A stretch of 64,000 bases of DNA from positions 1 through 64,000 of the forward strand of contig NZ_CCYH01000043.1 of the NCBI RefSeq assembly GCF_000820765.1. The letters are read 5' to 3'. This DNA comes from Candidatus Soleaferrea massiliensis AP7. Lineage in GTDB: Bacteria; Bacillota; Clostridia; Oscillospirales; Ruminococcaceae. The notes beneath the pieces were generated by a model that ran no database searches, was not told the origin of the DNA, and worked only from the letters and a program-made list of their open reading frames with translations. Each line of letters opens with the position of its first letter. The first letter of the stretch is position 1. The position numbers and the translations under genes were made by a program. Below, one piece after another: positions 1 to 64,000 of the stretch.

Positions 1-75
1 AGAGTAACCAGAAAAGGCCGTTCAAGGGGACTGCCGCCCCCTTGAAAATCCCCCAATCACGCAGCTTTTCCGGAT
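1..75 (+). repeat. Partial copy C of the dispersed hairpin repeat family, cut by the window edge
   Basis: The first bases match the right arm of the family hairpin followed by the conserved block AAAAGGCCGTTCAAGGGG and then CCCCCTTGAAAATCCCCC, as in the copies at 301-812, 57478-57918 and 63798-64000. Similarity fades after about base 75. The rest, up to the inverted repeat at 301, holds no gene I can support; the ORF at 57-278 has no convincing ribosome binding site or protein-like composition. Confidence 0.65.
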
Positions 76-300
76 AGGGCAATTCCTGCTTCCAGATGAC
101 GGCAGGACCCACGCAATGGAATCGTGCAGAGGCACCCCATAGCACAATGCCTTTTATAAATCCGGCGCTGTCGCTGTCTGTATACAGCCTTACCGGATGA
201 ACTGTTCTCGTCTAGCCTCATTGTTTCTGCCACGCCATGGTAGGATGTGTGCTTTCTCTTTAGAACAGCTTTGAACAAAGATCTCTTTTAAACTGCTTTG

Positions 301-812
301 CTGTAATAAAATTGTATTTTTATGCCATCCAATCAGAGATTGGATTCAGGCTGTCAAAAAACGATGCATAACAATCGCCTACGGCGTTCTACGGCCGAGG
401 AATGATTTATACAGCAACTATGGGAATTGGGGTACCTGTGAAGACAACCTTAGAGAGCGTAAGCGTCTGCTGCTAGCCATTCAACCACCCGGACCAAAGC
501 CAAACGCCGTCCGCAGACGGCCGAAGCAGATAAAGAGATATCATAGGGGGATTTTCAAGGGGGGGGCCATCTGACTCGCGGTGGCACTGTGCATGGCCCC
601 TCTTGAACGGCCTTTCTTGGTTACTTCTTTGGCCGGCAAAGAAGTAACTGCCACACAGCCAAGGCGTCTTGGCAAACCAAGTGAAACCGCTGCGCAACGG
701 CGATACAAAAGCCACACAGCCAAGTGCCACTTGGCAAACATCGTGAAGCCGCTGAGAGACAGCTTTCACTTTTTTGACAGCCTACATCCAATCGGAGATT
801 GGTTTATTACAG
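301..812 (-). repeat. Copy A of the dispersed repeat: 512-bp MITE-like element with terminal inverted repeats
   Basis: The outer ends are inverted repeats: 301-361 begins CTGTAATAAA and ends AGGCTGTCAAAAAA, and the complement of 770-812 begins and ends the same way; the left arm has about 18 extra bases. Each arm contains an internal palindrome of the type CCAATC(N3)GATTGG. On the minus strand the interior holds the palindrome at 719-735, a 12-bp hairpin at 620-648, GGCCGTTCAAG, a GC-rich segment, and a tail ending in the CGCCGTAGGCG unit near 365-400. No transposase is encoded. The right end lies directly behind the GT2 stop codon and could also act as its terminator. No target-site duplication was found. 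Confidence 0.6.
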
Positions 813-827
813 ATATATGGAACAGGC

Positions 828-1901
828 TTATTTTCGCCGTTTTCTTCTGTTTTGCTGGCTGGCATTTTCGGTCTGTTCCGATGAAGCCGATCGATCCCGC
901 TCAGAAGAATCCGCGATAGAGTCCGAAGGGGCGGCAGCGCGGTGGTGTCTGCCTTCCGGATGAAGCGTGTCCGTTTCCACAATGTACTTTGGACGCGCTT
1001 TGACCTCCTTATAAATCTTGCCGATGTATTCCCCGATAATGCCCAGGCACAGCAGGTTGATGCCGCCGATCAGCCAGATGGAGCCGATTGTGGCTGTCCA
1101 GCCGGGAACCGTAAAGCCGAAGATTTTGACAAACAGGGTATAGACCAGCACGATAATGCTGACGGCTGCAATCAGGATGCCTAAGCCCGTGATGAATTTG
1201 ATCGGCCTTACGCTGAACGACGTGATGCCGTCGAACGCAAAGGACATCATCTTCTTAAACGGGTATTTGGATGTTCCCGCAAAGCGTTCCTGCCGCTCAT
1301 AATAGACGATATCCGTCTTGAATCCAAGCAGCGGGATGATGCCGCGCAGGAATAGGTTGACCTCCTGAAAGTTTGCCAGCTCGTCCAGTGCGCGTTTGCT
1401 CATCAGGCGGTAATCCGCATGGTTGTCGATGATGTCGACACCCAGAAAACGCATAAACTTATAGAACATCGACGCCGAGGTGCGCTTGAAAAAGGTGTCG
1501 GTGTCACGGCGGTTGCGCACGCCGTAAACGATCTCACAGCCGTTGTAATACCGGTCGATAAACGCATCGATCGCGCCGATGTCGTCCTGCAGGTCGGCGT
1601 CCATGCTGATGACCATATCCGCATGCTCCTTGGCCAGCATCAGGCCCGCCAGCAGCGCGTTCTGATGCCCCTTGTTGCGCGAAAGCTTGAGTCCCTGGAA
1701 CATCGGGTTTTCCCGATGCTGCCGCAGGATGATCTCCCAGGTTCCGTCGCGGCTTCCGTCGTCCACGTACAGGACCCTGCTTTGAGGGGATATCTTTTCG
1801 GCTGCAAGCAGTGCCTGAAACTTATCTGTCAGCCGCCGGGAGGTCTCGCCGAGGACCTCCTCTTCGTTGTAGCAGGGGATGACCATATATAAAATATCCA
1901 T
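828..1901 (-). CDS. GT2 family glycosyltransferase (GtrB/DPM1-like), membrane anchored
   Basis: A 357-residue family 2 glycosyltransferase, of the kind that moves a sugar from a nucleotide donor to polyprenyl phosphate or a cell-surface glycan on the inner membrane face. The GT-A domain opens with VIPCYNEE (residues 7-14), has VDDGSRDGTW near 46-55 and the metal-binding DADLQDD near 100-106. Two transmembrane helices follow near 232-254 and 265-290, then a basic, Ser/Glu-rich tail. ATG at 1901 is preceded by GAGGT. It lies 14 bases after the YfhO-type gene, so the two are probably co-transcribed and act on one surface polymer. The sugar and acceptor cannot be read from the sequence. Confidence 0.88.
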   Translation of the reverse strand: MDILYMVIPCYNEEEVLGETSRRLTDKFQALLAAEKISPQSRVLYVDDGSRDGTWEIILRQHRENPMFQGLKLSRNKGHQNALLAGLMLAKEHADMVISMDADLQDDIGAIDAFIDRYYNGCEIVYGVRNRRDTDTFFKRTSASMFYKFMRFLGVDIIDNHADYRLMSKRALDELANFQEVNLFLRGIIPLLGFKTDIVYYERQERFAGTSKYPFKKMMSFAFDGITSFSVRPIKFITGLGILIAAVSIIVLVYTLFVKIFGFTVPGWTATIGSIWLIGGINLLCLGIIGEYIGKIYKEVKARPKYIVETDTLHPEGRHHRAAAPSDSIADSSERDRSASSEQTENASQQNRRKRRK

Positions 1902-1915
1902 ATTATTTACCTCAT

Positions 1916-4474
1916 TCAGGATGGGTTTTCCGGCTGCTGCGGCTTCTCGCGGTCCGGCCGCGGGATTTCAGGTTCCTGTTCAGCCGGAACCTCGTCTCCG
2001 CTTTCCGGCTCCGCTTTGTTTTCAAGCTCCGCCGGCTGCGGCAGGCCGAACTGGTCGTTCTGGACCCTCAGCACATCGGTGTCTTCCAGGATATCGTCAA
2101 ATTCCATCTGGCCGGACTGACCTGCACAGGCCGGTACAAGCTCCCGGTTCTTTTTGTTGATCCGGTGGAAAACGATCATGTATGCAAGCAGAATGACCAG
2201 CGACAGACCCGAAATGAGAAGTCCCGCGTCGAGGCCCGGCGTCTTGTAGTTGAACCGGATGGTGTTGTTCTCTCCGGCCGGAACCTTGACCGCCATGAAA
2301 CCGATGTTGACCTTCTCGATATCCACCGGCTCGCCGTTGACGGTAGCGCTCCAGCCCTCCTCGTAAGGGACGCTGAAGAAGACAAGGTTGTCCTTGTCAA
2401 GGTCGATGGCTGCGGTAAAGCCGTTGTTGTCTGTTTCAAAGCTTGAGCAGGTGTATTTCTGCCGGTCTTTGACATCTTCGTAATAGTTATCCTCACTTAA
2501 AATGGGGAATTGGGAGGACTGCAGCTGTTTGATGGTGCCGCGGTATTTCTCAATCTGGTCGTCGTCCAGCACCATCGCGTGCAGCAGCATCTTGTGACGG
2601 TCGATTTCATTGACGTTCTCATAGTCCTGCCGACTGATGCACGCATCGTAGGTGAAGCCCATCGGCAGGAAATACTCGTTCTTATAGACCGTAAAGGCGC
2701 CCTGCTCGTCGTAGTATTCGAAGCCGGTGATGGAAGTGCCGGCCGGTTTGCTGTCCGGTACAAACAGGTATTTGACCGACAGGAGGGAACGGAGCCCGTA
2801 AAGCGACGGGCTAGGCTTTGAAGAAACGTCGCGGTCCACGCCGACTGTCGGGTAGAATTCCATGATGGACGCGGGAACCACGCTGTGGAAGGTCTGGATG
2901 GTCGGCATTCCCCAGAACATCGCCTGGTTCTCAATGCCGTCGTAGACATCGACGCGGTAGAACCCTTCATCCTGCGGCAGGCTGATCTTGTCCGCCCCTT
3001 CAATGCAGTTCTCAATAAACCACTGGTTGTCGTTGGAATGCTGTTTTCCGGTGCCGATATATACCCAGGAATAGATGATGCTGATGACGCATATCAGGAT
3101 GATCGAACGCTGGATCAGCTTTGCGCGGTCCTGCCGGTATTTTTTGATCAGCAGGTACACAAGCGCCAGCGAAAGCACGACAATCGCCGCATAAATCCAG
3201 AAGCGCAGCGGATACTTTTCCAGGCCGATGCCGCTGCCGTCATCATTGCTGTATGGCATAAAGCCGATGACCAGGATGAAGATCGCCGAGATAATCGCGG
3301 TGATCTTGAACCCGGCCTTCAAATCCACGGTATGGTCTTCCAGGCTCTTGACGGTTGCCAGCGCCATGATCAGCACCGGCATATAGAACCAGCGCGCATA
3401 GTAACTGCCGTTCATCGCGATAAAGATGCTGTTGAGACCCGGGATCAACGCCATCACGAAACAGACGATCAGGATGCGCTTAATCCAGTGCCCCTTCTTC
3501 TGTTTGATAAAGGACAGCACGCCGACCATGCCGAACATCGGGAGCCAGGCGGCCATCGAGGACCACTTCGCGCCCATGTCCGGGAAGAAATTCGGTCTGG
3601 ACGGCAGATCCGGCGGGAAGAACATGCTTTCCAAAATGGCCGGAATCCGCTGGTTGTTGTTGTAGAGCAGGAAATCCCAGCCGAGCAGCGAGCTGTCCAG
3701 CCTTGGATTCCCCAGCACCGTCAAGGCTGACGGTATCAGGACAAAGGCCGCCAGCGCGACGCCGATGACCGCCTCAAACACCAGCCAAAGGAATTTTTTG
3801 ATGGTGATGACCCAATCATCCGACAGCAGCCGGATGAAATAGTAGATGACCAGGAACACACATTCCCCAACAAAGAAGAAGTAGTTGATCATGGCCGAAA
3901 GGCAGATCATCAGCGCGAACAGGCCGCGCCGGTTGTACTGGATGAACTCCTCCAGCGCCAGCAGCACCAGCGGGAAGAAGGCCAGCACATCGAGGAAATG
4001 GTTGAAGAAGACGTTGTAGACCGTATAGCTGGAGAAGGCATACAGCAGTCCGCCGATGACCGCATAGCCGGGATTTTTGACAAAGCGGCGTATGTAGGCG
4101 TAAGCGGTCAGCGATGCCGTCGCGAACTTCAGCATCAGCAGCGGCGCCATCAAAAACGGCACAATATCGCTGGGGAACGGCAGCGTCAGCCAGAAAAACG
4201 GGCTGAACAGCAGATAGAAGCTGTAGGAGCCGATGAAATTGGCGCCCAAATCGGTGTTCCAGCTCCAGAATACATTGCCGGAATGCACCGCTTCATTGGC
4301 CAGCTTGTTAAATGGGATCTGCTGGACATTGAAATCTCCAAAGAACATAAAATAGCCATGATCATAAATGATAAACGGCAGGAAGATGATAAATGCCACA
4401 GCCAGCGCCACAAAAAACGCGAACTTATAGCTGTAGAGCTTCTTGTCGTGGGGGAGAGATATTTTGTTCAACAT
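1916..4474 (-). CDS. YfhO family multi-pass membrane protein
   Basis: An 852-residue protein with about a dozen predicted membrane helices in the first 460 residues, a long mostly soluble extracytoplasmic region (about 470-740), a last helix near 745-765, and an acidic Pro/Glu-rich tail. This is the architecture of the YfhO family, GT-C-like proteins linked in Bacillus and Listeria to adding sugars to lipoteichoic or wall polymers with undecaprenyl-phosphate sugar donors. The start at 4474 is preferred over an upstream in-frame ATG at 4486 because GAGGTGG lies just before it. The downstream GT2 enzyme is the usual partner that would make the lipid-linked sugar. The family call is firm; the substrate is unknown. 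Confidence 0.85.
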   Translation of the reverse strand: MLNKISLPHDKKLYSYKFAFFVALAVAFIIFLPFIIYDHGYFMFFGDFNVQQIPFNKLANEAVHSGNVFWSWNTDLGANFIGSYSFYLLFSPFFWLTLPFPSDIVPFLMAPLLMLKFATASLTAYAYIRRFVKNPGYAVIGGLLYAFSSYTVYNVFFNHFLDVLAFFPLVLLALEEFIQYNRRGLFALMICLSAMINYFFFVGECVFLVIYYFIRLLSDDWVITIKKFLWLVFEAVIGVALAAFVLIPSALTVLGNPRLDSSLLGWDFLLYNNNQRIPAILESMFFPPDLPSRPNFFPDMGAKWSSMAAWLPMFGMVGVLSFIKQKKGHWIKRILIVCFVMALIPGLNSIFIAMNGSYYARWFYMPVLIMALATVKSLEDHTVDLKAGFKITAIISAIFILVIGFMPYSNDDGSGIGLEKYPLRFWIYAAIVVLSLALVYLLIKKYRQDRAKLIQRSIILICVISIIYSWVYIGTGKQHSNDNQWFIENCIEGADKISLPQDEGFYRVDVYDGIENQAMFWGMPTIQTFHSVVPASIMEFYPTVGVDRDVSSKPSPSLYGLRSLLSVKYLFVPDSKPAGTSITGFEYYDEQGAFTVYKNEYFLPMGFTYDACISRQDYENVNEIDRHKMLLHAMVLDDDQIEKYRGTIKQLQSSQFPILSEDNYYEDVKDRQKYTCSSFETDNNGFTAAIDLDKDNLVFFSVPYEEGWSATVNGEPVDIEKVNIGFMAVKVPAGENNTIRFNYKTPGLDAGLLISGLSLVILLAYMIVFHRINKKNRELVPACAGQSGQMEFDDILEDTDVLRVQNDQFGLPQPAELENKAEPESGDEVPAEQEPEIPRPDREKPQQPENPS

Positions 4475-4564
4475 GCGCCACCTCATCCGTTTTGTATTTC
4501 TTGATTTTATAACTTCCCAAGCAGGAAATTCTATATATTGGTATGAAAAACTATATTCTATAAA

Positions 4565-4573
4565 AGTATATCA
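4565..4573 (-). promoter_or_regulatory. Possible extended -10 promoter for the YfhO/GT2 pair
   Basis: On the minus strand the sequence TGATATACT has an extended TGN motif followed by TATACT, about 90 bases before the YfhO-type start. No good -35 is seen. The local stretch is AT-rich, so chance matches are possible. Confidence 0.35.
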
Positions 4574-4863
4574 TAATATTTCCACCAAAAAGATAAAATT
4601 CTCTGTTGGTTCTATGGTCTTTTTGTTAAGAATCCTCAAAGCAAGACGGCACTTGCTCCCCTCCCTTGGAAACATGATCTCCGAATGTTTTCCGGACAAA
4701 TTCCCCTTTCAGCTTCACACATGTTCATAAGTTCTCTAAATGTATCCTTTCGTCCGCCGATGTACCGATACGAAATCCCGCTTCATGCCCTGCCAGACAG
4801 GCCATGAAAACCGCAGCGGAAGCCCCGTGACACGGCGGAAAACAGCCTTTCCTATTGGAAACA

Positions 4864-5133
4864 TCATCGTTTAAGCGGCAATTCATTCACAAAAAGGGCA
4901 ATCTCTTCGTCCCGTTCGTTCAATGTCGGTTCGTACCGCCCATGTAAAACGTACCGCGCCCCCCCAAAAAGGGAATAACCGCTTGTATTAAGTATGGTTT
5001 GAGCAAGATGCTGTCCCTTCTGCCGGGCCTCGGCTTCCATATCACGAACCTGTATGAAAAGAATCTCTCCAAGAACCGAATCCCTATCCCCAAACTGTGC
5101 AATTAAAACCAGCAGTAAACCGGTGGTATGCAC
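4864..5133 (-). CDS. Hypothetical 89-residue ORF, doubtful
   Basis: An open frame from a GTG at 5133 in an otherwise empty 950-base stretch (4475-5425). The translation has protein-like composition, for example VRDMEAEARQKGQHLAQTIL and HGRYEPTLNERDEEIALFV, but matches no family I recognise and the ribosome binding site is weak (GAGGGG two bases before GTG, partly inside the small palindrome CCCCTCTAGGGG at 5136-5147). It may be the tail of a decayed gene. The remainder of the stretch is AT-rich and shows nothing else I can name. Confidence 0.25.
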   Translation of the reverse strand: MHTTGLLLVLIAQFGDRDSVLGEILFIQVRDMEAEARQKGQHLAQTILNTSGYSLFGGARYVLHGRYEPTLNERDEEIALFVNELPLKR

Positions 5134-5346
5134 AGCCCCTCTAGGGGAATCGCTATCATTACAGCATCACACGCACGGCAACCCGTAAACGGGTTGAATT
5201 CATTTGCTATAAGGACGGATATATCATCAAATGCTGTTATTAAGCTTTTGCTTTAAAGAACTCACTTTCCTTCGGAATGCCTTCTCTAAAGCTTTTTCTA
5301 TCTATGCCCCGGCAGAACCGGGGGTTTTACCAAACGAAAGCGTACA

Positions 5347-5384
5347 AAAAGGAACGGGCGGCCAACTGGCCGCCCGTTCCTTTT
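5347..5384. terminator. Strong stem-loop terminator downstream of the BIg2 gene
   Basis: A perfect hairpin, AAAAGGAACGGGCGGCCA pairing with its complement across an ACT loop. It has T-runs on both strands, so it can end transcription of the minus-strand BIg2 gene (stop at 5426) and block the opposite direction. Confidence 0.85.
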
Positions 5385-5425
5385 ATAGCAACTGCATACT
5401 CATCTTCGCATATACAGTTTTTGTA

Positions 5426-8400
5426 TTACATAAACCAATACCGCATACCGACTGCCGGCAGGCCGTTTGGCTGCTTCGGCTGTCCAAGAAGATCGACATC
5501 CTTCGAGAGGAGGTCGCGTTTTCTCGAGTAAGCGATCACGATGCCGTTCGTCAGGTTGTTCGGGGCCGAAGCTCCGGCGTTTGCACCGGTCTGCGGGTTG
5601 CCCTTCGAGGTGACGGTGACAACGCATTTGGCGGTGAAGTTTCCATCCGCGGTCTTGACTGTGATGGTCGCTGTACCCTTCGCAATACCGGTTACCTTTC
5701 CGTCCTTCGAGACGGTGGCAACCTTCGGATTGCTGCTGGTCCAGCTGACATTCTTGTTGCTCGCGTTTTCAGGCAGGATGGAAGCGCTCAGCTGCAGGGT
5801 TTCCTTGACGCCGATGGTTGCTCTCTCTTTGTTGAGCTTGACGCCGGTTACAGAAACGGTCTGCGGGGATTTCTTCTCAATATGGATGGTGCATTCCGCT
5901 GTGAAGCCGCCGTCCACGGTGGTTGCGGTGACAACGACATCGCCGGCTACCTTTGCGGTTACCATACCGTCTTCCGAAACCTCTGCCTTTTCCTCATCGT
6001 CGACAGACCAGGTGACCTTCTTCTCGGTTGCGTCCGCCGGCAGAACGCTTGCGTTCAGCTGCAGGGTATCGCCAATCTGGATGGTTTCCTCGGTCTTGTC
6101 CAGCTCAACGCCGGTCGCATCGACAATGACGGCGACCTTGCATCTTGCCTGGAAGTTTCCGTCCACGGTTGCGACGTTGACATAGGCTTCGCCGCCCTTG
6201 AGCGCGGTGACCAGTCCATCTTCAACCGACAGGATAGAGGAGTCGCTGACCGACCATCTGATTTCCTTATTGTCGGCGTCTGCTGGCAGGACATTGGCTG
6301 TCAGCTGTACGGTTTCACCGACACGCAGCTCCTCTTCGCTCTTATCCAGCTCCACACCGGAAACCGGAGTCGTCACGGTGACATTGCAGGTTGCGGTGAG
6401 CGCGCCTTCGCTGTCCTCAGCGGTTGCGGTGATGACCGCATTGCCCGCTTTGAGCGCGGTGATGGTGCCGTCCGCAGCCACAGATGCGACGGTGTCGTCG
6501 CTGCTGCTCCAGAGGACATTCTTGTTGGTGGTATTGTTCGGCAAGATGGTTGCATTCAGCTTGGCACTCTGGCCGATCGGGAGAGAAAGCTCTGCCTGAT
6601 CAAGCGCAATGCTCTCTGCGCGGACATTTTCAATGGTAAGCGTACAGGAAGCTTCGAAGTTTCCGTCTTCGCTCTTCACGGTGACGATGACTTCGCCGGC
6701 TGCGAGCGCTTTGACAAGGCCGTTTTCCACAGTCGCCTTGCCCGGCTCATTGACCGACCAGGACACGTTCTGGTTGGTGGCGTCTTCCGGGATGACGCTG
6801 GCATTCAGCTGCAGGGAATCGCCGACATAGATGGTGACATCTGTGATATCCAATTCAATTCCGGTGACCGGAACGATGACGGTTACGGTGCAGGAGGCTT
6901 CAAAGTCTCCGTCGACGGTCGTCGCGGTGACAACGACTTCGCCGCCGCCGATCGCGGTGACAAGTCCGTTTTCCACAGTCGCCTTGCTGTCGTCGCTGAC
7001 CGACCAGATAACTTCTTGATTATCAGCGTCCGCCGGCTGGACCTTTGCATTCAGCTTCAGGGTTTCGCCCAGATTGATGCTTGCGCTGGTCTTATCCAAC
7101 TCCACGCCGGTGACCGGCACGGTGATGTTGATGACGCATTCCGCTTCAAACGAGCCGTCGGCAGTCGTCGCCGTGACGGTGACTTCGCCGCCGCCGATCG
7201 CGGTGACAAGTCCGTTTTCCACAGTCGCCTTGCTGTCGTCGCTGACCGACCATATAACTTCCTGGTTGGTCGCATCCGCCGGCAGGACGCTTGCGTTCAG
7301 CTGCAACTTTTCGCCGCGCTTCATGTCGGCGGTCGTTTTATCCAGCTCAACGCCGGTTACCGGAACCACAACAACAATTTTGCACTGCGCGGTGATGTTG
7401 CCGTCCACAGAGGTGGCGCTTATCGTGACCTCGCCGCCCTTCAGCGCGGTGACCAGTCCGTTCTCGACCGTCGCGACTGCGGAGTTGCTGGTGTTCCATC
7501 TGATTTCTTTGTTTGTCGCATCTTCCGGCAGAACCGTTGCAAGAAGCTGCAGGGTTTCGCCGACCTTCAGTTCGCCGCTCGTATGATCAAGTGTGACCTC
7601 GGTGACCGGAACCACGATGGTCAGCGTACAGGTATCCTCAAAGGATCCGTCGACCGTCCTGACGGTGACGACAACCTCGCCGCCCTTCAGCGCGGTGACC
7701 AGTCCGTTCTCAACCGTCGCCTTGCTCTCGTCGTTAACCGACCAGATCACTTCTTTGTTGCTGGCGTTGCTCGGGAGCACCGATGCATTCAGCTGCAGGG
7801 TTCCGCCAACCTTGACTTCCCCTGTCTGCTTGTCCAGCTCCACGCCGGTGACGGCAACAGGATCAATCTGGATGGTGCAGGTCTCTGTAAAGCCGCCCTC
7901 TTCGGTCGTTACGGTGACAACCACCTGTCCCGGCGCCTTCGCGGTGACAAGGCCGTTCTCCACGCTTGCCTTGGACTCATCATCGACCGACCAGGTGACA
8001 TTCTGGTTATTTGCGTCTTCCGGCAGGACAGTCGCATTCAGCTTCAGAGTCTTGCCGTCCTCGATGGTCGCGGTATTTTTGTCCAGCCTGACGCCGGTGA
8101 CCGGGACAGGCGCTTTTTCAATATTGACGGTACAGGTAGCCTTAAAGCCGCCCTCTTCGGTGGTCACGGTGACAACCACCTGTCCGACCGCCTTTGCGGT
8201 GACCAGTCCGTTTTCCACACTCGCCTTGGAAGGATCATCAACCGACCAGGTGACGTTTTTATTCGCGGCATCCTCCGGAAGAACCGTTGCGGTCAGCTGC
8301 AGGGTAGCGCCTGTATAGATCGTCTCTTCAGTCTTATCCAGTCTGACGCCGGAAACCGGCACATCGATATGAATGCTGCACTGCGCCTGGATGTTGCCGT

Positions 8401-9937
8401 CCACAGAGGTTGCGTTGATGGTGACGTCGCCGGCCTTCAGCGCGGTGACGCGTCCATTCTCAACCGACGCAATTTCAGAATTGCTGCTGGTCCAGCGGAT
8501 CTCCTTGTTGGTCGCATCAGCCGGCAGAATCGTTGCTTCCAGCTCAAGCGAATCGCCCACAAACATGTCTGCCGTTTCCTTATTTAAGGTGACATCGGTA
8601 ACCGGCACAACCACAGTGACCGCACAGGTCTTCTCAAAACTGCCGTCCTCGGAGGTGACGGTGATGTCCGCGGAACCGGCCACGACAGCCGTGATATTGC
8701 CCTGCTGGTCGACGGTGACCTTGCTGTCATCGCTCGATTTCCAGCTGATGTTCTGATTGTCCGCATCCGCCGGGATGACCGATGCGTTCAGCTTCATCGA
8801 ATCGCCGCGATTGAGCGTCGCCGCGGTCTTGTCCAGCTGGATGCCGGTAACCCTGACAGGCGCTTTTTCAATCGTCAGCTTACAGGTATCGGTAAACGAG
8901 CCGTCCAGCGTGGTGACCGTGATGTCAACCTTGCCGGGAGCTACAGCCGTAACCAAGCCGTTTTTAACGGTTGCGATCGCGTTGTCGCTGGATTTCCAGC
9001 TGACGCCTTTGTTGGTCGCATCCGACGGAGAAACCGTCGCGGTCAGCTGCAGGGTCTCGCCTTCAGTCAGCGTGTCGCTGTTTTTGTTCAGCTTGACGCC
9101 GGTGACGTTGACCGGGGCCATCTCCAAATTGAAGATGGTGGTGGTTTGGTTGCCGGCCGCATCGGTCGCGACAACCGTATGTTTGCCGTCGGTGCCGATC
9201 GAGGTTCCGGAGGTGATGGTCTTGCCGTCCAGCGTGATGTTCCGGAGGTTCAGATCCTCCACATCGATCTTCACCGAACCGGTAAAGGCATTGGAAACCG
9301 TACCGGAATAGGATGTTCCGTTCAGCTTGACGGTCGGCGCCTTCTGGTCGACGCGGATGATGGTCTGATTCTCTTCTTTTGCGTTAAATGTGACATATTG
9401 TACTTCTGACGGATTTTTGTCATATATAAACGAACCGCTGTCCATGTTGATCGGAATGTTCGCTTCCTGGCCCGCCATGCTGTCCGCAATCTGGAATTTG
9501 ATCTTTAAGAAAGGATCTCCTTTCAGACTATTGGTGGCAATCAAGCTGTCAGCTATAAACATCAAATAAGAAATGCCCTTGTTGGGGTCATTTTTATCGA
9601 CCCTTGCTATCGTGGATAAATTATCTCTGCCGCTGCAGTTCAGCGATTCAGCTTCCTGTGTGCCGTTCAGCTTTGCAGGGATGATCTGATCCAGCTGATA
9701 TTTCAGGTACATTTCATAGGAATCCATACCTATTCCGTTTGTCTTTTCCTTGATGGGGGCGGAGTATGTCAGCTCCACCGTATCGCCGGGGTTGTAGAAC
9801 TTATCGTTGTAACTGCTTGAGATCATGAGATCCCCGCCCGACTCAAAATCCACTGCGGAAACAGTCGGTATCGTCAGGGAAGACAGCAGCACGCAGCCTG
9901 CCATGGTTGACGCCAGAATCTTTCTGGAATTCTTCAT
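5426..9937 (-). CDS. Giant secreted protein with cohesin-like and 14 BIg2 (Ig-like) repeats
   Basis: A 1503-residue exported protein, probably an adhesin or surface scaffold. Residues 1-28 are a signal peptide ending VSA. Residues about 29-195 resemble the cohesin fold, 196-275 an Ig-like linker, and about 277-1430 are 14 tandem BIg2 domains of about 82 residues (pattern VTGVxLDK, LPxDAxNK, VxWSSxD, VENGLVTA, DGxFxAxC). Each repeat carries one conserved Cys near its end. The C-terminus has NPQTGA and GIVIAYSRKR but no true membrane helix. I chose ATG 9937, not the frame extending to 10069, because AAGGAGG precedes it and the signal peptide begins there. Adjacent repeats 8 and 9 are nearly identical in DNA, a sign of recent duplication. 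Confidence 0.88.
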   Translation of the reverse strand: MKNSRKILASTMAGCVLLSSLTIPTVSAVDFESGGDLMISSSYNDKFYNPGDTVELTYSAPIKEKTNGIGMDSYEMYLKYQLDQIIPAKLNGTQEAESLNCSGRDNLSTIARVDKNDPNKGISYLMFIADSLIATNSLKGDPFLKIKFQIADSMAGQEANIPINMDSGSFIYDKNPSEVQYVTFNAKEENQTIIRVDQKAPTVKLNGTSYSGTVSNAFTGSVKIDVEDLNLRNITLDGKTITSGTSIGTDGKHTVVATDAAGNQTTTIFNLEMAPVNVTGVKLNKNSDTLTEGETLQLTATVSPSDATNKGVSWKSSDNAIATVKNGLVTAVAPGKVDITVTTLDGSFTDTCKLTIEKAPVRVTGIQLDKTAATLNRGDSMKLNASVIPADADNQNISWKSSDDSKVTVDQQGNITAVVAGSADITVTSEDGSFEKTCAVTVVVPVTDVTLNKETADMFVGDSLELEATILPADATNKEIRWTSSNSEIASVENGRVTALKAGDVTINATSVDGNIQAQCSIHIDVPVSGVRLDKTEETIYTGATLQLTATVLPEDAANKNVTWSVDDPSKASVENGLVTAKAVGQVVVTVTTEEGGFKATCTVNIEKAPVPVTGVRLDKNTATIEDGKTLKLNATVLPEDANNQNVTWSVDDESKASVENGLVTAKAPGQVVVTVTTEEGGFTETCTIQIDPVAVTGVELDKQTGEVKVGGTLQLNASVLPSNASNKEVIWSVNDESKATVENGLVTALKGGEVVVTVRTVDGSFEDTCTLTIVVPVTEVTLDHTSGELKVGETLQLLATVLPEDATNKEIRWNTSNSAVATVENGLVTALKGGEVTISATSVDGNITAQCKIVVVVPVTGVELDKTTADMKRGEKLQLNASVLPADATNQEVIWSVSDDSKATVENGLVTAIGGGEVTVTATTADGSFEAECVINITVPVTGVELDKTSASINLGETLKLNAKVQPADADNQEVIWSVSDDSKATVENGLVTAIGGGEVVVTATTVDGDFEASCTVTVIVPVTGIELDITDVTIYVGDSLQLNASVIPEDATNQNVSWSVNEPGKATVENGLVKALAAGEVIVTVKSEDGNFEASCTLTIENVRAESIALDQAELSLPIGQSAKLNATILPNNTTNKNVLWSSSDDTVASVAADGTITALKAGNAVITATAEDSEGALTATCNVTVTTPVSGVELDKSEEELRVGETVQLTANVLPADADNKEIRWSVSDSSILSVEDGLVTALKGGEAYVNVATVDGNFQARCKVAVIVDATGVELDKTEETIQIGDTLQLNASVLPADATEKKVTWSVDDEEKAEVSEDGMVTAKVAGDVVVTATTVDGGFTAECTIHIEKKSPQTVSVTGVKLNKERATIGVKETLQLSASILPENASNKNVSWTSSNPKVATVSKDGKVTGIAKGTATITVKTADGNFTAKCVVTVTSKGNPQTGANAGASAPNNLTNGIVIAYSRKRDLLSKDVDLLGQPKQPNGLPAVGMRYWFM

Positions 9938-10570
9938 TTTTTTAGCCTCCTTGAACTTATTGAATAGCATTTCACTATCAAACCTTGTGTAACAGGGTCC
10001 CTTTTCTCTGTCCAGCCCGCCGTTTTCCGGCAGACCGATTCGACGAAACCGGAATTCTGTTTGTTTCATTCCTTTTCCGCCGACAGGTTGTCCGTCTTAA
10101 TCGTCGCAAGCTAAAACGTCTATGGAGTCCTTTGCATGATTTTCTTGAGGGTGCCTTTCATTCCAAAAGTCTCCTGTTGAACTTCGATAAAAAGTCGTGC
10201 ACAACTCCTATCAATAATATAATATATTCCCAAGCGAATGTAAATAGGATTTCTGTTTCTTTACAAAATAACCGACACAATTCACAACTTCGTCTCAAAT
10301 GTTGGGATTTTACAGCTTCCCCTGGCGCTGTCATGGAAAAACGCGGCCTTCTTTGGACATAACTCATAAAAATATGAAGAATTCTGTCATTCAGAAGCCA
10401 AATATGCATAAAAACCGATGGAAATCAGCTCCAATTTATGTGGTTTCATCGAAGAATCCAGCATGTTGCATAAGATATCCATTTCTCCATTGATCAAACT
10501 GCCAGTGTCCCCATTTTTATCGTCATGAAATGGTTGTTTCCCGTTAAAGATTTTATAACCCGCTGTCCGA
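9938..10570. other. Long leader of the BIg2 gene and gap after the bPH2 gene
   Basis: From the promoter at 10216-10244 the transcript would run about 270 bases before the BIg2 start; I see no clear riboswitch in it. Between 10387 and 10578 an open frame on the minus strand starts with a GTG overlapping the stop of the bPH2 gene (63 residues, ending YAYLASE). It has no recognised homology and may be a remnant of a longer gene. Nothing else is evident. Confidence 0.4.
10216..10244 (-). promoter_or_regulatory. Sigma-A promoter for the BIg2 protein gene
   Basis: On the minus strand TTTACA and TATATT are separated by 17 bases, giving a predicted start near 10209 and a 5' leader of roughly 270 bases. 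Confidence 0.55.
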
Positions 10571-12049
10571 TTATGCACAATTTTTCAGCTTGTTGGTGTC
10601 ATGCGCCTCTTTCAGCTCAAACAGATTGTAGACGTCGCTGCGCAGCAGATTCCTGCAGTGATGGCTGCTGCGCCGTTCGTTGTCGGTGTAGACAATCACA
10701 TCGCAGCGATTGTCCTGTTTCTGCAGAATGCTCTGGCGGATGGTCACCTGCGCGATCTTCTGCTTTGGAATCACAATGGTGTGCAGCGAAAATCCCTTCG
10801 AATAGCGCAGTGTAAAATTGTCCCCATCCCGTGCAATCCCCGATGTAAAGAAATCCACCAGCCGCACCGCCATCCACCAATAGGCCGGGATGCAGGCACA
10901 GATACCGGCAAACACCGTCAGGCTCCTCCAATTCGGCAGCACATAATATAAAACCCAGATGCCGGCCGGAAGCAGCAGACACGGCCAGAGCGGATCGATA
11001 ATGAACTTGAAGATCGACCCGGCATTCGGTTTCAGCTGGCGCTTTACCGGCTGAAGATGCGGCACCAGCATGTGGATATAGGTCTTCATATTTCTTCTGC
11101 GGCAGATCGGTATCACGGCGGATACATCCCCGCGGCGCTTCCCAAGCCCCACGCAGTCCAGATAAACCGGATTCAGTTTGAACAGCCTGGTCACAATGCT
11201 CTGCCGGATATCCAGATAATTGACCGCGCCAATCGACACAGAGTAATATCTATTTGTAAAAATACCAGATGTTATTGTTAAGTAGTCTCCGCTCCGGCTT
11301 GCTGTGAAGTTTTTATACCGGATGATGTTGGATACAAAGGTGATCAGCCATCCGGCCAGCAGCACGCACGCAATCAGCAGCGCCGCCGGCGGGATGCCGA
11401 ACGCAACCTTGCGCACAATGGCAGTCAGCGTGCCGTAGATATTCGCCGCCAGCTGTTCGCCCAATATTTTACCGGCATTGGTGATAAAGGTGGACAACAG
11501 GATGATGCCCGCAAACGAGTTGGACAGCAGCACCGCCAGCACCACCACATAGCTGCTTTTTGTGCGGTAGGTGTGGGTCTTGCGCGCGTCCACAGTCATA
11601 TCCTCCGCTAAAATACAATCGGCATCTTTTTTATGAATCAGGATTGAGATGTCAAAGTCATTTGCCGTCAGGGTGTAAGTGTCCACATTCAGCAGCACCG
11701 CCCGGAAAGGCTTAAACCAGAAATAATCATCCACCGAAAGGGTTGTGATGTTGTTTTTGGGGATGCACCAGCGTTTCTTGACAAAGACCCCGCGCTTCAA
11801 AATAAAATGATCCGGCCTGACGGTGTACCGCACGAAGTACCAGTTGATGACGCCCAGAGAAACAATGGCGAACACCACCAGCAGGTCAATCCAGGAACCG
11901 GACAGCCATTCGTAAAATCCGCCGCGGAATACGGCAAATATGCCGCGGACCAATGGGATCAGCAGCAGGTACAGAAAATGAGACAGCAGGCTTACAATGC
12001 TGATCGGATGCAGCCTTTTTTCCGCTTGGACGGTCTGTACGTCTTTCAC
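10571..12049 (-). CDS. bPH2 domain membrane protein, YdbT-like
   Basis: A 492-residue membrane protein with paired hydrophobic helices (near 16-36 and 50-70, again near 165-235 and 370-405), each pair followed by a bacterial pleckstrin-homology (bPH2) domain. This matches the YdbT architecture of Bacillus, which usually sits beside a smaller YdbS partner, as here. YdbS/YdbT are reported in Bacillus to aid resistance to certain antimicrobial peptides; the role here is inferred. The start overlaps the stop of the upstream YdbS-like gene by ATGA, implying translational coupling. Confidence 0.82.
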   Translation of the reverse strand: MKDVQTVQAEKRLHPISIVSLLSHFLYLLLIPLVRGIFAVFRGGFYEWLSGSWIDLLVVFAIVSLGVINWYFVRYTVRPDHFILKRGVFVKKRWCIPKNNITTLSVDDYFWFKPFRAVLLNVDTYTLTANDFDISILIHKKDADCILAEDMTVDARKTHTYRTKSSYVVVLAVLLSNSFAGIILLSTFITNAGKILGEQLAANIYGTLTAIVRKVAFGIPPAALLIACVLLAGWLITFVSNIIRYKNFTASRSGDYLTITSGIFTNRYYSVSIGAVNYLDIRQSIVTRLFKLNPVYLDCVGLGKRRGDVSAVIPICRRRNMKTYIHMLVPHLQPVKRQLKPNAGSIFKFIIDPLWPCLLLPAGIWVLYYVLPNWRSLTVFAGICACIPAYWWMAVRLVDFFTSGIARDGDNFTLRYSKGFSLHTIVIPKQKIAQVTIRQSILQKQDNRCDVIVYTDNERRSSHHCRNLLRSDVYNLFELKEAHDTNKLKNCA

Positions 12050-12570
12050 GCTTCCCGCCCCTTTCCATCAGCTTCATCCCCCTTGGGTTCAAGGATGTCG
12101 CCGGTCAGTCTCTCATACAGCGGCTTGGCGTCTTCCCGTGCCAGACATGGGATGTGGATTGAGATTCCCGCGCCGTTTACAATCAGTGTGCGCAGCCGCA
12201 GCAGTGCCAGCAGCGGGCTGCTGATTAACTGGACGGTCTGGATGTTGGCAAGCTCTATGCTTCGGATACGCCAATAGATCACGCCGCCGTATACCGACAG
12301 CCGGCCGCTGTTCAGCCGCAGGTACAGCCGATGCCGCTTGATCGGATAATAGCCGAGAAAAAACAGAAGATAGCACAGCAGCCACAAACCGGTCAGAATG
12401 ATCCAGACCAGGCTGCGATAGAATCCGATAAACACGCCGGACAAAAACGCCGGTATCAAAAAATAGAGGGTCAGCCGCAGCCGCCAGTAAACCAGCGCGC
12501 TTTTTCCAGCCCACAGGATTTCTTCCATCTCTCCGGGACACTGTCCCGTCTGTGCTTGCTCCTCCATCAA
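12046..12570 (-). CDS. bPH2 domain membrane protein, YdbS-like
   Basis: A 174-residue protein with two membrane helices near residues 33-52 and 55-75 followed by one bPH2 domain (about 80-155, including YRIRSIELANIQTVQL, a stretch typical of this domain). It is the small partner of the YdbT-like protein encoded next; the two probably form a membrane complex. It overlaps both neighbours by ATGA, in a NUDIX-YdbS-YdbT operon. The first residues are acidic and hydrophilic. Confidence 0.82.
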   Translation of the reverse strand: MMEEQAQTGQCPGEMEEILWAGKSALVYWRLRLTLYFLIPAFLSGVFIGFYRSLVWIILTGLWLLCYLLFFLGYYPIKRHRLYLRLNSGRLSVYGGVIYWRIRSIELANIQTVQLISSPLLALLRLRTLIVNGAGISIHIPCLAREDAKPLYERLTGDILEPKGDEADGKGREA

Positions 12571-13115
12571 AGCTCTCCCGCATCCTTCAGAAGACGCACC
12601 TTCATGATCGCAGCCTGCGTCTTCGCGTCCTTGATTTCTCCGTGCAGGACCATACCCAGCGCTTCATCGAACGGAACCTTCACAACTTCGAGGAATTCGT
12701 CTTCATCCAGATGCTGCTGCTTCTGTCTCAGCCCCTGGGCCAAGTACATATAGAGAATCTCTCCAACATAGCCGGGTGTGGGATACAGCTGGCCCAGGCT
12801 CACCAGTTCGTTTGCCGAAAGCCCGGTTTCCTCTTCCAGCTCGCGCTTTCCGCAGTCCGTGGGCTTCTCTCCGGGCGTCAGCTTCCCGGCCGGGATCTCC
12901 AGCAGCACTTCCTTATAGGGATAGCGGTACTGGCGCACCATATAGATGCGGTTCTCGTCGTCGATGGCCACAACGCAGACGCCGCCCGAGTGCTCGATCA
13001 CCTCTCTGCTCGCCGTGCTGCCATTTTCGAGACGCACGGTATCGTTGCGCAGATTGATGATCCGTCCATGATAAATGTATGCTTCCTGCAGGGTCTCTTC
13101 ATATAATGGTTTCAT
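12567..13115 (-). CDS. NUDIX hydrolase, ADP-ribose pyrophosphatase type
   Basis: A 182-residue NUDIX enzyme, most like ADP-ribose pyrophosphatase (NudF), which splits ADP-ribose into AMP and ribose 5-phosphate. The NUDIX box runs from GKLTPGEKPTDCGKRELEEE through TG (about residues 78-100), followed by the GQLYPTPGYVGE segment usual for this group. The start at 13115 is preferred over 13166 because AGGAG precedes it with normal spacing and NudF proteins begin near this point. It is the first gene of a three-gene operon with the two bPH2 genes, joined by ATGA overlaps; why it is linked to them is unclear. Confidence 0.88.
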   Translation of the reverse strand: MKPLYEETLQEAYIYHGRIINLRNDTVRLENGSTASREVIEHSGGVCVVAIDDENRIYMVRQYRYPYKEVLLEIPAGKLTPGEKPTDCGKRELEEETGLSANELVSLGQLYPTPGYVGEILYMYLAQGLRQKQQHLDEDEFLEVVKVPFDEALGMVLHGEIKDAKTQAAIMKVRLLKDAGEL

Positions 13116-13199
13116 GACACGCTCCTGTCCGACGCAGCCTCTGGTATATAAAATGGGGCTGCTCAATCGAGTATCATTAGGATTTGTACAGATAGTTAG

Positions 13200-13228
13200 A
13201 TTATACCATTATCCTTCCCACAACACAA
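13200..13228 (-). promoter_or_regulatory. Promoter of the NUDIX/bPH2 operon
   Basis: On the minus strand TTGTGT and TATAAT are separated by 17 bases, about 85 bases upstream of the NUDIX start. Confidence 0.5.
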
Positions 13229-13323
13229 TACAATAGAAGGATAAAAAATATCGCCCCATATTCATTGTACAATATGCACAATAGTCAAGGTAAATACTTT
13301 ATGCTATGCCTGATGCTTCCTTA

Positions 13324-13352
13324 TTGACTTTGTATATTAAAAATATTATAAT
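13324..13352 (+). promoter_or_regulatory. Near-consensus promoter for the 13481 secreted protein
   Basis: TTGACT and TATAAT are separated by 17 bases in an AT-rich tract. The predicted leader of about 120 bases includes a small hairpin, CCACG(N8)CGTGG, at about 13433-13450. Confidence 0.75.
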
Positions 13353-13480
13353 ATAAATTATGAAAATATTGTCTTCCAGTTAAATTTCTCCTTGCCATTT
13401 ACAGAGCTGGAGGATGCTGTTTTTATGTCAAGCCACGTTATATAGCGTGGACAAATTGATTTTAAAAGAGGTAAAAAGAC

Positions 13481-14227
13481 ATGAAGAAAAAGATTTTAGC
13501 TGTCCTGTGCGCTGTCGGACTGATGAGCTCTATGTGCTTCTCTCCTGTATCTGCGCAAACCATTGAAGACCCCACGGAGATTTTAAACGAAGCGATCTCT
13601 GATCTGCCAGAAGTTCCGGATATCCCGGAGTTGGATGAAGAATTTCAGGAAATATTGGACCAGATTATACAGTATGCTGAACAGATTGCCGATACTTTCA
13701 GCGGCTTCTATGTTGATGAAGCAAATGAAATGATTTATCTGTATATTACCAACGACAGCTTCCTTACGCAGTCGCCGGAACTTGCAACATTAAAACAGCA
13801 GCTGATCGACTCAGGTCACGTTCAGATTGAATACGGCAATTATTCCTATACGCAGCTCTTCAATGTTCTCGTTGCATTGGAAGATAAAATGGAAGACTAC
13901 CAGATTACCGACATGACTTTAGCGGATTTGGCAGGTCTTTGGAATCCTGCTGAAGGAGATAATTATGCGGCTTTGCTTTTTGAATCCGAAGCGTCTGCAA
14001 TAGAGAACGCTGAGGCCATTGCCGCTTACTTAGATGAAACCGTTGAGGGCTTCGAGCAGAACATGATCGGTCTTTATGTGTATGACAACGATGTGCTGAC
14101 GCCCATTCCCTTCCCGGAACCAACCCCCGATCCAGAGCCAACACCGGATCCGAAACCGGAAGACCCGAAACCCACAACGCCGGTTGTCAAAGTTCCTGAA
14201 AAACAGAATCCAAGCACCGGTGCATAA
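13481..14227 (+). CDS. Secreted protein, one copy of an unrecognised domain, NPSTGA C-terminus
   Basis: A 248-residue exported protein that I cannot assign to a family. It has a signal peptide (residues 1-25, KKKILAVLCAVGLM, cleavage after SAQ or VSA), an acidic linker, then one copy of a domain also found twice in the next gene: YLYITNDSFLTQSPELATLK near 84-103, a Y-S-Y motif, and a final FEQNMIGLYVYDND. A repeated Pro/Asp/Glu spacer (TPDPEPTPDPKPEDPKP) leads to NPSTGA at the very end. The spacer and NPxTG-like motif resemble wall-anchored proteins, yet the frame stops right there with no hydrophobic segment. GC content is visibly lower than in flanking genes, suggesting transfer. Confidence 0.8.
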   Translation: MKKKILAVLCAVGLMSSMCFSPVSAQTIEDPTEILNEAISDLPEVPDIPELDEEFQEILDQIIQYAEQIADTFSGFYVDEANEMIYLYITNDSFLTQSPELATLKQQLIDSGHVQIEYGNYSYTQLFNVLVALEDKMEDYQITDMTLADLAGLWNPAEGDNYAALLFESEASAIENAEAIAAYLDETVEGFEQNMIGLYVYDNDVLTPIPFPEPTPDPEPTPDPKPEDPKPTTPVVKVPEKQNPSTGA

Positions 14228-14249
14228 AGTCTCATCGATCATTTGATTT

Positions 14250-14289
14250 AAGATACAGACTCCCAATTCATATTGGAAGTCTGTATCTT
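14250..14289. terminator. Long perfect stem-loop after the 13481 gene
   Basis: AAGATACAGACT pairs with AGTCTGTATCTT, and the inner CCAAT pairs with ATTGG around a TCAT loop. There is no following T-run, so it may be a processing or stability hairpin or a weak terminator. Confidence 0.6.
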
Positions 14290-14382
14290 AAAGAAATTTA
14301 ATCTAAATCACTTAAATAATGGTGTAATAGAAGACTTTACACAACTATACAACCATTTTCTAAATTAAAGAAGGAATATAAC

Positions 14383-15582
14383 ATGCTGAAAAAGAAGATT
14401 CTTGCCGTATTATGTGCAACATGTATCATTACAAATCTATGCGTCACTTCCATATCCGCCTATGATGGAGGCATTCCTGGCCCCAATATTCTACAGTCGA
14501 CACACTATCATGAAGACAATTTGGAATATTTTCGCGCACTGAGTCTTGAAGTTATGAGAGCAACTAACTCACACCAGATTGACGGCTTTATCGAATATTC
14601 CTATGACGAATCCATTCCTGTTGGTTATATCTATATTACTCGTGAAGATTTTCTGACCGAAACACCTGAAAGAGCTGCTTTGAAACAGGAGCTCTTAGAA
14701 TCCGGCTTTTTTCATTTTGAACTGATCGACTATCCCTATGAAGAATTTGCCGATATTGGCCGTACTATGATAGAGTATATGGATAAAACTGATTTTCGCA
14801 AGTTGTCAATGATTCCAAATGAGAACGGCAAATTGGAACTCCAATTTAAAAATTCAGGTAATTTGCAGGAATCCTACCAGGAAATCCTCGACTATCTTGC
14901 CGCTAATGTTTCTAATTTCTCTGATGACATGATATATTTTACATATTATGACGAAATAACGGAAAATATTAAATATTTTAATTGGAAGGTTTATCAAGTC
15001 TATAAAAGTTATCGAGATCGTCTTTATGAGTTTTTGAAAGAAACGTCCAGCGATTACCCCTATGAATTTAACACAGATTATTATTACAGAATGGGATCTG
15101 GCTCTGATGACTGGAGCACAATCATTTATATTTCAGATGATCGATTTATGACCGATACACCTGAACATAAAGCTCTTAAACAAGAACTCATCGATTCTGG
15201 TTTTTTTTCATTTGTTAAAGTAAAATATTCCTATAATGATTTGGTTCATGGCGTAGGAGATGTCTTAAAACAATATCCTAATGTTGAAAACATGATTTCA
15301 TTGGTATGGCTATACATGAATGATGAAAACAAATTGGATATTCTCTTCTATTCTAAAGATCTTGCTGATCAAAACTGTCTTTCTGTTGTAAATTTCCTTC
15401 GTAAAAATGTTCCTCATTTCTCTGATGATATGATTCGTCTTTTATATATTGACGAAGAGGTAGGAGCTGTTGAATTTGAAATACCTGAATCTGAATCAAA
15501 ATCAGATACAGAACAGAAAGCCGATAAGCCATCGTCTACAGAAAAAATCAAAAAGAATCCTAGTATGGGGACTTTATCTTAA
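14383..15582 (+). CDS. Secreted protein with two copies of the same unrecognised domain
   Basis: A 399-residue exported protein, paralogous to the 13481 product. The signal peptide (LKKKILAVLCATCI) ends near residue 27. Two domain copies follow about 165 residues apart: YIYITREDFLTETPERAALK near 80-99 and IIYISDDRFMTDTPEHKALK near 246-265. Each continues with KQEL, an ESGFF/DSGFF motif, a Y-Y or Y-S-Y stretch and ends FSDDMI followed by a Tyr and Asp/Glu. The C-terminus is Lys/Ser-rich and ends NPSMGTLS, a decayed NPxTG. AGAAGGA precedes the ATG. The DNA is clearly AT-rich against its neighbours. Function unknown; secretion and duplication suggest a surface or host-interaction role. Confidence 0.8.
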   Translation: MLKKKILAVLCATCIITNLCVTSISAYDGGIPGPNILQSTHYHEDNLEYFRALSLEVMRATNSHQIDGFIEYSYDESIPVGYIYITREDFLTETPERAALKQELLESGFFHFELIDYPYEEFADIGRTMIEYMDKTDFRKLSMIPNENGKLELQFKNSGNLQESYQEILDYLAANVSNFSDDMIYFTYYDEITENIKYFNWKVYQVYKSYRDRLYEFLKETSSDYPYEFNTDYYYRMGSGSDDWSTIIYISDDRFMTDTPEHKALKQELIDSGFFSFVKVKYSYNDLVHGVGDVLKQYPNVENMISLVWLYMNDENKLDILFYSKDLADQNCLSVVNFLRKNVPHFSDDMIRLLYIDEEVGAVEFEIPESESKSDTEQKADKPSSTEKIKKNPSMGTLS

Positions 15583-15653
15583 TATTTACCTTATATCGCC
15601 TTCCATGGCTCCACTTTTAAAATCTCAGACTAAATTGTCTTCTTCTCACACCC

Positions 15654-15692
15654 AAAAAAGCCTGCAATCCAAATGGATCGCAGGCTTTTTTT
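15654..15692. terminator. Bidirectional terminator between the secreted-protein gene and rplQ
   Basis: AAAAAAGCCTGC and GCAGGCTTTTTT form a strong stem with A and T runs on both sides, ending the plus-strand secreted gene and the minus-strand alpha operon. Confidence 0.9.
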
Positions 15693-15699
15693 CTTTACA

Positions 15700-16041
15700 T
15701 TATACCAACTCGATAATCGCCATCTCTGCAGCGTCGCCGCGGCGCGGGCCGATTTTAATGATGCGGGTGTATCCGCCGTTCCGATCGTTGTACTTCGGAG
15801 CGATATCATCAAACAGCTTCTTCGCAACCTCTTCCTTCGTGATGAAGGCAAATATCTGACGCTTGGAGTGCAGGTCATTGGTCTTAGCGGTCGTAATGGC
15901 TTTCTCTGCAACGGCACGGACTTCTTTGGCCCTGGTCACAGTGGTTTCGATCTTGCCGTTTTCCAACAAGTACGTTACCATCGCCCTGAGCATAGCTTTT
16001 CTATGGTCAGACGCTCTGCCGAGTTTTCTTGTACCTGGCAT
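15700..16041 (-). CDS. rplQ: 50S ribosomal protein L17
   Basis: A 113-residue L17, the usual short bacterial length. The N-terminus [20 protein letters not shown] is the family signature, and [14 protein letters not shown] and [20 protein letters not shown] are typical of the core and C-terminus. L17 binds 23S rRNA near the exit of the polypeptide tunnel. It is the last gene of the alpha operon, 40 bases after rpoA, and is followed by the terminator at 15654-15692. Confidence 0.98.
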
Positions 16042-16081
16042 CGAAATTCACTCCTTTATCCGGTTTACGCGCACAAAATTC

Positions 16082-17032
16082 TTACTCTTCCTCTTTGCTC
16101 AGAGAATATCCCAGCGAATACAGCTTGTGGATAACCTCCTCCAGAGATTTCTTTCCGAGGTTTCTGACTTTCATCATATCATCCTCGGACTTGTTGATCA
16201 AATCCTGTACCGTATTGATACCGGCACGTTTTAAACAGTTAAATGAACGGACAGACAGGTCAAGCTCTTCAATGGTCATCTCAAGTACTTTTTCTTTGTT
16301 GTCCTCGTCTGTTTCCACCATAAAGTCCCCGTGCGCCAAGTCGCCGGAGAGATCCACAAACAGGTTGAGATGTTCGTTGAGGACCTTGGCAGCTAACGAT
16401 ACCGCTTCCTTCGCGGTGACTGTCCCATCCGTCCAGACTTCCAGTGTTAATTTATCGTAATCGACAATCTGTCCAACGCGGGTGTTTTCCACCGTATAAT
16501 TTACCTTTAAAACAGGCGTATAAATACTGTCAACCGGAATCACCCCGATGGTGGACTGCAAATTCTGCTTATTGCGTTCCGCAGCAACATAGCCGCGGCC
16601 TTTGTCCAGCACAAGCTCCATGTTCAGGGTCGCGCCTTCCGCCAGATACGCAATATGCATGTTCGGATCGAGTATTTCAACTTCAGAATCAGCTTTAATT
16701 GAACCCGCAGTCACTTCACATTCGCCTTCGGCCTCAATGTAAACGATCTTCGGTTCCTCGCTGTAAAGCTTAGCTGTCAGGCCCTTGATGTTCAGGACAA
16801 TTTCCGTCACATCCTCCTTGACACCCTCTATCGTCGAAAACTCATGTTGTATGCCATTGATCTTAATAGACGTAACGGCTACACCAGGAAGCGAGGAGAG
16901 TAAAACACGTCTGAGACTGTTGCCCAAAGTGGTACCGAAACCGCGTTCCAGAGGCTCTACGACAAATTTGCCATAGGTGCCGTCCAGCTTTGAGTCTGCC
17001 GTCTCAATTCTCGGCTTTTCAATTCCTATCAT
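16082..17032 (-). CDS. rpoA: DNA-directed RNA polymerase subunit alpha
   Basis: A 316-residue alpha subunit. The N-terminal domain (to about 230) contains [18 protein letters not shown], needed for alpha dimerisation and contact with beta and beta'. The C-terminal domain (about 245-315) with [20 protein letters not shown] and [12 protein letters not shown] binds UP elements and activators. It lies between rpsD and rplQ as in most Firmicutes. Dosage is probably set by alpha-operon transcription as a whole. Confidence 0.98.
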
Positions 17033-17163
17033 AAAAACCCTCCTTTGATTCTTTGATACGGATGAAGCTCCGCATCTTCATTTTTTCGCGTTCCCTTACT
17101 GATTTTATCATCGAATTTCTGTTAGAAAGGGGGCACACAGCCCTTCACATTTTAACACGCTGA

Positions 17164-17790
17164 TTATTTGGAATACAGCTCGACGATCAGATGTTCCTCG
17201 ACCTCAAGATCGATCTCTTCACGGTTCGGCATTCTTACGACCTTGCCCTGCATTGCATTGCTGTCATAATCCAGCCACTCGGGAATTGGACGGGAACCAA
17301 AAGCTTCGACAACAGCTTTGATTTTCTCGCTGTTTCTGCTCTTCTGCGCAACGGCGACAACATCGCCTTCTCTGAGCAGGATCGACGGAATGTTGACCTT
17401 CTTGCCATTGAGCGTAAAGTGCTCGTGACGGACAAGCTGTCTTGCTTCTTTTCTGGAGCTTGCGAGTCCCAGACGGTATACGACGTTGTCAAGACGGCTT
17501 TCCAGGATTCTCAGCAGGTTTTCACCAGCCATGCCCTGTTTACGTTCCGCCATATCAAAATATTTGCTGAACTGGCTTTCAAGGACGCCGTAATAACGTC
17601 TCGCCATCTGTTTTGCACGTAACTGAATACCATATTCGGATACTTTTTTGCGGCCCTGACCGTGCTGGCCCGGTGCATATTCTCTGCGGGTGATTGCACA
17701 CTTATCGGTGTGGCATCTGGTTCCCTTCAAGAACAATTTCTGGCCTTCACGACGGCATAATCTACAAACCGCTCCGGTATATCTTGCCAT
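17164..17790 (-). CDS. rpsD: 30S ribosomal protein S4
   Basis: A 208-residue S4, primary 16S rRNA binder and assembly initiator. The start [16 protein letters not shown] at 17790 follows AGGAGGTG; the open frame running up to 17985 is just a chance extension. [23 protein letters not shown] shows four cysteines in the N-terminal zinc-binding form. The S4 domain (about 98-160) includes [21 protein letters not shown] 324-base gap separates it from rpsK, unusually wide for this operon. Confidence 0.97.
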
Positions 17791-18058
17791 CCGGTTACAC
17801 CTCCTGTAAGATTCTTGTACAAGGATGGTTCCTTTATACAATCTGTAAACCAAGAAATGAAATATATGGTAAATTTCATCCCGGTATCGTATCAATATTG
17901 CGCGTACTGTTTCTTTGCAACCGTCTTTATCTGGGCAACAGAGCATGCGCCACATCTCTGTGTTCAGCATGCGGATGAATGGCACATCATCGCCATTCGC
18001 TTGTTTGCCGCAAATACCCTGCCAACCATAGTTTCATGTTTCGCCAATCGTAAGCACG

Positions 18059-18114
18059 CCGTAGGCGAATACTCCACCGTAGGTGGCCGTAGGCGATTGC
18101 CCCACCGCAGGTGG
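18059..18114 (+). repeat. Two tandem 28-bp palindromic units between rpsK and rpsD
   Basis: The units 18059-18086 and 18087-18114 both read CCGTAGGCGA, six or so variable bases, then CCACCGTAGGTGG or CCACCGCAGGTGG. Each contains two short hairpins (CGCC-GTA-GGCG and CCACC-GYA-GGTGG). They end exactly at the rpsK stop codon. Related units occur near 365-400, 38507-38530 and 57880-57918. The remaining gap (17791-18058) has no gene I can see; TTGATA with TACCAT 18 bases on is a weak promoter candidate for rpsD near 17870-17900 on the minus strand. Confidence 0.7.
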
Positions 18115-18513
18115 TTAGACGCGTCTTCTTTTCGGCGGGCGGCATCCGTTGTGCGGGATTGGGGTCACATCTTTGATCATGCTGACCTCCAAACCTGCCG
18201 CCTGCAGTGCGCGGATCGCAGCCTCACGGCCGGAACCCGGTCCTTTGACGAAGACCTCAACGGATTTGAGTCCATGCTCCATTGCCGCCTTTGCAGCGGT
18301 TTCAGCAGCGGTCTGCGCTGCGAACGGCGTGGACTTTCTGGAACCTCTGAATCCGAGGCCGCCTGCGCTTGCCCAGGACAGAGCGTTGCCCTGTACATCC
18401 GTGATGGTCACGATGGTGTTGTTAAAGGTAGATTGGATATGAGCGGCGCCGCGTTCAATATGTTTGCGTTCACGACGTTTTCTACCAGTTCTCTTCGCAG
18501 TAGTTTTAGCCAT
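18115..18513 (-). CDS. rpsK: 30S ribosomal protein S11
   Basis: A 132-residue S11 with the conserved core [37 protein letters not shown] and the basic C-terminus [12 protein letters not shown]. It sits on the platform of the small subunit next to S6/S18 and near the mRNA exit. Follows rpsM by 18 bases. Confidence 0.98.
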
Positions 18514-18531
18514 TTCTCGTATCCCTCCCTA

Positions 18532-18900
18532 TTACTTCTTCTTATTCGCGATGGTTTTCTTCGGACCCTTTCTGGTACGCGCATTGGTTTTGGAACGCTG
18601 TCCTCTGACCGGCAGTCCCTTTCTGTGGCGTACGCCGCGGTAGCATCCGATTTCGATCAGGCGTTTGATGTTCAGCGCCGTTGCACGGCGCAGATCGCCT
18701 TCCACCTCGACATTTTTATCGATATATTCACGCAGCTTGGAGACATCATCCTCGGTCAGGTCCTTGACACGCGTGTCAGGATTGACGCCTGTACTTTTCA
18801 GAATGTCCGAAGCTGTTTTACGGCCGATACCAAAAATATAGGTAAGTCCGATTTCCACCCTTTTATCCCTGGGCAGGTCAACACCAGCTATACGAGCCAT
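18532..18900 (-). CDS. rpsM: 30S ribosomal protein S13
   Basis: A 122-residue S13, located in the small-subunit head and contacting P-site tRNA and L5. Shows [20 protein letters not shown], the helix-hairpin-helix [14 protein letters not shown], and [20 protein letters not shown] followed by a lysine-rich tail. First large gene of the alpha operon segment after rpmJ. Confidence 0.98.
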
Positions 18901-18935
18901 ATGTTAGTGCACCTCCATTATCTAGGTTTTGCCAC

Positions 18936-19049
18936 TTAGCCCTGACGTTGTTTGTGTTTCGGGTTCTGGCATATTACCATAATGCGACCCTTACGTTTAA
19001 TAATTTTGCATTTCTCGCAAATGGGCTTAACGGAAGGTCTTACTTTCAT
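18936..19049 (-). CDS. rpmJ: 50S ribosomal protein L36, zinc-binding form
   Basis: A 37-residue ORF read directly from the sequence. It starts [14 protein letters not shown] and ends [11 protein letters not shown]. Three Cys and one His (C11, C14, C27, H33) form the zinc ribbon of the C+ type L36. It lies between infA and rpsM as in most bacteria. The ATG at 19049 is preceded by AGGAGGT on the minus strand. Confidence 0.96.
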
Positions 19050-19068
19050 TTGAAATTACCTCCTTGGG

Positions 19069-19287
19069 CTATTTGGAACGCCATGTGATCCGGCCCTTGG
19101 TCAGATCGTACGGCGACATCTCTATCGTAACTTTATCGCCCGGCAGGATGCGGATGAAGTTCATCCTGAGCTTGCCGGAGATATGTGCGAGCAGCTTGTG
19201 CCCGTTGGGCAGCTCCACTCTGAACTGTGCGTTCGGCAAAGCTTCTACAACGGTGCCTTCAATCTCAATAACGTCTTCTTTCGCCAT
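19069..19287 (-). CDS. infA: Translation initiation factor IF-1
   Basis: A 72-residue single S1/OB-fold protein, the standard IF-1 length. [39 protein letters not shown] and [13 protein letters not shown] are the family signature. It binds the ribosomal A site during initiation. Lies between the KOW protein and rpmJ. Confidence 0.98.
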
Positions 19288-19298
19288 AAAAAAACCTC

Positions 19299-19562
19299 CT
19301 ACCTTATCGTTTCGGACTCATTGAATCCGCGCAGCGCCTGTCTGACGCGTTTGTTTGTAGTGATCTGTTCAGGATCGACGACGGTATTCGTTCTTCTGAG
19401 GTGTTTGAACTTCTTACGTTTCGGTTTTTCCACTTTCCTGAGCCTGCCGTCCGCAATCAGTGCGAATTCCCCATCCGTGTCAAGCACGACAAAGAACCGT
19501 TCACTGTCCCTTCCGGCAGCAGATTTCACTACGCAGCCAATCGGATACTCCATCTTCGGCAC
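19299..19562 (-). CDS. KOW-domain RNA-binding protein (L14e-like)
   Basis: An 87-residue protein with an N-terminal KOW-type beta barrel ([20 protein letters not shown], about residues 9-28) and a basic segment [14 protein letters not shown]. Proteins of this kind, annotated as KOW-domain or L14e/L27e-like, are typically found between map and infA in Clostridia; they are presumed RNA binders of the translation machinery. The start is ambiguous: GTG at 19562 is only two bases from AAGGAGG, while ATG at 19553 has longer spacing. Confidence 0.85.
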
Positions 19563-19569
19563 ATCCTCC

Positions 19570-20319
19570 TTACAGAGCTGTCAGGATCACAGGGCCCTGC
19601 TCCGTGATCGCGATCGTGTGCTCAAAGTGGGCCGACAAGCTGCCGCTTGCGGTCACCACCGTCCAGCCGTCTGAAAGCTGCCGGACACCTGCACCTTTTA
19701 TATTGATCATCGGCTCAATCGCGATGACCATGCCGGGCAACAGCCGCGTCCCGTGACCGGGAAGCCCGAAATTCGGAACGTTGGGTTCCTCGTGCAGATT
19801 TCTTCCGACTCCATGGCCGACATAATCCCGTACAACGCCATAGCCTTTTTTCTCGACTGTGCTCTGTACGGCATATCCGACATCCCCGAGCCGGTTGCCC
19901 TTGACCGCCGCTTTGATCGCTGCATATAGGCTTTCTTCTGTCGTCTCCAGCAGGCTTTTCGCTTCGTCGGAGATCGCTCCGGCTGCGAAGGTCCATGCAT
20001 TGTCCCCATGATAGCCGTCCTTGCAGGCGCCGACGTCAATGCTGACGATGTCGCCTTCCCTGATGATCCGCTTCTGAGAAGGGATCCCGTGGATGACCTC
20101 ATTGTTGACCGAAATGCATGCGCTCGCTGGAAATCCGCCGTAATTGAGAAAGGAAGGGGTCGCGCCCTCGGAAACGATATAATCGTGGATGACCTGATCG
20201 ATCTTCCATGTCGAAACACCGGGCTTTACCGCTTCGCCGCCAAGTTTTAACGCCTGTGCGGAAATTCTTCCTGCTTCTTTCAGCTTCAGCAGTTCGTTTT
20301 TACTCTTCAGCACAACCAT
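19570..20319 (-). CDS. map: Methionine aminopeptidase, type I
   Basis: A 249-residue MetAP I that removes the initiator methionine from nascent proteins. Metal ligands are visible: the Asp in VSIDVG, the Asp in YHGDNAWTF, the His in VGHGVGRNLHEEP, the Glu in MVIAIEP and the Glu in SAHFEHT. No N-terminal zinc-finger or SEC-C extension. One base separates it from adk, so they are surely co-transcribed in the usual secY-adk-map order. Confidence 0.97.
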   Translation of the reverse strand: MVVLKSKNELLKLKEAGRISAQALKLGGEAVKPGVSTWKIDQVIHDYIVSEGATPSFLNYGGFPASACISVNNEVIHGIPSQKRIIREGDIVSIDVGACKDGYHGDNAWTFAAGAISDEAKSLLETTEESLYAAIKAAVKGNRLGDVGYAVQSTVEKKGYGVVRDYVGHGVGRNLHEEPNVPNFGLPGHGTRLLPGMVIAIEPMINIKGAGVRQLSDGWTVVTASGSLSAHFEHTIAITEQGPVILTAL

Positions 20320-20320
20320 G

Positions 20321-20953
20321 TTATGCCTCCAAAGCCTTTAAGGTCAGAGTGGTCGTATCCTTGACCTCTTCCTGTCCTTCTACGATGTAAAGCTTACCTT
20401 TTTTCTCATAGTAGTCCTTCAAAGGCTCGGTCTGTTCATGATAAACCTCAAGCCGCTGCAACACGGTCGCCGGTTCATCATCCTTCCTGATAACGGTATT
20501 GCCGTCACACTTGTCGCATTTGCCTTCGGCCTTGCTCGGCTTGTATTCAATGTGGTAAGATGCACCGCACTTCTCACAAACCCGGCGGCCCGACATGCGC
20601 TTCGCGATTCTTTCGTCCGCGACCTCGATGTCGATGACGCGGTCGATCTCAATACCCATTCTGTCCAGCGCTTCGGCCTGCGGTACCGTCCGCGGGAAAC
20701 CGTCCAGGATGAATCCATCCTTGCAGTCGTCCTGGCTCAGACGTTCCTTGATGATTTCGATGACCACCTCATCCGGAACCAGCTTGCCCTCATCCATATA
20801 GGATTTGGCCTTCAGTCCCAGTTCGGTGCCGTTTTTGAGCGCTTCACGGATGATGTTTCCCGTACTGATGGCGGGAATCTTCAGCGTGTCGCAGATCACT
20901 TCGGCCTGTGTGCCTTTGCCGGCACCCGGCGCGCCTAACAATATCAGTTTCAT
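20321..20953 (-). CDS. adk: Adenylate kinase, zinc-LID type
   Basis: A 210-residue adenylate kinase that interconverts ATP+AMP and 2 ADP. The P-loop is GAPGAGKGTQ at residues 7-16; DGFPRTVPQAEAL marks the AMP/core region. The LID has four cysteines in CEKC and CDKC, the zinc-binding form typical of Gram-positives. The start at 20953 follows GAGGTG; the open frame to 20983 is an artefact. Confidence 0.97.
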   Translation of the reverse strand: MKLILLGAPGAGKGTQAEVICDTLKIPAISTGNIIREALKNGTELGLKAKSYMDEGKLVPDEVVIEIIKERLSQDDCKDGFILDGFPRTVPQAEALDRMGIEIDRVIDIEVADERIAKRMSGRRVCEKCGASYHIEYKPSKAEGKCDKCDGNTVIRKDDEPATVLQRLEVYHEQTEPLKDYYEKKGKLYIVEGQEEVKDTTTLTLKALEA

Positions 20954-21042
20954 AGCATTCACCTCGCAGTCTAAATTCCGCATCGTTGTTGTGAAAGGGC
21001 GGGCAAAGCTTTCAGCGAAAGTTTTGCCCCCCTGTAAACGCT

Positions 21043-22368
21043 TTATTCAAGGAAGCCCTTGTAATGACGCATCATCATCTGGGATTCCATGCTGCGCATG
21101 GTGTCGAGCGCAACGCCGACGACGATGATGATGGACGTACCACCCAGCGCGATGCCGATGCCGGATACGGCACCCAGCACGATCGGCAGGACTGCAATAA
21201 CGCCTAAGCACAGCGCGCCGACCAGGGTGATTCTGTTGATGATCTTCGAAATGAAGTCGGTGGTCGGCTTGCCCGGACGGATGCCCGGCACCGCACCGTT
21301 ATTCTTACGCAGGTTGTTTGCAATCTCCATTGGATTGTACTGGATCGCCACGTAGAAGTAGTTGAACGCGATGATCAGCAGGAAGTAGAGAATTGCATAG
21401 AACATGGAATTGTAATTGAAGATACTCAGGATCTTGTCGGCCATACCGCCCTGTGCGATCGGCAGGAACGCTTTGATGGTTCCCGGCAGCGCCAGAATGG
21501 AGCTTGCGAAGATGACCGGCATAACGCCCGACATGTTGACCTTGATTGGAATGTGGCTGCTCTGTCCGCCGTACATCTTGCGGCCGACCTGGCGTTTCGC
21601 ATACTGAACCGGGATCCTGCGCTCTGCGTTGGTCATGATGATGATGCCGACGATCAGCGCCAGGAAGACCAGAACGACCATCGGGACGAGGAAGAAGTAC
21701 TTCGAATCGCCCTGCAGCGCGAGCTGGATGTACTGCCACAGTGTCATGAATGCGCTCGGGCCTCTCGAAAGAATACCTGCGAACAGGATGATCGAGATGC
21801 CGTTGCCGAGTCCCTTTTCAGAGATCCGGTCGCCGAGCCATACGATAAACGCGGTACCTGCGGTGAAGCAGGCGATGATGATCACGGCGACGAACAAACC
21901 TTCGAGGCCGTCGGTATAGAGCACCGCATCCACGCCGGCGCTTCCGGTCGATGCGCCCAGGTTCCGAAGCAGGAAGTAGAACGCGGTCGCCTGAATCAGC
22001 GCCAGGATGATGGTCGTATACCTTGTGATCTTCTGTAACCGTTTACGTCCCTCTTCGCCTTCCTTCTGCATGCGTTCCAGGGCCGGGATGGCCACGGTCA
22101 GCAGCTGGATGACGATGGACGATGTGATGTACGGGGAAATGGACATTGCGAAGATGGTTGCATGCGAGAACGCACCGCCTGAGAACAGGTCGATGAATCC
22201 GAGCAGGCTGCCGGACTGCGTCTGCGTGAACTCCTGCAGCACGGTCGCATCCAGGAACGGCACCGGAATCGCGGCGCCGATGCGGAAGATGATGATAATC
22301 ATCAGGGTGTATAAGAGTTTCTTTCTTAAGTCCGCTATTTTCCAAGCATTCCTGATTGTTTCAAACAT
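21043..22368 (-). CDS. secY: Protein translocase subunit SecY
   Basis: A 441-residue SecY with ten membrane helices, the channel of the Sec translocon with SecE/SecG. IRNAWKIADLRKKLLYTLMI at the start, GGAFSHATIFAMSISPYITS and the cytoplasmic loop YAKRQVGRKMYGGQSSHIP are family signatures. It stands between rplO and adk in the spc operon. It would export the signal-peptide proteins encoded at 5426-9937 and 13481-15582. Confidence 0.97.
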   Translation of the reverse strand: MFETIRNAWKIADLRKKLLYTLMIIIIFRIGAAIPVPFLDATVLQEFTQTQSGSLLGFIDLFSGGAFSHATIFAMSISPYITSSIVIQLLTVAIPALERMQKEGEEGRKRLQKITRYTTIILALIQATAFYFLLRNLGASTGSAGVDAVLYTDGLEGLFVAVIIIACFTAGTAFIVWLGDRISEKGLGNGISIILFAGILSRGPSAFMTLWQYIQLALQGDSKYFFLVPMVVLVFLALIVGIIIMTNAERRIPVQYAKRQVGRKMYGGQSSHIPIKVNMSGVMPVIFASSILALPGTIKAFLPIAQGGMADKILSIFNYNSMFYAILYFLLIIAFNYFYVAIQYNPMEIANNLRKNNGAVPGIRPGKPTTDFISKIINRITLVGALCLGVIAVLPIVLGAVSGIGIALGGTSIIIVVGVALDTMRSMESQMMMRHYKGFLE

Positions 22369-22369
22369 C

Positions 22370-22810
22370 TTAAATCACCTGCGTCTTTCCGCCAGCTTTT
22401 TCAATCTTTTCCTTCGCCGAAGCTGAGAAAGCCGCAACCGTGACGGTAAGTTTCTTCTCCAATTCCCCATTGCCGAGAATTTTAATACCGTCCAGCGGTT
22501 TCTTGATCAAACCGGAAGCGATGATGGCATCGGTATCCACAACCGCTCCGTCTTCGAATCGATTTAAATCTGACACGTTGATGGTTGCATATCTGGTAGC
22601 AAAGATGTTGTTGAATCCTCTCTTCGGGACGCGTCTTGCCAGAGGCATCTGGCCGCCTTCGAATCCCGGCCTTACGCCGCCGCCCGAACGGGCGTTCTGG
22701 CCTTTGTGTCCCTTACCGGCAGTTTTACCATTGCCTGAACCCGGGCCTCTGCCTTTGCGGTATGCTTTTTTTGCAGAACCGGGAGCCGGAGAAAGTTCGT
22801 GCAACTTCAT
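22370..22810 (-). CDS. rplO: 50S ribosomal protein L15
   Basis: A 146-residue L15. [20 protein letters not shown] with the glycine-rich [19 protein letters not shown] loop is diagnostic. The start at 22810 follows AGGAGG; the frame to 22858 is an extension. One base separates it from secY. Confidence 0.97.
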
Positions 22811-22905
22811 TTTACTCGCACCTCCTTGGCAGACTCTGTCTGCGCCATAATAAAACACTTAGTCTTGCGTTTTTTCTCAAAACTGCGGGCATTCGCTCCG
22901 CTTTG

Positions 22906-23082
22906 TTACGCTTCAGTGACCTGGACAAGATGGACAATCTTCTTGATCTTGCCTTTGGTCGCTTCGTTATCAGGCTGTACTGTCTCCTGGCCGATTCTGC
23001 GAAGTCCCAGGGAAGCAGCCGTCGCAATCTGGTCGTCCTTGCAGCCGACCAGGCTTTTAACCAGTTTAATCTTAAAAGCCAT
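22906..23082 (-). CDS. rpmD: 50S ribosomal protein L30
   Basis: A 58-residue ORF translated by hand: it starts MAFKIKLVKSLVGCKDDQIA, continues ATAASLGLRRIGQETVQPDN and ends VHLVQVTEA. This is the standard small L30 with the usual position between rpsE and rplO. GAGGAAGC lies just before the ATG at 23082. Confidence 0.96.
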   Translation of the reverse strand: MAFKIKLVKSLVGCKDDQIATAASLGLRRIGQETVQPDNEATKGKIKKIVHLVQVTEA

Positions 23083-23095
23083 GTGAGCTTCCTCC

Positions 23096-23599
23096 TTAAC
23101 CTAAAACTTCTTCTACAGATTTGCCGCGCAGCGCCGCAACCTGATTGACATCTCTCAGCGAGCTCAGACCATTGACGGTCGCGGTGACCACGTTGGTCGG
23201 ATTGTTCGATCTGAGGGATTTCGTACGGATATCACGGATGCCTGCAACCTCGAGTACAGCACGGACAGGTCCGCCGGCGATAACGCCGGTACCGGGAGCT
23301 GCCGGTTTCATGAGCACTCTGCCTGCACCGAATACACCGATCACCTCATGCGGAATCGTGGTTCCCTTGAGGGAGATCGTTCTTAAATTCTTCTTTGCAT
23401 CCTCAATGCCCTTGCGGATTGCATCCGGCACCTCGGAGGCTTTGCCGATTCCGAAGCCCACGGTTCCCTTGCCGTCTCCGACAACAACCAGAGCTGCGAA
23501 TTTGAAGATACGTCCGCCTTTTACCGTTTTGGATACACGGTTGATGGAGACGACCTTCTCCTGTAAATCAAATGTAGAAGCGTCCAATAACTTAGCCAC
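23096..23599 (-). CDS. rpsE: 30S ribosomal protein S5
   Basis: S5 of about 167 residues, at the mRNA entry channel and important for decoding accuracy. Shows [19 protein letters not shown] and [21 protein letters not shown] prefer the GTG at 23599, five bases after GGGGAGGG, over the ATG at 23614 that overlaps the rplR stop, since the latter has no ribosome binding site of its own and would include the Shine-Dalgarno as codons. Confidence 0.95.
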
Positions 23600-23613
23600 A
23601 GTATCCCTCCCCA

Positions 23614-23973
23614 TTAGATTTTCAGGCCGGCTTCACGAGCGCCATCGGCTAACTCTTTCACACGGCCGTGATAGACATAACCGCCGCGGTCAAATACAGC
23701 TTCGGAGATGCCCTTGGCAATTGCCCGTTTTGCAATCTCCGTGCCGACTTTTTTCGCTGCTTCCTTGTTGCCGCCGTACATGCCGAAATCCTTTTCGACC
23801 GTGGACGCGGAACAAAGGGTTACGCCGTTTACATCATCTATCAGTTGTGCATAAATATGCTTTGTTGAGCGGAACACATTAAGGCGAGGACGCTGTGCCG
23901 TACCATTGATCTTGGCACGAACTCTGAGGTGTCTTTTCAGCCTAGCTTTGTTGCTATCCTGCTTGCTCACCAT
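23614..23973 (-). CDS. rplR: 50S ribosomal protein L18
   Basis: A 119-residue L18, binder of 5S rRNA together with L5. [37 protein letters not shown] and [20 protein letters not shown] are characteristic. Lies between rplF and rpsE. Confidence 0.97.
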
Positions 23974-24079
23974 AAGTTTGTCACTCCTTTAAAATACTTT
24001 GCAGGGGGCGAAAACGCCCCTTTGGCACGGGAGGACCCACACCAACGGCATCACGACGGACGCCCCACAATCATTATTT

Positions 24080-24625
24080 TTATTTCTTGGCTTTACCTGC
24101 TTTACCTTCTTTGCGGATGATGTGCTCATCGACATATTTGATACCCTTGCCTTTATAGGGCTCCGGCGGACGTTTTTCACGGACTTCGGCGGCGAACTGG
24201 CCGACCTTCTGTTTATCCGGACCGTGAATGACGATCTTGTTCGGGGCAGGTACATCAATGGTGATACCATCGATTTCAGGTACAATTACCTGATGAGAGT
24301 AGCCCAGGTTCATAACCAGGTCCTTACCCTGTTTTGCAGCACGGTAACCTACACCATTGACTTCCAGTTCCTTTTTGAACTCGTTCACAACGCCCTCGAC
24401 CATGTTGGCGATCAGCGTTCTGGTAAGACCATGTAAGCTTTTGTGCATTTTATCCTCGGACGGGCGGGCAACGGTGAGTTCCCCATTCTCGATACCGATG
24501 ATCATATCCGGATGGAATGTATTGCTTAAGGTACCCTTCGGGCCTTTGACCGTAATGGTACTTCCGTCAATTTTTACATCAACGCCGGTTGGTATAACAA
24601 TTGGTTTTCTTCCTATACGTGACAT
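24080..24625 (-). CDS. rplF: 50S ribosomal protein L6
   Basis: A 181-residue L6 with two related alpha/beta domains; it binds helix 97 near the sarcin-ricin loop. MSRIGRKPIVIPTGVDVKID and PEPYKGKGIKYVDEHIIRKE are signatures. The intergenic stretch to rplR is about 105 bases, slightly wide. Confidence 0.97.
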   Translation of the reverse strand: MSRIGRKPIVIPTGVDVKIDGSTITVKGPKGTLSNTFHPDMIIGIENGELTVARPSEDKMHKSLHGLTRTLIANMVEGVVNEFKKELEVNGVGYRAAKQGKDLVMNLGYSHQVIVPEIDGITIDVPAPNKIVIHGPDKQKVGQFAAEVREKRPPEPYKGKGIKYVDEHIIRKEGKAGKAKK

Positions 24626-24638
24626 CTATTGCACCTCC

Positions 24639-25037
24639 TTACCAAACGAATGCAAGAACTTCGCCGCCGACATTTTCCTTGCGCGCCGTTTTATCGGTCA
24701 TAACGCCTTTGGATGTCGAGATGATCGCGATGCCCAGTCCCTTCATGACTTTGGGCATATTCTCACAGTCGGTATAAATACGCAGGCCCGGTTTGGACAC
24801 TCTGCGAAGGCCGGTGATGACCGGCGCCTTGTTCTCCACATATTTTAAAGACATGTGGATGACGCCCTGTTTACCATCTTCGGTCACCTGGAAGCCTTTG
24901 ATATATCCTTCATCCAGCAGAATCTGCGCGATGGCTTTTTTCATGTTGGATGCCGGGATATCCACCGTGTCATGTTTCGCTGCGTTTGCGTTTCTGATAC
25001 GGGTTAGCATATCAGCAATTGTATCGGTGATTTGCAT
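24639..25037 (-). CDS. rpsH: 30S ribosomal protein S8
   Basis: A 132-residue S8. It starts [20 protein letters not shown] and ends with the conserved [20 protein letters not shown] region. S8 binds 16S rRNA helix 21 and in some bacteria represses its own operon by binding spc mRNA; I saw no matching mimic here. Confidence 0.97.
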
Positions 25038-25061
25038 GCCGTCTACCTCCTTTGCTTATGC

Positions 25062-25247
25062 TTACCAGCTGGCTTTCTTCACCCCAGGAATCTGTCCCTT
25101 GTAAGCCAGTTCCCTGAAGCATATACGGCAGATGCCGAATTTACGAAGATAAGCGTGCGGCCTTCCACAAATTTTGCACCTGTTGTACGAACGGGTAGAG
25201 AATTTCGGTGTTCTCTGCTGTTTGTTGATCATCGACTTTTTAGCCAC
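25062..25247 (-). CDS. rpsZ: 30S ribosomal protein S14, zinc-binding type Z
   Basis: A 61-residue short S14. The zinc ribbon is [20 protein letters not shown], the four-Cys form that distinguishes it from the longer zinc-free S14. Position between rplE and rpsH is standard. May also be named rpsN. Confidence 0.96.
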
Positions 25248-25262
25248 CTAATACTTACCTCC

Positions 25263-25802
25263 TTACTTCGCAAACGGGGCGCCCATGAGCGTCAGCAGCT
25301 CACGTGCTTCCTCATCTGTTTTCGCGGTTGTGACAAAGCAGATGTCCATACCGCGGATTTTATCTATTTTATCGTAATCGATTTCCGGGAAAATGAGCTG
25401 TTCTTTCAGGCCCATATTGTAGTTGCCGCGTCCGTCAAAGGAATTCGCGTTGATTCCTCTGAAGTCACGAACCCTTGGAAGCGCTATATTGAAAAGTCTG
25501 TCGAGGAACTCATACATCTTTTCACTTCTCAGAGTGACCTTTGCACCGATGCTCATTCCCTGACGAAGCTTAAAGTTCGCGACCGATTTCTTCGCCTTGC
25601 AGACGACCGGGCGCTGACCTGTAATCTTCATCATATCAGACACGATTGCATCAATCATCTTCTGGTTGTCGCGGGCTTCGCCGCAGCCAACGTTTATAAC
25701 GATCTTCTCAAGCTTCGGAATCTGCATGACGCTTTTGTAGCCGAACTTCTTCATCAGAGCCGGTGCTACATCATTCACATAGTACTCTTTAAGTCTTGCC
25801 AT
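25263..25802 (-). CDS. rplE: 50S ribosomal protein L5
   Basis: A 179-residue L5 of the central protuberance, binding 5S rRNA and contacting P-site tRNA and S13. [39 protein letters not shown] and [20 protein letters not shown] are conserved family blocks. Confidence 0.97.
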
Positions 25803-25818
25803 GTTTCTATCTCCTTAC

Positions 25819-26136
25819 TTAAAAAGTTTCGCCGCATTTTTTACACAAACGCAACTTTTCACCGTTCGCATATACTTCGTGTCCGACTCTGGCCGGTTTG
25901 TGGCACTTCGGGCAGACAAGCTGTACCTTGCAGGCGTATAAAGGCGCTTCGGCCGACACAAGTCCTCCCGGGGCTCCCATCTTTCTCGGTTTCACGTGCT
26001 TGGTCACTTTATTGCAGCCTTCCACGATAACCTTCTTCTCAGTGGGACTCACCTGGAGAACCTTGCCCTTGGCGCCTTTGTCCTTGCCTGATAAAATGAC
26101 GACAGTATCGCCTTTTTTAACGTGAAGTGTATTCAC
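25819..26136 (-). CDS. rplX: 50S ribosomal protein L24 with four-cysteine C-terminus
   Basis: A 105-residue L24, an assembly initiator at the tunnel exit. The KOW motif [20 protein letters not shown] is at residues 8-27. The C-terminal third has two CxxC pairs (CPKC and CKKC), which would allow zinc binding; in many L24 proteins these positions are only partly cysteine. Zinc binding is inferred. Confidence 0.96.
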
Positions 26137-26152
26137 TTTCAGTGCACCTCCA

Positions 26153-26521
26153 TTAAAGCGCCTCGGGAGCGAGGCTTAAAATTTTCAGATAGTCTTTGTC
26201 GCGCAGCTCTCTGGCGACAGGGCCAAAGATACGCGTACCTCTCGGGTTCTTATCATCTCTTATGATAACTGCCGCGTTCTCGTCGAAGCGGATGTATGTG
26301 CCGTCGTTACGGCGCAGACCCTTCGCTGAACGGACGATAACGGCCTTTACGACATCACCTTTTTTGACAACGCCACCGGGTGCTGCTTTTTTGACCGAAG
26401 CTACCACGACGTCGCCAATGTTTGCATACCTTCTACGGGAGCCGCCTAACACGCGGATACACATTAATTCCTTTGCACCGGTATTGTCGGCTACCTTCAG
26501 GCGGGTTTGCATCTGTATCAC
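26153..26521 (-). CDS. rplN: 50S ribosomal protein L14
   Basis: A 122-residue L14, in the subunit interface near bridge B8. It begins [20 protein letters not shown] and contains [20 protein letters not shown] and [12 protein letters not shown]. The start codon is GTG at 26521, eight bases after AGGAGG, which matches the conserved N-terminus of the family. Confidence 0.97.
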
Positions 26522-26584
26522 AGTGCGTTCCTCCTTTCGAGTCCGGCTGCCTCACGGCAGCCCCTAACGACTATACAATAACCG

Positions 26585-26842
26585 TTATTTTGCTTTTTCT
26601 ATGATTTCGGCCACACGCCATCTCTTGTCCTTCGAGATCGGACGGGTTTCCATGACAAGAACCTTGTCACCGACACCACATTCGTTTTTCTCGTCATGAG
26701 CTTTGAGTTTGACAGTGCGCTTAATGATCTTTTTGTAAAGAGGATGCTTTACATTGTCCTTGATCGCAATGACGACGGTTTTATCCATCTTGTCGCTGAC
26801 GACCACGCCGATCCTCGTTTTTCTGAGGTTTCTTTCGCTCAC
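26585..26842 (-). CDS. rpsQ: 30S ribosomal protein S17
   Basis: An 85-residue OB-fold S17 with [20 protein letters not shown] and [20 protein letters not shown]. Standard place between rpmC and rplN. Confidence 0.97.
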
Positions 26843-26863
26843 AGCTTAATCCTCCCTTCCGCT

Positions 26864-27064
26864 CTACTGCATATCTTCCAGTTCCAGCTGGCGCATGACC
26901 GTTTTGACACGAGCAATATCCTTCTTGACATCCTTGATCTTCAAAGGATTCTCCAGCTGGTTGATAGCGTGTTGGAAGCGCAGGTTGAAAAGCTCGGCTT
27001 TGAGGTCTGCTAATTTATCATTCAGTTCCGCCATGGACATTTCACGAAGCTCAATAGCCTTCAT
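26864..27064 (-). CDS. rpmC: 50S ribosomal protein L29
   Basis: A 66-residue two-helix L29: [20 protein letters not shown] and [19 protein letters not shown]. Located near the tunnel exit with L23. Its ATG overlaps the rplP stop by one base (TAATG), implying coupled translation. Confidence 0.97.
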
Positions 27065-27489
27065 TATTGCTCACCACCCATTTCTTCCTTTTTTACAAAC
27101 TTGGTCTTGATAGGCAGCTTATGCATTGCGAGACGCATTGCTTCACGCGCCAGTTCTTCCGATACGCCGCCGATTTCGAACAGCACTCTGCCCGGCTTGA
27201 CGACTGCGACCCAGTATTCCGGGCTACCTTTACCGGAACCCATGCGGGTTTCAGCAGGTTTTTCGGTAACCGGTTTATCCGGGAAAATTTTAATCCATAC
27301 CTGACCGCCACGTTTGATGTAACGGGTCATGGCAATACGGGCGGCCTCGATCTGGTTGGACTTGATCCAGCCCGGCTCGAGCGCCTGGAGACCGAAATCA
27401 CCGTAGGTAACGGTGTTGCCTCTGGTCGCCTTACCCTTCATGCGTCCTCTGTGGACTCTGCGGTATTTCACTCTTTTTGGCAACAGCAT
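27064..27489 (-). CDS. rplP: 50S ribosomal protein L16
   Basis: A 141-residue L16, needed for A-site tRNA positioning. [40 protein letters not shown] and [20 protein letters not shown] are diagnostic. Overlaps rpsC and rpmC by one base on each side. Confidence 0.97.
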
Positions 27490-28157
27490 TATCTTCTGCC
27501 TCCTTCCCTCTGAGGCTTCCTGTTAACATCCGCCAGGACCTCTCCGGCATAGATCCACACTTTGACGCCGATGCGTCCGTAGGTGGTCTTCGCCTCTGCG
27601 AATCCGTAGTCGATATCGGCACGGATGGTCTGCAGGGGAATGGTGCCTTCATGGTAACGCTCGGTGCGCGCGATTTCCGCGCCGCCCAAACGACCGGAGA
27701 CCTGGGTCTTGATGCCCCTTGCGCCCAGCTTCATGGCGCGGCCGATCGCCTGCTTCATCGCTCTTCTGAAGGAAACCCTTCTCTCGAGCTGTGCGGCGAT
27801 GCTTTCCGCTACGAGCTGTGCGTTTTTATCCGGCTGTCTGACCTCAACGATGTTGATGGCAACCGGTTTCTTCAGCATACCCTCACAGGTTTTGCGAAGC
27901 TTTTCAATTTCTGTGCCGCCCTTGCCGATAACCATGCCCGGCTTTGCACAGTGGATGTGAATTCTGACGCGGGCTGCGTCGCGTTCGATTTCGATGCGCG
28001 GCACGCCTGCGGCATATAAGGTTTCCTTCAGGAATTTGCGCAGCTTATAATCCTCGACGAGGATATCGCCGAAAGCATCGTCCCTAGCAAACCAGCGGGA
28101 ATCCCAATTTTTGATGACGCCCACACGGAGTCCGTGCGGATTAACTTTTTGGCCCAT
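27489..28157 (-). CDS. rpsC: 30S ribosomal protein S3
   Basis: A 222-residue S3 with a KH type II domain ([18 protein letters not shown], about 80-97), part of the mRNA entry helicase with S4 and S5. Starts [20 protein letters not shown] and has [20 protein letters not shown]. Confidence 0.97.
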
Positions 28158-28177
28158 AGTTTACCTCCTCTTTCAGC

Positions 28178-28606
28178 TTATTCCTTCTCGGTGGCGACGA
28201 CCTCTTCTTTTTTAGCAGAGGTCTTCTTTGCGCTCTTCTTGGTTTCTTCTTTGACGGCCGGCTTTGCAGCGCCGTCTTTTTCACGGACAACCATCGTGAT
28301 GTGGCTGGTTCTCTTCAGCACCCTGAAGGCGCGTCCCTGCGCGCGCGGTCTGATCCTCTTGAGGGTCGGACCCGGGCAGACAAAACACTCTGCAACATAG
28401 AGGTTATCCTTATCCATCTCATGGTTGTTTTCTGCATTGGCGACGGCCGACTTCAGGAGCTTCATCAGCGGCTCGCAAGCAGCTTTTGGTGTATGTCTCA
28501 ATATCGCCATAGCCTGTGCGGTATCCTTGTTTCTGATCAAATCAAGGACGATCTGCACTTTTCTGGGCGCTATACGGACATGTCTCAGATAAGCCCTAGC
28601 TTCCAT
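28178..28606 (-). CDS. rplV: 50S ribosomal protein L22 with Lys/Glu-rich C-terminal extension
   Basis: A 142-residue L22; the core (about 1-112) has [40 protein letters not shown] and RTSHITMVV with the tunnel-lining hairpin. Many L22 proteins stop near 110 residues; here about 30 extra residues rich in Lys, Ala and Glu follow ([15 protein letters not shown]). The extension looks disordered and would lie at the outer surface. Its role is unknown. Confidence 0.95.
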
Positions 28607-28630
28607 AAATGTTATCCTCCTTCCGGCAAC

Positions 28631-28909
28631 CTATCTAGCGCCGGTCTTTTTTGCTCCGGCGTGGCCCCTGTACGTTCTGGTCGGGGCAAACTCACCTAAT
28701 TTATGGCCTACCATATCTTCAGTGATGTAGACTGGGACATGTTTTCTGCCGTCATGAACAGCAAAGGTGTGTCCAACAAAATCCGGGAATATTGTAGAAG
28801 CGCGGCTCCAGGTCTTGAGGACCTTCTTTTCGCCGGCCTCGTTCATTGCGATAACCCTTTTCAGCAGAACTTCCTGCACGTAAGGGCCTTTCTTAACACT
28901 TCTGCCCAT
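28631..28909 (-). CDS. rpsS: 30S ribosomal protein S19
   Basis: A 92-residue S19 of the small-subunit head. [38 protein letters not shown] and [16 protein letters not shown] are characteristic. I chose ATG 28909 with AAAGGAGG upstream; the TTG one codon earlier is less likely. Confidence 0.97.
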
Positions 28910-28933
28910 CAATCTGCCTCCTTTCTAGGACCA

Positions 28934-29767
28934 TTATTTCTGGTTCCGACGTTTTACAATGAACTTGTCGGAACGGTTGTGTGTCGCTCTGGTCTTGTAG
29001 CCCAGAGTCGGTTTACCCCAAGGAGTAACAGGACCCGGACGTCCGATCGGGCTTTTGCCTTCACCACCGCCGTGCGGGTGATCGCATGGGTTCATGACGG
29101 AACCGCGGACAGTCGGGCGGAAGCCCATATGACGTTTGCGGCCGGCTTTACCGATGTTGACGTTCTCATGCGTGATGTTTCCAACCTGGCCGATGGTGGC
29201 CATGCAGGAATCCGGAACCTTGCGGAGCTCGGAAGACGGCAGACGAAGCAGCGCATGTTTGCCTTCCTTCGCCATCAGCTGCGCCATGTTGCCGGCGGAG
29301 CGGGCGAGCTGAGCGCCCTTGCCCGGGTACAGCTCAATGTTGTGGATGAACGTACCGACCGGGATATTGACAAGCGGCAGCGCATTGCCCGGCTTGATGT
29401 CGGCATCCGGTCCGGAGACAATCTTCTGTCCGATCTTCAGGCCGACCGGGGCGATGATGTAGCGCTTCTCGCCATCCTCGTACTGCACCAGCGCGATGTG
29501 CGCGGAGCGGTTCGGATCGTACTCTAAGGTTAAAACTTCGGCCGGAATGCCGAATTTATCTCTTTTGAAATCGATGACGCGGTATTTTCTGCGGTTTCCG
29601 CCACCACGGTGACGGACCGTGATTCTGCCGTAGCTGTTGCGTCCGGAATTCTTCTTGATCGGAGCCAAGAGACTTCTTTCCGGCGCTACCTTCGACAACT
29701 CGCTGTAGTCGGTGACGGTCATCTGACGTCTCGACGGGGTTGTCGGTTTGTAGGTCTTAATAGCCAT
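28934..29767 (-). CDS. rplB: 50S ribosomal protein L2
   Basis: A 277-residue L2, essential for subunit joining and near the peptidyl transferase centre. Shows [35 protein letters not shown] and the C-terminal [20 protein letters not shown] with its conserved histidines. Confidence 0.98.
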
Positions 29768-29854
29768 GTCGTTTCACACTCCTCATAAGATTTAGCGGGA
29801 TTATGAGCATCCCATACACGGCGGGCTGATGCCCGCAAAGCCATGACAGAAATC

Positions 29855-30148
29855 TTACATCATGGTCTCGAAGAACTCAATGCCCTTGGATTCTTCGGTC
29901 AGCGTAACAATCGCTTTTTTCCAGTCCGGACGGTAACCCTGGTTGCGGCCCATGCGCTTGAGAGCGCCGCGGCAGCTGATGGTGTTGACCTTCTGGACCT
30001 GTACGCCGAAAAGTTCTTCTACTGCTTTGCCAATCTCGATCTTATTGGCGTCTTTTGCGACCTTGAACGTGTATTTCTTCTCCTGCATGTTCTGCATGCT
30101 GGCTTCGGTAATGATCGGGCGAATGATGATATCCTGCGCCTTTTTCAT
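29855..30148 (-). CDS. rplW: 50S ribosomal protein L23
   Basis: A 97-residue L23, the docking site for trigger factor and SRP at the tunnel exit. [20 protein letters not shown] and [20 protein letters not shown] are conserved. Its ATG overlaps the rplD stop by one base. Confidence 0.97.
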
Positions 30149-30771
30149 TATGCATACACCTCCTCGATTTTCGCAACGGCATCCTTCACGACGATAAATT
30201 TATCATAATTCAGAACATCGTAGACGTTCAGCGTGTTGATCAGCGCCGTCTTGACACCCGGGATGTTGTTTGCGCTGCGGATGATTTTGTCATCCTTGTC
30301 AGCCATGACGATCAGCGCTTTCTTTTCCACACCCAGCGCGCCCAGCATCTTCACGATGCTCTTGGTTTTGATCTCTTCGAGTTCCAGCTTGTCGAGGACA
30401 ATGATCTGCTCGTCAAGCACCTTGGAAGAGAACGCGGATTTAATAGCCAGTCTCTTCACCTTTTTGTTCAGGGAGTAGCTGTAATCCCGCGGCTTTGGTC
30501 CCAGCGCTACGCCGCCGTGTGTCCATTGCGGAGCTCTGGTGGAACCCTGTCTTGCATGGCCGGTGCCCTTCTGGCGCCATGGCTTTTTGCCGCCGCCGCG
30601 CACTTCAGTCCTTGTCAGTGTGGACTGCGTGCCCTGACGCTGGTTTGCGAGATAATTCACAACAGCCGCGTGCATAACGGACTTGTTCGGCTCAATACCG
30701 AAGACAGTTTCGGAAAGCTCCATCTCTCCGACCTGCTGTCCTGCCATATCAAATACAGTAACTTTTGGCAT
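30148..30771 (-). CDS. rplD: 50S ribosomal protein L4
   Basis: A 207-residue L4, with the extended tunnel loop around residues 40-95: [20 protein letters not shown], then [19 protein letters not shown]. In some bacteria L4 represses the S10 operon; no matching leader was recognised here. Confidence 0.97.
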
Positions 30772-30788
30772 TGTGCTTCCTCCTTCCC

Positions 30789-31424
30789 TTACGCCCTCTT
30801 AACGCTGTCGGTGATATATACGATTCCGTTTTTCGGGCCCGGAATAGCACCTTTAATCGCGATAAGATTATTCTCTGCATCTACTTTGACAACGTCAAGG
30901 TTCTGCACGGTAATTTTCTGAACGCCCATATGACCCGGCAGTCCCTTGCCCTTCATAACCCTGGACGGATCGGAGCACGCGCCGTTGGAGCCTGCGTGTC
31001 TGCCGACAGGACCGGAACCGTGGGTGGCCTTCAGGCTGTGATATCCGAAGCGCTTGATGGCGCCCTGATAGCCTTTACCTTTGCTGATACCCTGTACGTC
31101 TACGCGGTCGCCGGCTTCAAAGGCATCCGCTTTGATGATGTCGCCCACGTTGATCGCGGAGCAGTCATCCAGACGGAATTCCTTGAGCCGCTTCTTCGCA
31201 GCGACATCCGCTTTGTCGAAGTGACCTTTCATCGGTTTGTTGACGTTCTTGGTCTTGACGTCGCCGTAACCGACCTGGACAGCCTCATAGCCGTCGTTTT
31301 CCTTGGTCTTTTTCTGAACCACAACACACGGTCCTGCTTCCACTACGGTGACAGGGATGATGTTGCCTAGCTCATCAAAGATCTGCGTCATGCCAATTTT
31401 CTTGGCGATCATGCACTTTTGCAT
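30789..31424 (-). CDS. rplC: 50S ribosomal protein L3
   Basis: A 211-residue L3, an assembly initiator reaching the peptidyl transferase centre. [20 protein letters not shown] and the central [20 protein letters not shown] plus [18 protein letters not shown] identify it. It is followed by rplD after 17 bases. Confidence 0.97.
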
Positions 31425-31505
31425 TCAGTTTACCTCCTTAGGTTATTGGTTGATCTCTATAGAAGACCAACATGACCTGTCCGGTGTTCGTTTTGGAAAC
31501 CAAGC

Positions 31506-31817
31506 TTAGAGTTTAATCTCGATTTCTACGCCGGCAGGGAGTTCTAATCCCATCAGAGCTTCCACAGTTTTCTGGGACGGTCTGATGACATCGATCAGTC
31601 TCTTGTGGGTGCGCATTTCGAACTGCTCACGGCTGTCCTTATACTTGTGAACCGCACGGAGAATCGTGACGATTTCCTTCTCAGTTGGGAGCGGAATCGG
31701 TCCTGACACAGACGAACCGGTGCGCTTTGCGGTCTCCACAATCTTCACTGCGGACGCATCCACCAACTGATGGTCGTAACCCTTGAGCCTGATTCTGATT
31801 TTTTCATTGACTGCCAC
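31506..31817 (-). CDS. rpsJ: 30S ribosomal protein S10
   Basis: A 103-residue S10 (NusE), a small-subunit head protein and partner of NusB in antitermination. [20 protein letters not shown] and [20 protein letters not shown] are conserved, as is [13 protein letters not shown]. It is the first gene of the S10-spc-alpha series, about 320 bases after the promoter at 32147-32175. Confidence 0.97.
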
Positions 31818-32146
31818 TTTCCATCGCCTCCTTAAGGTTTTGCATAAAATCTTTGGGGGCGCAGTAAAAACTGAACACTGTTCCGTGTGTTTGTAGTTTG
31901 AAGCTTAAAAAATCCGGATAAACTTTCGTTTTCAGACGCAAGTTCTCCGGAAGTCAAACATCCTTACAACAATTTGAATGGAATTTCTTTACAGAAAAAC
32001 ATCCATAAAGGGCATAGCATCCCCTTATGCTTCAAATTGTTCAGTATTTCTGTCGCCCGGTTTTAAATCGGACATACTCAGCGGAAATTACCTGCAAAGC
32101 AGCAACCTCCCGCGTCATCGCATATCTAGTGCAGTCTCACTCAGTA
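31818..32146 (-). other. About 320-base S10 operon leader
   Basis: The untranslated stretch between the predicted start near 32140 and rpsJ holds AGGAGGCG before the rpsJ ATG but no gene. I could not match it to a known ribosomal-protein-binding leader. Inverted pieces such as CAATTTGAATGG and CTTCAAATTGTT (about 31970-32040) could pair, so a folded leader is possible. Confidence 0.4.
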
Positions 32147-32175
32147 ATAATACCACACCGCATCTTGAAAAGCAA
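32147..32175 (-). promoter_or_regulatory. Promoter of the S10-spc-alpha operon
   Basis: On the minus strand TTGCTT (32170-32175) and TATTAT (32147-32152) lie exactly 17 bases apart, giving a start near 32140. No other good promoter is seen before rpsJ. Confidence 0.75.
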
Positions 32176-32178
32176 GCG

Positions 32179-32231
32179 TTTCGGCCGAAAACTTGTAAAC
32201 TTTCCGTGAATCCGTGCGTTTTCGGCCGAAA
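32179..32231. promoter_or_regulatory. Two identical 12-bp palindromes upstream of the S10 promoter
   Basis: TTTCGGCCGAAA occurs at 32179-32190 and again at 32220-32231, 41 bases centre to centre (about four helical turns). The near copy ends four bases from the -35 hexamer. I noticed no further copy in the window. The arrangement suggests binding by a dimeric regulator, but none is identified. Confidence 0.55.
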
Positions 32232-32381
32232 TCTGCCTTCCTCTTTTCTCTGTGGTGTTTTCTGACGAATTGATGTCCCGATTTTCTGTCCGCTCTCTCG
32301 TACAGCCCCTCTGCATCCGCACCGCGTTTTCTCACTTATATAACGACCTTATTGACGGCGATGCGGCACCGCTTTCTGTTC

Positions 32382-32825
32382 CTATTTGGCACCGGCCGCG
32401 TGCTGCGTCTCGATCGGCGCTTCCCGCTTCTTGGAAAGCACGCCTTTCAGACAGCTCATCAGATGCAGCAGCTGCGTTCTTCGCTGCATCAGGCAGACGA
32501 CCGCCGCGAAGAAGAACAGCAGCGTGATTGTCAGCGTGAGCGCGTGAAACGAGCCGAGCGTCACGCCGACCATCGCCGCCGACAGGATAAAGCCCGCGCA
32601 GGATGTCATCGGCCGCTTCTTGGACAGCAGAGCGAACAGGATGCCCATCAGCGACCCGGCCAGCATCAGAAATGAATAGACTCCAGCCAGCCTCGCCGAA
32701 CCCGTCCCGATGTTGGAGATGCCCGCAAGCAGTCCGGAAAACCGGGTTGCAAACGGTACGCCGACAATGCCGCCGGCCAGTCCCAGAACCATCGGCACAG
32801 CGGACGTGTTCCATGTCCTTTTCAT
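32382..32825 (-). CDS. Small membrane protein, DUF4064-like
   Basis: A 147-residue protein with four hydrophobic segments (about 10-30, 45-66, 75-95, 97-113) and a cytoplasmic tail with basic residues. The early GLAGGIVGVPFATRF and a second helix with FLMLAGSLMGILFALL resemble the four-helix DUF4064 proteins of Firmicutes; the family match is from memory and not certain. GGAGG precedes the ATG. It has its own promoter and sits between tuf and the S10 operon, so it is probably independent of translation. Confidence 0.7.
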   Translation of the reverse strand: MKRTWNTSAVPMVLGLAGGIVGVPFATRFSGLLAGISNIGTGSARLAGVYSFLMLAGSLMGILFALLSKKRPMTSCAGFILSAAMVGVTLGSFHALTLTITLLFFFAAVVCLMQRRTQLLHLMSCLKGVLSKKREAPIETQHAAGAK

Positions 32826-32947
32826 TTTTTATGTCCTCCAATGATGTCTCGTCCTGCTCAAGGCCCTGAACAGGGCACGGCCGCAACGCCCAAGGCACCG
32901 GCGCATCCCATCCGGAAGCAGGACATATTCTTATTTGTTCAACTTGT

Positions 32948-32976
32948 ATTATAAACCAATTCACATTTTCCGTCAA
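32948..32976 (-). promoter_or_regulatory. Consensus-like promoter for the 32382 membrane protein gene
   Basis: On the minus strand TTGACG and TATAAT are separated by 17 bases; the start would be near 32941, about 115 bases upstream of the ATG. The rest of the gap between this gene and the tuf terminator (32977-33257) shows no gene. Confidence 0.75.
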
Positions 32977-33257
32977 CCGTAAACAGGCATGATTTTCCAT
33001 TGTTTTGGCGTTTTTTTGTCGCTCTTCCAAATTTCCTGTCAAAGCCTGTTTCCCCAGAGCGCGTTTCACTGCTTTCAGCAATCGAAATCCTTTCGCCATT
33101 GCGCTACATCTCCCGGCTGAACCGGTTGCCTGCGTCTTCCGGACGCCTTAGAGCAAGCCGCTCCTCCTCAGATCCTGACTATTTTATAGATGGAAGCTCT
33201 GCTCACGCATCGTCTTCCCATTCCAAAAGGCTTCCTGCTTCAATTACCGCCGCGCGC

Positions 33258-33290
33258 AAAAAAGCTCCCGAATTTCTTCGGGAGCTTTTA
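33258..33290 (-). terminator. Rho-independent terminator of tuf
   Basis: On the minus strand AAAGCTCCCGAA, a short loop, and TTCGGGAGCTTTTTT form a classic terminator 15 bases past the tuf stop. Confidence 0.92.
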
Positions 33291-33304
33291 TAACAATCAA
33301 TGAA

Positions 33305-34504
33305 TTATTCGTTGATCTTGGTGACGACGCCGGAGCCAACGGTACGACCGCCTTCACGGATAGCGAAACGCAGACCGGTTTCGATCGCGATCGGGGTGAT
33401 CAGTTCAACGTCCATGTCGACGTTGTCGCCAGGCATGCACATCTCAATGCCTTCCGGCAGGGAGACGACACCGGTAACGTCGGTGGTTCTGAAATAGAAC
33501 TGCGGACGGTAGTTGTTGAAGAACGGCGTATGACGGCCGCCTTCTTCCTTCTTCAGGATGTAGACCTGGCCGGAGAATTTGGTGTGCGGATTGATGGAGC
33601 CCGGTTTACAAAGGACCTGGCCTCTTTCAATCTCTGTACGCTGAACGCCGCGGAGCAGAGCGCCGATGTTATCGCCGGCTTCTGCATAGTCCAGAATCTT
33701 TCTGAACATTTCGATACCGGTAACAACGGTTTTCTTTCTCTCGTCGGTCAGACCGATGATTTCGATTTCATCGCCGGTCTTCAGCTGGCCTCTCTCAACT
33801 CTGCCGGTAGCAACAGTACCACGGCCGGTGATGGTGAAGACGTCCTCTACAGGCATCAGGAACGGCAGGTCTGCTTTTCTTTCCGGGGTCGGGATATATT
33901 CGTCAACAGCTTTCATCAGGTCCAGGATGGACTTGTAAGCCGGATCGGACAGATCGTTTGGAGCTTCCAGGGCTTTCAGCGCAGAACCGCAGACGATTGG
34001 AATATCGTCGCCCGGGAATTCGTAGTCGCTGAGCAGCTCACGGATTTCCATTTCGACGAGCTCGAGCAGTTCCGGATCGTCAACCTGGTCCGCTTTGTTC
34101 ATATAGACGACGATATAAGGAACGCCGACCTGACGGGAGAGCAGGATGTGCTCACGGGTCTGCGGCATCGGGCCGTCTGCAGCGGAGACAACGAGGATAG
34201 CGCCGTCCATCTGAGCGGCACCGGTGATCATGTTCTTGACATAGTCAGCATGTCCCGGGCAGTCAACGTGCGCATAGTGACGGTTCTCGGTTTCATACTC
34301 AACGTGCGCGGTGTTGATGGTGATTCCGCGTTCTCTTTCTTCCGGAGCCTTATCGATCATGTCGTAAGCGACATAGTCAGCCTGGCCCTGCATACCCAGG
34401 GTTTTGGTGATGGCTGCGGTCAGCGTGGTTTTACCATGGTCAACGTGTCCAATTGTACCAATATTAATATGCGGCTTTGTTCTTTCAAATTTAGCTTTTG
34501 CCAT
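33305..34504 (-). CDS. tuf: Elongation factor Tu
   Basis: A 399-residue EF-Tu that brings aminoacyl-tRNA to the ribosome. GTPase motifs: GHVDHGKT (19-26), the DCPGH motif near 80, and NKAD near 135. The effector region [12 protein letters not shown] and the C-terminal domain with [20 protein letters not shown] are standard. AGGAGG-like sequence precedes the ATG. TATAAT lies about 35 bases upstream on the minus strand but without a good -35, so expression is probably mainly read-through from the str promoter plus a weak internal one. Confidence 0.98.
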
Positions 34505-34671
34505 TGGAATTGGCCTCCTTTAATAATACTTTCAAATTATAAACAGAAGTAAGTTCCGTTTGTATGGGAAGAGGACACCGGAAAATCCTTTCCGACGCCC
34601 TTTTCCCTATTAGAGTCTATTTTATCAAGGATTGATAAAAAAAACAAGGGAAATACCGAACTTTTTCCGGA

Positions 34672-36747
34672 TTATTTTCCGCGTGCGGACATAATCTTCT
34701 CGGCAATGGATTTCGGCACTTCAATATAGTGGCTCGGCTGCATGACATACTGTCCGCGGCCTTGGGTTTTGGAACGCATGTCGGTCGCATAGCCGAACAT
34801 CTCGGACAGCGGCACAAACGCGGTGATCTGCTGCGCGCCGTTGATGGCTTCCATACCCTGGATCTGTCCGCGGCGGGAGTTGAGGTCTCCCATGACGTCG
34901 CCCATGTACTCTTCCGGCACGGTGACGTCCACGCGCATGATCGGCTCGAGGATGACGGAATCCGCTTTGCGGAGCGCTTCCTTGAACGCCATGGAGCCAG
35001 CGATCTTAAACGCCATTTCCGAGGAGTCGACCTCATGGTAGGAACCGTCGTACAGCTCAACCTTGACGTCTACGACCGGATAGCCCGCAAGGATACCGGA
35101 CTGCATCGCGCCTTGGATACCCTGATCGACCGCCGGGATGTATTCCTTCGGAATCGCGCCGCCGACGACTGCGTTCTTGAACTCGTAGCCCTTGCCGCTT
35201 TCGTTCGGCTCTACGCGGATTTTGACGTGGCCGTACTGGCCCTTACCGCCGGACTGTCTTGCATACTTGTGGTCGATGTCCGCGTTCTTGCGGATGGTTT
35301 CCTTGTATGCAACCTGCGGGTTACCGATGTTCGCCTCGACCTTGAACTCTCTGAGCAGGCGGTCGACGATGATCTCCAGATGGAGCTCGCCCATACCGGC
35401 GATGATGGTCTGGCCCGTCTCTTCATCCGTATAGGTTTTGAAGGTCGGGTCCTCCTCCGCCAGCTTCGAAAGGCCGATGCCCATCTTTTCCTGACCGGCT
35501 TTGGTCTTCGGCTCGATGGCGACGCGGATAACCGGTTCCGGGAATTCCATCGACTCCAGGATGATCGGATGCTTCTCGTCGCACAGCGTGTCGCCGGTCG
35601 TGGTGTTCTTGAGGCCTACCGCCGCCGCGATATCGCCCGCATAGCAGACATCGATATCCTGGCGGTGGTTCGCGTGCATCTGCAGAATGCGTCCGATTCT
35701 CTCATTGCAGTCCTTCACGGAGTTGTACACCGTGCTTCCCGCCTTGACAGTACCGGAATACACGCGGAAGAAGCCGAGCTTTCCGACAAACGGGTCGACA
35801 GCAATCTTGAACGCAAGCGCCGCGAACGGTCCGTTGTCAGAGGAAACACGCTCCTCTTCCTCTTCGGTCTCCGGATTGACACCCTTGATGTGCGGGACGT
35901 CAACCGGGGCCGGCATATAGTCGACAATGGCATCCAGCAGCTTCTGAACACCCTTGTTTTTATAAGAAGTACCGCAGACAACCGGGATCATATCGTTTGC
36001 AATGGTCGCTTTGCGGATGGCCAGCTTGACATCGTCGATCGGCAGCTCTTCTCCTTCGAGATACAGCTCCATCAGCTTGTCGTCCTGTTCCGCAACCGCT
36101 TCCAGCAGCTTGACATGATATTCCTCGGCCTTGTCGGCCAGCTCTTCCGGGATATCCTCTACACGGATATCGGTTCCAAGGTCATCATAGTAGACGTACG
36201 CCTTCATCTCGACCAGGTCGATGATGCCCTTAAAGTCGCTTTCAGCGCCGATTGGCAGCTGGATGGGCACCGCGTTGCATTTCAGGCGGTCCAACATCAT
36301 CTGGACAACATTGTAGAAGTTCGCGCCCATGATGTCCATCTTGTTGACGTATGCCATTCTCGGTACGCGGTACTTGTCCGCCTGACGCCAAACGGTTTCT
36401 GACTGTGGTTCGACGCCGCCCTTTGCACAGAAAACTGTGACCGAGCCATCGAGAACACGCAAGGAACGTTCAACCTCTGCCGTAAAGTCAACGTGACCAG
36501 GGGTGTCAATGATGTTGATTCTGTGGTTTTTCCAGAATGCGGTTGTCGCAGCCGAGGTGATGGTAATACCCCTCTCCTGCTCCTGCTGCATCCAGTCCAT
36601 CGTGGCGGAACCCTCATGGGTTTCACCAATTTTGTGGGTCTTACCGGTATAGAACAGAATACGTTCGGTAGTCGTGGTCTTACCGGCGTCGATATGGGCC
36701 ATGATGCCTATATTACGGGTCATTTCCAATGAAACGTCTCTTGGCAT
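34672..36747 (-). CDS. fusA: Elongation factor G
   Basis: A 691-residue translocation GTPase. It starts [21 protein letters not shown]1 is AHIDAGKTT (17-25), G3 DTPGH and G4 NKMD. Domain IV has the loop [20 protein letters not shown]. The start at 36747 follows GGAGGACACT; the frame to 36792 is only an extension. Lies between rpsG and tuf in the classical str order. Confidence 0.97.
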
Positions 36748-36909
36748 AGTGTCCTCCTTCAAAAATTTAAAACGAAAATAGATGGCTGACAAAACGCTCG
36801 AAAGCCATTTTGTATATAGCCTGCCCAGATGTCAGAAAAAAAATCCAGAACTTTTCCCTGACCGGGCCAAAGAAAACATTCCGCCGCACTTAAGCGGCAT
36901 AAACGGATA

Positions 36910-37380
36910 CTACCATCTGTAATGTGCAAAAGCCTTGTTGGCTTCTGCCATCTTGTGGGTGTCTTCACGTTTCTTGACAGCACCACCGGCACCGTTTATC
37001 GCGTCGAGAATTTCATTGGCAAGTCTTTCTTTCATCGTTCTTTCGGAACGAGCTCTGGAATATGCGGTGATCCATCTGAGTCCCAGCGTCTGTCTGCGGT
37101 CCGGACGAACCTCCATCGGCACCTGGTAGTTTGCGCCGCCGACACGGCGGGCCTTGACTTCCAGCTCCGGCATGATGTTGTCCATCGCAGCCTGGAACAC
37201 TTCCAGCGGATCTTTCCCTGTCTTTTCTTTTACGATATCGAATGCACCATATACAATCTTCTGAGCGACACCCTTCTTACCGTCATACATAATGTTGTTG
37301 ACAAGTCTGGTGACCAGCTTGGAATTGTATAAAGGATCCGGCAAAACATCGCGCTTTGCAATACGACCTCTTCTTGGCAC
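36910..37380 (-). CDS. rpsG: 30S ribosomal protein S7
   Basis: A 156-residue S7, the head-assembly initiator. [40 protein letters not shown] and [20 protein letters not shown] are conserved. The likely start is the GTG at 37380, eight bases after AAGGAGGG; the ATG at 37398 would make the Shine-Dalgarno part of the coding region. Confidence 0.96.
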
Positions 37381-37515
37381 TTCGCTTCCCTCCTTCATAG
37401 AATGATATCATCGGTACTCGAAAGCATCAAAAACTCCCGTTCGCGCCCTGACAGTACGTATCGTTCGATATCGCCTCAGGGAACAAACTGATTTTATATC
37501 AACAGGAGCGCTTGA

Positions 37516-37941
37516 TTATTTCGATGCACCAGCCTTCGGACGTTTCGCGCCGTATTTCGAACGGGCCTGTTTCCTGTTGGCAACGCCCTGGGTATCGAGC
37601 GTACCGCGGATGATGTGGTAACGCACACCAGGCAGGTCCTTAACACGTCCGCCACGGATCAGAACAACACTATGTTCCTGCAGGTTGTGACCGATACCCG
37701 GAATGTAAGAGGAAACCTCCATTCCATTGGACAGTCTAACCCTGGCAACCTTACGAAGTGCAGAGTTCGGTTTTTTCGGGGTCTGGGTTCTGATAGCAGT
37801 GCAGACACCGCGTTTCTGCGGAGAACTCTTATCCGTCATGGCTTTTCTTTTGGAGTTGTAACCCTTCTGAAGAGCCGGAGCGGTGGATTTTTTCTCCATG
37901 ACCTCTCTGCCTTTGCGTACTAACTGGTTAAAGGTTGGCAT
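37516..37941 (-). CDS. rpsL: 30S ribosomal protein S12
   Basis: A 141-residue S12 of the decoding centre. [15 protein letters not shown] starts at 37941 after GGAGGTG. The streptomycin-determining loop [17 protein letters not shown] is the wild-type form with both lysines, and [17 protein letters not shown] is present, so no target-site resistance is visible. First gene of the str operon, about 590 bases from its likely promoter. Confidence 0.97.
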
Positions 37942-38125
37942 ATCGCACCTCCTCACTGAAATTGAATAAATTTATGTTTAAGGGATTTTCCCTGAAACAG
38001 CATCGTGATTGGCGGGACACTTTCCCGCGGGATTCGCCGCTTTGTCAAACGGCTGTAAACCTTATCTCCAAACAACCTTTAAAATAAAAGCCGTTTGGCT
38101 TCAAAAAGCGCATGGAGATTCATTC

Positions 38126-38142
38126 GCCAAGCGGCACTTGGC
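38126..38142. repeat. Relic palindrome of the dispersed repeat family
   Basis: GCCAAGCGGCACTTGGC differs by one base from the copy A palindrome on its minus strand (719-735) and resembles the copy D one (63908-63923); the following CTGTATGGCC also resembles the copy A CTGTGTGGC. Confidence 0.55.
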
Positions 38143-38326
38143 CTGTATGGCCTGCCTTTTCATAAGGATGGTCAATGACGGCGGCAGGTAAGGCCTCCAA
38201 AGGGTTTCGCCGAAGCGGGGCAAGCCGGCTATGCGGATTATTCCCCATAAAAGCAGGCGGCGCATTTACTGTGCTAAGGCCGAAACGCGCAGCGCATGCC
38301 CCAGCGAATGCGAGCCTCTTTGGAAT

Positions 38327-38375
38327 CCCCCTCCGTCCTTCCTGAAACTTCACGGTTTCCGGAAGACAGAGGGGG
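38327..38375. other. Large imperfect hairpin in the rpoC-rpsL gap
   Basis: CCCCCTC pairs with GAGGGGG, then GTC with GAC, TTCC with GGAA and GAAA with TTTC, separated by single mismatches around an eight-base loop. There is no T-run, so it is more likely an RNA structure or repeat relic than a terminator. Confidence 0.6.
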
Positions 38376-38506
38376 AGCCTATCATTTCTATCAGACATCC
38401 GTTTGTTCGCAGACACTCTGCTATCGATTTTTTCTGCAAACCTTTGCGATTATGCGGATCGAAAATCTCTCATCGATTCCACCCTGCTTCGTCAAAGAAC
38501 GGCGCA

Positions 38507-38530
38507 GCCGATTGCCCCACCGCAGGCGGG
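38507..38530 (+). repeat. Single copy of the CGATTG-CCACCG palindromic unit
   Basis: GCCGATTGCCCCACCGCAGG matches the units at 18059-18114 and the tail of copy B (57880-57918). With the following run of T it also forms a terminator-like hairpin for the plus direction. Confidence 0.5.
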
Positions 38531-38548
38531 ACTTTTTTTATTATAGCA

Positions 38549-42142
<3,594 letters not shown>

Positions 42143-42376
42143 AATGCGACCCCTTTCTCACTTATGTTCGCCCTTGCGGGCTTCTATCGGATCCGCCGAA
42201 GGCCGGCGGTATGTTTCTTCTCCGGCTGCCGCCGGGCGGCAGGGTTCACCGCTCATGCGGCTGTATCCGCCGTTTCAAGGCGGTATATGCCCGGACTGTG
42301 CGGCGCGCTCCCATTCTGAAAGCCCCGCACGGCCCGGACTGTCATTCTTTTGGATTGATGTCCCGATGCTGCCGGC

Positions 42377-46129
<3,753 letters not shown>

Positions 46130-46359
46130 CTTTTCTTCACTCCATTCATCTATTTGCATCAATGGCTGTCGTTGGATTCCCCGCAGGGGTCGGCACGCGG
46201 CGCCAGAGGAAGGAAACAGCACCTGTTTTTTTCTTCGGCGCGCGGCTTTTAAAAACGCATCTTCCTTTATAGAAAGGGAAAAATTCCTGCATCCTTCCCG
46301 CTTGCGGGCAATATACATAGAACCTGGATGCGCTTTTTATATTTTTTTGTATTTTGCTA

Positions 46360-46388
46360 TTGATATTGTCGGATTCGTGTGCTATAAT
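46360..46388 (+). promoter_or_regulatory. Plus-strand sigma-A promoter facing the rpoB promoter
   Basis: TTGATA and TATAAT are separated by 17 bases. Transcription would start near 46395 and read across the rpoB promoter toward the glycosyltransferase gene at 46847. Confidence 0.65.
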
Positions 46389-46432
46389 AATATAAACAAA
46401 GGTCACAAAGACCCATTTTGATACATTGTACT

Positions 46433-46461
46433 ATTATACAATGTTTTTGTTTTATTGTCAA
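46433..46461 (-). promoter_or_regulatory. Consensus promoter of rpoBC
   Basis: On the minus strand perfect TTGACA (46456-46461) and TATAAT (46433-46438) with a 17-base spacer. The start near 46426 gives a leader of about 295 bases before rpoB. The -10 sits inside a small inverted repeat, ATTGTA(N6)TACAAT. Confidence 0.88.
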
Positions 46462-46509
46462 GATAATTTTCTTATTTTATCGAATATTTTCATATTTTTG
46501 CGGAACATC

Positions 46510-46544
46510 AAAATCCTGTTCAATCTCATGATTGACAGGATTTT
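46510..46544. terminator. Stem-loop with T-rich flank between the divergent units
   Basis: AAAATCCTGTTCAAT pairs with ATTGACAGGATTTT with a small loop; the plus-strand side is followed by CTTATTTTAT. It could end plus-strand transcripts from 46395, making a transcript of about 150 bases, or act as an attenuator of the downstream glycosyltransferase operon. Confidence 0.6.
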
Positions 46545-46678
46545 CTTATTTTATATCCATTTTATCCTCTTATTCCCAATATTATTTCGGATGTTAAATT
46601 ATCCGCCTGTAAAAATTAATAAATAATCCTAGTTTCGCCGCAGACAATGATCTATAATATAGCTTGGTGTAGTATCAA

Positions 46679-46776
46679 GATGCGGAATCCGCCCTCTACA
46701 GGCGGGATACCCCGGGCTGTCCGCTGCGCATGGGTGGTTCCTAGGTGCGCACAGCGGTGGTCCCGATTTCCGCATC
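46679..46776 (+). ncRNA. Candidate structured RNA (three-way junction) upstream of the glycosyltransferase gene
   Basis: A 9-bp closing stem, GATGCGGAA (46679-46687) with TTCCGCATC (46768-46776), encloses two hairpins: CCGCC(N7)GGCGG at 46689-46705, and a longer one with CGGG/CCCG (46713-46716, 46762-46765), CCGCTG/CAGCGG and CGCA/TGCG. A TATAAT at 46653-46658 (poor -35) would start a transcript just upstream. It ends about 70 bases before the gene's ATG. I could not match it to a known riboswitch, SRP RNA, 6S RNA or T-box. Confidence 0.45.
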
Positions 46777-46846
46777 CGGATACCGATGCTTCCGAAACAG
46801 ACGGCGAACCCGAACAAAATATTGAAAGTTGATGGAGGCGTAATAC

Positions 46847-48013
46847 ATGCGTGTCAGTATCAATATGCTCTCCAAGGCGGATATGACAAAAGGCCACGGC
46901 GTGCTGTCCGCTTACGAGGAGCAGGTAGGACTGGTTAAAAACAAGCTTCAGGATAAATACTCGATCTATGAAGACAAAATGATGTTTGCAAACATCACCC
47001 ATTACCATACATTGAATCTGGAATACTTCCTGTCCATCCCGTTTGTGAGCTTTTCGGGCGCGACGGTCGGCTATGTCCACTTCACGCCGGAAACGGTCGA
47101 GCGCAGCCTCAAGCTGCCCAAACTCTTCCGCAAGGCCTTCTACGGCTACATGATTGAATTCTACAAGCAGATGGATTTCCTCGTCACGGTGAATCCCTAT
47201 TTCATCGGCATCCTGGAAAAGTACGGTATTCCGCGCGAGAAGGTCACCTACATTCCGAATTTTGTGTCGGATGAGGCGTTCTTCCCGCTCGAACACGAAC
47301 AGAAAAGGCTGATCCGGATGCAGTACGGTATCCCGGAGGACAAATTCGTCGTCATGTGCGCCGGACAGCTGCAGACCCGCAAGGGCGTCTTCGATTTTGT
47401 CGAGATTGCAAAGCGTATGCCGGATGTGCAGTTCATCTGGGCCGGCGGTTTTTCGTTCGGCAAGATGAGCGAGGGCTATAAGGAAATCCAGGCCATCTAT
47501 GACAACCCGCCCGCGAACCTCAAGTTTCTGGGCATTGTGGACCGCGACTACATGAACGACCTGTACAACATGTCCGATGTGATGTTCCTGCCGTCGTTTG
47601 AGGAGCTGTTCCCGATGACGGTGCTCGAGGCGATGAACTGCCGCACACCGATCCTGCTGCGGGATCTGGACATCTACCCGGATATCCTGTTCGACTTCTA
47701 TCTGAAGGGAGAGGACAACGACGCGTTCGCCGCGCTGCTCTCCAGGCTGCGGGATGATCCGGAATTCTACGAAAAGGCCTGCCAGATGGCCTACAACGGT
47801 CATCTCTTCTATTCAGAGGAAAACGTATCCAAGATGTGGGACGACTTTTACGCCAAGGTTTACGACTATGTGGAAAAGTGCGACATGCTGCCCAAGCATC
47901 CGAAGGAAAAGAAGTGCCGCAGCCACTCAATGAAGAAACACGGCAAGAAGGTCACGCCGAAGATTAAATTGAAATCGAAGAAAGGATACGCCCGCTTTGA
48001 AGAAAAAAAGTAA
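46847..48013 (+). CDS. GT4 family glycosyltransferase, probably for membrane glycolipids
   Basis: A 388-residue GT-B enzyme. The N-terminal half begins MRVSINMLSKADMTKGHGV; the C-terminal half has CAGQLQTRKGVFDFVEIAKR and the donor-site motif SFEELFPMTVLEAMNC with the two Glu seven residues apart, typical of GT4 retaining transferases. It resembles Firmicutes glycosyltransferases that add a second sugar to diacylglycerol. The downstream gene, a flippase-like protein, overlaps it by 17 bases and supports a role in glycolipid or lipoteichoic anchor synthesis. The tail is Lys-rich, suited to membrane binding. Donor and acceptor are inferred. Confidence 0.85.
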   Translation: MRVSINMLSKADMTKGHGVLSAYEEQVGLVKNKLQDKYSIYEDKMMFANITHYHTLNLEYFLSIPFVSFSGATVGYVHFTPETVERSLKLPKLFRKAFYGYMIEFYKQMDFLVTVNPYFIGILEKYGIPREKVTYIPNFVSDEAFFPLEHEQKRLIRMQYGIPEDKFVVMCAGQLQTRKGVFDFVEIAKRMPDVQFIWAGGFSFGKMSEGYKEIQAIYDNPPANLKFLGIVDRDYMNDLYNMSDVMFLPSFEELFPMTVLEAMNCRTPILLRDLDIYPDILFDFYLKGEDNDAFAALLSRLRDDPEFYEKACQMAYNGHLFYSEENVSKMWDDFYAKVYDYVEKCDMLPKHPKEKKCRSHSMKKHGKKVTPKIKLKSKKGYARFEEKK

Positions 48014-49064
48014 TATTCTCAATTTTGTCGTCTGCGGGCTGGCGCTCATCGCGCTGCTGGTCTATATGATCTGCGTGGACGGACTCGACAACCTGCTCAA
48101 GGTCGCGGGGATGATTCAGCCGCTCTGGATCCTTCTGGGACTGCTGTGCATGGTGATCTACTGGGCACTGGAAGCCGGCATCCTGCACATGTTTATCGGC
48201 AAGCTGGACCGCAAGGTCAAATTCGGGGAGACGCTGCGCGTCTCGATGATCGGCCAGCTGTTCAACTGCGTCACGCCGTTTGCAAGCGGCGGCCAGCCAA
48301 TCCAGGCATACTACCTGACCAAGTACGGTATGAACCTCGGCGGCGCCATCACAGCGCTGCTGTCCAAATTTATCGTCTATCAGTCGGTGCTGACGCTGTT
48401 TTCGGCGGTGGTGCTGATCTTTAAATTCAATTCGTTTAACAGCGAAATTTCAGGCTTCAAGTTTTTGACGCTGATCGGCTTTATCGTCAATCTTGCCGTC
48501 ATCCTGTTTCTGATCTCCATCGCGTTCTTTGAAAAGACGCTCAAAAAGGCGTCGCGCGGGATTGTGCGGTTCCTTGGCAAAATCCACATCCTCAAGAACC
48601 CCGATAAAACGATCAAGCACATCTTCAAGGACATCGAGGAATTCCACGACGGTATGAAGTTTATGGGCAGGAACGTCAAGACGCTGGTCTTTTCGGCGCT
48701 GCTGTCTCTGGTCCAGCTGACCGTGTTCTTCTCGGTCGCCTATGTGGTGTACCGCAGCTTCGGCCTGCATGATCCGAGCGCCGATATGTTCAGCCTGATC
48801 AGCGCGCAGGCCTTTGTGCTGATGATCTCCTCGTTTATGCCGCTGCCCGGCGCGGTCGGCGCGGCGGAGGGAAGCTTCTTCCTGTTCTTCAGCATCTTCT
48901 TCCCGTCCAACGTGATCAACTTCGGCATCCTGGTCTGGCGGCTTCTGACCTTCTACCTGCCGATCGTGGTCGGCATGCTGTTCATGAGCTCCAACCGGCG
49001 CGACCTGATCGCACCGCCGGAGGTCGATCTTCTGGAAGATGCCGGCGGCCCCCCGGCGGCCTGA
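47997..49064 (+). CDS. Lysylphosphatidylglycerol-synthase-type flippase domain protein (UPF0104/YbhN)
   Basis: A 355-residue membrane protein with about eight helices and no soluble catalytic domain, of the family related to the flippase half of MprF. VTPFASGGQPIQAYYLTKYG and MPLPGAVGAAEGSFFLFF are the family's two conserved blocks. The start is a TTG inside the preceding gene with AAAGGA upstream, and the genes overlap by 17 bases, so translation is coupled. The likely role is moving a lipid, perhaps the glycolipid made by the adjacent transferase, across the membrane. Confidence 0.82.
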   Translation: MKKKSNILNFVVCGLALIALLVYMICVDGLDNLLKVAGMIQPLWILLGLLCMVIYWALEAGILHMFIGKLDRKVKFGETLRVSMIGQLFNCVTPFASGGQPIQAYYLTKYGMNLGGAITALLSKFIVYQSVLTLFSAVVLIFKFNSFNSEISGFKFLTLIGFIVNLAVILFLISIAFFEKTLKKASRGIVRFLGKIHILKNPDKTIKHIFKDIEEFHDGMKFMGRNVKTLVFSALLSLVQLTVFFSVAYVVYRSFGLHDPSADMFSLISAQAFVLMISSFMPLPGAVGAAEGSFFLFFSIFFPSNVINFGILVWRLLTFYLPIVVGMLFMSSNRRDLIAPPEVDLLEDAGGPPAA

Positions 49065-49177
49065 TGCCAGGTTCTGTTTTATAAATCAGCGGAACATCCG
49101 TTTTACTGCGGACGGAAAAACATCACACGGCGGAGGACAGCCCCCGCCTCTATGTAAAAGGAGTCGATAGCACTGCC

Positions 49178-49966
49178 ATGGTAATCGATTTTCACACACA
49201 CATCTTTGCCGACAACATTGCAAAACGCGCGATCCCGACCATCGAAGAGAAGGGCAGCATCAAAGCGGTGCTCGACGGCACCAAGCCCCGGCTGTTAGCA
49301 TCTATGGAGGAGGCCGGCATCGACAAAAGCGTCGTGCTGCCGATCGCCACCAAGCCGGGACAAACCCGAACGATCAACGAGTGGGCCGCAAGGGAGCAGG
49401 ACGACAAAACGATCTTCTTCGGCACGCTGCATCCGGACAATGAGGATTATAAGGAGCACATCCGGTTCATCGCCGAGCAGGGCTTCAAAGGCGTCAAGCT
49501 GCATCCGGATTATCAGGATTTCTTTGTCGACGACGAGCGCATGTATCCGATCTACTATGAAATCCTGTCGGCCGGTCTGATGCTCATGTTCCACGCCGGC
49601 CTGGACGTCGGATACAACCCGCCGTACCACTGTGTGCCGAAACGGCTGCGCACCGTGCTGGACACCATGCAGGGCGGCGTGATCATCGCGGCACATCTGG
49701 GCGGCCAGTCGATGTGGCATGAGGTCGAAAAATATCTGGTCGGCCGAAATGTCTACTTTGACACCTCGATGGGCCTGTGCTTCTACCCTGTCGAACAGTT
49801 TGAACGGATTGTCAACAATCACAACGCCAAGATGATCCTGTTCGGCACCGACAGCCCCTGGGACAATCAGGCCGAGGAACTCCAGCGCATGCGGGAAACC
49901 GGACTCACCCCCGAACAGTTGGACTGCATCCTTTATAAAAATGCCGAACGGCTCCTGAGCCTTTAG
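49178..49966 (+). CDS. Amidohydrolase family protein (amidohydrolase 2 type)
   Basis: A 262-residue TIM-barrel hydrolase. Metal-ligand candidates are visible: DFHTHIF near residue 4, KLHPDYQDF near 106, the His in MFHAGLD, the His in IIAAHLGGQ and the Asp in LFGTDSPW. This is the arrangement of the amidohydrolase 2 / decarboxylase-like group; the substrate cannot be told. The ATG is about 14 bases from AAGGAG, longer than usual. It lies 113 bases after the flippase gene and probably shares its transcript. Confidence 0.8.
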   Translation: MVIDFHTHIFADNIAKRAIPTIEEKGSIKAVLDGTKPRLLASMEEAGIDKSVVLPIATKPGQTRTINEWAAREQDDKTIFFGTLHPDNEDYKEHIRFIAEQGFKGVKLHPDYQDFFVDDERMYPIYYEILSAGLMLMFHAGLDVGYNPPYHCVPKRLRTVLDTMQGGVIIAAHLGGQSMWHEVEKYLVGRNVYFDTSMGLCFYPVEQFERIVNNHNAKMILFGTDSPWDNQAEELQRMRETGLTPEQLDCILYKNAERLLSL

Positions 49967-49980
49967 CTGTTCACAGTATA

Positions 49981-50034
49981 AAAGACAAGCGAACTGCCGT
50001 CTCTTTAAGGAGAAACGGTGGTTCGCTTGTCTTT
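49981..50034. terminator. Bidirectional terminator between the amidohydrolase and anti-sigma genes
   Basis: AAAGACAAGCGAAC pairs with GTTCGCTTGTCTTT, and the inner CCGT with ACGG, forming a long stem that would serve both converging units. Confidence 0.85.
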
Positions 50035-50129
50035 GTATCTAGGGGGTTTTGACTCTGCGTCTGCACAAGGCAGTTCAGAGGATTGGCGGGCTTATGGTGT
50101 GTTGTCCGCAGGGACAGCGACCGCAAAGA

Positions 50130-51143
50130 TTATGGAAACTCAACAGTGGTTCCAAACACATTTACTGAGACTACATCTTGGGGATTGATGGTCTCCAACC
50201 CCTGGATGTCGATGCTTCGGCTGTCCTCATACGTGTACAATCCTACATAGCCTGCTCCGCTGTCCAGTTTACACGGGATGGAACGGCCGTCTGACAGCTG
50301 TACGGTGATTTCCCCTTGCACAGGGATGTTTCCCTCCTTCACTCTGACTATGACGAATGCGGGCATGACCGCGACGCGTGTCACCACACCACACTTTGTC
50401 GTCAAATCAAGCTCTTTCTCCAGCACTTCTGATTTTGGGTCATACTGGAAGGAAACCTCGCAGAACGGCTCCGGCTGTATAGGCTCTGTTTGATCCGTCT
50501 GAGCTTGGTCCGGTGTGCTTGTCTGGGATTCCCTGCTGGCCTTCAGGGTAAAGCTTGAGCCGATCGGAGATGCAGGCAGGTCATCCGGGTGCGCCATGTC
50601 GAGCGCATAGCACAGGAACACCGCCGTTCCCGCCTCCCAGTCCATCGTCATCAGCTCTATGGCTGTGCCTCTTCCACTTACATTGCGTCCCGATTGATCC
50701 GAATATAAGTTGAAAGAAATCCCACCCAAGTAACTGCGCATCTCTTCTTCAGATCGGAACCCTCCGTCCTTCTGGATACTGTAGGTTACAAATGCCGCAT
50801 CGCTTGAGAAACAGGAATCCAGCACCGTCATGGTAAAGTCCCCCACCTTCGACTGCTGGCGGACCGGCATCAGGAAATGGGCAAACTTCTCACTGAAGAC
50901 CGCGATGATATCATTGACCGCGGGTATCGTTGCGCCCAGCGCGGTAATCGGAACCGCGATGCTCAGCAGCACCGCCGCCGCGATCAGAATTGGCCGGTAC
51001 GCCCTGCGCCTGCGTTCCCTGATGGGTACGCAGGGCTTTTCATCCTGCTCACAGGCCTTTAGAATCTGTCTTTTCAGATCGTCATGAACGGCAACCGTTT
51101 TGAGTGCATGGTCAAGCTGCCGCTTCATCTCATTATTCTCCAT
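50130..51143 (-). CDS. Membrane anti-sigma factor-like protein (DUF4179 type)
   Basis: A 337-residue protein with a short N-terminal cytoplasmic region (HALKTVAVHDDLKRQILKAC), a basic stretch RERRRRAYR, one membrane helix near residues 50-72, and an extracytoplasmic beta-rich domain of about 260 residues. The domain (FTMTVLDSCFSSDAAFVTYS) resembles DUF4179 sensors of Firmicutes anti-sigma proteins. It overlaps the upstream ECF sigma gene by 11 bases, the usual arrangement for a sigma/anti-sigma pair. The signal sensed is not known. Confidence 0.8.
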   Translation of the reverse strand: MENNEMKRQLDHALKTVAVHDDLKRQILKACEQDEKPCVPIRERRRRAYRPILIAAAVLLSIAVPITALGATIPAVNDIIAVFSEKFAHFLMPVRQQSKVGDFTMTVLDSCFSSDAAFVTYSIQKDGGFRSEEEMRSYLGGISFNLYSDQSGRNVSGRGTAIELMTMDWEAGTAVFLCYALDMAHPDDLPASPIGSSFTLKASRESQTSTPDQAQTDQTEPIQPEPFCEVSFQYDPKSEVLEKELDLTTKCGVVTRVAVMPAFVIVRVKEGNIPVQGEITVQLSDGRSIPCKLDSGAGYVGLYTYEDSRSIDIQGLETINPQDVVSVNVFGTTVEFP

Positions 51144-51645
51144 AGTACCAACCTCCCAGTCTTTCTCTCAGCGCTTTTCGCGCGCGTTTCATGCGGACAG
51201 AGATGGTGGACACCGGGGCATCCAGGATATCTGCAATCTCCCTGACGCAGAAGCCCTGATAGTAGTACAGCAGGACGACCTCCCGATGTTTCGGAGACAG
51301 TGACATGATGGCCCGCAGCAGGGTGTCGTCGCCGGACGGCTCCTCCTGCCCAGGAAGAACGGCTTCCTCCAAGGGAAGCTCCTCCCGCTGCTTCTTCATG
51401 GAGCCGCGCAGCATATTCTTGCACACATTGCAGGCGATGCTGGTCAGCCAGGTCTTTTCGCTGCTTTCCCTTTTAAAATGACCGTATCCGCGGTAAGCGC
51501 GCAGAAAGGTTTCCTGCAGCGCATCCTCGGCCAGCTGCAAATCCTTCAGGTACAGATAGCAGACCCTCAGCAGGATATCCCCATAGGCGTCCATCAGCCT
51601 TTCCATCTCTGCCGCGCCAATTTGAAGTTCTTGTTCGATGATCAT
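51133..51645 (-). CDS. ECF-family RNA polymerase sigma factor
   Basis: A 170-residue group 4 sigma factor with only regions 2 and 4. Region 2 runs through LYLKDLQLAEDALQETFLRA (about 32-51) and YGHFKRESSEKTWLTSIACN; region 4 has SPKHREVVLLYYYQGFCVRE and IADILDAPVSTISVRMKRAR, the helix-turn-helix. The start at 51645 has GGGAGG only two bases away; an internal Met is possible but the region 2 alignment favours the longer form. A candidate autoregulated promoter lies just upstream. Confidence 0.9.
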   Translation of the reverse strand: MIIEQELQIGAAEMERLMDAYGDILLRVCYLYLKDLQLAEDALQETFLRAYRGYGHFKRESSEKTWLTSIACNVCKNMLRGSMKKQREELPLEEAVLPGQEEPSGDDTLLRAIMSLSPKHREVVLLYYYQGFCVREIADILDAPVSTISVRMKRARKALRERLGGWYYGE

Positions 51646-51665
51646 CGCCTCCCTTCATCTTATTG

Positions 51666-51692
51666 GACACATCACAACCCCATAATGTTTCA
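51666..51692 (-). promoter_or_regulatory. Candidate ECF-type promoter of the sigma operon
   Basis: On the minus strand TGAAAC (51687-51692) and TGTC (51666-51669) are separated by 17 bases, near the TGAAAC-N16-CGTC form of Bacillus ECF promoters, and about 20 bases before the sigma start. This suggests autoregulation. Confidence 0.4.
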
Positions 51693-51879
51693 TCTTCTCT
51701 GATTTTTCTTCAAACTATCCGATGTTTTTTCCTGTACCCGAATCCGGACGCGGGTGTGCAGCGATCAGTACGCATGAAATCTGACAGAACGCGGCGGCAT
51801 TGGCTCCGGAATGGCACAAAAAGCGCCCTCTTGGTAAGGATGTTGAGGAGCAGAAGGCAAACCTGGCATAAGGTGAAAG

Positions 51880-51909
51880 AAAAACAGACGGAAAATTCCG
51901 TCTGTTTTT
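51880..51909. terminator. Strong stem-loop with T-runs, no obvious gene upstream
   Basis: AAAAACAGACGGAA pairs with TTCCGTCTGTTTTT, followed on the plus strand by CTTTCTGTTTTT. Both flanks of the 51646-52255 gap lack a convincing gene, so its target is uncertain. An open frame to 52055 (ending TLDFVKNRRVNGYARDTRS) reads like protein but has no start. Confidence 0.7.
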
Positions 51910-52255
51910 CTTTCTGTTTTTAATATCATACAGTAATTGACATTACGCTGACAAGAAATTTTTTTCGTGGAGCGAACAAAGGCAGCTACGATTACACGCT
52001 CGACTTTGTAAAAAATCGACGGGTAAACGGATATGCCAGAGACACCCGGAGTTGAAAATTTGCCTTTGAAACCGGTAAAACGCCCTGAGAAACGTCTGAA
52101 TCCAAAAGATCGTTATTTGTCATAATCGTTTTTATTTTTTTATGCTTATAAATTAAATAGGGCAGAATAAGAATTCTGCATAATACAAATAGAATTGCAT
52201 AAAGAATTTTAAAGGGAAATACAATAAATCTAAATTTATGCAGATAAGCATATTT

Positions 52256-52390
52256 TCATTCCATCAAAATAACATGAGTCCATTTACCGCACCCTTCACA
52301 TAAATCCAAATCCTTAGAAATAATGAATTTTTGTGGTGGATCGTTTGTTCCGTTCAATTCGTTCCAGCATTTTAAGCAAAATTCTGCCAC
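52256..52390 (-). CDS. 44-residue zinc-ribbon protein with CxxC pairs
   Basis: A small gene translated by hand. It begins with GTG (52390), six bases after AGAGGTG, and encodes MAEFCLKCWNELNGTNDPPQ, continuing through LDLCEGCGKWTHVIL and ending LME. Two CxxC pairs (FCLKCW and LCEGCG) about 29 residues apart would hold one zinc ion. Short proteins of this form, beginning MAEFC and ending just after the second pair, are widespread in Clostridia next to XRE regulators in my recollection; their function is not established. It is divergent from the regulator at 52491 and has its own promoter with an operator over its start. Confidence 0.8.
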   Translation of the reverse strand: MAEFCLKCWNELNGTNDPPQKFIISKDLDLCEGCGKWTHVILME

Positions 52391-52414
52391 ATTCTTCACC
52401 TCTCAATATTACAC

Positions 52415-52430
52415 ACCAACAATTGTTGGT
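52415..52430. promoter_or_regulatory. Palindromic operator at the start of the zinc-ribbon transcript
   Basis: ACCAACAATTGTTGGT is a perfect 16-bp palindrome just downstream of the predicted transcription start of the 52256 gene. A related half-symmetric site, AACAATTGTAGG, lies at 52470-52481 just upstream of that gene's -35. The two ACAATTGT cores are 52 bases apart centre to centre. Probable binding sites for the divergent XRE repressor. Confidence 0.65.
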
Positions 52431-52439
52431 ATATTCTTT

Positions 52440-52468
52440 ATTCTAACTCCCTATACTTGTTATGTCAA
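52440..52468 (-). promoter_or_regulatory. Promoter of the zinc-ribbon gene between two operators
   Basis: On the minus strand TTGACA (52463-52468) and TAGAAT (52440-52445) are separated by 17 bases. On the plus strand TATACT (52452-52457) is the best -10 for the XRE gene, so the two promoters interleave. Confidence 0.65.
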
Positions 52469-52490
52469 GAACAATTGTAGGTGATAGAAT

Positions 52491-52715
52491 ATGAGAGATG
52501 TTTTGGCAAAACGTCTAAAACAATGCAGAAAAGAAAAAGGATACACGCAGCGTGAAGTTGCGATATATTGCGATATTACCGAAAAGACATATCAAAATTA
52601 TGAGTTAATGACACGAGAACCCAAATTGGATGTTCTGCTAAAAATTGCAGACGTCTTTCATGTTTCGTTAGATTATCTTGTGGGAAGAACAGATAAAAGA
52701 CAAGTTAACAAATAG
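52491..52715 (+). CDS. XRE-family helix-turn-helix regulator
   Basis: A 74-residue protein made only of a Cro/C1 type HTH. VLAKRLKQCRKEKGYTQREV, AIYCDITEKTYQNYEL and LLKIADVFHVSLDYLVGRTD are the classic helices 1-2, recognition helix and C-terminal helix. It has no dimerisation or ligand domain. AGGTGATAGAAT precedes the ATG, and the second operator-like site overlaps this region, so it probably represses itself and the divergent zinc-ribbon gene. Confidence 0.9.
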   Translation: MRDVLAKRLKQCRKEKGYTQREVAIYCDITEKTYQNYELMTREPKLDVLLKIADVFHVSLDYLVGRTDKRQVNK

Positions 52716-52759
52716 AAAGCTTCTTCTATAATTTGAAAATGATAAGCATTTGGCGAAGC

Positions 52760-52793
52760 AAGGCGTCATCGTTTGAATAAACGATGACGCCTT
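52760..52793. terminator. Stem-loop between the XRE gene and argF
   Basis: AAGGCGTCATCGTTT and AAACGATGACGCCTT pair perfectly around GAAT between the converging ends of the XRE and argF genes. T-runs are weak. Confidence 0.7.
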
Positions 52794-52834
52794 AAACATC
52801 CTTATGGAACCGGAGCCTTATGATGTTCGTTTTA

Positions 52835-53749
52835 TTATTGTGCGCCGCCGAGCAGCTTGACCAGTACAGCCTTCTGCGCATGCAGGCGGTTTTCGGCCTC
52901 ATCGAAGATCTCATCCGCGTGCGCTTCGAACACTTCGGCGGTGATTTCCTCTTCACGATGCGCCGGCAGGCAGTGCAGCACCATGCACTCCTTGTTTGCG
53001 ACGCTCAGCAGCTGTTTATTGACCTGGAAGCCCTGGAACGCCTTCGCGCGCTTCTCGCGCTCGCCCTCCTGGCCCATCGACGCCCAGACGTCGGTGATGA
53101 TGACGTCCGCGTCCTTCGCCGCCTCCATGCAGTCGTCGGTCAGGCGGAACAGGCCGCCGCACTTCTCCGCAAAATCCAGCACCTGCGCATCCGGCTGATA
53201 GTCCTTCGGCGTCGCCGCACAAACGGTCATATCCACCTTGAGGCCGCCGACAATCAGGGAATTGGCCATGTTGTTGCCGTCGCCGATGTAGCACATCTTG
53301 AGCCCGCTCAGGTTTCCCTTGTGCTCGCGGATGGTCATCAGATCGGCCAGCACCTGGCAGGGATGCGCGAAGTCGGTCAGCCCATTGATGATCGGGATAC
53401 TGCCGTATTCGGCCAGATCCTCGACCTCCTTCTGGGCAAAGGTGCGGATCATGATGCCGTCGCAGTACCTCGACAGCACGCGGGCGGTATCCTGCACCGG
53501 CTCGCCGCGTCCGATCTGCAATTCGGATGCGCTCAGGAACAGCGCATGGCCGCCGAGCTGGTACATGCCGGTCTCAAACGAGACGCGGGTGCGGGTGGAC
53601 GCCTTCTGAAAGATCATGGCAAGCGTCTTGCCGTACAGGTGCCGGTGGCGGATGCCGTGTTTCTGTTCATATTTGAGCTGGTCGCCGAGGTTCAGGATCT
53701 CCATAATGTCCTGCTTGGACAGATCCAGCATCTTTAAAAGATGTTTCAT
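52835..53749 (-). CDS. argF: Ornithine carbamoyltransferase
   Basis: A 304-residue OTC: ornithine + carbamoyl phosphate gives citrulline. Carbamoyl-phosphate loop FQKASTRTRVSFETG (about 50-64), the HPCQVLAD motif near 130 that distinguishes OTC, and the catalytic HCLPAHR near 265 are all present. TGGAGGG precedes the ATG. It is the last gene of the argJBDF segment, 19 bases after argD. No carAB for its carbamoyl phosphate is in the window. Confidence 0.97.
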   Translation of the reverse strand: MKHLLKMLDLSKQDIMEILNLGDQLKYEQKHGIRHRHLYGKTLAMIFQKASTRTRVSFETGMYQLGGHALFLSASELQIGRGEPVQDTARVLSRYCDGIMIRTFAQKEVEDLAEYGSIPIINGLTDFAHPCQVLADLMTIREHKGNLSGLKMCYIGDGNNMANSLIVGGLKVDMTVCAATPKDYQPDAQVLDFAEKCGGLFRLTDDCMEAAKDADVIITDVWASMGQEGEREKRAKAFQGFQVNKQLLSVANKECMVLHCLPAHREEEITAEVFEAHADEIFDEAENRLHAQKAVLVKLLGGAQ

Positions 53750-53768
53750 CGCTACTTCCCTCCATTAG

Positions 53769-54944
53769 TCAGCATTGTTCCAATACCTGTTGTAATATGG
53801 TAAGACCGTTCTCGATTTCTTCATCCGTGATGGTCAGCGGCGGTAAAAACCGCAGCTTGGTCTTTGCCGTCAGCACAATCAGTCCGTTTTCCAGGCACTT
53901 CTTCGCGATCTCTCCGGCTTTCACACTGTCGTCCAGCCGGATGCCCATCATCATGCCCTTGCCGTCCACGCCTTCCACATGCTTCATCCGCATGACCAGC
54001 GACCGGATCTTCTCGCCCTTGCGCAGAACCTCCTTCAGGAACGCTTCGTCGATCCTTTCCAGCACCGCCAGCGCGCCGCTGCAGACGACCGGGTTCCCGC
54101 CGAAGGTGGTCGCGTGATCCGTGAAGGTGAAGACGTCGCTCTTTTCCCCCGTCAGCACCGCACCGATCGGCAGTCCGCCGCCCAGTCCCTTTGCCAGCGT
54201 CACGATGTCTGGTTTCAGGCCGTAATGCTCACAGCAAAGCAGCTTGCCGGTGCGGCCGATGCCGGTCTGTACCTCGTCGATGATCAAAAGCAGGTCGTTT
54301 TCCTGGCAGAACGCCGCGGCCTGGTCGACAAATTCCTTCTCCAGCGGAATCACGCCGCCCTCGCCCTGGATCAGCTCCATCATGACCGCGCAGGTTGTCT
54401 CATCCACAGCCGCCTTAAGTCCCGCAAAATCATTTGCCGGCGCATAGCGGAACCCTTCGGTAAACGGATAGAAGTACTGATGAAAGAAATCCTGTCCGGT
54501 GGCGGCCAGCGTCGTCACGGTGCGTCCGTGAAAGGACTGCTTGAGCGTCACGATGCCGGTGCGCTGCCTTCCATACTTCTGCTCGCTGTACTTGCGCGCG
54601 AGCTTGATGGCGCCTTCGTTTGCCTCCGCGCCCGAATTCGCATAGAAGACCCGCTTCATGCCGGTGCGGCCGCAGAGCTGTTCAGCCAGCTTTGCCTGCG
54701 GCTCGGTCATATACAGATTGGATGTGTGCGCAAGCTTTCCAAGCTGGGCAGTCACCGCGGCGGTCCACTCTTTGTCGCAGAAGCCGAGCGAATTGACGCC
54801 GATGCCGCTGCCAAAATCGATATATGCTTTGCCGTCCAGATCCCAGCAGATCGCGTTCCGGCCGCAGTCGATGCTGACATCACTGCGCGCATAGGTATTC
54901 ATGACATAGGTCTGGTCCAGCTTTTTAAGTTCTTCATGTTTCAT
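53769..54944 (-). CDS. argD: Acetylornithine aminotransferase
   Basis: A 391-residue PLP enzyme of aminotransferase class III that converts N-acetylglutamate semialdehyde to N-acetylornithine. Signature pieces: SGAEANEGAIKLARKYS, ELIQGEGGVIPLEKEF, IIDEVQTGIGRTGKLLCCEH and the PLP-lysine in TLAKGLGGGLPIGAVLTG. The start at 54944 follows GAGGAGG with eight bases; a GTG at 54956 inside the Shine-Dalgarno is unlikely. Confidence 0.97.
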   Translation of the reverse strand: MKHEELKKLDQTYVMNTYARSDVSIDCGRNAICWDLDGKAYIDFGSGIGVNSLGFCDKEWTAAVTAQLGKLAHTSNLYMTEPQAKLAEQLCGRTGMKRVFYANSGAEANEGAIKLARKYSEQKYGRQRTGIVTLKQSFHGRTVTTLAATGQDFFHQYFYPFTEGFRYAPANDFAGLKAAVDETTCAVMMELIQGEGGVIPLEKEFVDQAAAFCQENDLLLIIDEVQTGIGRTGKLLCCEHYGLKPDIVTLAKGLGGGLPIGAVLTGEKSDVFTFTDHATTFGGNPVVCSGALAVLERIDEAFLKEVLRKGEKIRSLVMRMKHVEGVDGKGMMMGIRLDDSVKAGEIAKKCLENGLIVLTAKTKLRFLPPLTITDEEIENGLTILQQVLEQC

Positions 54945-55154
54945 AGATCTGTCCACCTCCTCTTCCTTTTTCTTTGGAAAAAGAAAAAGGAAGTAAAAAG
55001 AAACCGCGTTTTGAAACGGGCAGTATTCCCCGTTTCCTGTTTTTTATCTGTACGCCACAGGCTCCGATTAACGGGCATATGACATCATCTTGCACAATGA
55101 ATTTTGGCTGTGCCTGCTAAAAACGACTCAGCCTGCACCACAGATGTGAATATC

Positions 55155-56018
55155 CTATACAAACATCGTACCGATGCCCTCGTTCGAGAAGATTTCGATC
55201 AGGATGGAATGCGGTGTGCGTCCGTCGATCATGACCGCGCGGTTGACGCCGCGGCGGATGGCTTCGACGCAGCATTCCACCTTTGGGATCATGCCGTCCG
55301 AGATGATGCCCTGCTTGATCAAATAAGGCACCTCGCTGATGTTCACGGTCGGCACAAAGGTCTGCGGGTCGTTCTTGTCCAGCAGCACGCCCTTGATATC
55401 GGTCATCAGGATGATGTTTTCCGCGCCCAGCTCCGATGCGATGCGCGAAGCCGCCGTATCGGCGTTGATGTTGTAGACGTCGCCGTTCTCGTCGCATCCG
55501 ACCGTCGCGATGACCGGGATGTATCCTTTATCGATGCAGTCGTGGATGATCGTCACATCGATCTTCTCAATCTCGCCGACATAGCCGAGATCGATGCTGG
55601 ACTGCATCTTTTGGACCTTGATCATATTGCCGTCCAGTCCGCACAGCCCGATGGCGCTGCCTTTGTTCCGGTTGAGCAGCGTCACCAGCTCTTTGTTGAC
55701 CTTGCCTGCCAGCACCATCTGCACGATTTCGGCCGTCTCCTTGTCGGTGTAACGGAGTCCGCCCACGAATTTCGTCTCCTTGCCGACCCGGTTCAGCATA
55801 TCGGTGATTTCCGGCCCGCCGCCGTGCACCAGCACCACCTTGATGCCGATGAGGGACAGCAGCACGATGTCGCTCATAACCGCCTGCTTGAGTTCGTCGT
55901 TGATCATGGCATTGCCGCCATATTTGACCACAACGATTTTGTCATAGTATTTCTGCATGTATGGCAGCGCCTGTATCAGCACCTTTGCCTGTTCCTGCTC
56001 GGTATTGGAGATATCCAT
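55155..56018 (-). CDS. argB: Acetylglutamate kinase
   Basis: A 287-residue amino acid kinase that phosphorylates N-acetylglutamate. VVVKYGGNAM (about 27-36) is the ATP-binding start, VLVHGGGPEITDML the substrate loop. The N-terminal helix before residue 20 (TEQEQAKVLIQALPYMQKYY) is typical of the hexameric, arginine-inhibited type, and feedback by arginine is therefore likely. It lies between argJ and argD. Confidence 0.96.
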   Translation of the reverse strand: MDISNTEQEQAKVLIQALPYMQKYYDKIVVVKYGGNAMINDELKQAVMSDIVLLSLIGIKVVLVHGGGPEITDMLNRVGKETKFVGGLRYTDKETAEIVQMVLAGKVNKELVTLLNRNKGSAIGLCGLDGNMIKVQKMQSSIDLGYVGEIEKIDVTIIHDCIDKGYIPVIATVGCDENGDVYNINADTAASRIASELGAENIILMTDIKGVLLDKNDPQTFVPTVNISEVPYLIKQGIISDGMIPKVECCVEAIRRGVNRAVMIDGRTPHSILIEIFSNEGIGTMFV

Positions 56019-56063
56019 AACTTAAGCCCCCGTCTCTATCTTCTATTGTATCTCTATCTGTTG

Positions 56064-57281
56064 TTACGTCCTGTAGTCGCCGTTGATGGTCACATATTCG
56101 TGGGTCAAATCGCAGCCGTATGCCGTTGCCGTACCTTCGCCGTCATGCATATCGATCCGGATGATGATTTCATCCTCCAGCAGGATTTCCTTGGCCTTCT
56201 CTTCGCTGAACGCCACGCCCGCACCGTTCTCGCAGACCAGGATGCTGCCCTTTGCCGACTCGAGTGAAACCTCAGTTTTCGAGATGTCGAAGTCCTCGTC
56301 GCAGTAGCCGATTGCACACAGGATACGGCCCCAGTTCGCATCCGCTCCGTAGAATGCGCACTTGGTCAGGCTCGAGGTGATGACCGACTTCGCGATCTTC
56401 CTCGCCACCGTCGTATCGATGCCGGTCACGACGCATTCCAGAAGCTTGGATGCGCCCTCGCCGTCCTTGGCGATCATGCGGGAAAGCTTCATGCAGACCA
56501 GCATCAACGCTTCCCGGAACGCCGCATAACCGGCGTCTTCGGTCACGATGCGTTCGTTTCCGGCCATGCCGTTGGCAAGCACCGTCACCATGTCGTTGGT
56601 GGAGGTGTCGCCGTCCACACTGACCATGTTGAAGGTGTCCGTGATGCAGTCGGACAGCGCCTTCTGCAGCAGCGTATAATCGATGTTCACATCCGAGGTG
56701 ATGAAGCCGAGCATCGTCGCCATATTCGGATGGATCATACCCGATCCCTTTGCGATGCCGCCGATATGGCAGGTTCTGCCGTCCAGCAGAAATTCCGCGG
56801 CGGCTTCCTTGAGCTTCGTATCGGTCGTCAGGATCGCTTCGTTCGCTTCGGCTGAACCGGTTTCGGACAGCGCCGCGGCCAGCTCTTCGGCATGCGCTTC
56901 AATCGGTTCAATCGGGAGCGGCTGTCCGATGACGCCGGTGGATGCGACGAGCACATCGGTCTCATCGATTCCCAGCACCGGCGCGATGGCCCTGCACATC
57001 CGGTTGGCCTTCTCCACGCCGTCGGCGTTGCAGGTGTTGGCGTTGCCGGAATTCACAATTATCGCCTGCGCTTTGCCGTTTTGGGAATGCTCCTTCGTCA
57101 CCAGAATTGGCGAACCCTTGACCTTGTTCTGCGTATAGACGCTCGCCGTATCGCAAAGCGTTTCGCTGACGATCAGCGCCAGGTCCTTCTTCATTTTGTT
57201 TTTGCGGATGCCGCAGTGGATGCCGGAAGCTTTGAAGCCCACGGCTGCGGTCACGCCGCCCTCTATCAATGTGGCTGCCAT
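56064..57281 (-). CDS. argJ: Glutamate N-acetyltransferase / amino-acid acetyltransferase (ArgJ)
   Basis: A 405-residue ArgJ, transferring acetyl from N-acetylornithine to glutamate. The self-cleavage region GSGMIHPNMATMLGFITSD (about residues 180-200) carries the Ala-Thr scissile bond, whose Thr becomes the nucleophile. The start at 57281 follows GGAGGTGCCTG; the frame to 57353 runs through an inverted repeat. No argA or argE is in the window, so the cyclic pathway is inferred; whether this ArgJ also uses acetyl-CoA cannot be told. Confidence 0.96.
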   Translation of the reverse strand: MAATLIEGGVTAAVGFKASGIHCGIRKNKMKKDLALIVSETLCDTASVYTQNKVKGSPILVTKEHSQNGKAQAIIVNSGNANTCNADGVEKANRMCRAIAPVLGIDETDVLVASTGVIGQPLPIEPIEAHAEELAAALSETGSAEANEAILTTDTKLKEAAAEFLLDGRTCHIGGIAKGSGMIHPNMATMLGFITSDVNIDYTLLQKALSDCITDTFNMVSVDGDTSTNDMVTVLANGMAGNERIVTEDAGYAAFREALMLVCMKLSRMIAKDGEGASKLLECVVTGIDTTVARKIAKSVITSSLTKCAFYGADANWGRILCAIGYCDEDFDISKTEVSLESAKGSILVCENGAGVAFSEEKAKEILLEDEIIIRIDMHDGEGTATAYGCDLTHEYVTINGDYRT

Positions 57282-57312
57282 GCAGGCACCTCCAGTTCTT
57301 TCGTTCGATTGT

Positions 57313-57361
57313 CCATCTATGGGAACTCCTAAAATGATTTCAGGAGTTCCCATAGATGGAC
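57313..57361. other. Perfect 19-bp inverted repeat in the argJ leader
   Basis: TCCATCTATGGGAACTCCT (57313-57331) and its exact complement (57343-57361) flank an 11-base loop, about 32 bases before the argJ start. A second small palindrome, ATGGATTCTAAATCCAT, follows at about 57369-57385. Without a T-run toward argJ it is not a typical terminator; it may be a repeat relic, a processing site or a regulatory hairpin. Confidence 0.75.
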
Positions 57362-57477
57362 TTTTGCATGGATTCTAAATCCATTAGATTTCTTGATTGG
57401 TTTGTAAGTTTTAACGCTTCGAGTCGTATAAGAAAGCAACCGCCGTGCAGCCGGATGCTGCTTGACAAACAAATATA

Positions 57478-57918
57478 CTGGACGCTGCGGCGCAGCGTTC
57501 TACATTTGTTTTCAAGCAAAACCTTGCTTGGTGGCAGTACCTCTTTTGCGTGGCCAAAAGAGGTACCAGAAAAGGCCATTTAAGGGGCCAGCTGCGCTGG
57601 TGCACGCGCTACGCGGCACTGAGATAAAAAAGAAGCCTATGACCAATTCACCGCAACAACGCAGCCCAAAAAGCGGCATAGCCGAGCGCCCCACCGCAGG
57701 TGGTGGCCCCCTTAAAAATCCCCTCAGATATCCCGCTTTCCGTTTCGGCCGCCTGCGGGCGGCGTTTGGTTTTGGTCAGGGCGGCTGAATGGCTAGTAGC
57801 GGATGCTTACGTTCCCTAATGCTATCTTAACTGGTACCCTGATTCCCGAAGCCGCTGTGTAAATGATTACTCAGACGGGGAACGCCGTAGGCGATTGCTC
57901 CACCGCGGTGGTGTGGGC
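57478..57918 (+). repeat. Copy B of the dispersed repeat, between argC and argJ
   Basis: On the plus strand this aligns with the minus strand of copy A block by block: the GCGCAGCG region, the hairpin at 57537-57566, AGAAAAGGCCATTTAAGGGG, the CCCCTTAAAAATCCCC segment, CGGCCGCCTGCGGGCGGCGT, GGCTGAATGGCTAGTAGC, and the tail with CGCCGTAGGCGATTG. Its hairpin stem differs from copies A and D but still pairs perfectly. A decayed tandem copy of the second half follows at 57931-58024. Confidence 0.7.
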
Positions 57919-57930
57919 GGCATTCTGTTT

Positions 57931-58024
57931 TGGGCTGAGTGGTTGGGCATAGCTAGCAGCGGACGCTTCTCCGGTTACAAGCCGCTTCTGTGGTATCCCA
58001 ATACTTAAGGCCGCTGCGTAAACC
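57931..58024 (+). repeat. Partial tandem duplicate of the second half of copy B
   Basis: GGGCTGAGTGGTTGGGCATA, CTAGCAGCGGACGCTT and GCCGCTGCGTAAACC parallel GGGCGGCTGAATGG, CTAGTAGCGGATGCTT and GCCGCTGTGTAAATG in copy B at 57774-57869. The remainder to the argC stop shows no gene. Confidence 0.55.
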
Positions 58025-58156
58025 AAGCTCCGGTCTCAATAAGCCGGAGATTTCTACAGGTGGAACATCATCAAACCTTCGCCAGCACGGGACGGCGGCA
58101 TACCGATAGGACAAACAGCGGCAAACCTACAAGATTGCCGGCATACGCCCCATCGC

Positions 58157-59194
58157 TTAAAAGCTTGGCGGTACCAGTCTGAGACCGGTTTCTTCCGGCA
58201 TGCCAAACAGGATGTTCATGTTCTGTACGGCCTGGCCTGCCGCGCCTTTGACCATGTTGTCGATGGCGCTGACCACGATCAGGCGGCCCGTGCGGCTGTC
58301 CAGATGCAGCGAGATGTCGCAGAAGTTCGAGCACCGCACGTTTTTCAGGTTCGCCGTGTCGCCCAGCTTCAACACCCGCACAAACTGTTCATCCTGATAT
58401 AAATTCACATACATCGCGTGGATGCTTTCCAGGGAAATATCCTTTGTCAGACGTGCGTACATCGTCGAGATGATGCCGCGGTTGATCGGCAGCAGATGCG
58501 GCACAAAGGTGACCTTGACATCCCTGCCGCTGAGAATCGACAGCGTCTGCTCGATCTCCGGCGTGTGGCGGTGGCAGGCCGTCTTGTACGGCGCAAACGA
58601 CTCGTTGCAGTCCGGATAGTGGGTGGTCTGCGTGAGCGAGCGTCCCGCGCCGGTCGTGCCGGACTTCGAATCGATGACCAGTGTGGAGAGGTCGATCAGC
58701 TCGTTTTTCACCGCGCCGTAAAGGCCCAGCGCGATCGAGGTCGGATAGCAGCCCGGATTCGCGATGATCTCACAGCCCGCGATCTGATCGCGGAACAACT
58801 CCGGCAGGCCATAGACCGCGCCTTCATGCAGCTGCGGGAACTTGTAGCTGAGCCCGTACCACTCCCTGTAGGCTTCCTCACTCTTTAAACGGAAGTCCGC
58901 GCCGAGATCAATGAGCTTTTTGCCCTTCCCTGAGCATTTTTCAGCCAATACTTCGCTGAGCCCATGCGGGACACAGGCGAACAGCACGTCGCAGGCTTCG
59001 ATGGCGGTGTCCTCATCCACCAGCTTTTTTTCAAAAATCCCGTTGAAGACGGGATAAACTTCATTCATCTGCTGATCCTGAAAGCTGACCGAGCTGACCG
59101 CCGCAATTTCGGCGTTTGGATGGGACAGCAGGATCCGGATCAGTTCGACGCCGGCATAGCCGGTCGCGCCGATGACGCCAACCTTAATCTTCAT
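58157..59194 (-). CDS. argC: N-acetyl-gamma-glutamyl-phosphate reductase
   Basis: A 345-residue NADPH-dependent reductase. The nucleotide-binding GATGYAGVELIRILLSHPNA (about 9-28) and the catalytic Cys in ANPGCYPTSIALGLY (about 148-162) are evident, as is the downstream HRHTPEIEQ. Its first bases overlap the argH stop by 11 bases. The 875-base gap to argJ is filled with repeat copies, so argC is probably co-transcribed with argH. Confidence 0.97.
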   Translation of the reverse strand: MKIKVGVIGATGYAGVELIRILLSHPNAEIAAVSSVSFQDQQMNEVYPVFNGIFEKKLVDEDTAIEACDVLFACVPHGLSEVLAEKCSGKGKKLIDLGADFRLKSEEAYREWYGLSYKFPQLHEGAVYGLPELFRDQIAGCEIIANPGCYPTSIALGLYGAVKNELIDLSTLVIDSKSGTTGAGRSLTQTTHYPDCNESFAPYKTACHRHTPEIEQTLSILSGRDVKVTFVPHLLPINRGIISTMYARLTKDISLESIHAMYVNLYQDEQFVRVLKLGDTANLKNVRCSNFCDISLHLDSRTGRLIVVSAIDNMVKGAAGQAVQNMNILFGMPEETGLRLVPPSF

Positions 59195-60566
59195 GCGGCA
59201 ACACCCCTTCTATCTCTTCGATCTGTCTGAGCACCGATTCCACGGCCGGTCCGCCCGGAATCCTGCGGCCACCCACGCAGCGTTCCAGTGAAATCGCGTC
59301 GTAGACATCCCGCTCAAACAGCTCGCAGATATCTTTATAATATTCGATCTCCAAGGTTTCCAGCGTCTTGTTCTGCCGGATGCACTCTGCTACCAGTACG
59401 CCGGTGCATTTATAGGCGTCGCGGAACGGCAGGCCCTTCTTGACCAGATAGTCCGCGCAGTCGGTCGCGTTGATGAAGCCCTTTGCCGCCGCGCGGCGCA
59501 TGTTGTCCTTTAAAACCGTCATCGTATCGATCATGCCGGTGAAGGTGATGATGCACAGCTTTACGGTGTCGACCGCGTCAAAGATGGCTTCCTTGTCCTC
59601 CTGCATATCCTTGTTGTAGGCCAGCGGCAGGCCCTTCATCATGCACAGCAGGGTCATCAGGTCGCCGTATACCCGGCCGGTCTTGCCGCGCACGAGTTCG
59701 GCCACGTCCGGGTTCTTCTTCTGCGGCATGATGCTCGAACCGGTCGCGAACGCGTCATCCAGCTCCACAAACTTGAATTCCCAGGAACACCACAGGATGA
59801 TCTCCTCGCTGAAACGGGACAGATGCATCATGATGGTGGCAATCGCGCTGCCAAGCTCGATGCAGAAATCGCGGTCGGACACGCCGTCCAGGCTGTTTTC
59901 GGTGATCTTCGCAAAGCCCAGCAGGTCGCAGACCCGCTGCCGGTCGATCCCATAGGTCGTCGAGGCCAGCGCGCCGCTTCCAAGCGGCATGGCGTCCATG
60001 CGCCGGTATGCATCCTGCAGCCGGTCAAGGTCACGTAAGAACATCTGCGCATAGCACAGCAGGTGATGCGCAAAGGTGATCGGCTGTGCCCGCTGCAGAT
60101 GCGTGTAGCCGGGCATGACCGCGTCGGTGTTCTTCTTCGCCTGCTCCACCACGACACGGATGAGCGCGGTCAGAAGCTTTTTGATCTCGTCGACCTCATC
60201 CTTCAGATAGAACCGGATGTCCAGCGCCACCTGGTCGTTCCGGCTGCGCGCGGTGTGCAGCCGCTTGCCTGCCGCGCCCAGCCTTTCGGTCAGCTGGGTT
60301 TCGATGAACATGTGGATATCCTCCGCCGTTTCATCGAAGGCGAGCGTTCCGGCTTCGATATCCGCAAGGATCCCTTCAAGTCCCCTTACAATCGATTCGG
60401 ATTCGCTCTTCTCTATGATGCCGGTTTCCCCGAGCATCGTGGCATGGGCGATGCTGCCCAGAATATCGTGCCGATACATCCTCTTGTCAAAGGAGATCGA
60501 GGAATTGAAGTCGTTTACATCCTTGTCGGTTTCCTTCTGAAACCGGCCGGCCCACAGTTTATCCAT
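59184..60566 (-). CDS. argH: Argininosuccinate lyase
   Basis: A 460-residue fumarase-superfamily lyase that yields arginine and fumarate. It starts KLWAGRFQKETDKDVNDFNS; HTARSRNDQVALDIRFYLKD and the signature GSSIMPQKKNPDVAELVRGK with the catalytic Ser loop are intact. AAGGAG precedes the ATG. Downstream of the DUF4279 gene and a decayed copy of it. Confidence 0.97.
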   Translation of the reverse strand: MDKLWAGRFQKETDKDVNDFNSSISFDKRMYRHDILGSIAHATMLGETGIIEKSESESIVRGLEGILADIEAGTLAFDETAEDIHMFIETQLTERLGAAGKRLHTARSRNDQVALDIRFYLKDEVDEIKKLLTALIRVVVEQAKKNTDAVMPGYTHLQRAQPITFAHHLLCYAQMFLRDLDRLQDAYRRMDAMPLGSGALASTTYGIDRQRVCDLLGFAKITENSLDGVSDRDFCIELGSAIATIMMHLSRFSEEIILWCSWEFKFVELDDAFATGSSIMPQKKNPDVAELVRGKTGRVYGDLMTLLCMMKGLPLAYNKDMQEDKEAIFDAVDTVKLCIITFTGMIDTMTVLKDNMRRAAAKGFINATDCADYLVKKGLPFRDAYKCTGVLVAECIRQNKTLETLEIEYYKDICELFERDVYDAISLERCVGGRRIPGGPAVESVLRQIEEIEGVLPHED

Positions 60567-60713
60567 AGGTCTGCTCCTTTACTGATTTTTCACCCTTCGA
60601 AAGGGCGGGAAAGTACCTCTTGACAATGTGCAGGCATCCTTTCGCCGTCCGGCGGCGTCCTGCAGATTGGCAAGGTGCCTTATCGAATCATGGCTGTACA
60701 GGGAACCGGATCA

Positions 60714-60870
60714 TCACCGCCCGATAAACAGGGACCGCCTGCATCCCCGCAAAAGGGACTTTCGGCATTCCAGCGCATCATGTTGCGTCATTTGCTTCAT
60801 GCCGGATGCATGTGCCCAAAGCAAGGCGGCCATCTTCTCGAATCCGTCCGGGATGGCCCGTGCAATCCAA
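60714..60870 (-). pseudogene. Decayed second copy of the DUF4279 gene
   Basis: On the minus strand one frame reads IPDGFEKMAALLWAHASGMK followed by MTQHDALEC before a short unrelated tail and stop at 60714. This aligns with VSDEFEKMVDLLWDHASDIE and RDHALEC of the intact gene at 60909. The matching DNA (for example CATCTTCTCGAATCCGTCCG against CATCTTTTCAAATTCATCCG) shows a tandem duplication now truncated and without a start. The region 60567-60908 otherwise holds only a small hairpin, CCGCAGTCC(T5)GGATTGCGG, behind the intact gene. Confidence 0.7.
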
Positions 60871-60908
60871 GGACTGTCCGCAATCCAAAAAGGACTGCGG
60901 CGGCCGTC

Positions 60909-61298
60909 TTAATAGATGTCCACGCTGATCTCCGCGTCGATCATTGCCGCGAACTGGATGCATCTCCGGCTGAACTCAATCGCCGGGCTTTGACCCTCTT
61001 CGGCCTGGATGACAATGCTGAATCCGCATTCCAGTGCATGGTCCCGCAGCGTCTGCTCGATATCGGACGCATGGTCCCAAAGCAGGTCGACCATCTTTTC
61101 AAATTCATCCGAGACGGTGTCGGTCTGGATATATCCGGTCTCATAATTCCACCGGGTACACGCAAACATCGGGTTTCTGCATTCCTCTTTGCTGCAGGTC
61201 TGCGTCGGTTCCACGCCAACCGCCTGTGTCACCGTGTCGAAATCAAACTCGTCGCCGGTCACCCAAAAACTGATCATGACATTCATGCTTTCATCCAT
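60909..61298 (-). CDS. DUF4279 domain protein
   Basis: A 129-residue protein of the DUF4279 family: MISFWVTGDEFDFDTVTQAV at the start, YETGYIQTDTVSDEFEKMVD in the middle and EFSRRCIQFAAMIDAEISVD at the end. The family is common in bacteria and has no firmly assigned role; some members sit near immunity or toxin genes, which are not seen here. It lies between argG and argH in the same direction, so it is probably transcribed with them, though nothing ties it to arginine. Confidence 0.85.
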   Translation of the reverse strand: MDESMNVMISFWVTGDEFDFDTVTQAVGVEPTQTCSKEECRNPMFACTRWNYETGYIQTDTVSDEFEKMVDLLWDHASDIEQTLRDHALECGFSIVIQAEEGQSPAIEFSRRCIQFAAMIDAEISVDIY

Positions 61299-61448
61299 CA
61301 GATGCTTCCTCTCCGCTGTTCGGAGGTATCACAGCCATTTGTAACGGCGTTTTCTTCTCCCCGGCACAGTCTTCCATAAAAAGAATTGATAGTAAGGGCC
61401 GGTTTGGCCCTTACTATTCGTATTTCAGCACATCATTTCTACTGAATG

Positions 61449-62675
<1,227 letters not shown>

Positions 62676-62737
62676 AAAAAATCCCTGCTTTCTATGTATC
62701 GTGGTTTGTTATTTTAAAAATACAGTTTCTATTTGAT

Positions 62738-62755
62738 CGGGATGTTCTCATCCCG
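62738..62755. other. Small hairpin in the argG leader
   Basis: CGGGATG and CATCCCG pair around TTCT, about 10 bases after the predicted transcription start. No terminator T-run follows, so it may only stabilise the 5' end. Confidence 0.5.
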
Positions 62756-62766
62756 GAACAGTTATA

Positions 62767-62794
62767 ATTATACACGTTTCGCGTTAAAATGCAA
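62767..62794 (-). promoter_or_regulatory. Promoter of argG
   Basis: On the minus strand TTGCAT (62789-62794) and TATAAT (62767-62772) are 16 bases apart, with the start near 62760. Confidence 0.6.
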
Positions 62795-62802
62795 GTCTTT
62801 TC

Positions 62803-62816
62803 TGAATATTTATGCT
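62803..62816. promoter_or_regulatory. Candidate ArgR box upstream of argG
   Basis: TGAATATTTATGCT resembles the conserved ARG box TGAATWWWWATTCA, with the second half weaker, and lies just upstream of the -35. No ArgR gene is in the window. Confidence 0.4.
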
Positions 62817-63130
62817 GTTTTCCCATTTTGACCAGAATCCATCCTGTACAGTCGGCTGGATTTGTCGATTTTACCGCCGCAGTTCCTTCTTTTTCATTTG
62901 TTTATCCACGACCAGATGACGGCCATTCCCGACGCTTCCATCGGCTGCGGTGTATTTTTATGTTACATTGGATGAATGATTATAAGCGCCATTCGTTTTC
63001 CGCCGCCGAATCCCGGCCGCAGGCTCCGCCGTGGCTGTCAGCGTTTCAGATGCCGGAGAATCCGCCGGTTCTATTGTATAGGAAGCGGTCATACAATGGC
63101 TGTGAGCGCTAACCGCGTGATTGACGCGGA

Positions 63131-63139
63131 TGGTATAAT
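63131..63139 (+). promoter_or_regulatory. Extended -10 promoter for the flavin reductase-like gene
   Basis: TGGTATAAT has the TGN extension plus a perfect -10, about 110 bases before the gene. No good -35 is seen. The rest of the 62820-63249 stretch shows nothing else I can name. Confidence 0.45.
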
Positions 63140-63249
63140 AGAGATGAAAGAGGGCGGCTGTCAGAAAGCTTTCGCCTTCCCGCCGGGCGCCCCGCCGCGC
63201 AGGGAACCGGACGGCAGAACGACTGCGCGGAGAAAAGGCGGTGTATGAT

Positions 63250-63753
63250 ATGCATCAGGAATTGACCACACTGGAAATCCAGGATAATCCGTTTAAACTC
63301 ATCAGCAAGGACTGGACGCTCATCACGACGAAATGCGGCGGCAAGGTCAACACGATGACCGCGAGCTGGGGCGGCGTCGGCACGCTCTGGCACAAGGATG
63401 TCGCGTTTATCTTCATCCGTCCGCAGCGGCTGACCTTTGAATATCTGGAGAATTCCGATACCTTCTCGCTGAACTTCATGACGGAGGATTACCGGAAGCA
63501 ATTGAGCCTGTGCGGCTCCAAGAGCGGCCGCGATGTCGATAAGATTGCCGAATGCGGCTTCACGGTCGGCACATCGGAGGATACGCCGTATCTGGAGCAG
63601 TCGCGGCTTGCGCTGGTCTGCAGGAAGATGTACTTTTCGGATCTGGACCCGAAACATTTCCTTGATCCGTCGATTGACAAGAACTATGCGGCGAAGGATT
63701 ATCACCGCATGTATGTCGGTGAAATCCTCAAGGTTTTATCCGCCGACGAATAG
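63250..63753 (+). CDS. Flavin reductase-like FMN-binding protein
   Basis: A 167-residue protein with the split-barrel flavin reductase fold. WTLITTKCGGKVNTMTASWG near residues 20-39 matches the FMN-binding start of this family, and FIFIRPQRLTFEYLENSDTF the second block. Many clostridial members bind FMN and transfer electrons or act as sensors; the substrate is unknown. I chose ATG 63250 with AAAGGCGG upstream; a GTG at 63241 would add three residues. It stands alone on the plus strand, divergent from argG. Confidence 0.8.
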   Translation: MHQELTTLEIQDNPFKLISKDWTLITTKCGGKVNTMTASWGGVGTLWHKDVAFIFIRPQRLTFEYLENSDTFSLNFMTEDYRKQLSLCGSKSGRDVDKIAECGFTVGTSEDTPYLEQSRLALVCRKMYFSDLDPKHFLDPSIDKNYAAKDYHRMYVGEILKVLSADE

Positions 63754-63756
63754 TAA

Positions 63757-63797
63757 AAAGAAGGCCGGAACGCCGATGTGTTCCGGCCTTCTTTTTT
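63757..63797 (+). terminator. Terminator of the flavin reductase-like gene
   Basis: AAAGAAGGCCGGAAC and GTTCCGGCCTTCTTTTTT form a strong stem with a T-run, four bases beyond the stop codon. Confidence 0.92.
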
Positions 63798-64000
63798 GGA
63801 CTGTTAAAAAACGGGGAATAGCTATAGCTGTTTTCCAGAACAGCCTGACAGGGTGTTTGTTGAAGCATAGTGTTGTACCGCTGTAGTACAGCGGCTTTCT
63901 TATGTTTACCAAGTGACACTTGGCTGTGTGGTCGTTACTTCTTTGCGCGGCCAAAGAAGTAACCAAGAAAGGCCGTTCAAGGGGGCCATGCACTGTGCCA
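63798..64000 (+). repeat. Copy D of the dispersed repeat, cut by the window edge
   Basis: It opens with GGACTGTTAAAAAACG, similar to the inner end of the copy A inverted repeat (GGCTGTCAAAAAACG). Then come CAGCGGCTT, ATGTTTACCAAGTGACACTT, the hairpin GTTACTTCTTTG/CAAAGAAGTAAC at 63934-63963, and CAAGAAAGGCCGTTCAAGGG followed by GGCCATGCACTGTGCCA. It follows the copy A order in the same sense as copy A's minus strand. Confidence 0.7.

Follow-up and report, generated by a model that had tools for sequence, protein, structure and literature searches.

Dispersed intergenic hairpins of Candidatus Soleaferrea massiliensis as putative triple-helix pseudoknots at the ends of MITE-like elements

The repeated hairpins of Candidatus Soleaferrea massiliensis AP7 are interpreted here as H-type triple-helix pseudoknots forming the shape-recognised ends of MITE-like elements, probably as RNA, a reading which the evidence favours by a modest margin and whose last steps are inferred. 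In the proposed fold, the parts would follow one another on the strand opposite to that showing a hairpin with an A-rich tail, in the order S1a (GGCC-like), L1 (pyrimidine), S2a, a loop containing S1b, S2b (purine) and, usually, an outer hairpin P1. In its register, L1 would face S2b in parallel and form T.A-T and C.G-C Hoogsteen triples, resulting in a major-groove triple-helix pseudoknot. The elements themselves would be mobile but non-autonomous (MITE-like), and an unidentified factor reading the folded end by its shape would spread them, with the folded form most likely being RNA read outwards from the element.

Hairpin copies within the window

The window analysed covers bases 1-64,000 of contig C43; the genome (G000) has 3,098,593 bases in 51 contigs. 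The parts of hairpin copies A to D and other features of the window are as follows.

620-631 (GTTACTTCTTTG) with 637-648 (CAAAGAAGTAAC), loop 632-636; predicted pseudoknot strand +; main stem S2 of copy A, from sequence
608-612; strand +; S1a of copy A, CGGCC, which can pair with loop S1b GGCCG at 631-635
613-619; strand +; L1 of copy A, TTTCTTG, parallel to AAAGAA at 638-643, proposed triple helix
658-673; strand +; outer hairpin P1 of copy A, GCCAAG-GCGT-CTTGGC
57537-57548 (GTACCTCTTTTG) with 57555-57566 (CAAAAGAGGTAC); predicted pseudoknot strand -; main stem S2 of copy B
57551-57555; strand -; S1b of copy B, reading TGGCC on the + strand
57567-57573; strand -; L1 of copy B, reading TTTTCTG on the - strand
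57574-57578; strand -; S1a of copy B, reading GGCCA on the + strand
57513-57530; strand -; outer hairpin of copy B, CAAGCAA-AACC-TTGCTTG, at the place of P1 but differing from it in sequence
1-8 (S2 remnant), 9-15 (L1) and 16-20 (S1a); strand -; copy C, starting at base 1 with AGAGTAACC
63934-63945 (GTTACTTCTTTG) with 63952-63963 (CAAAGAAGTAAC); strand -; S2 of copy D, from sequence
63948-63952 (S1b), 63964-63970 (L1) and 63971-63975 (S1a); strand -; other parts of copy D
63909-63923; strand -; core of outer hairpin P1 of copy D, CCAAG-TGACA-CTTGG
1-681; no strand; element containing the convergent pseudoknots of copies C and A, tails inward, inverted repeats I7 and I9
32050-32126; S10-Clostridia leader, from an Rfam scan of the window

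A preliminary description of the window had reported perfect 12-bp stems in copies A, B and D, with the arms of B differing from those shared by A and D, and its stems and coordinates were exact. Its claim that copy C is cut and carries a third variant, AGAGTAACC, also held; the cut is the start of contig C43 itself, window base 1 being base 1 of that contig, and the copy is thus truncated by the assembly. Copy A lies in the orientation opposite to that of B, C and D, and its G631 is usable by S1 or by the top S2 pair, never by both. The fifth S1 pair is T-A in copy B and C-G in copies A and D. The element at 1-681 is among the 27 convergent pairs of the genome, with its left outer end lying beyond the contig end.

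Copy B is found in the gap between argC and argJ, with the fold's strand (-) being the sense strand for both genes. Its element lies within this 800-bp gap (window 57354-58156), and a near-perfect 25-bp inverted repeat is present at 57311-57361 over the argJ start region. The closest named relative of ArgJ was that of Massiliimalia timonensis, with 67% identity, the Soleaferrea genome possibly having been excluded from that search. It should also be noted that a further short repeat module, GCCGATTGCCCCACCGCAGGTGG-like, occurs at 18050-18114, 38493-38529, 57667-57703 and 57876-57912, with and without the hairpin, and that a 1547-aa ORF at 5426-10069 (-) consists mostly of imperfect direct repeats of 246 nt (82 codons).

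Conservation of pairing in the main stem

One form of the 3' arm with its tail occurs 76 times in the genome compared to 0 occurrences of the reversed pattern, while the tail motif with <=3 mismatches occurs 112 times compared to 9 for the reversed control. A covariance model (R1) built from 32 copies gave 149 matches at E <= 1, of which 135, together with four contig-cut copies, form the set of 139 used for the pairing analysis; 12 weak matches and two partial or symmetric ones on C48 were left out. Within the fetched pieces of the genome 126 copies were parsed, 4 of them cut by contig ends and 122 complete; a symmetric hairpin on C48 enters this count twice, once per orientation. The best 10-13 bp stem of the complete copies has no mismatch in 110, one in five, two in three and three or more in four. 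In at least four of the 12 imperfect copies (on C25, C38, C39 and C40) the 5' and 3' arms come from different alleles, and copies on C5 and C35 have approximately 25 nt where the usual loop should be. The stems at C25:311 and C39:3318 of G000 (L064 and L071) are reciprocal chimeras, GTACC..GTAAC and GTTAC..GGTAC, with the same downstream sequence, and look as if their arms had been swapped.

In the 32-copy alignment, of which three GTTCTTC rows were misaligned by MAFFT, the covariation score was 0.220 compared to 0.119 after shuffling and 92.1% of cells were paired compared to 86.2%, with 0 of 500 shuffles reaching either value. Both-sided pair changes (6 against 4.1 shuffled, reached by 58 of 500) and further pair types (15 against 14.1, reached by 140 of 500) were not unusual in this alignment. 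A tree-aware null was then constructed with 116 copies of the genome (10 dropped), in which Fitch substitutions were re-dealt over a FastTree tree in 500 rounds. S2 pairs were 98.8% canonical against a maximum of 97.4% among the nulls, and 67 cells were changed on both sides against a maximum of 43. The two GTTAC/GTACC columns and their partners require 5 to 8 substitutions each on the tree, which points to several independent coupled changes, subject to recombination between copies.

The preliminary description had proposed that pairing rather than sequence is kept, to be refuted by a lack of covariation or by mostly broken stems. With re-dealt substitutions used in place of R-scape, S2 pairing lay above all 500 nulls and the claim was supported; neither refuting outcome arose, with 110 of 122 stems perfect and 0 of 500 nulls reaching the observed values. 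Sequence comparison shows that it is the pairing of the stem, and not its sequence, that is conserved.

A second helix between loop and tail

The hairpin picture of the preliminary description was incomplete: very probably the hairpin is just one of the helices in a pseudoknot that ends a larger element and probably includes a third strand. The loops of the genome finish with GGC ahead of the C of the arm, and GGCC comes after the purine tract in the tail. The fifth S1 pair could be read in 119 of 126 copies (7 unparsed), being C-G in 93, T-A in 15, G-G in six, C-A in two, T-G in two and A-G in one, with C-G and T-A both present within interior classes II, III and IV. S1 pairs of the 116 copies were 96.8% canonical compared to 96.3% in the best tree-aware null (0 of 500), and the columns of the fifth pair require 5-8 substitutions each on the tree. 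The number of S1 cells changed on both sides, 15, was reached by 21 of 500 nulls.

Loop and tail also match in other genomes with other sequences, examples being TGCC/GGCA, TGTA/TACA, TCGCC/GGCGA, CGACG/CGTCG, GGCG/CGCC, CACC/GGTG and GCTGC/GCAGC. Over 27 genomes or records, two of which are identical in sequence and two from one strain, the mean S1 run was 4.00 compared to 2.99 with swapped tails. The largest of 2000 swaps gave 3.59, below the smallest observed genome draw of 3.74, and runs of >=4 were found in about 70% of genome draws compared to 25% with swapped tails. Seven hairpin forms had been removed by eye before the cross-genome tests; with these kept, the values were 3.95 and 2.92 over 29 genomes or records. 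No S1 pairing was found in Burkholderia cepacia/arboris and G051 in this comparison. Sequence comparison shows two helices in pseudoknot order, each with covariation support, with S1 absent or short in a minority. That the fold is a pseudoknot is inferred with high confidence from these patterns, without structure probing.

A probable third strand in triple register

Viewed on the opposite strand, the copies of the genome have a pyrimidine loop, TTTCTT or TTTTCT, and a purine arm, AAAGAA or AAAAGA, with the Hoogsteen partners running parallel. Among 120 parsed copies, the tail exactly mirrors the 3' arm in 118 and has one additional A in the remaining two; six copies were unparsed (three cut, two with an altered 3' arm, CAAAAAAG, and the symmetric C48 hairpin). 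None of 500 tree-aware nulls of the 116 copies matched the mirror register of L1 and S2b, and the change of register within the genome represents only about one event on the tree.

Across genomes, 17 genome-by-register combinations were parallel, two opposite and 11 uninformative, both opposite cases being parsing errors (a G083 tail and C43:86653). The two ends of one Pasteurella element, TTTTCTTT//AAAAGAAA and TTTCTTTT//AAAGAAAA, have different stems, registers and loops, but each end is consistent within itself. Within Variovorax, L1 and arm read TTCTTTT//AAGAAAA and TTTCTTT//AAAGAAA, and within G054 TTTCTC//AAAGAG and TTTCTT//AAAGAA. Parallel runs averaged 6.37 compared to 5.47 with swapped tails, a value reached by 0 of 2000 swaps. 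A plain run-length test of the triples was near neutral (parallel 6.15, antiparallel 5.92; 21 better, 25 equal, 14 worse), largely owing to the many symmetric tracts. C.G triples were no commoner than with swapped tails (22.3 against 24.0).

Two other arrangements were rejected. Pairing of the 5' arm with the tail as a direct repeat is excluded in the Soleaferrea copies and in asymmetric relatives, where the tail G is mirrored and not repeated. The same mirror would be required of a purine-motif third strand on the + strand, whose linker, however, seemed too short; moreover, the mismatches on that strand are A.C and not G.U. It is shown, at the level of sequence register only, that L1 lies in triple register with the purine arm S2b; a triple helix inside the pseudoknot is a likely inference from sequence, for which there are no probing data.

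Occurrence of the fold in other genomes

A search of 197 other relatives with R1 at E <= 0.1 gave matches in 19. As E-values count per genome, approximately 19 single weak matches could arise by chance, and firm matches come from G121, G054 and G089, with 13 in each, from G139, with 4, and from a few others with E < 0.001. Among 343 Clostridia, just two others matched at E <= 0.01, suggesting a patchy distribution. Plasmid or chromid records from Ilyobacter, Pseudoalteromonas, Burkholderia, Caballeronia, Paraburkholderia, Variovorax, Chitinibacter and Pasteurella carried similar folds, one Caballeronia record having them at 39 places. These folds were listed with a descriptor requiring only a stem and an A-rich purine tail. 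The fold is present, with other sequences, in Clostridia, Pseudomonadota and Fusobacteriota.

Other searches yielded little. A phage search for the fold gave only two partial matches, a search of E. coli genomes with the Pasteurella fold gave none, the exact motif had 0 matches in the genome contig and viral contig sets, and the 581-bp island of copy B had no match among plasmids and phages. With <=1 mismatch, the motif matched once each in three others of 149 relatives, the same as the control. The poly-T version GTTACTTTTTTG gave one hairpin, without a tail, in viral contigs.

An independent set was drawn from viral contigs with four stems, leaving loop and flanks free, which returned 8, 4, 24 and 14 stretches, some of them nearly identical. 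An A-rich purine tail was present in 18 of 100 orientations. The register could be read in 16 tailed hairpins, 13 of which equalled the prediction exactly; the misses were two with (4,4) instead of (3,4) and one, chance-like, with (3,1) instead of (3,2). All five exact asymmetric cases were parallel. The loop-tail run averaged 3.63 in 16 distinct cases compared to 2.90 when swapped, the largest of 1000 swaps giving 3.69, and runs of >=4 occurred in 7 of 16 distinct cases, up to CTTGAA/TTCAAG.

The element and its genomic setting

Within the Soleaferrea genome, 29 neighbouring pairs of copies lie within 1500 nt of each other, 27 of them convergent and two tandem, with convergent gaps of 479-669 bp in 26 of the 27 and 1265 in the other. 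Convergent pairs account for 54 of the 139 copies and 85 are unpaired; for 24 of these 85 a contig end lies within 700 nt on the tail side, which, together with C43 starting inside a copy, indicates that the repeats break the assembly. Convergent pairs were also seen in Pasteurella, Variovorax, Paraburkholderia, Caballeronia, G121 and G139. Elements with convergent ends are ORF-less, intergenic and roughly 0.4-0.8 kb in length. By rough ORF calls, 123 of 126 copies lie outside long ORFs and three within one; the outer gene shares the strand of the fold in 29 copies, is opposite (convergent) in 57 and has no call in 40. A small ORF in interiors of the GCTGCGC class was rejected, as its frame breaks in at least one copy (C18:63401).

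The outer hairpin P1 beside the fold had a mean stem of 4.6 compared to 1.7 when shuffled, being higher in 22 of 26 genomes; it is missing in, for example, G051, G095 and G191. Outside the pseudoknot, islands of the Soleaferrea genome (e.g., G000:C12:42430-42680) contain the tandem palindromes CCGCTGTGGCACAGCGG and GCCAAG..CTTGGC, which vary between copies.

A paired Caballeronia element of approximately 0.6 kb between a permease gene and dhaK is present in zhejiangensis and NK8 and absent from insecticola and M1242; no target duplication could be defined at this locus. The element meets the MITE criteria of being short and ORF-less with inverted ends, 85 of 139 Soleaferrea copies being unpaired, and insertion polymorphism of the MITE type is shown for Caballeronia only, at one locus. 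It is likely that the fold represents the end of a mobile element, the mobilising enzyme of which remains unidentified.

RNA or DNA as the acting form

The preliminary description had the hairpin working as folded RNA or DNA, a choice which remains unsettled, the evidence only leaning to RNA. Among 15 distinct stems with a single mismatch, read on the predicted strand, ten had G.U, two A.C and three another mismatch (two-sided P 0.039). This excess is small, and several cases share one Burkholderiales position. S1 showed no G.U bias, with two G.U and two A.C on the predicted strand. The Rfam matches next to the fold (Bp1_684 and TwoAYGGAY) are on the predicted strand. Bp1_Cand684 was detected by RT-PCR (PMC3521395), with oligo(dT)-primed cDNA that was not strand-specific and a locus between co-directional genes; for both reasons this provides only weak support for an RNA. 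The fold runs antisense to aceF-lpdA on a Burkholderia cepacia plasmid record.

No match to Y1_Tnp (RAYT) was detected in the Soleaferrea genome with its 139 copies, while 3 of 11 searched genomes have one, nor was any found there to RVT_1, the IS110 DEDD domain or a TnpB-like domain. In copies A, B and D the stem lacks a following U-run on either strand; what comes next is CAAGAAAGG or CAGAAAAGG on the + strand and GTGG/CACC-type sequence on the other side. The reading as an intrinsic terminator was rejected for the lack of a U-run directly after these stems. It is suspected, by a narrow margin and without transcript or probing data, that RNA is the acting form.

Alternative explanations

The alternative that survives best, and remains possible, is that the ends are recognised as folded single-stranded DNA by an HUH-type transposase, in the style of REP/RAYT or IS200/IS605, with no role for RNA. 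The convergent pairs, presence/absence variation and intergenic placement are in agreement with it, and a C+.G-C / T.A-T triplex is also possible in DNA. Against it stand the lack of any Y1_Tnp, RVT_1, IS110 or TnpB-like match in the Soleaferrea genome despite its 139 copies, and the G.U excess on one strand.

It is unlikely that the covariation merely reflects block inheritance, with few alleles shuffled among copies by recombination and no selection on pairing. Chimeric stems do exist (C25, C38, C39 and C40), and the register change within the genome is about one event. However, on the tree each column of the GTTAC/GTACC change and of the fifth S1 pair takes 5-8 substitutions, and the rules hold between genera with other sequences and in the viral-contig set.

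A cis-acting mRNA element of neighbouring genes, such as a leader, terminator or stability element, is likewise unlikely. It would suit copy B, placed between argC and argJ with its fold sense to both genes, but the outer gene is opposite to the fold's strand in 57 copies against 29 on the same strand, so that most copies do not lead a gene. The missing U-run after the stems of A, B and D and the antisense position relative to aceF-lpdA in the Burkholderia cepacia plasmid record also argue against it.

Mutational palindrome repair, in which template switching or gene conversion copies arm onto arm without any function being needed, is very unlikely: the stems do form a small number of discrete alleles, whose arms differ by several coupled changes with intermediates being scarce, but such repair cannot match a loop to a non-adjacent tail or give a mirror rather than inverted arm-tail relation, and it is opposed by G.U wobbles being the commonest single mismatch on one strand and by C-G and T-A S1 pairs occurring with the same stem alleles, which suggests loop-tail covariation while the stem is unchanged.

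Relation to known systems and significance

Dispersed folded repeats, MITEs and triple-helix pseudoknots are already known as kinds. The pseudoknot of telomerase RNA has an H-type topology like that of the proposed fold, in which the purine arm of the second helix has a loop strand running parallel to it. The repeat fold differs from known triple-helix pseudoknots in being present as many dispersed copies per genome, in inverted pairs and without a steady gene partner, and in having an S2 of approximately 9-14 bp with no known ligand or protein. REP, REPIN and BIME sequences are abundant folded intergenic repeats, often in inverted pairs (PMC2817692; PMC3116915; PMC3733652), and the repeat fold resembles them in all these respects; unlike REP/REPIN, it is a pseudoknot and not a simple hairpin, its pairs are approximately 0.5 kb apart and the Soleaferrea genome lacks a RAYT. 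The word "pseudoknot" is absent from PMC3733652 and PMC2267715. Like MITEs, the elements lack ORFs, measure a few hundred bp, have inverted ends and vary in presence or absence, but the ends of the Pasteurella and Variovorax elements share fold more than sequence, and no parent transposon was found. The STAXI motif (PMC2864571) likewise consists of repeated pseudoknots, located near DNA-handling genes, although its copies are tandem; it had no Rfam match in the stretches scanned. The ENE triple helices of plant transposable elements (PMC12501189) place a triple helix in the RNA of a mobile element, but the ENE clamps a poly(A) tail, whereas the third strand here would be the element's own loop.

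Two Rfam families touch the fold on the predicted strand, neither of which spans the pseudoknot as a unit. Bp1_684 (RF02421) starts in the last S2b bases and continues through P1 in Burkholderia-group copies; TwoAYGGAY (RF01731) touches L1/S1a in one Pseudoalteromonas copy. Bp1_684 exceeded the gathering threshold only in L301, L306 and L307, and TwoAYGGAY twice in L258, one of the two being a partial match at threshold; the Soleaferrea genome had 0 of either. At L258:2535-2698 (-) and 2961-3027 (+), the latter partial and at threshold, TwoAYGGAY matches adjoin two Pseudoalteromonas pseudoknots. Searches for TwoAYGGAY in 198 and Bp1_684 in 291 genomes of Clostridia gave none, with the positive control also silent. 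Matches to miRNA families in L260 and L300 were judged to be chance. The combination of repeat, MITE and pseudoknot traits was not found in the Rfam matches or the open-access literature searched, which is far from everything.

A bolder reading, for which the present evidence falls slightly short, would jointly hold that these are noncoding mobile elements of at least Clostridia, Pseudomonadota and Fusobacteriota with telomerase-like triple-helix pseudoknot ends, that the ends are recognised by shape, those of one element sharing a fold and not necessarily a sequence, and that the end RNA is the recognition or guide part of an unidentified mobilisation system.

The elements also serve as a warning, as they break assemblies. 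Covariation of three strands, two of the stem and a third, would be an unusual case of sequence by itself pointing to a triple helix, if the fold is right. If the preferred reading of shape-recognised pseudoknot ends is true, it would explain fragments filed apart in Rfam (part of Bp1_684 and possibly TwoAYGGAY), would turn a very common unnamed bacterial repeat hairpin into a defined fold with testable rules, and would provide a first handle on the recognition and spread of these elements.
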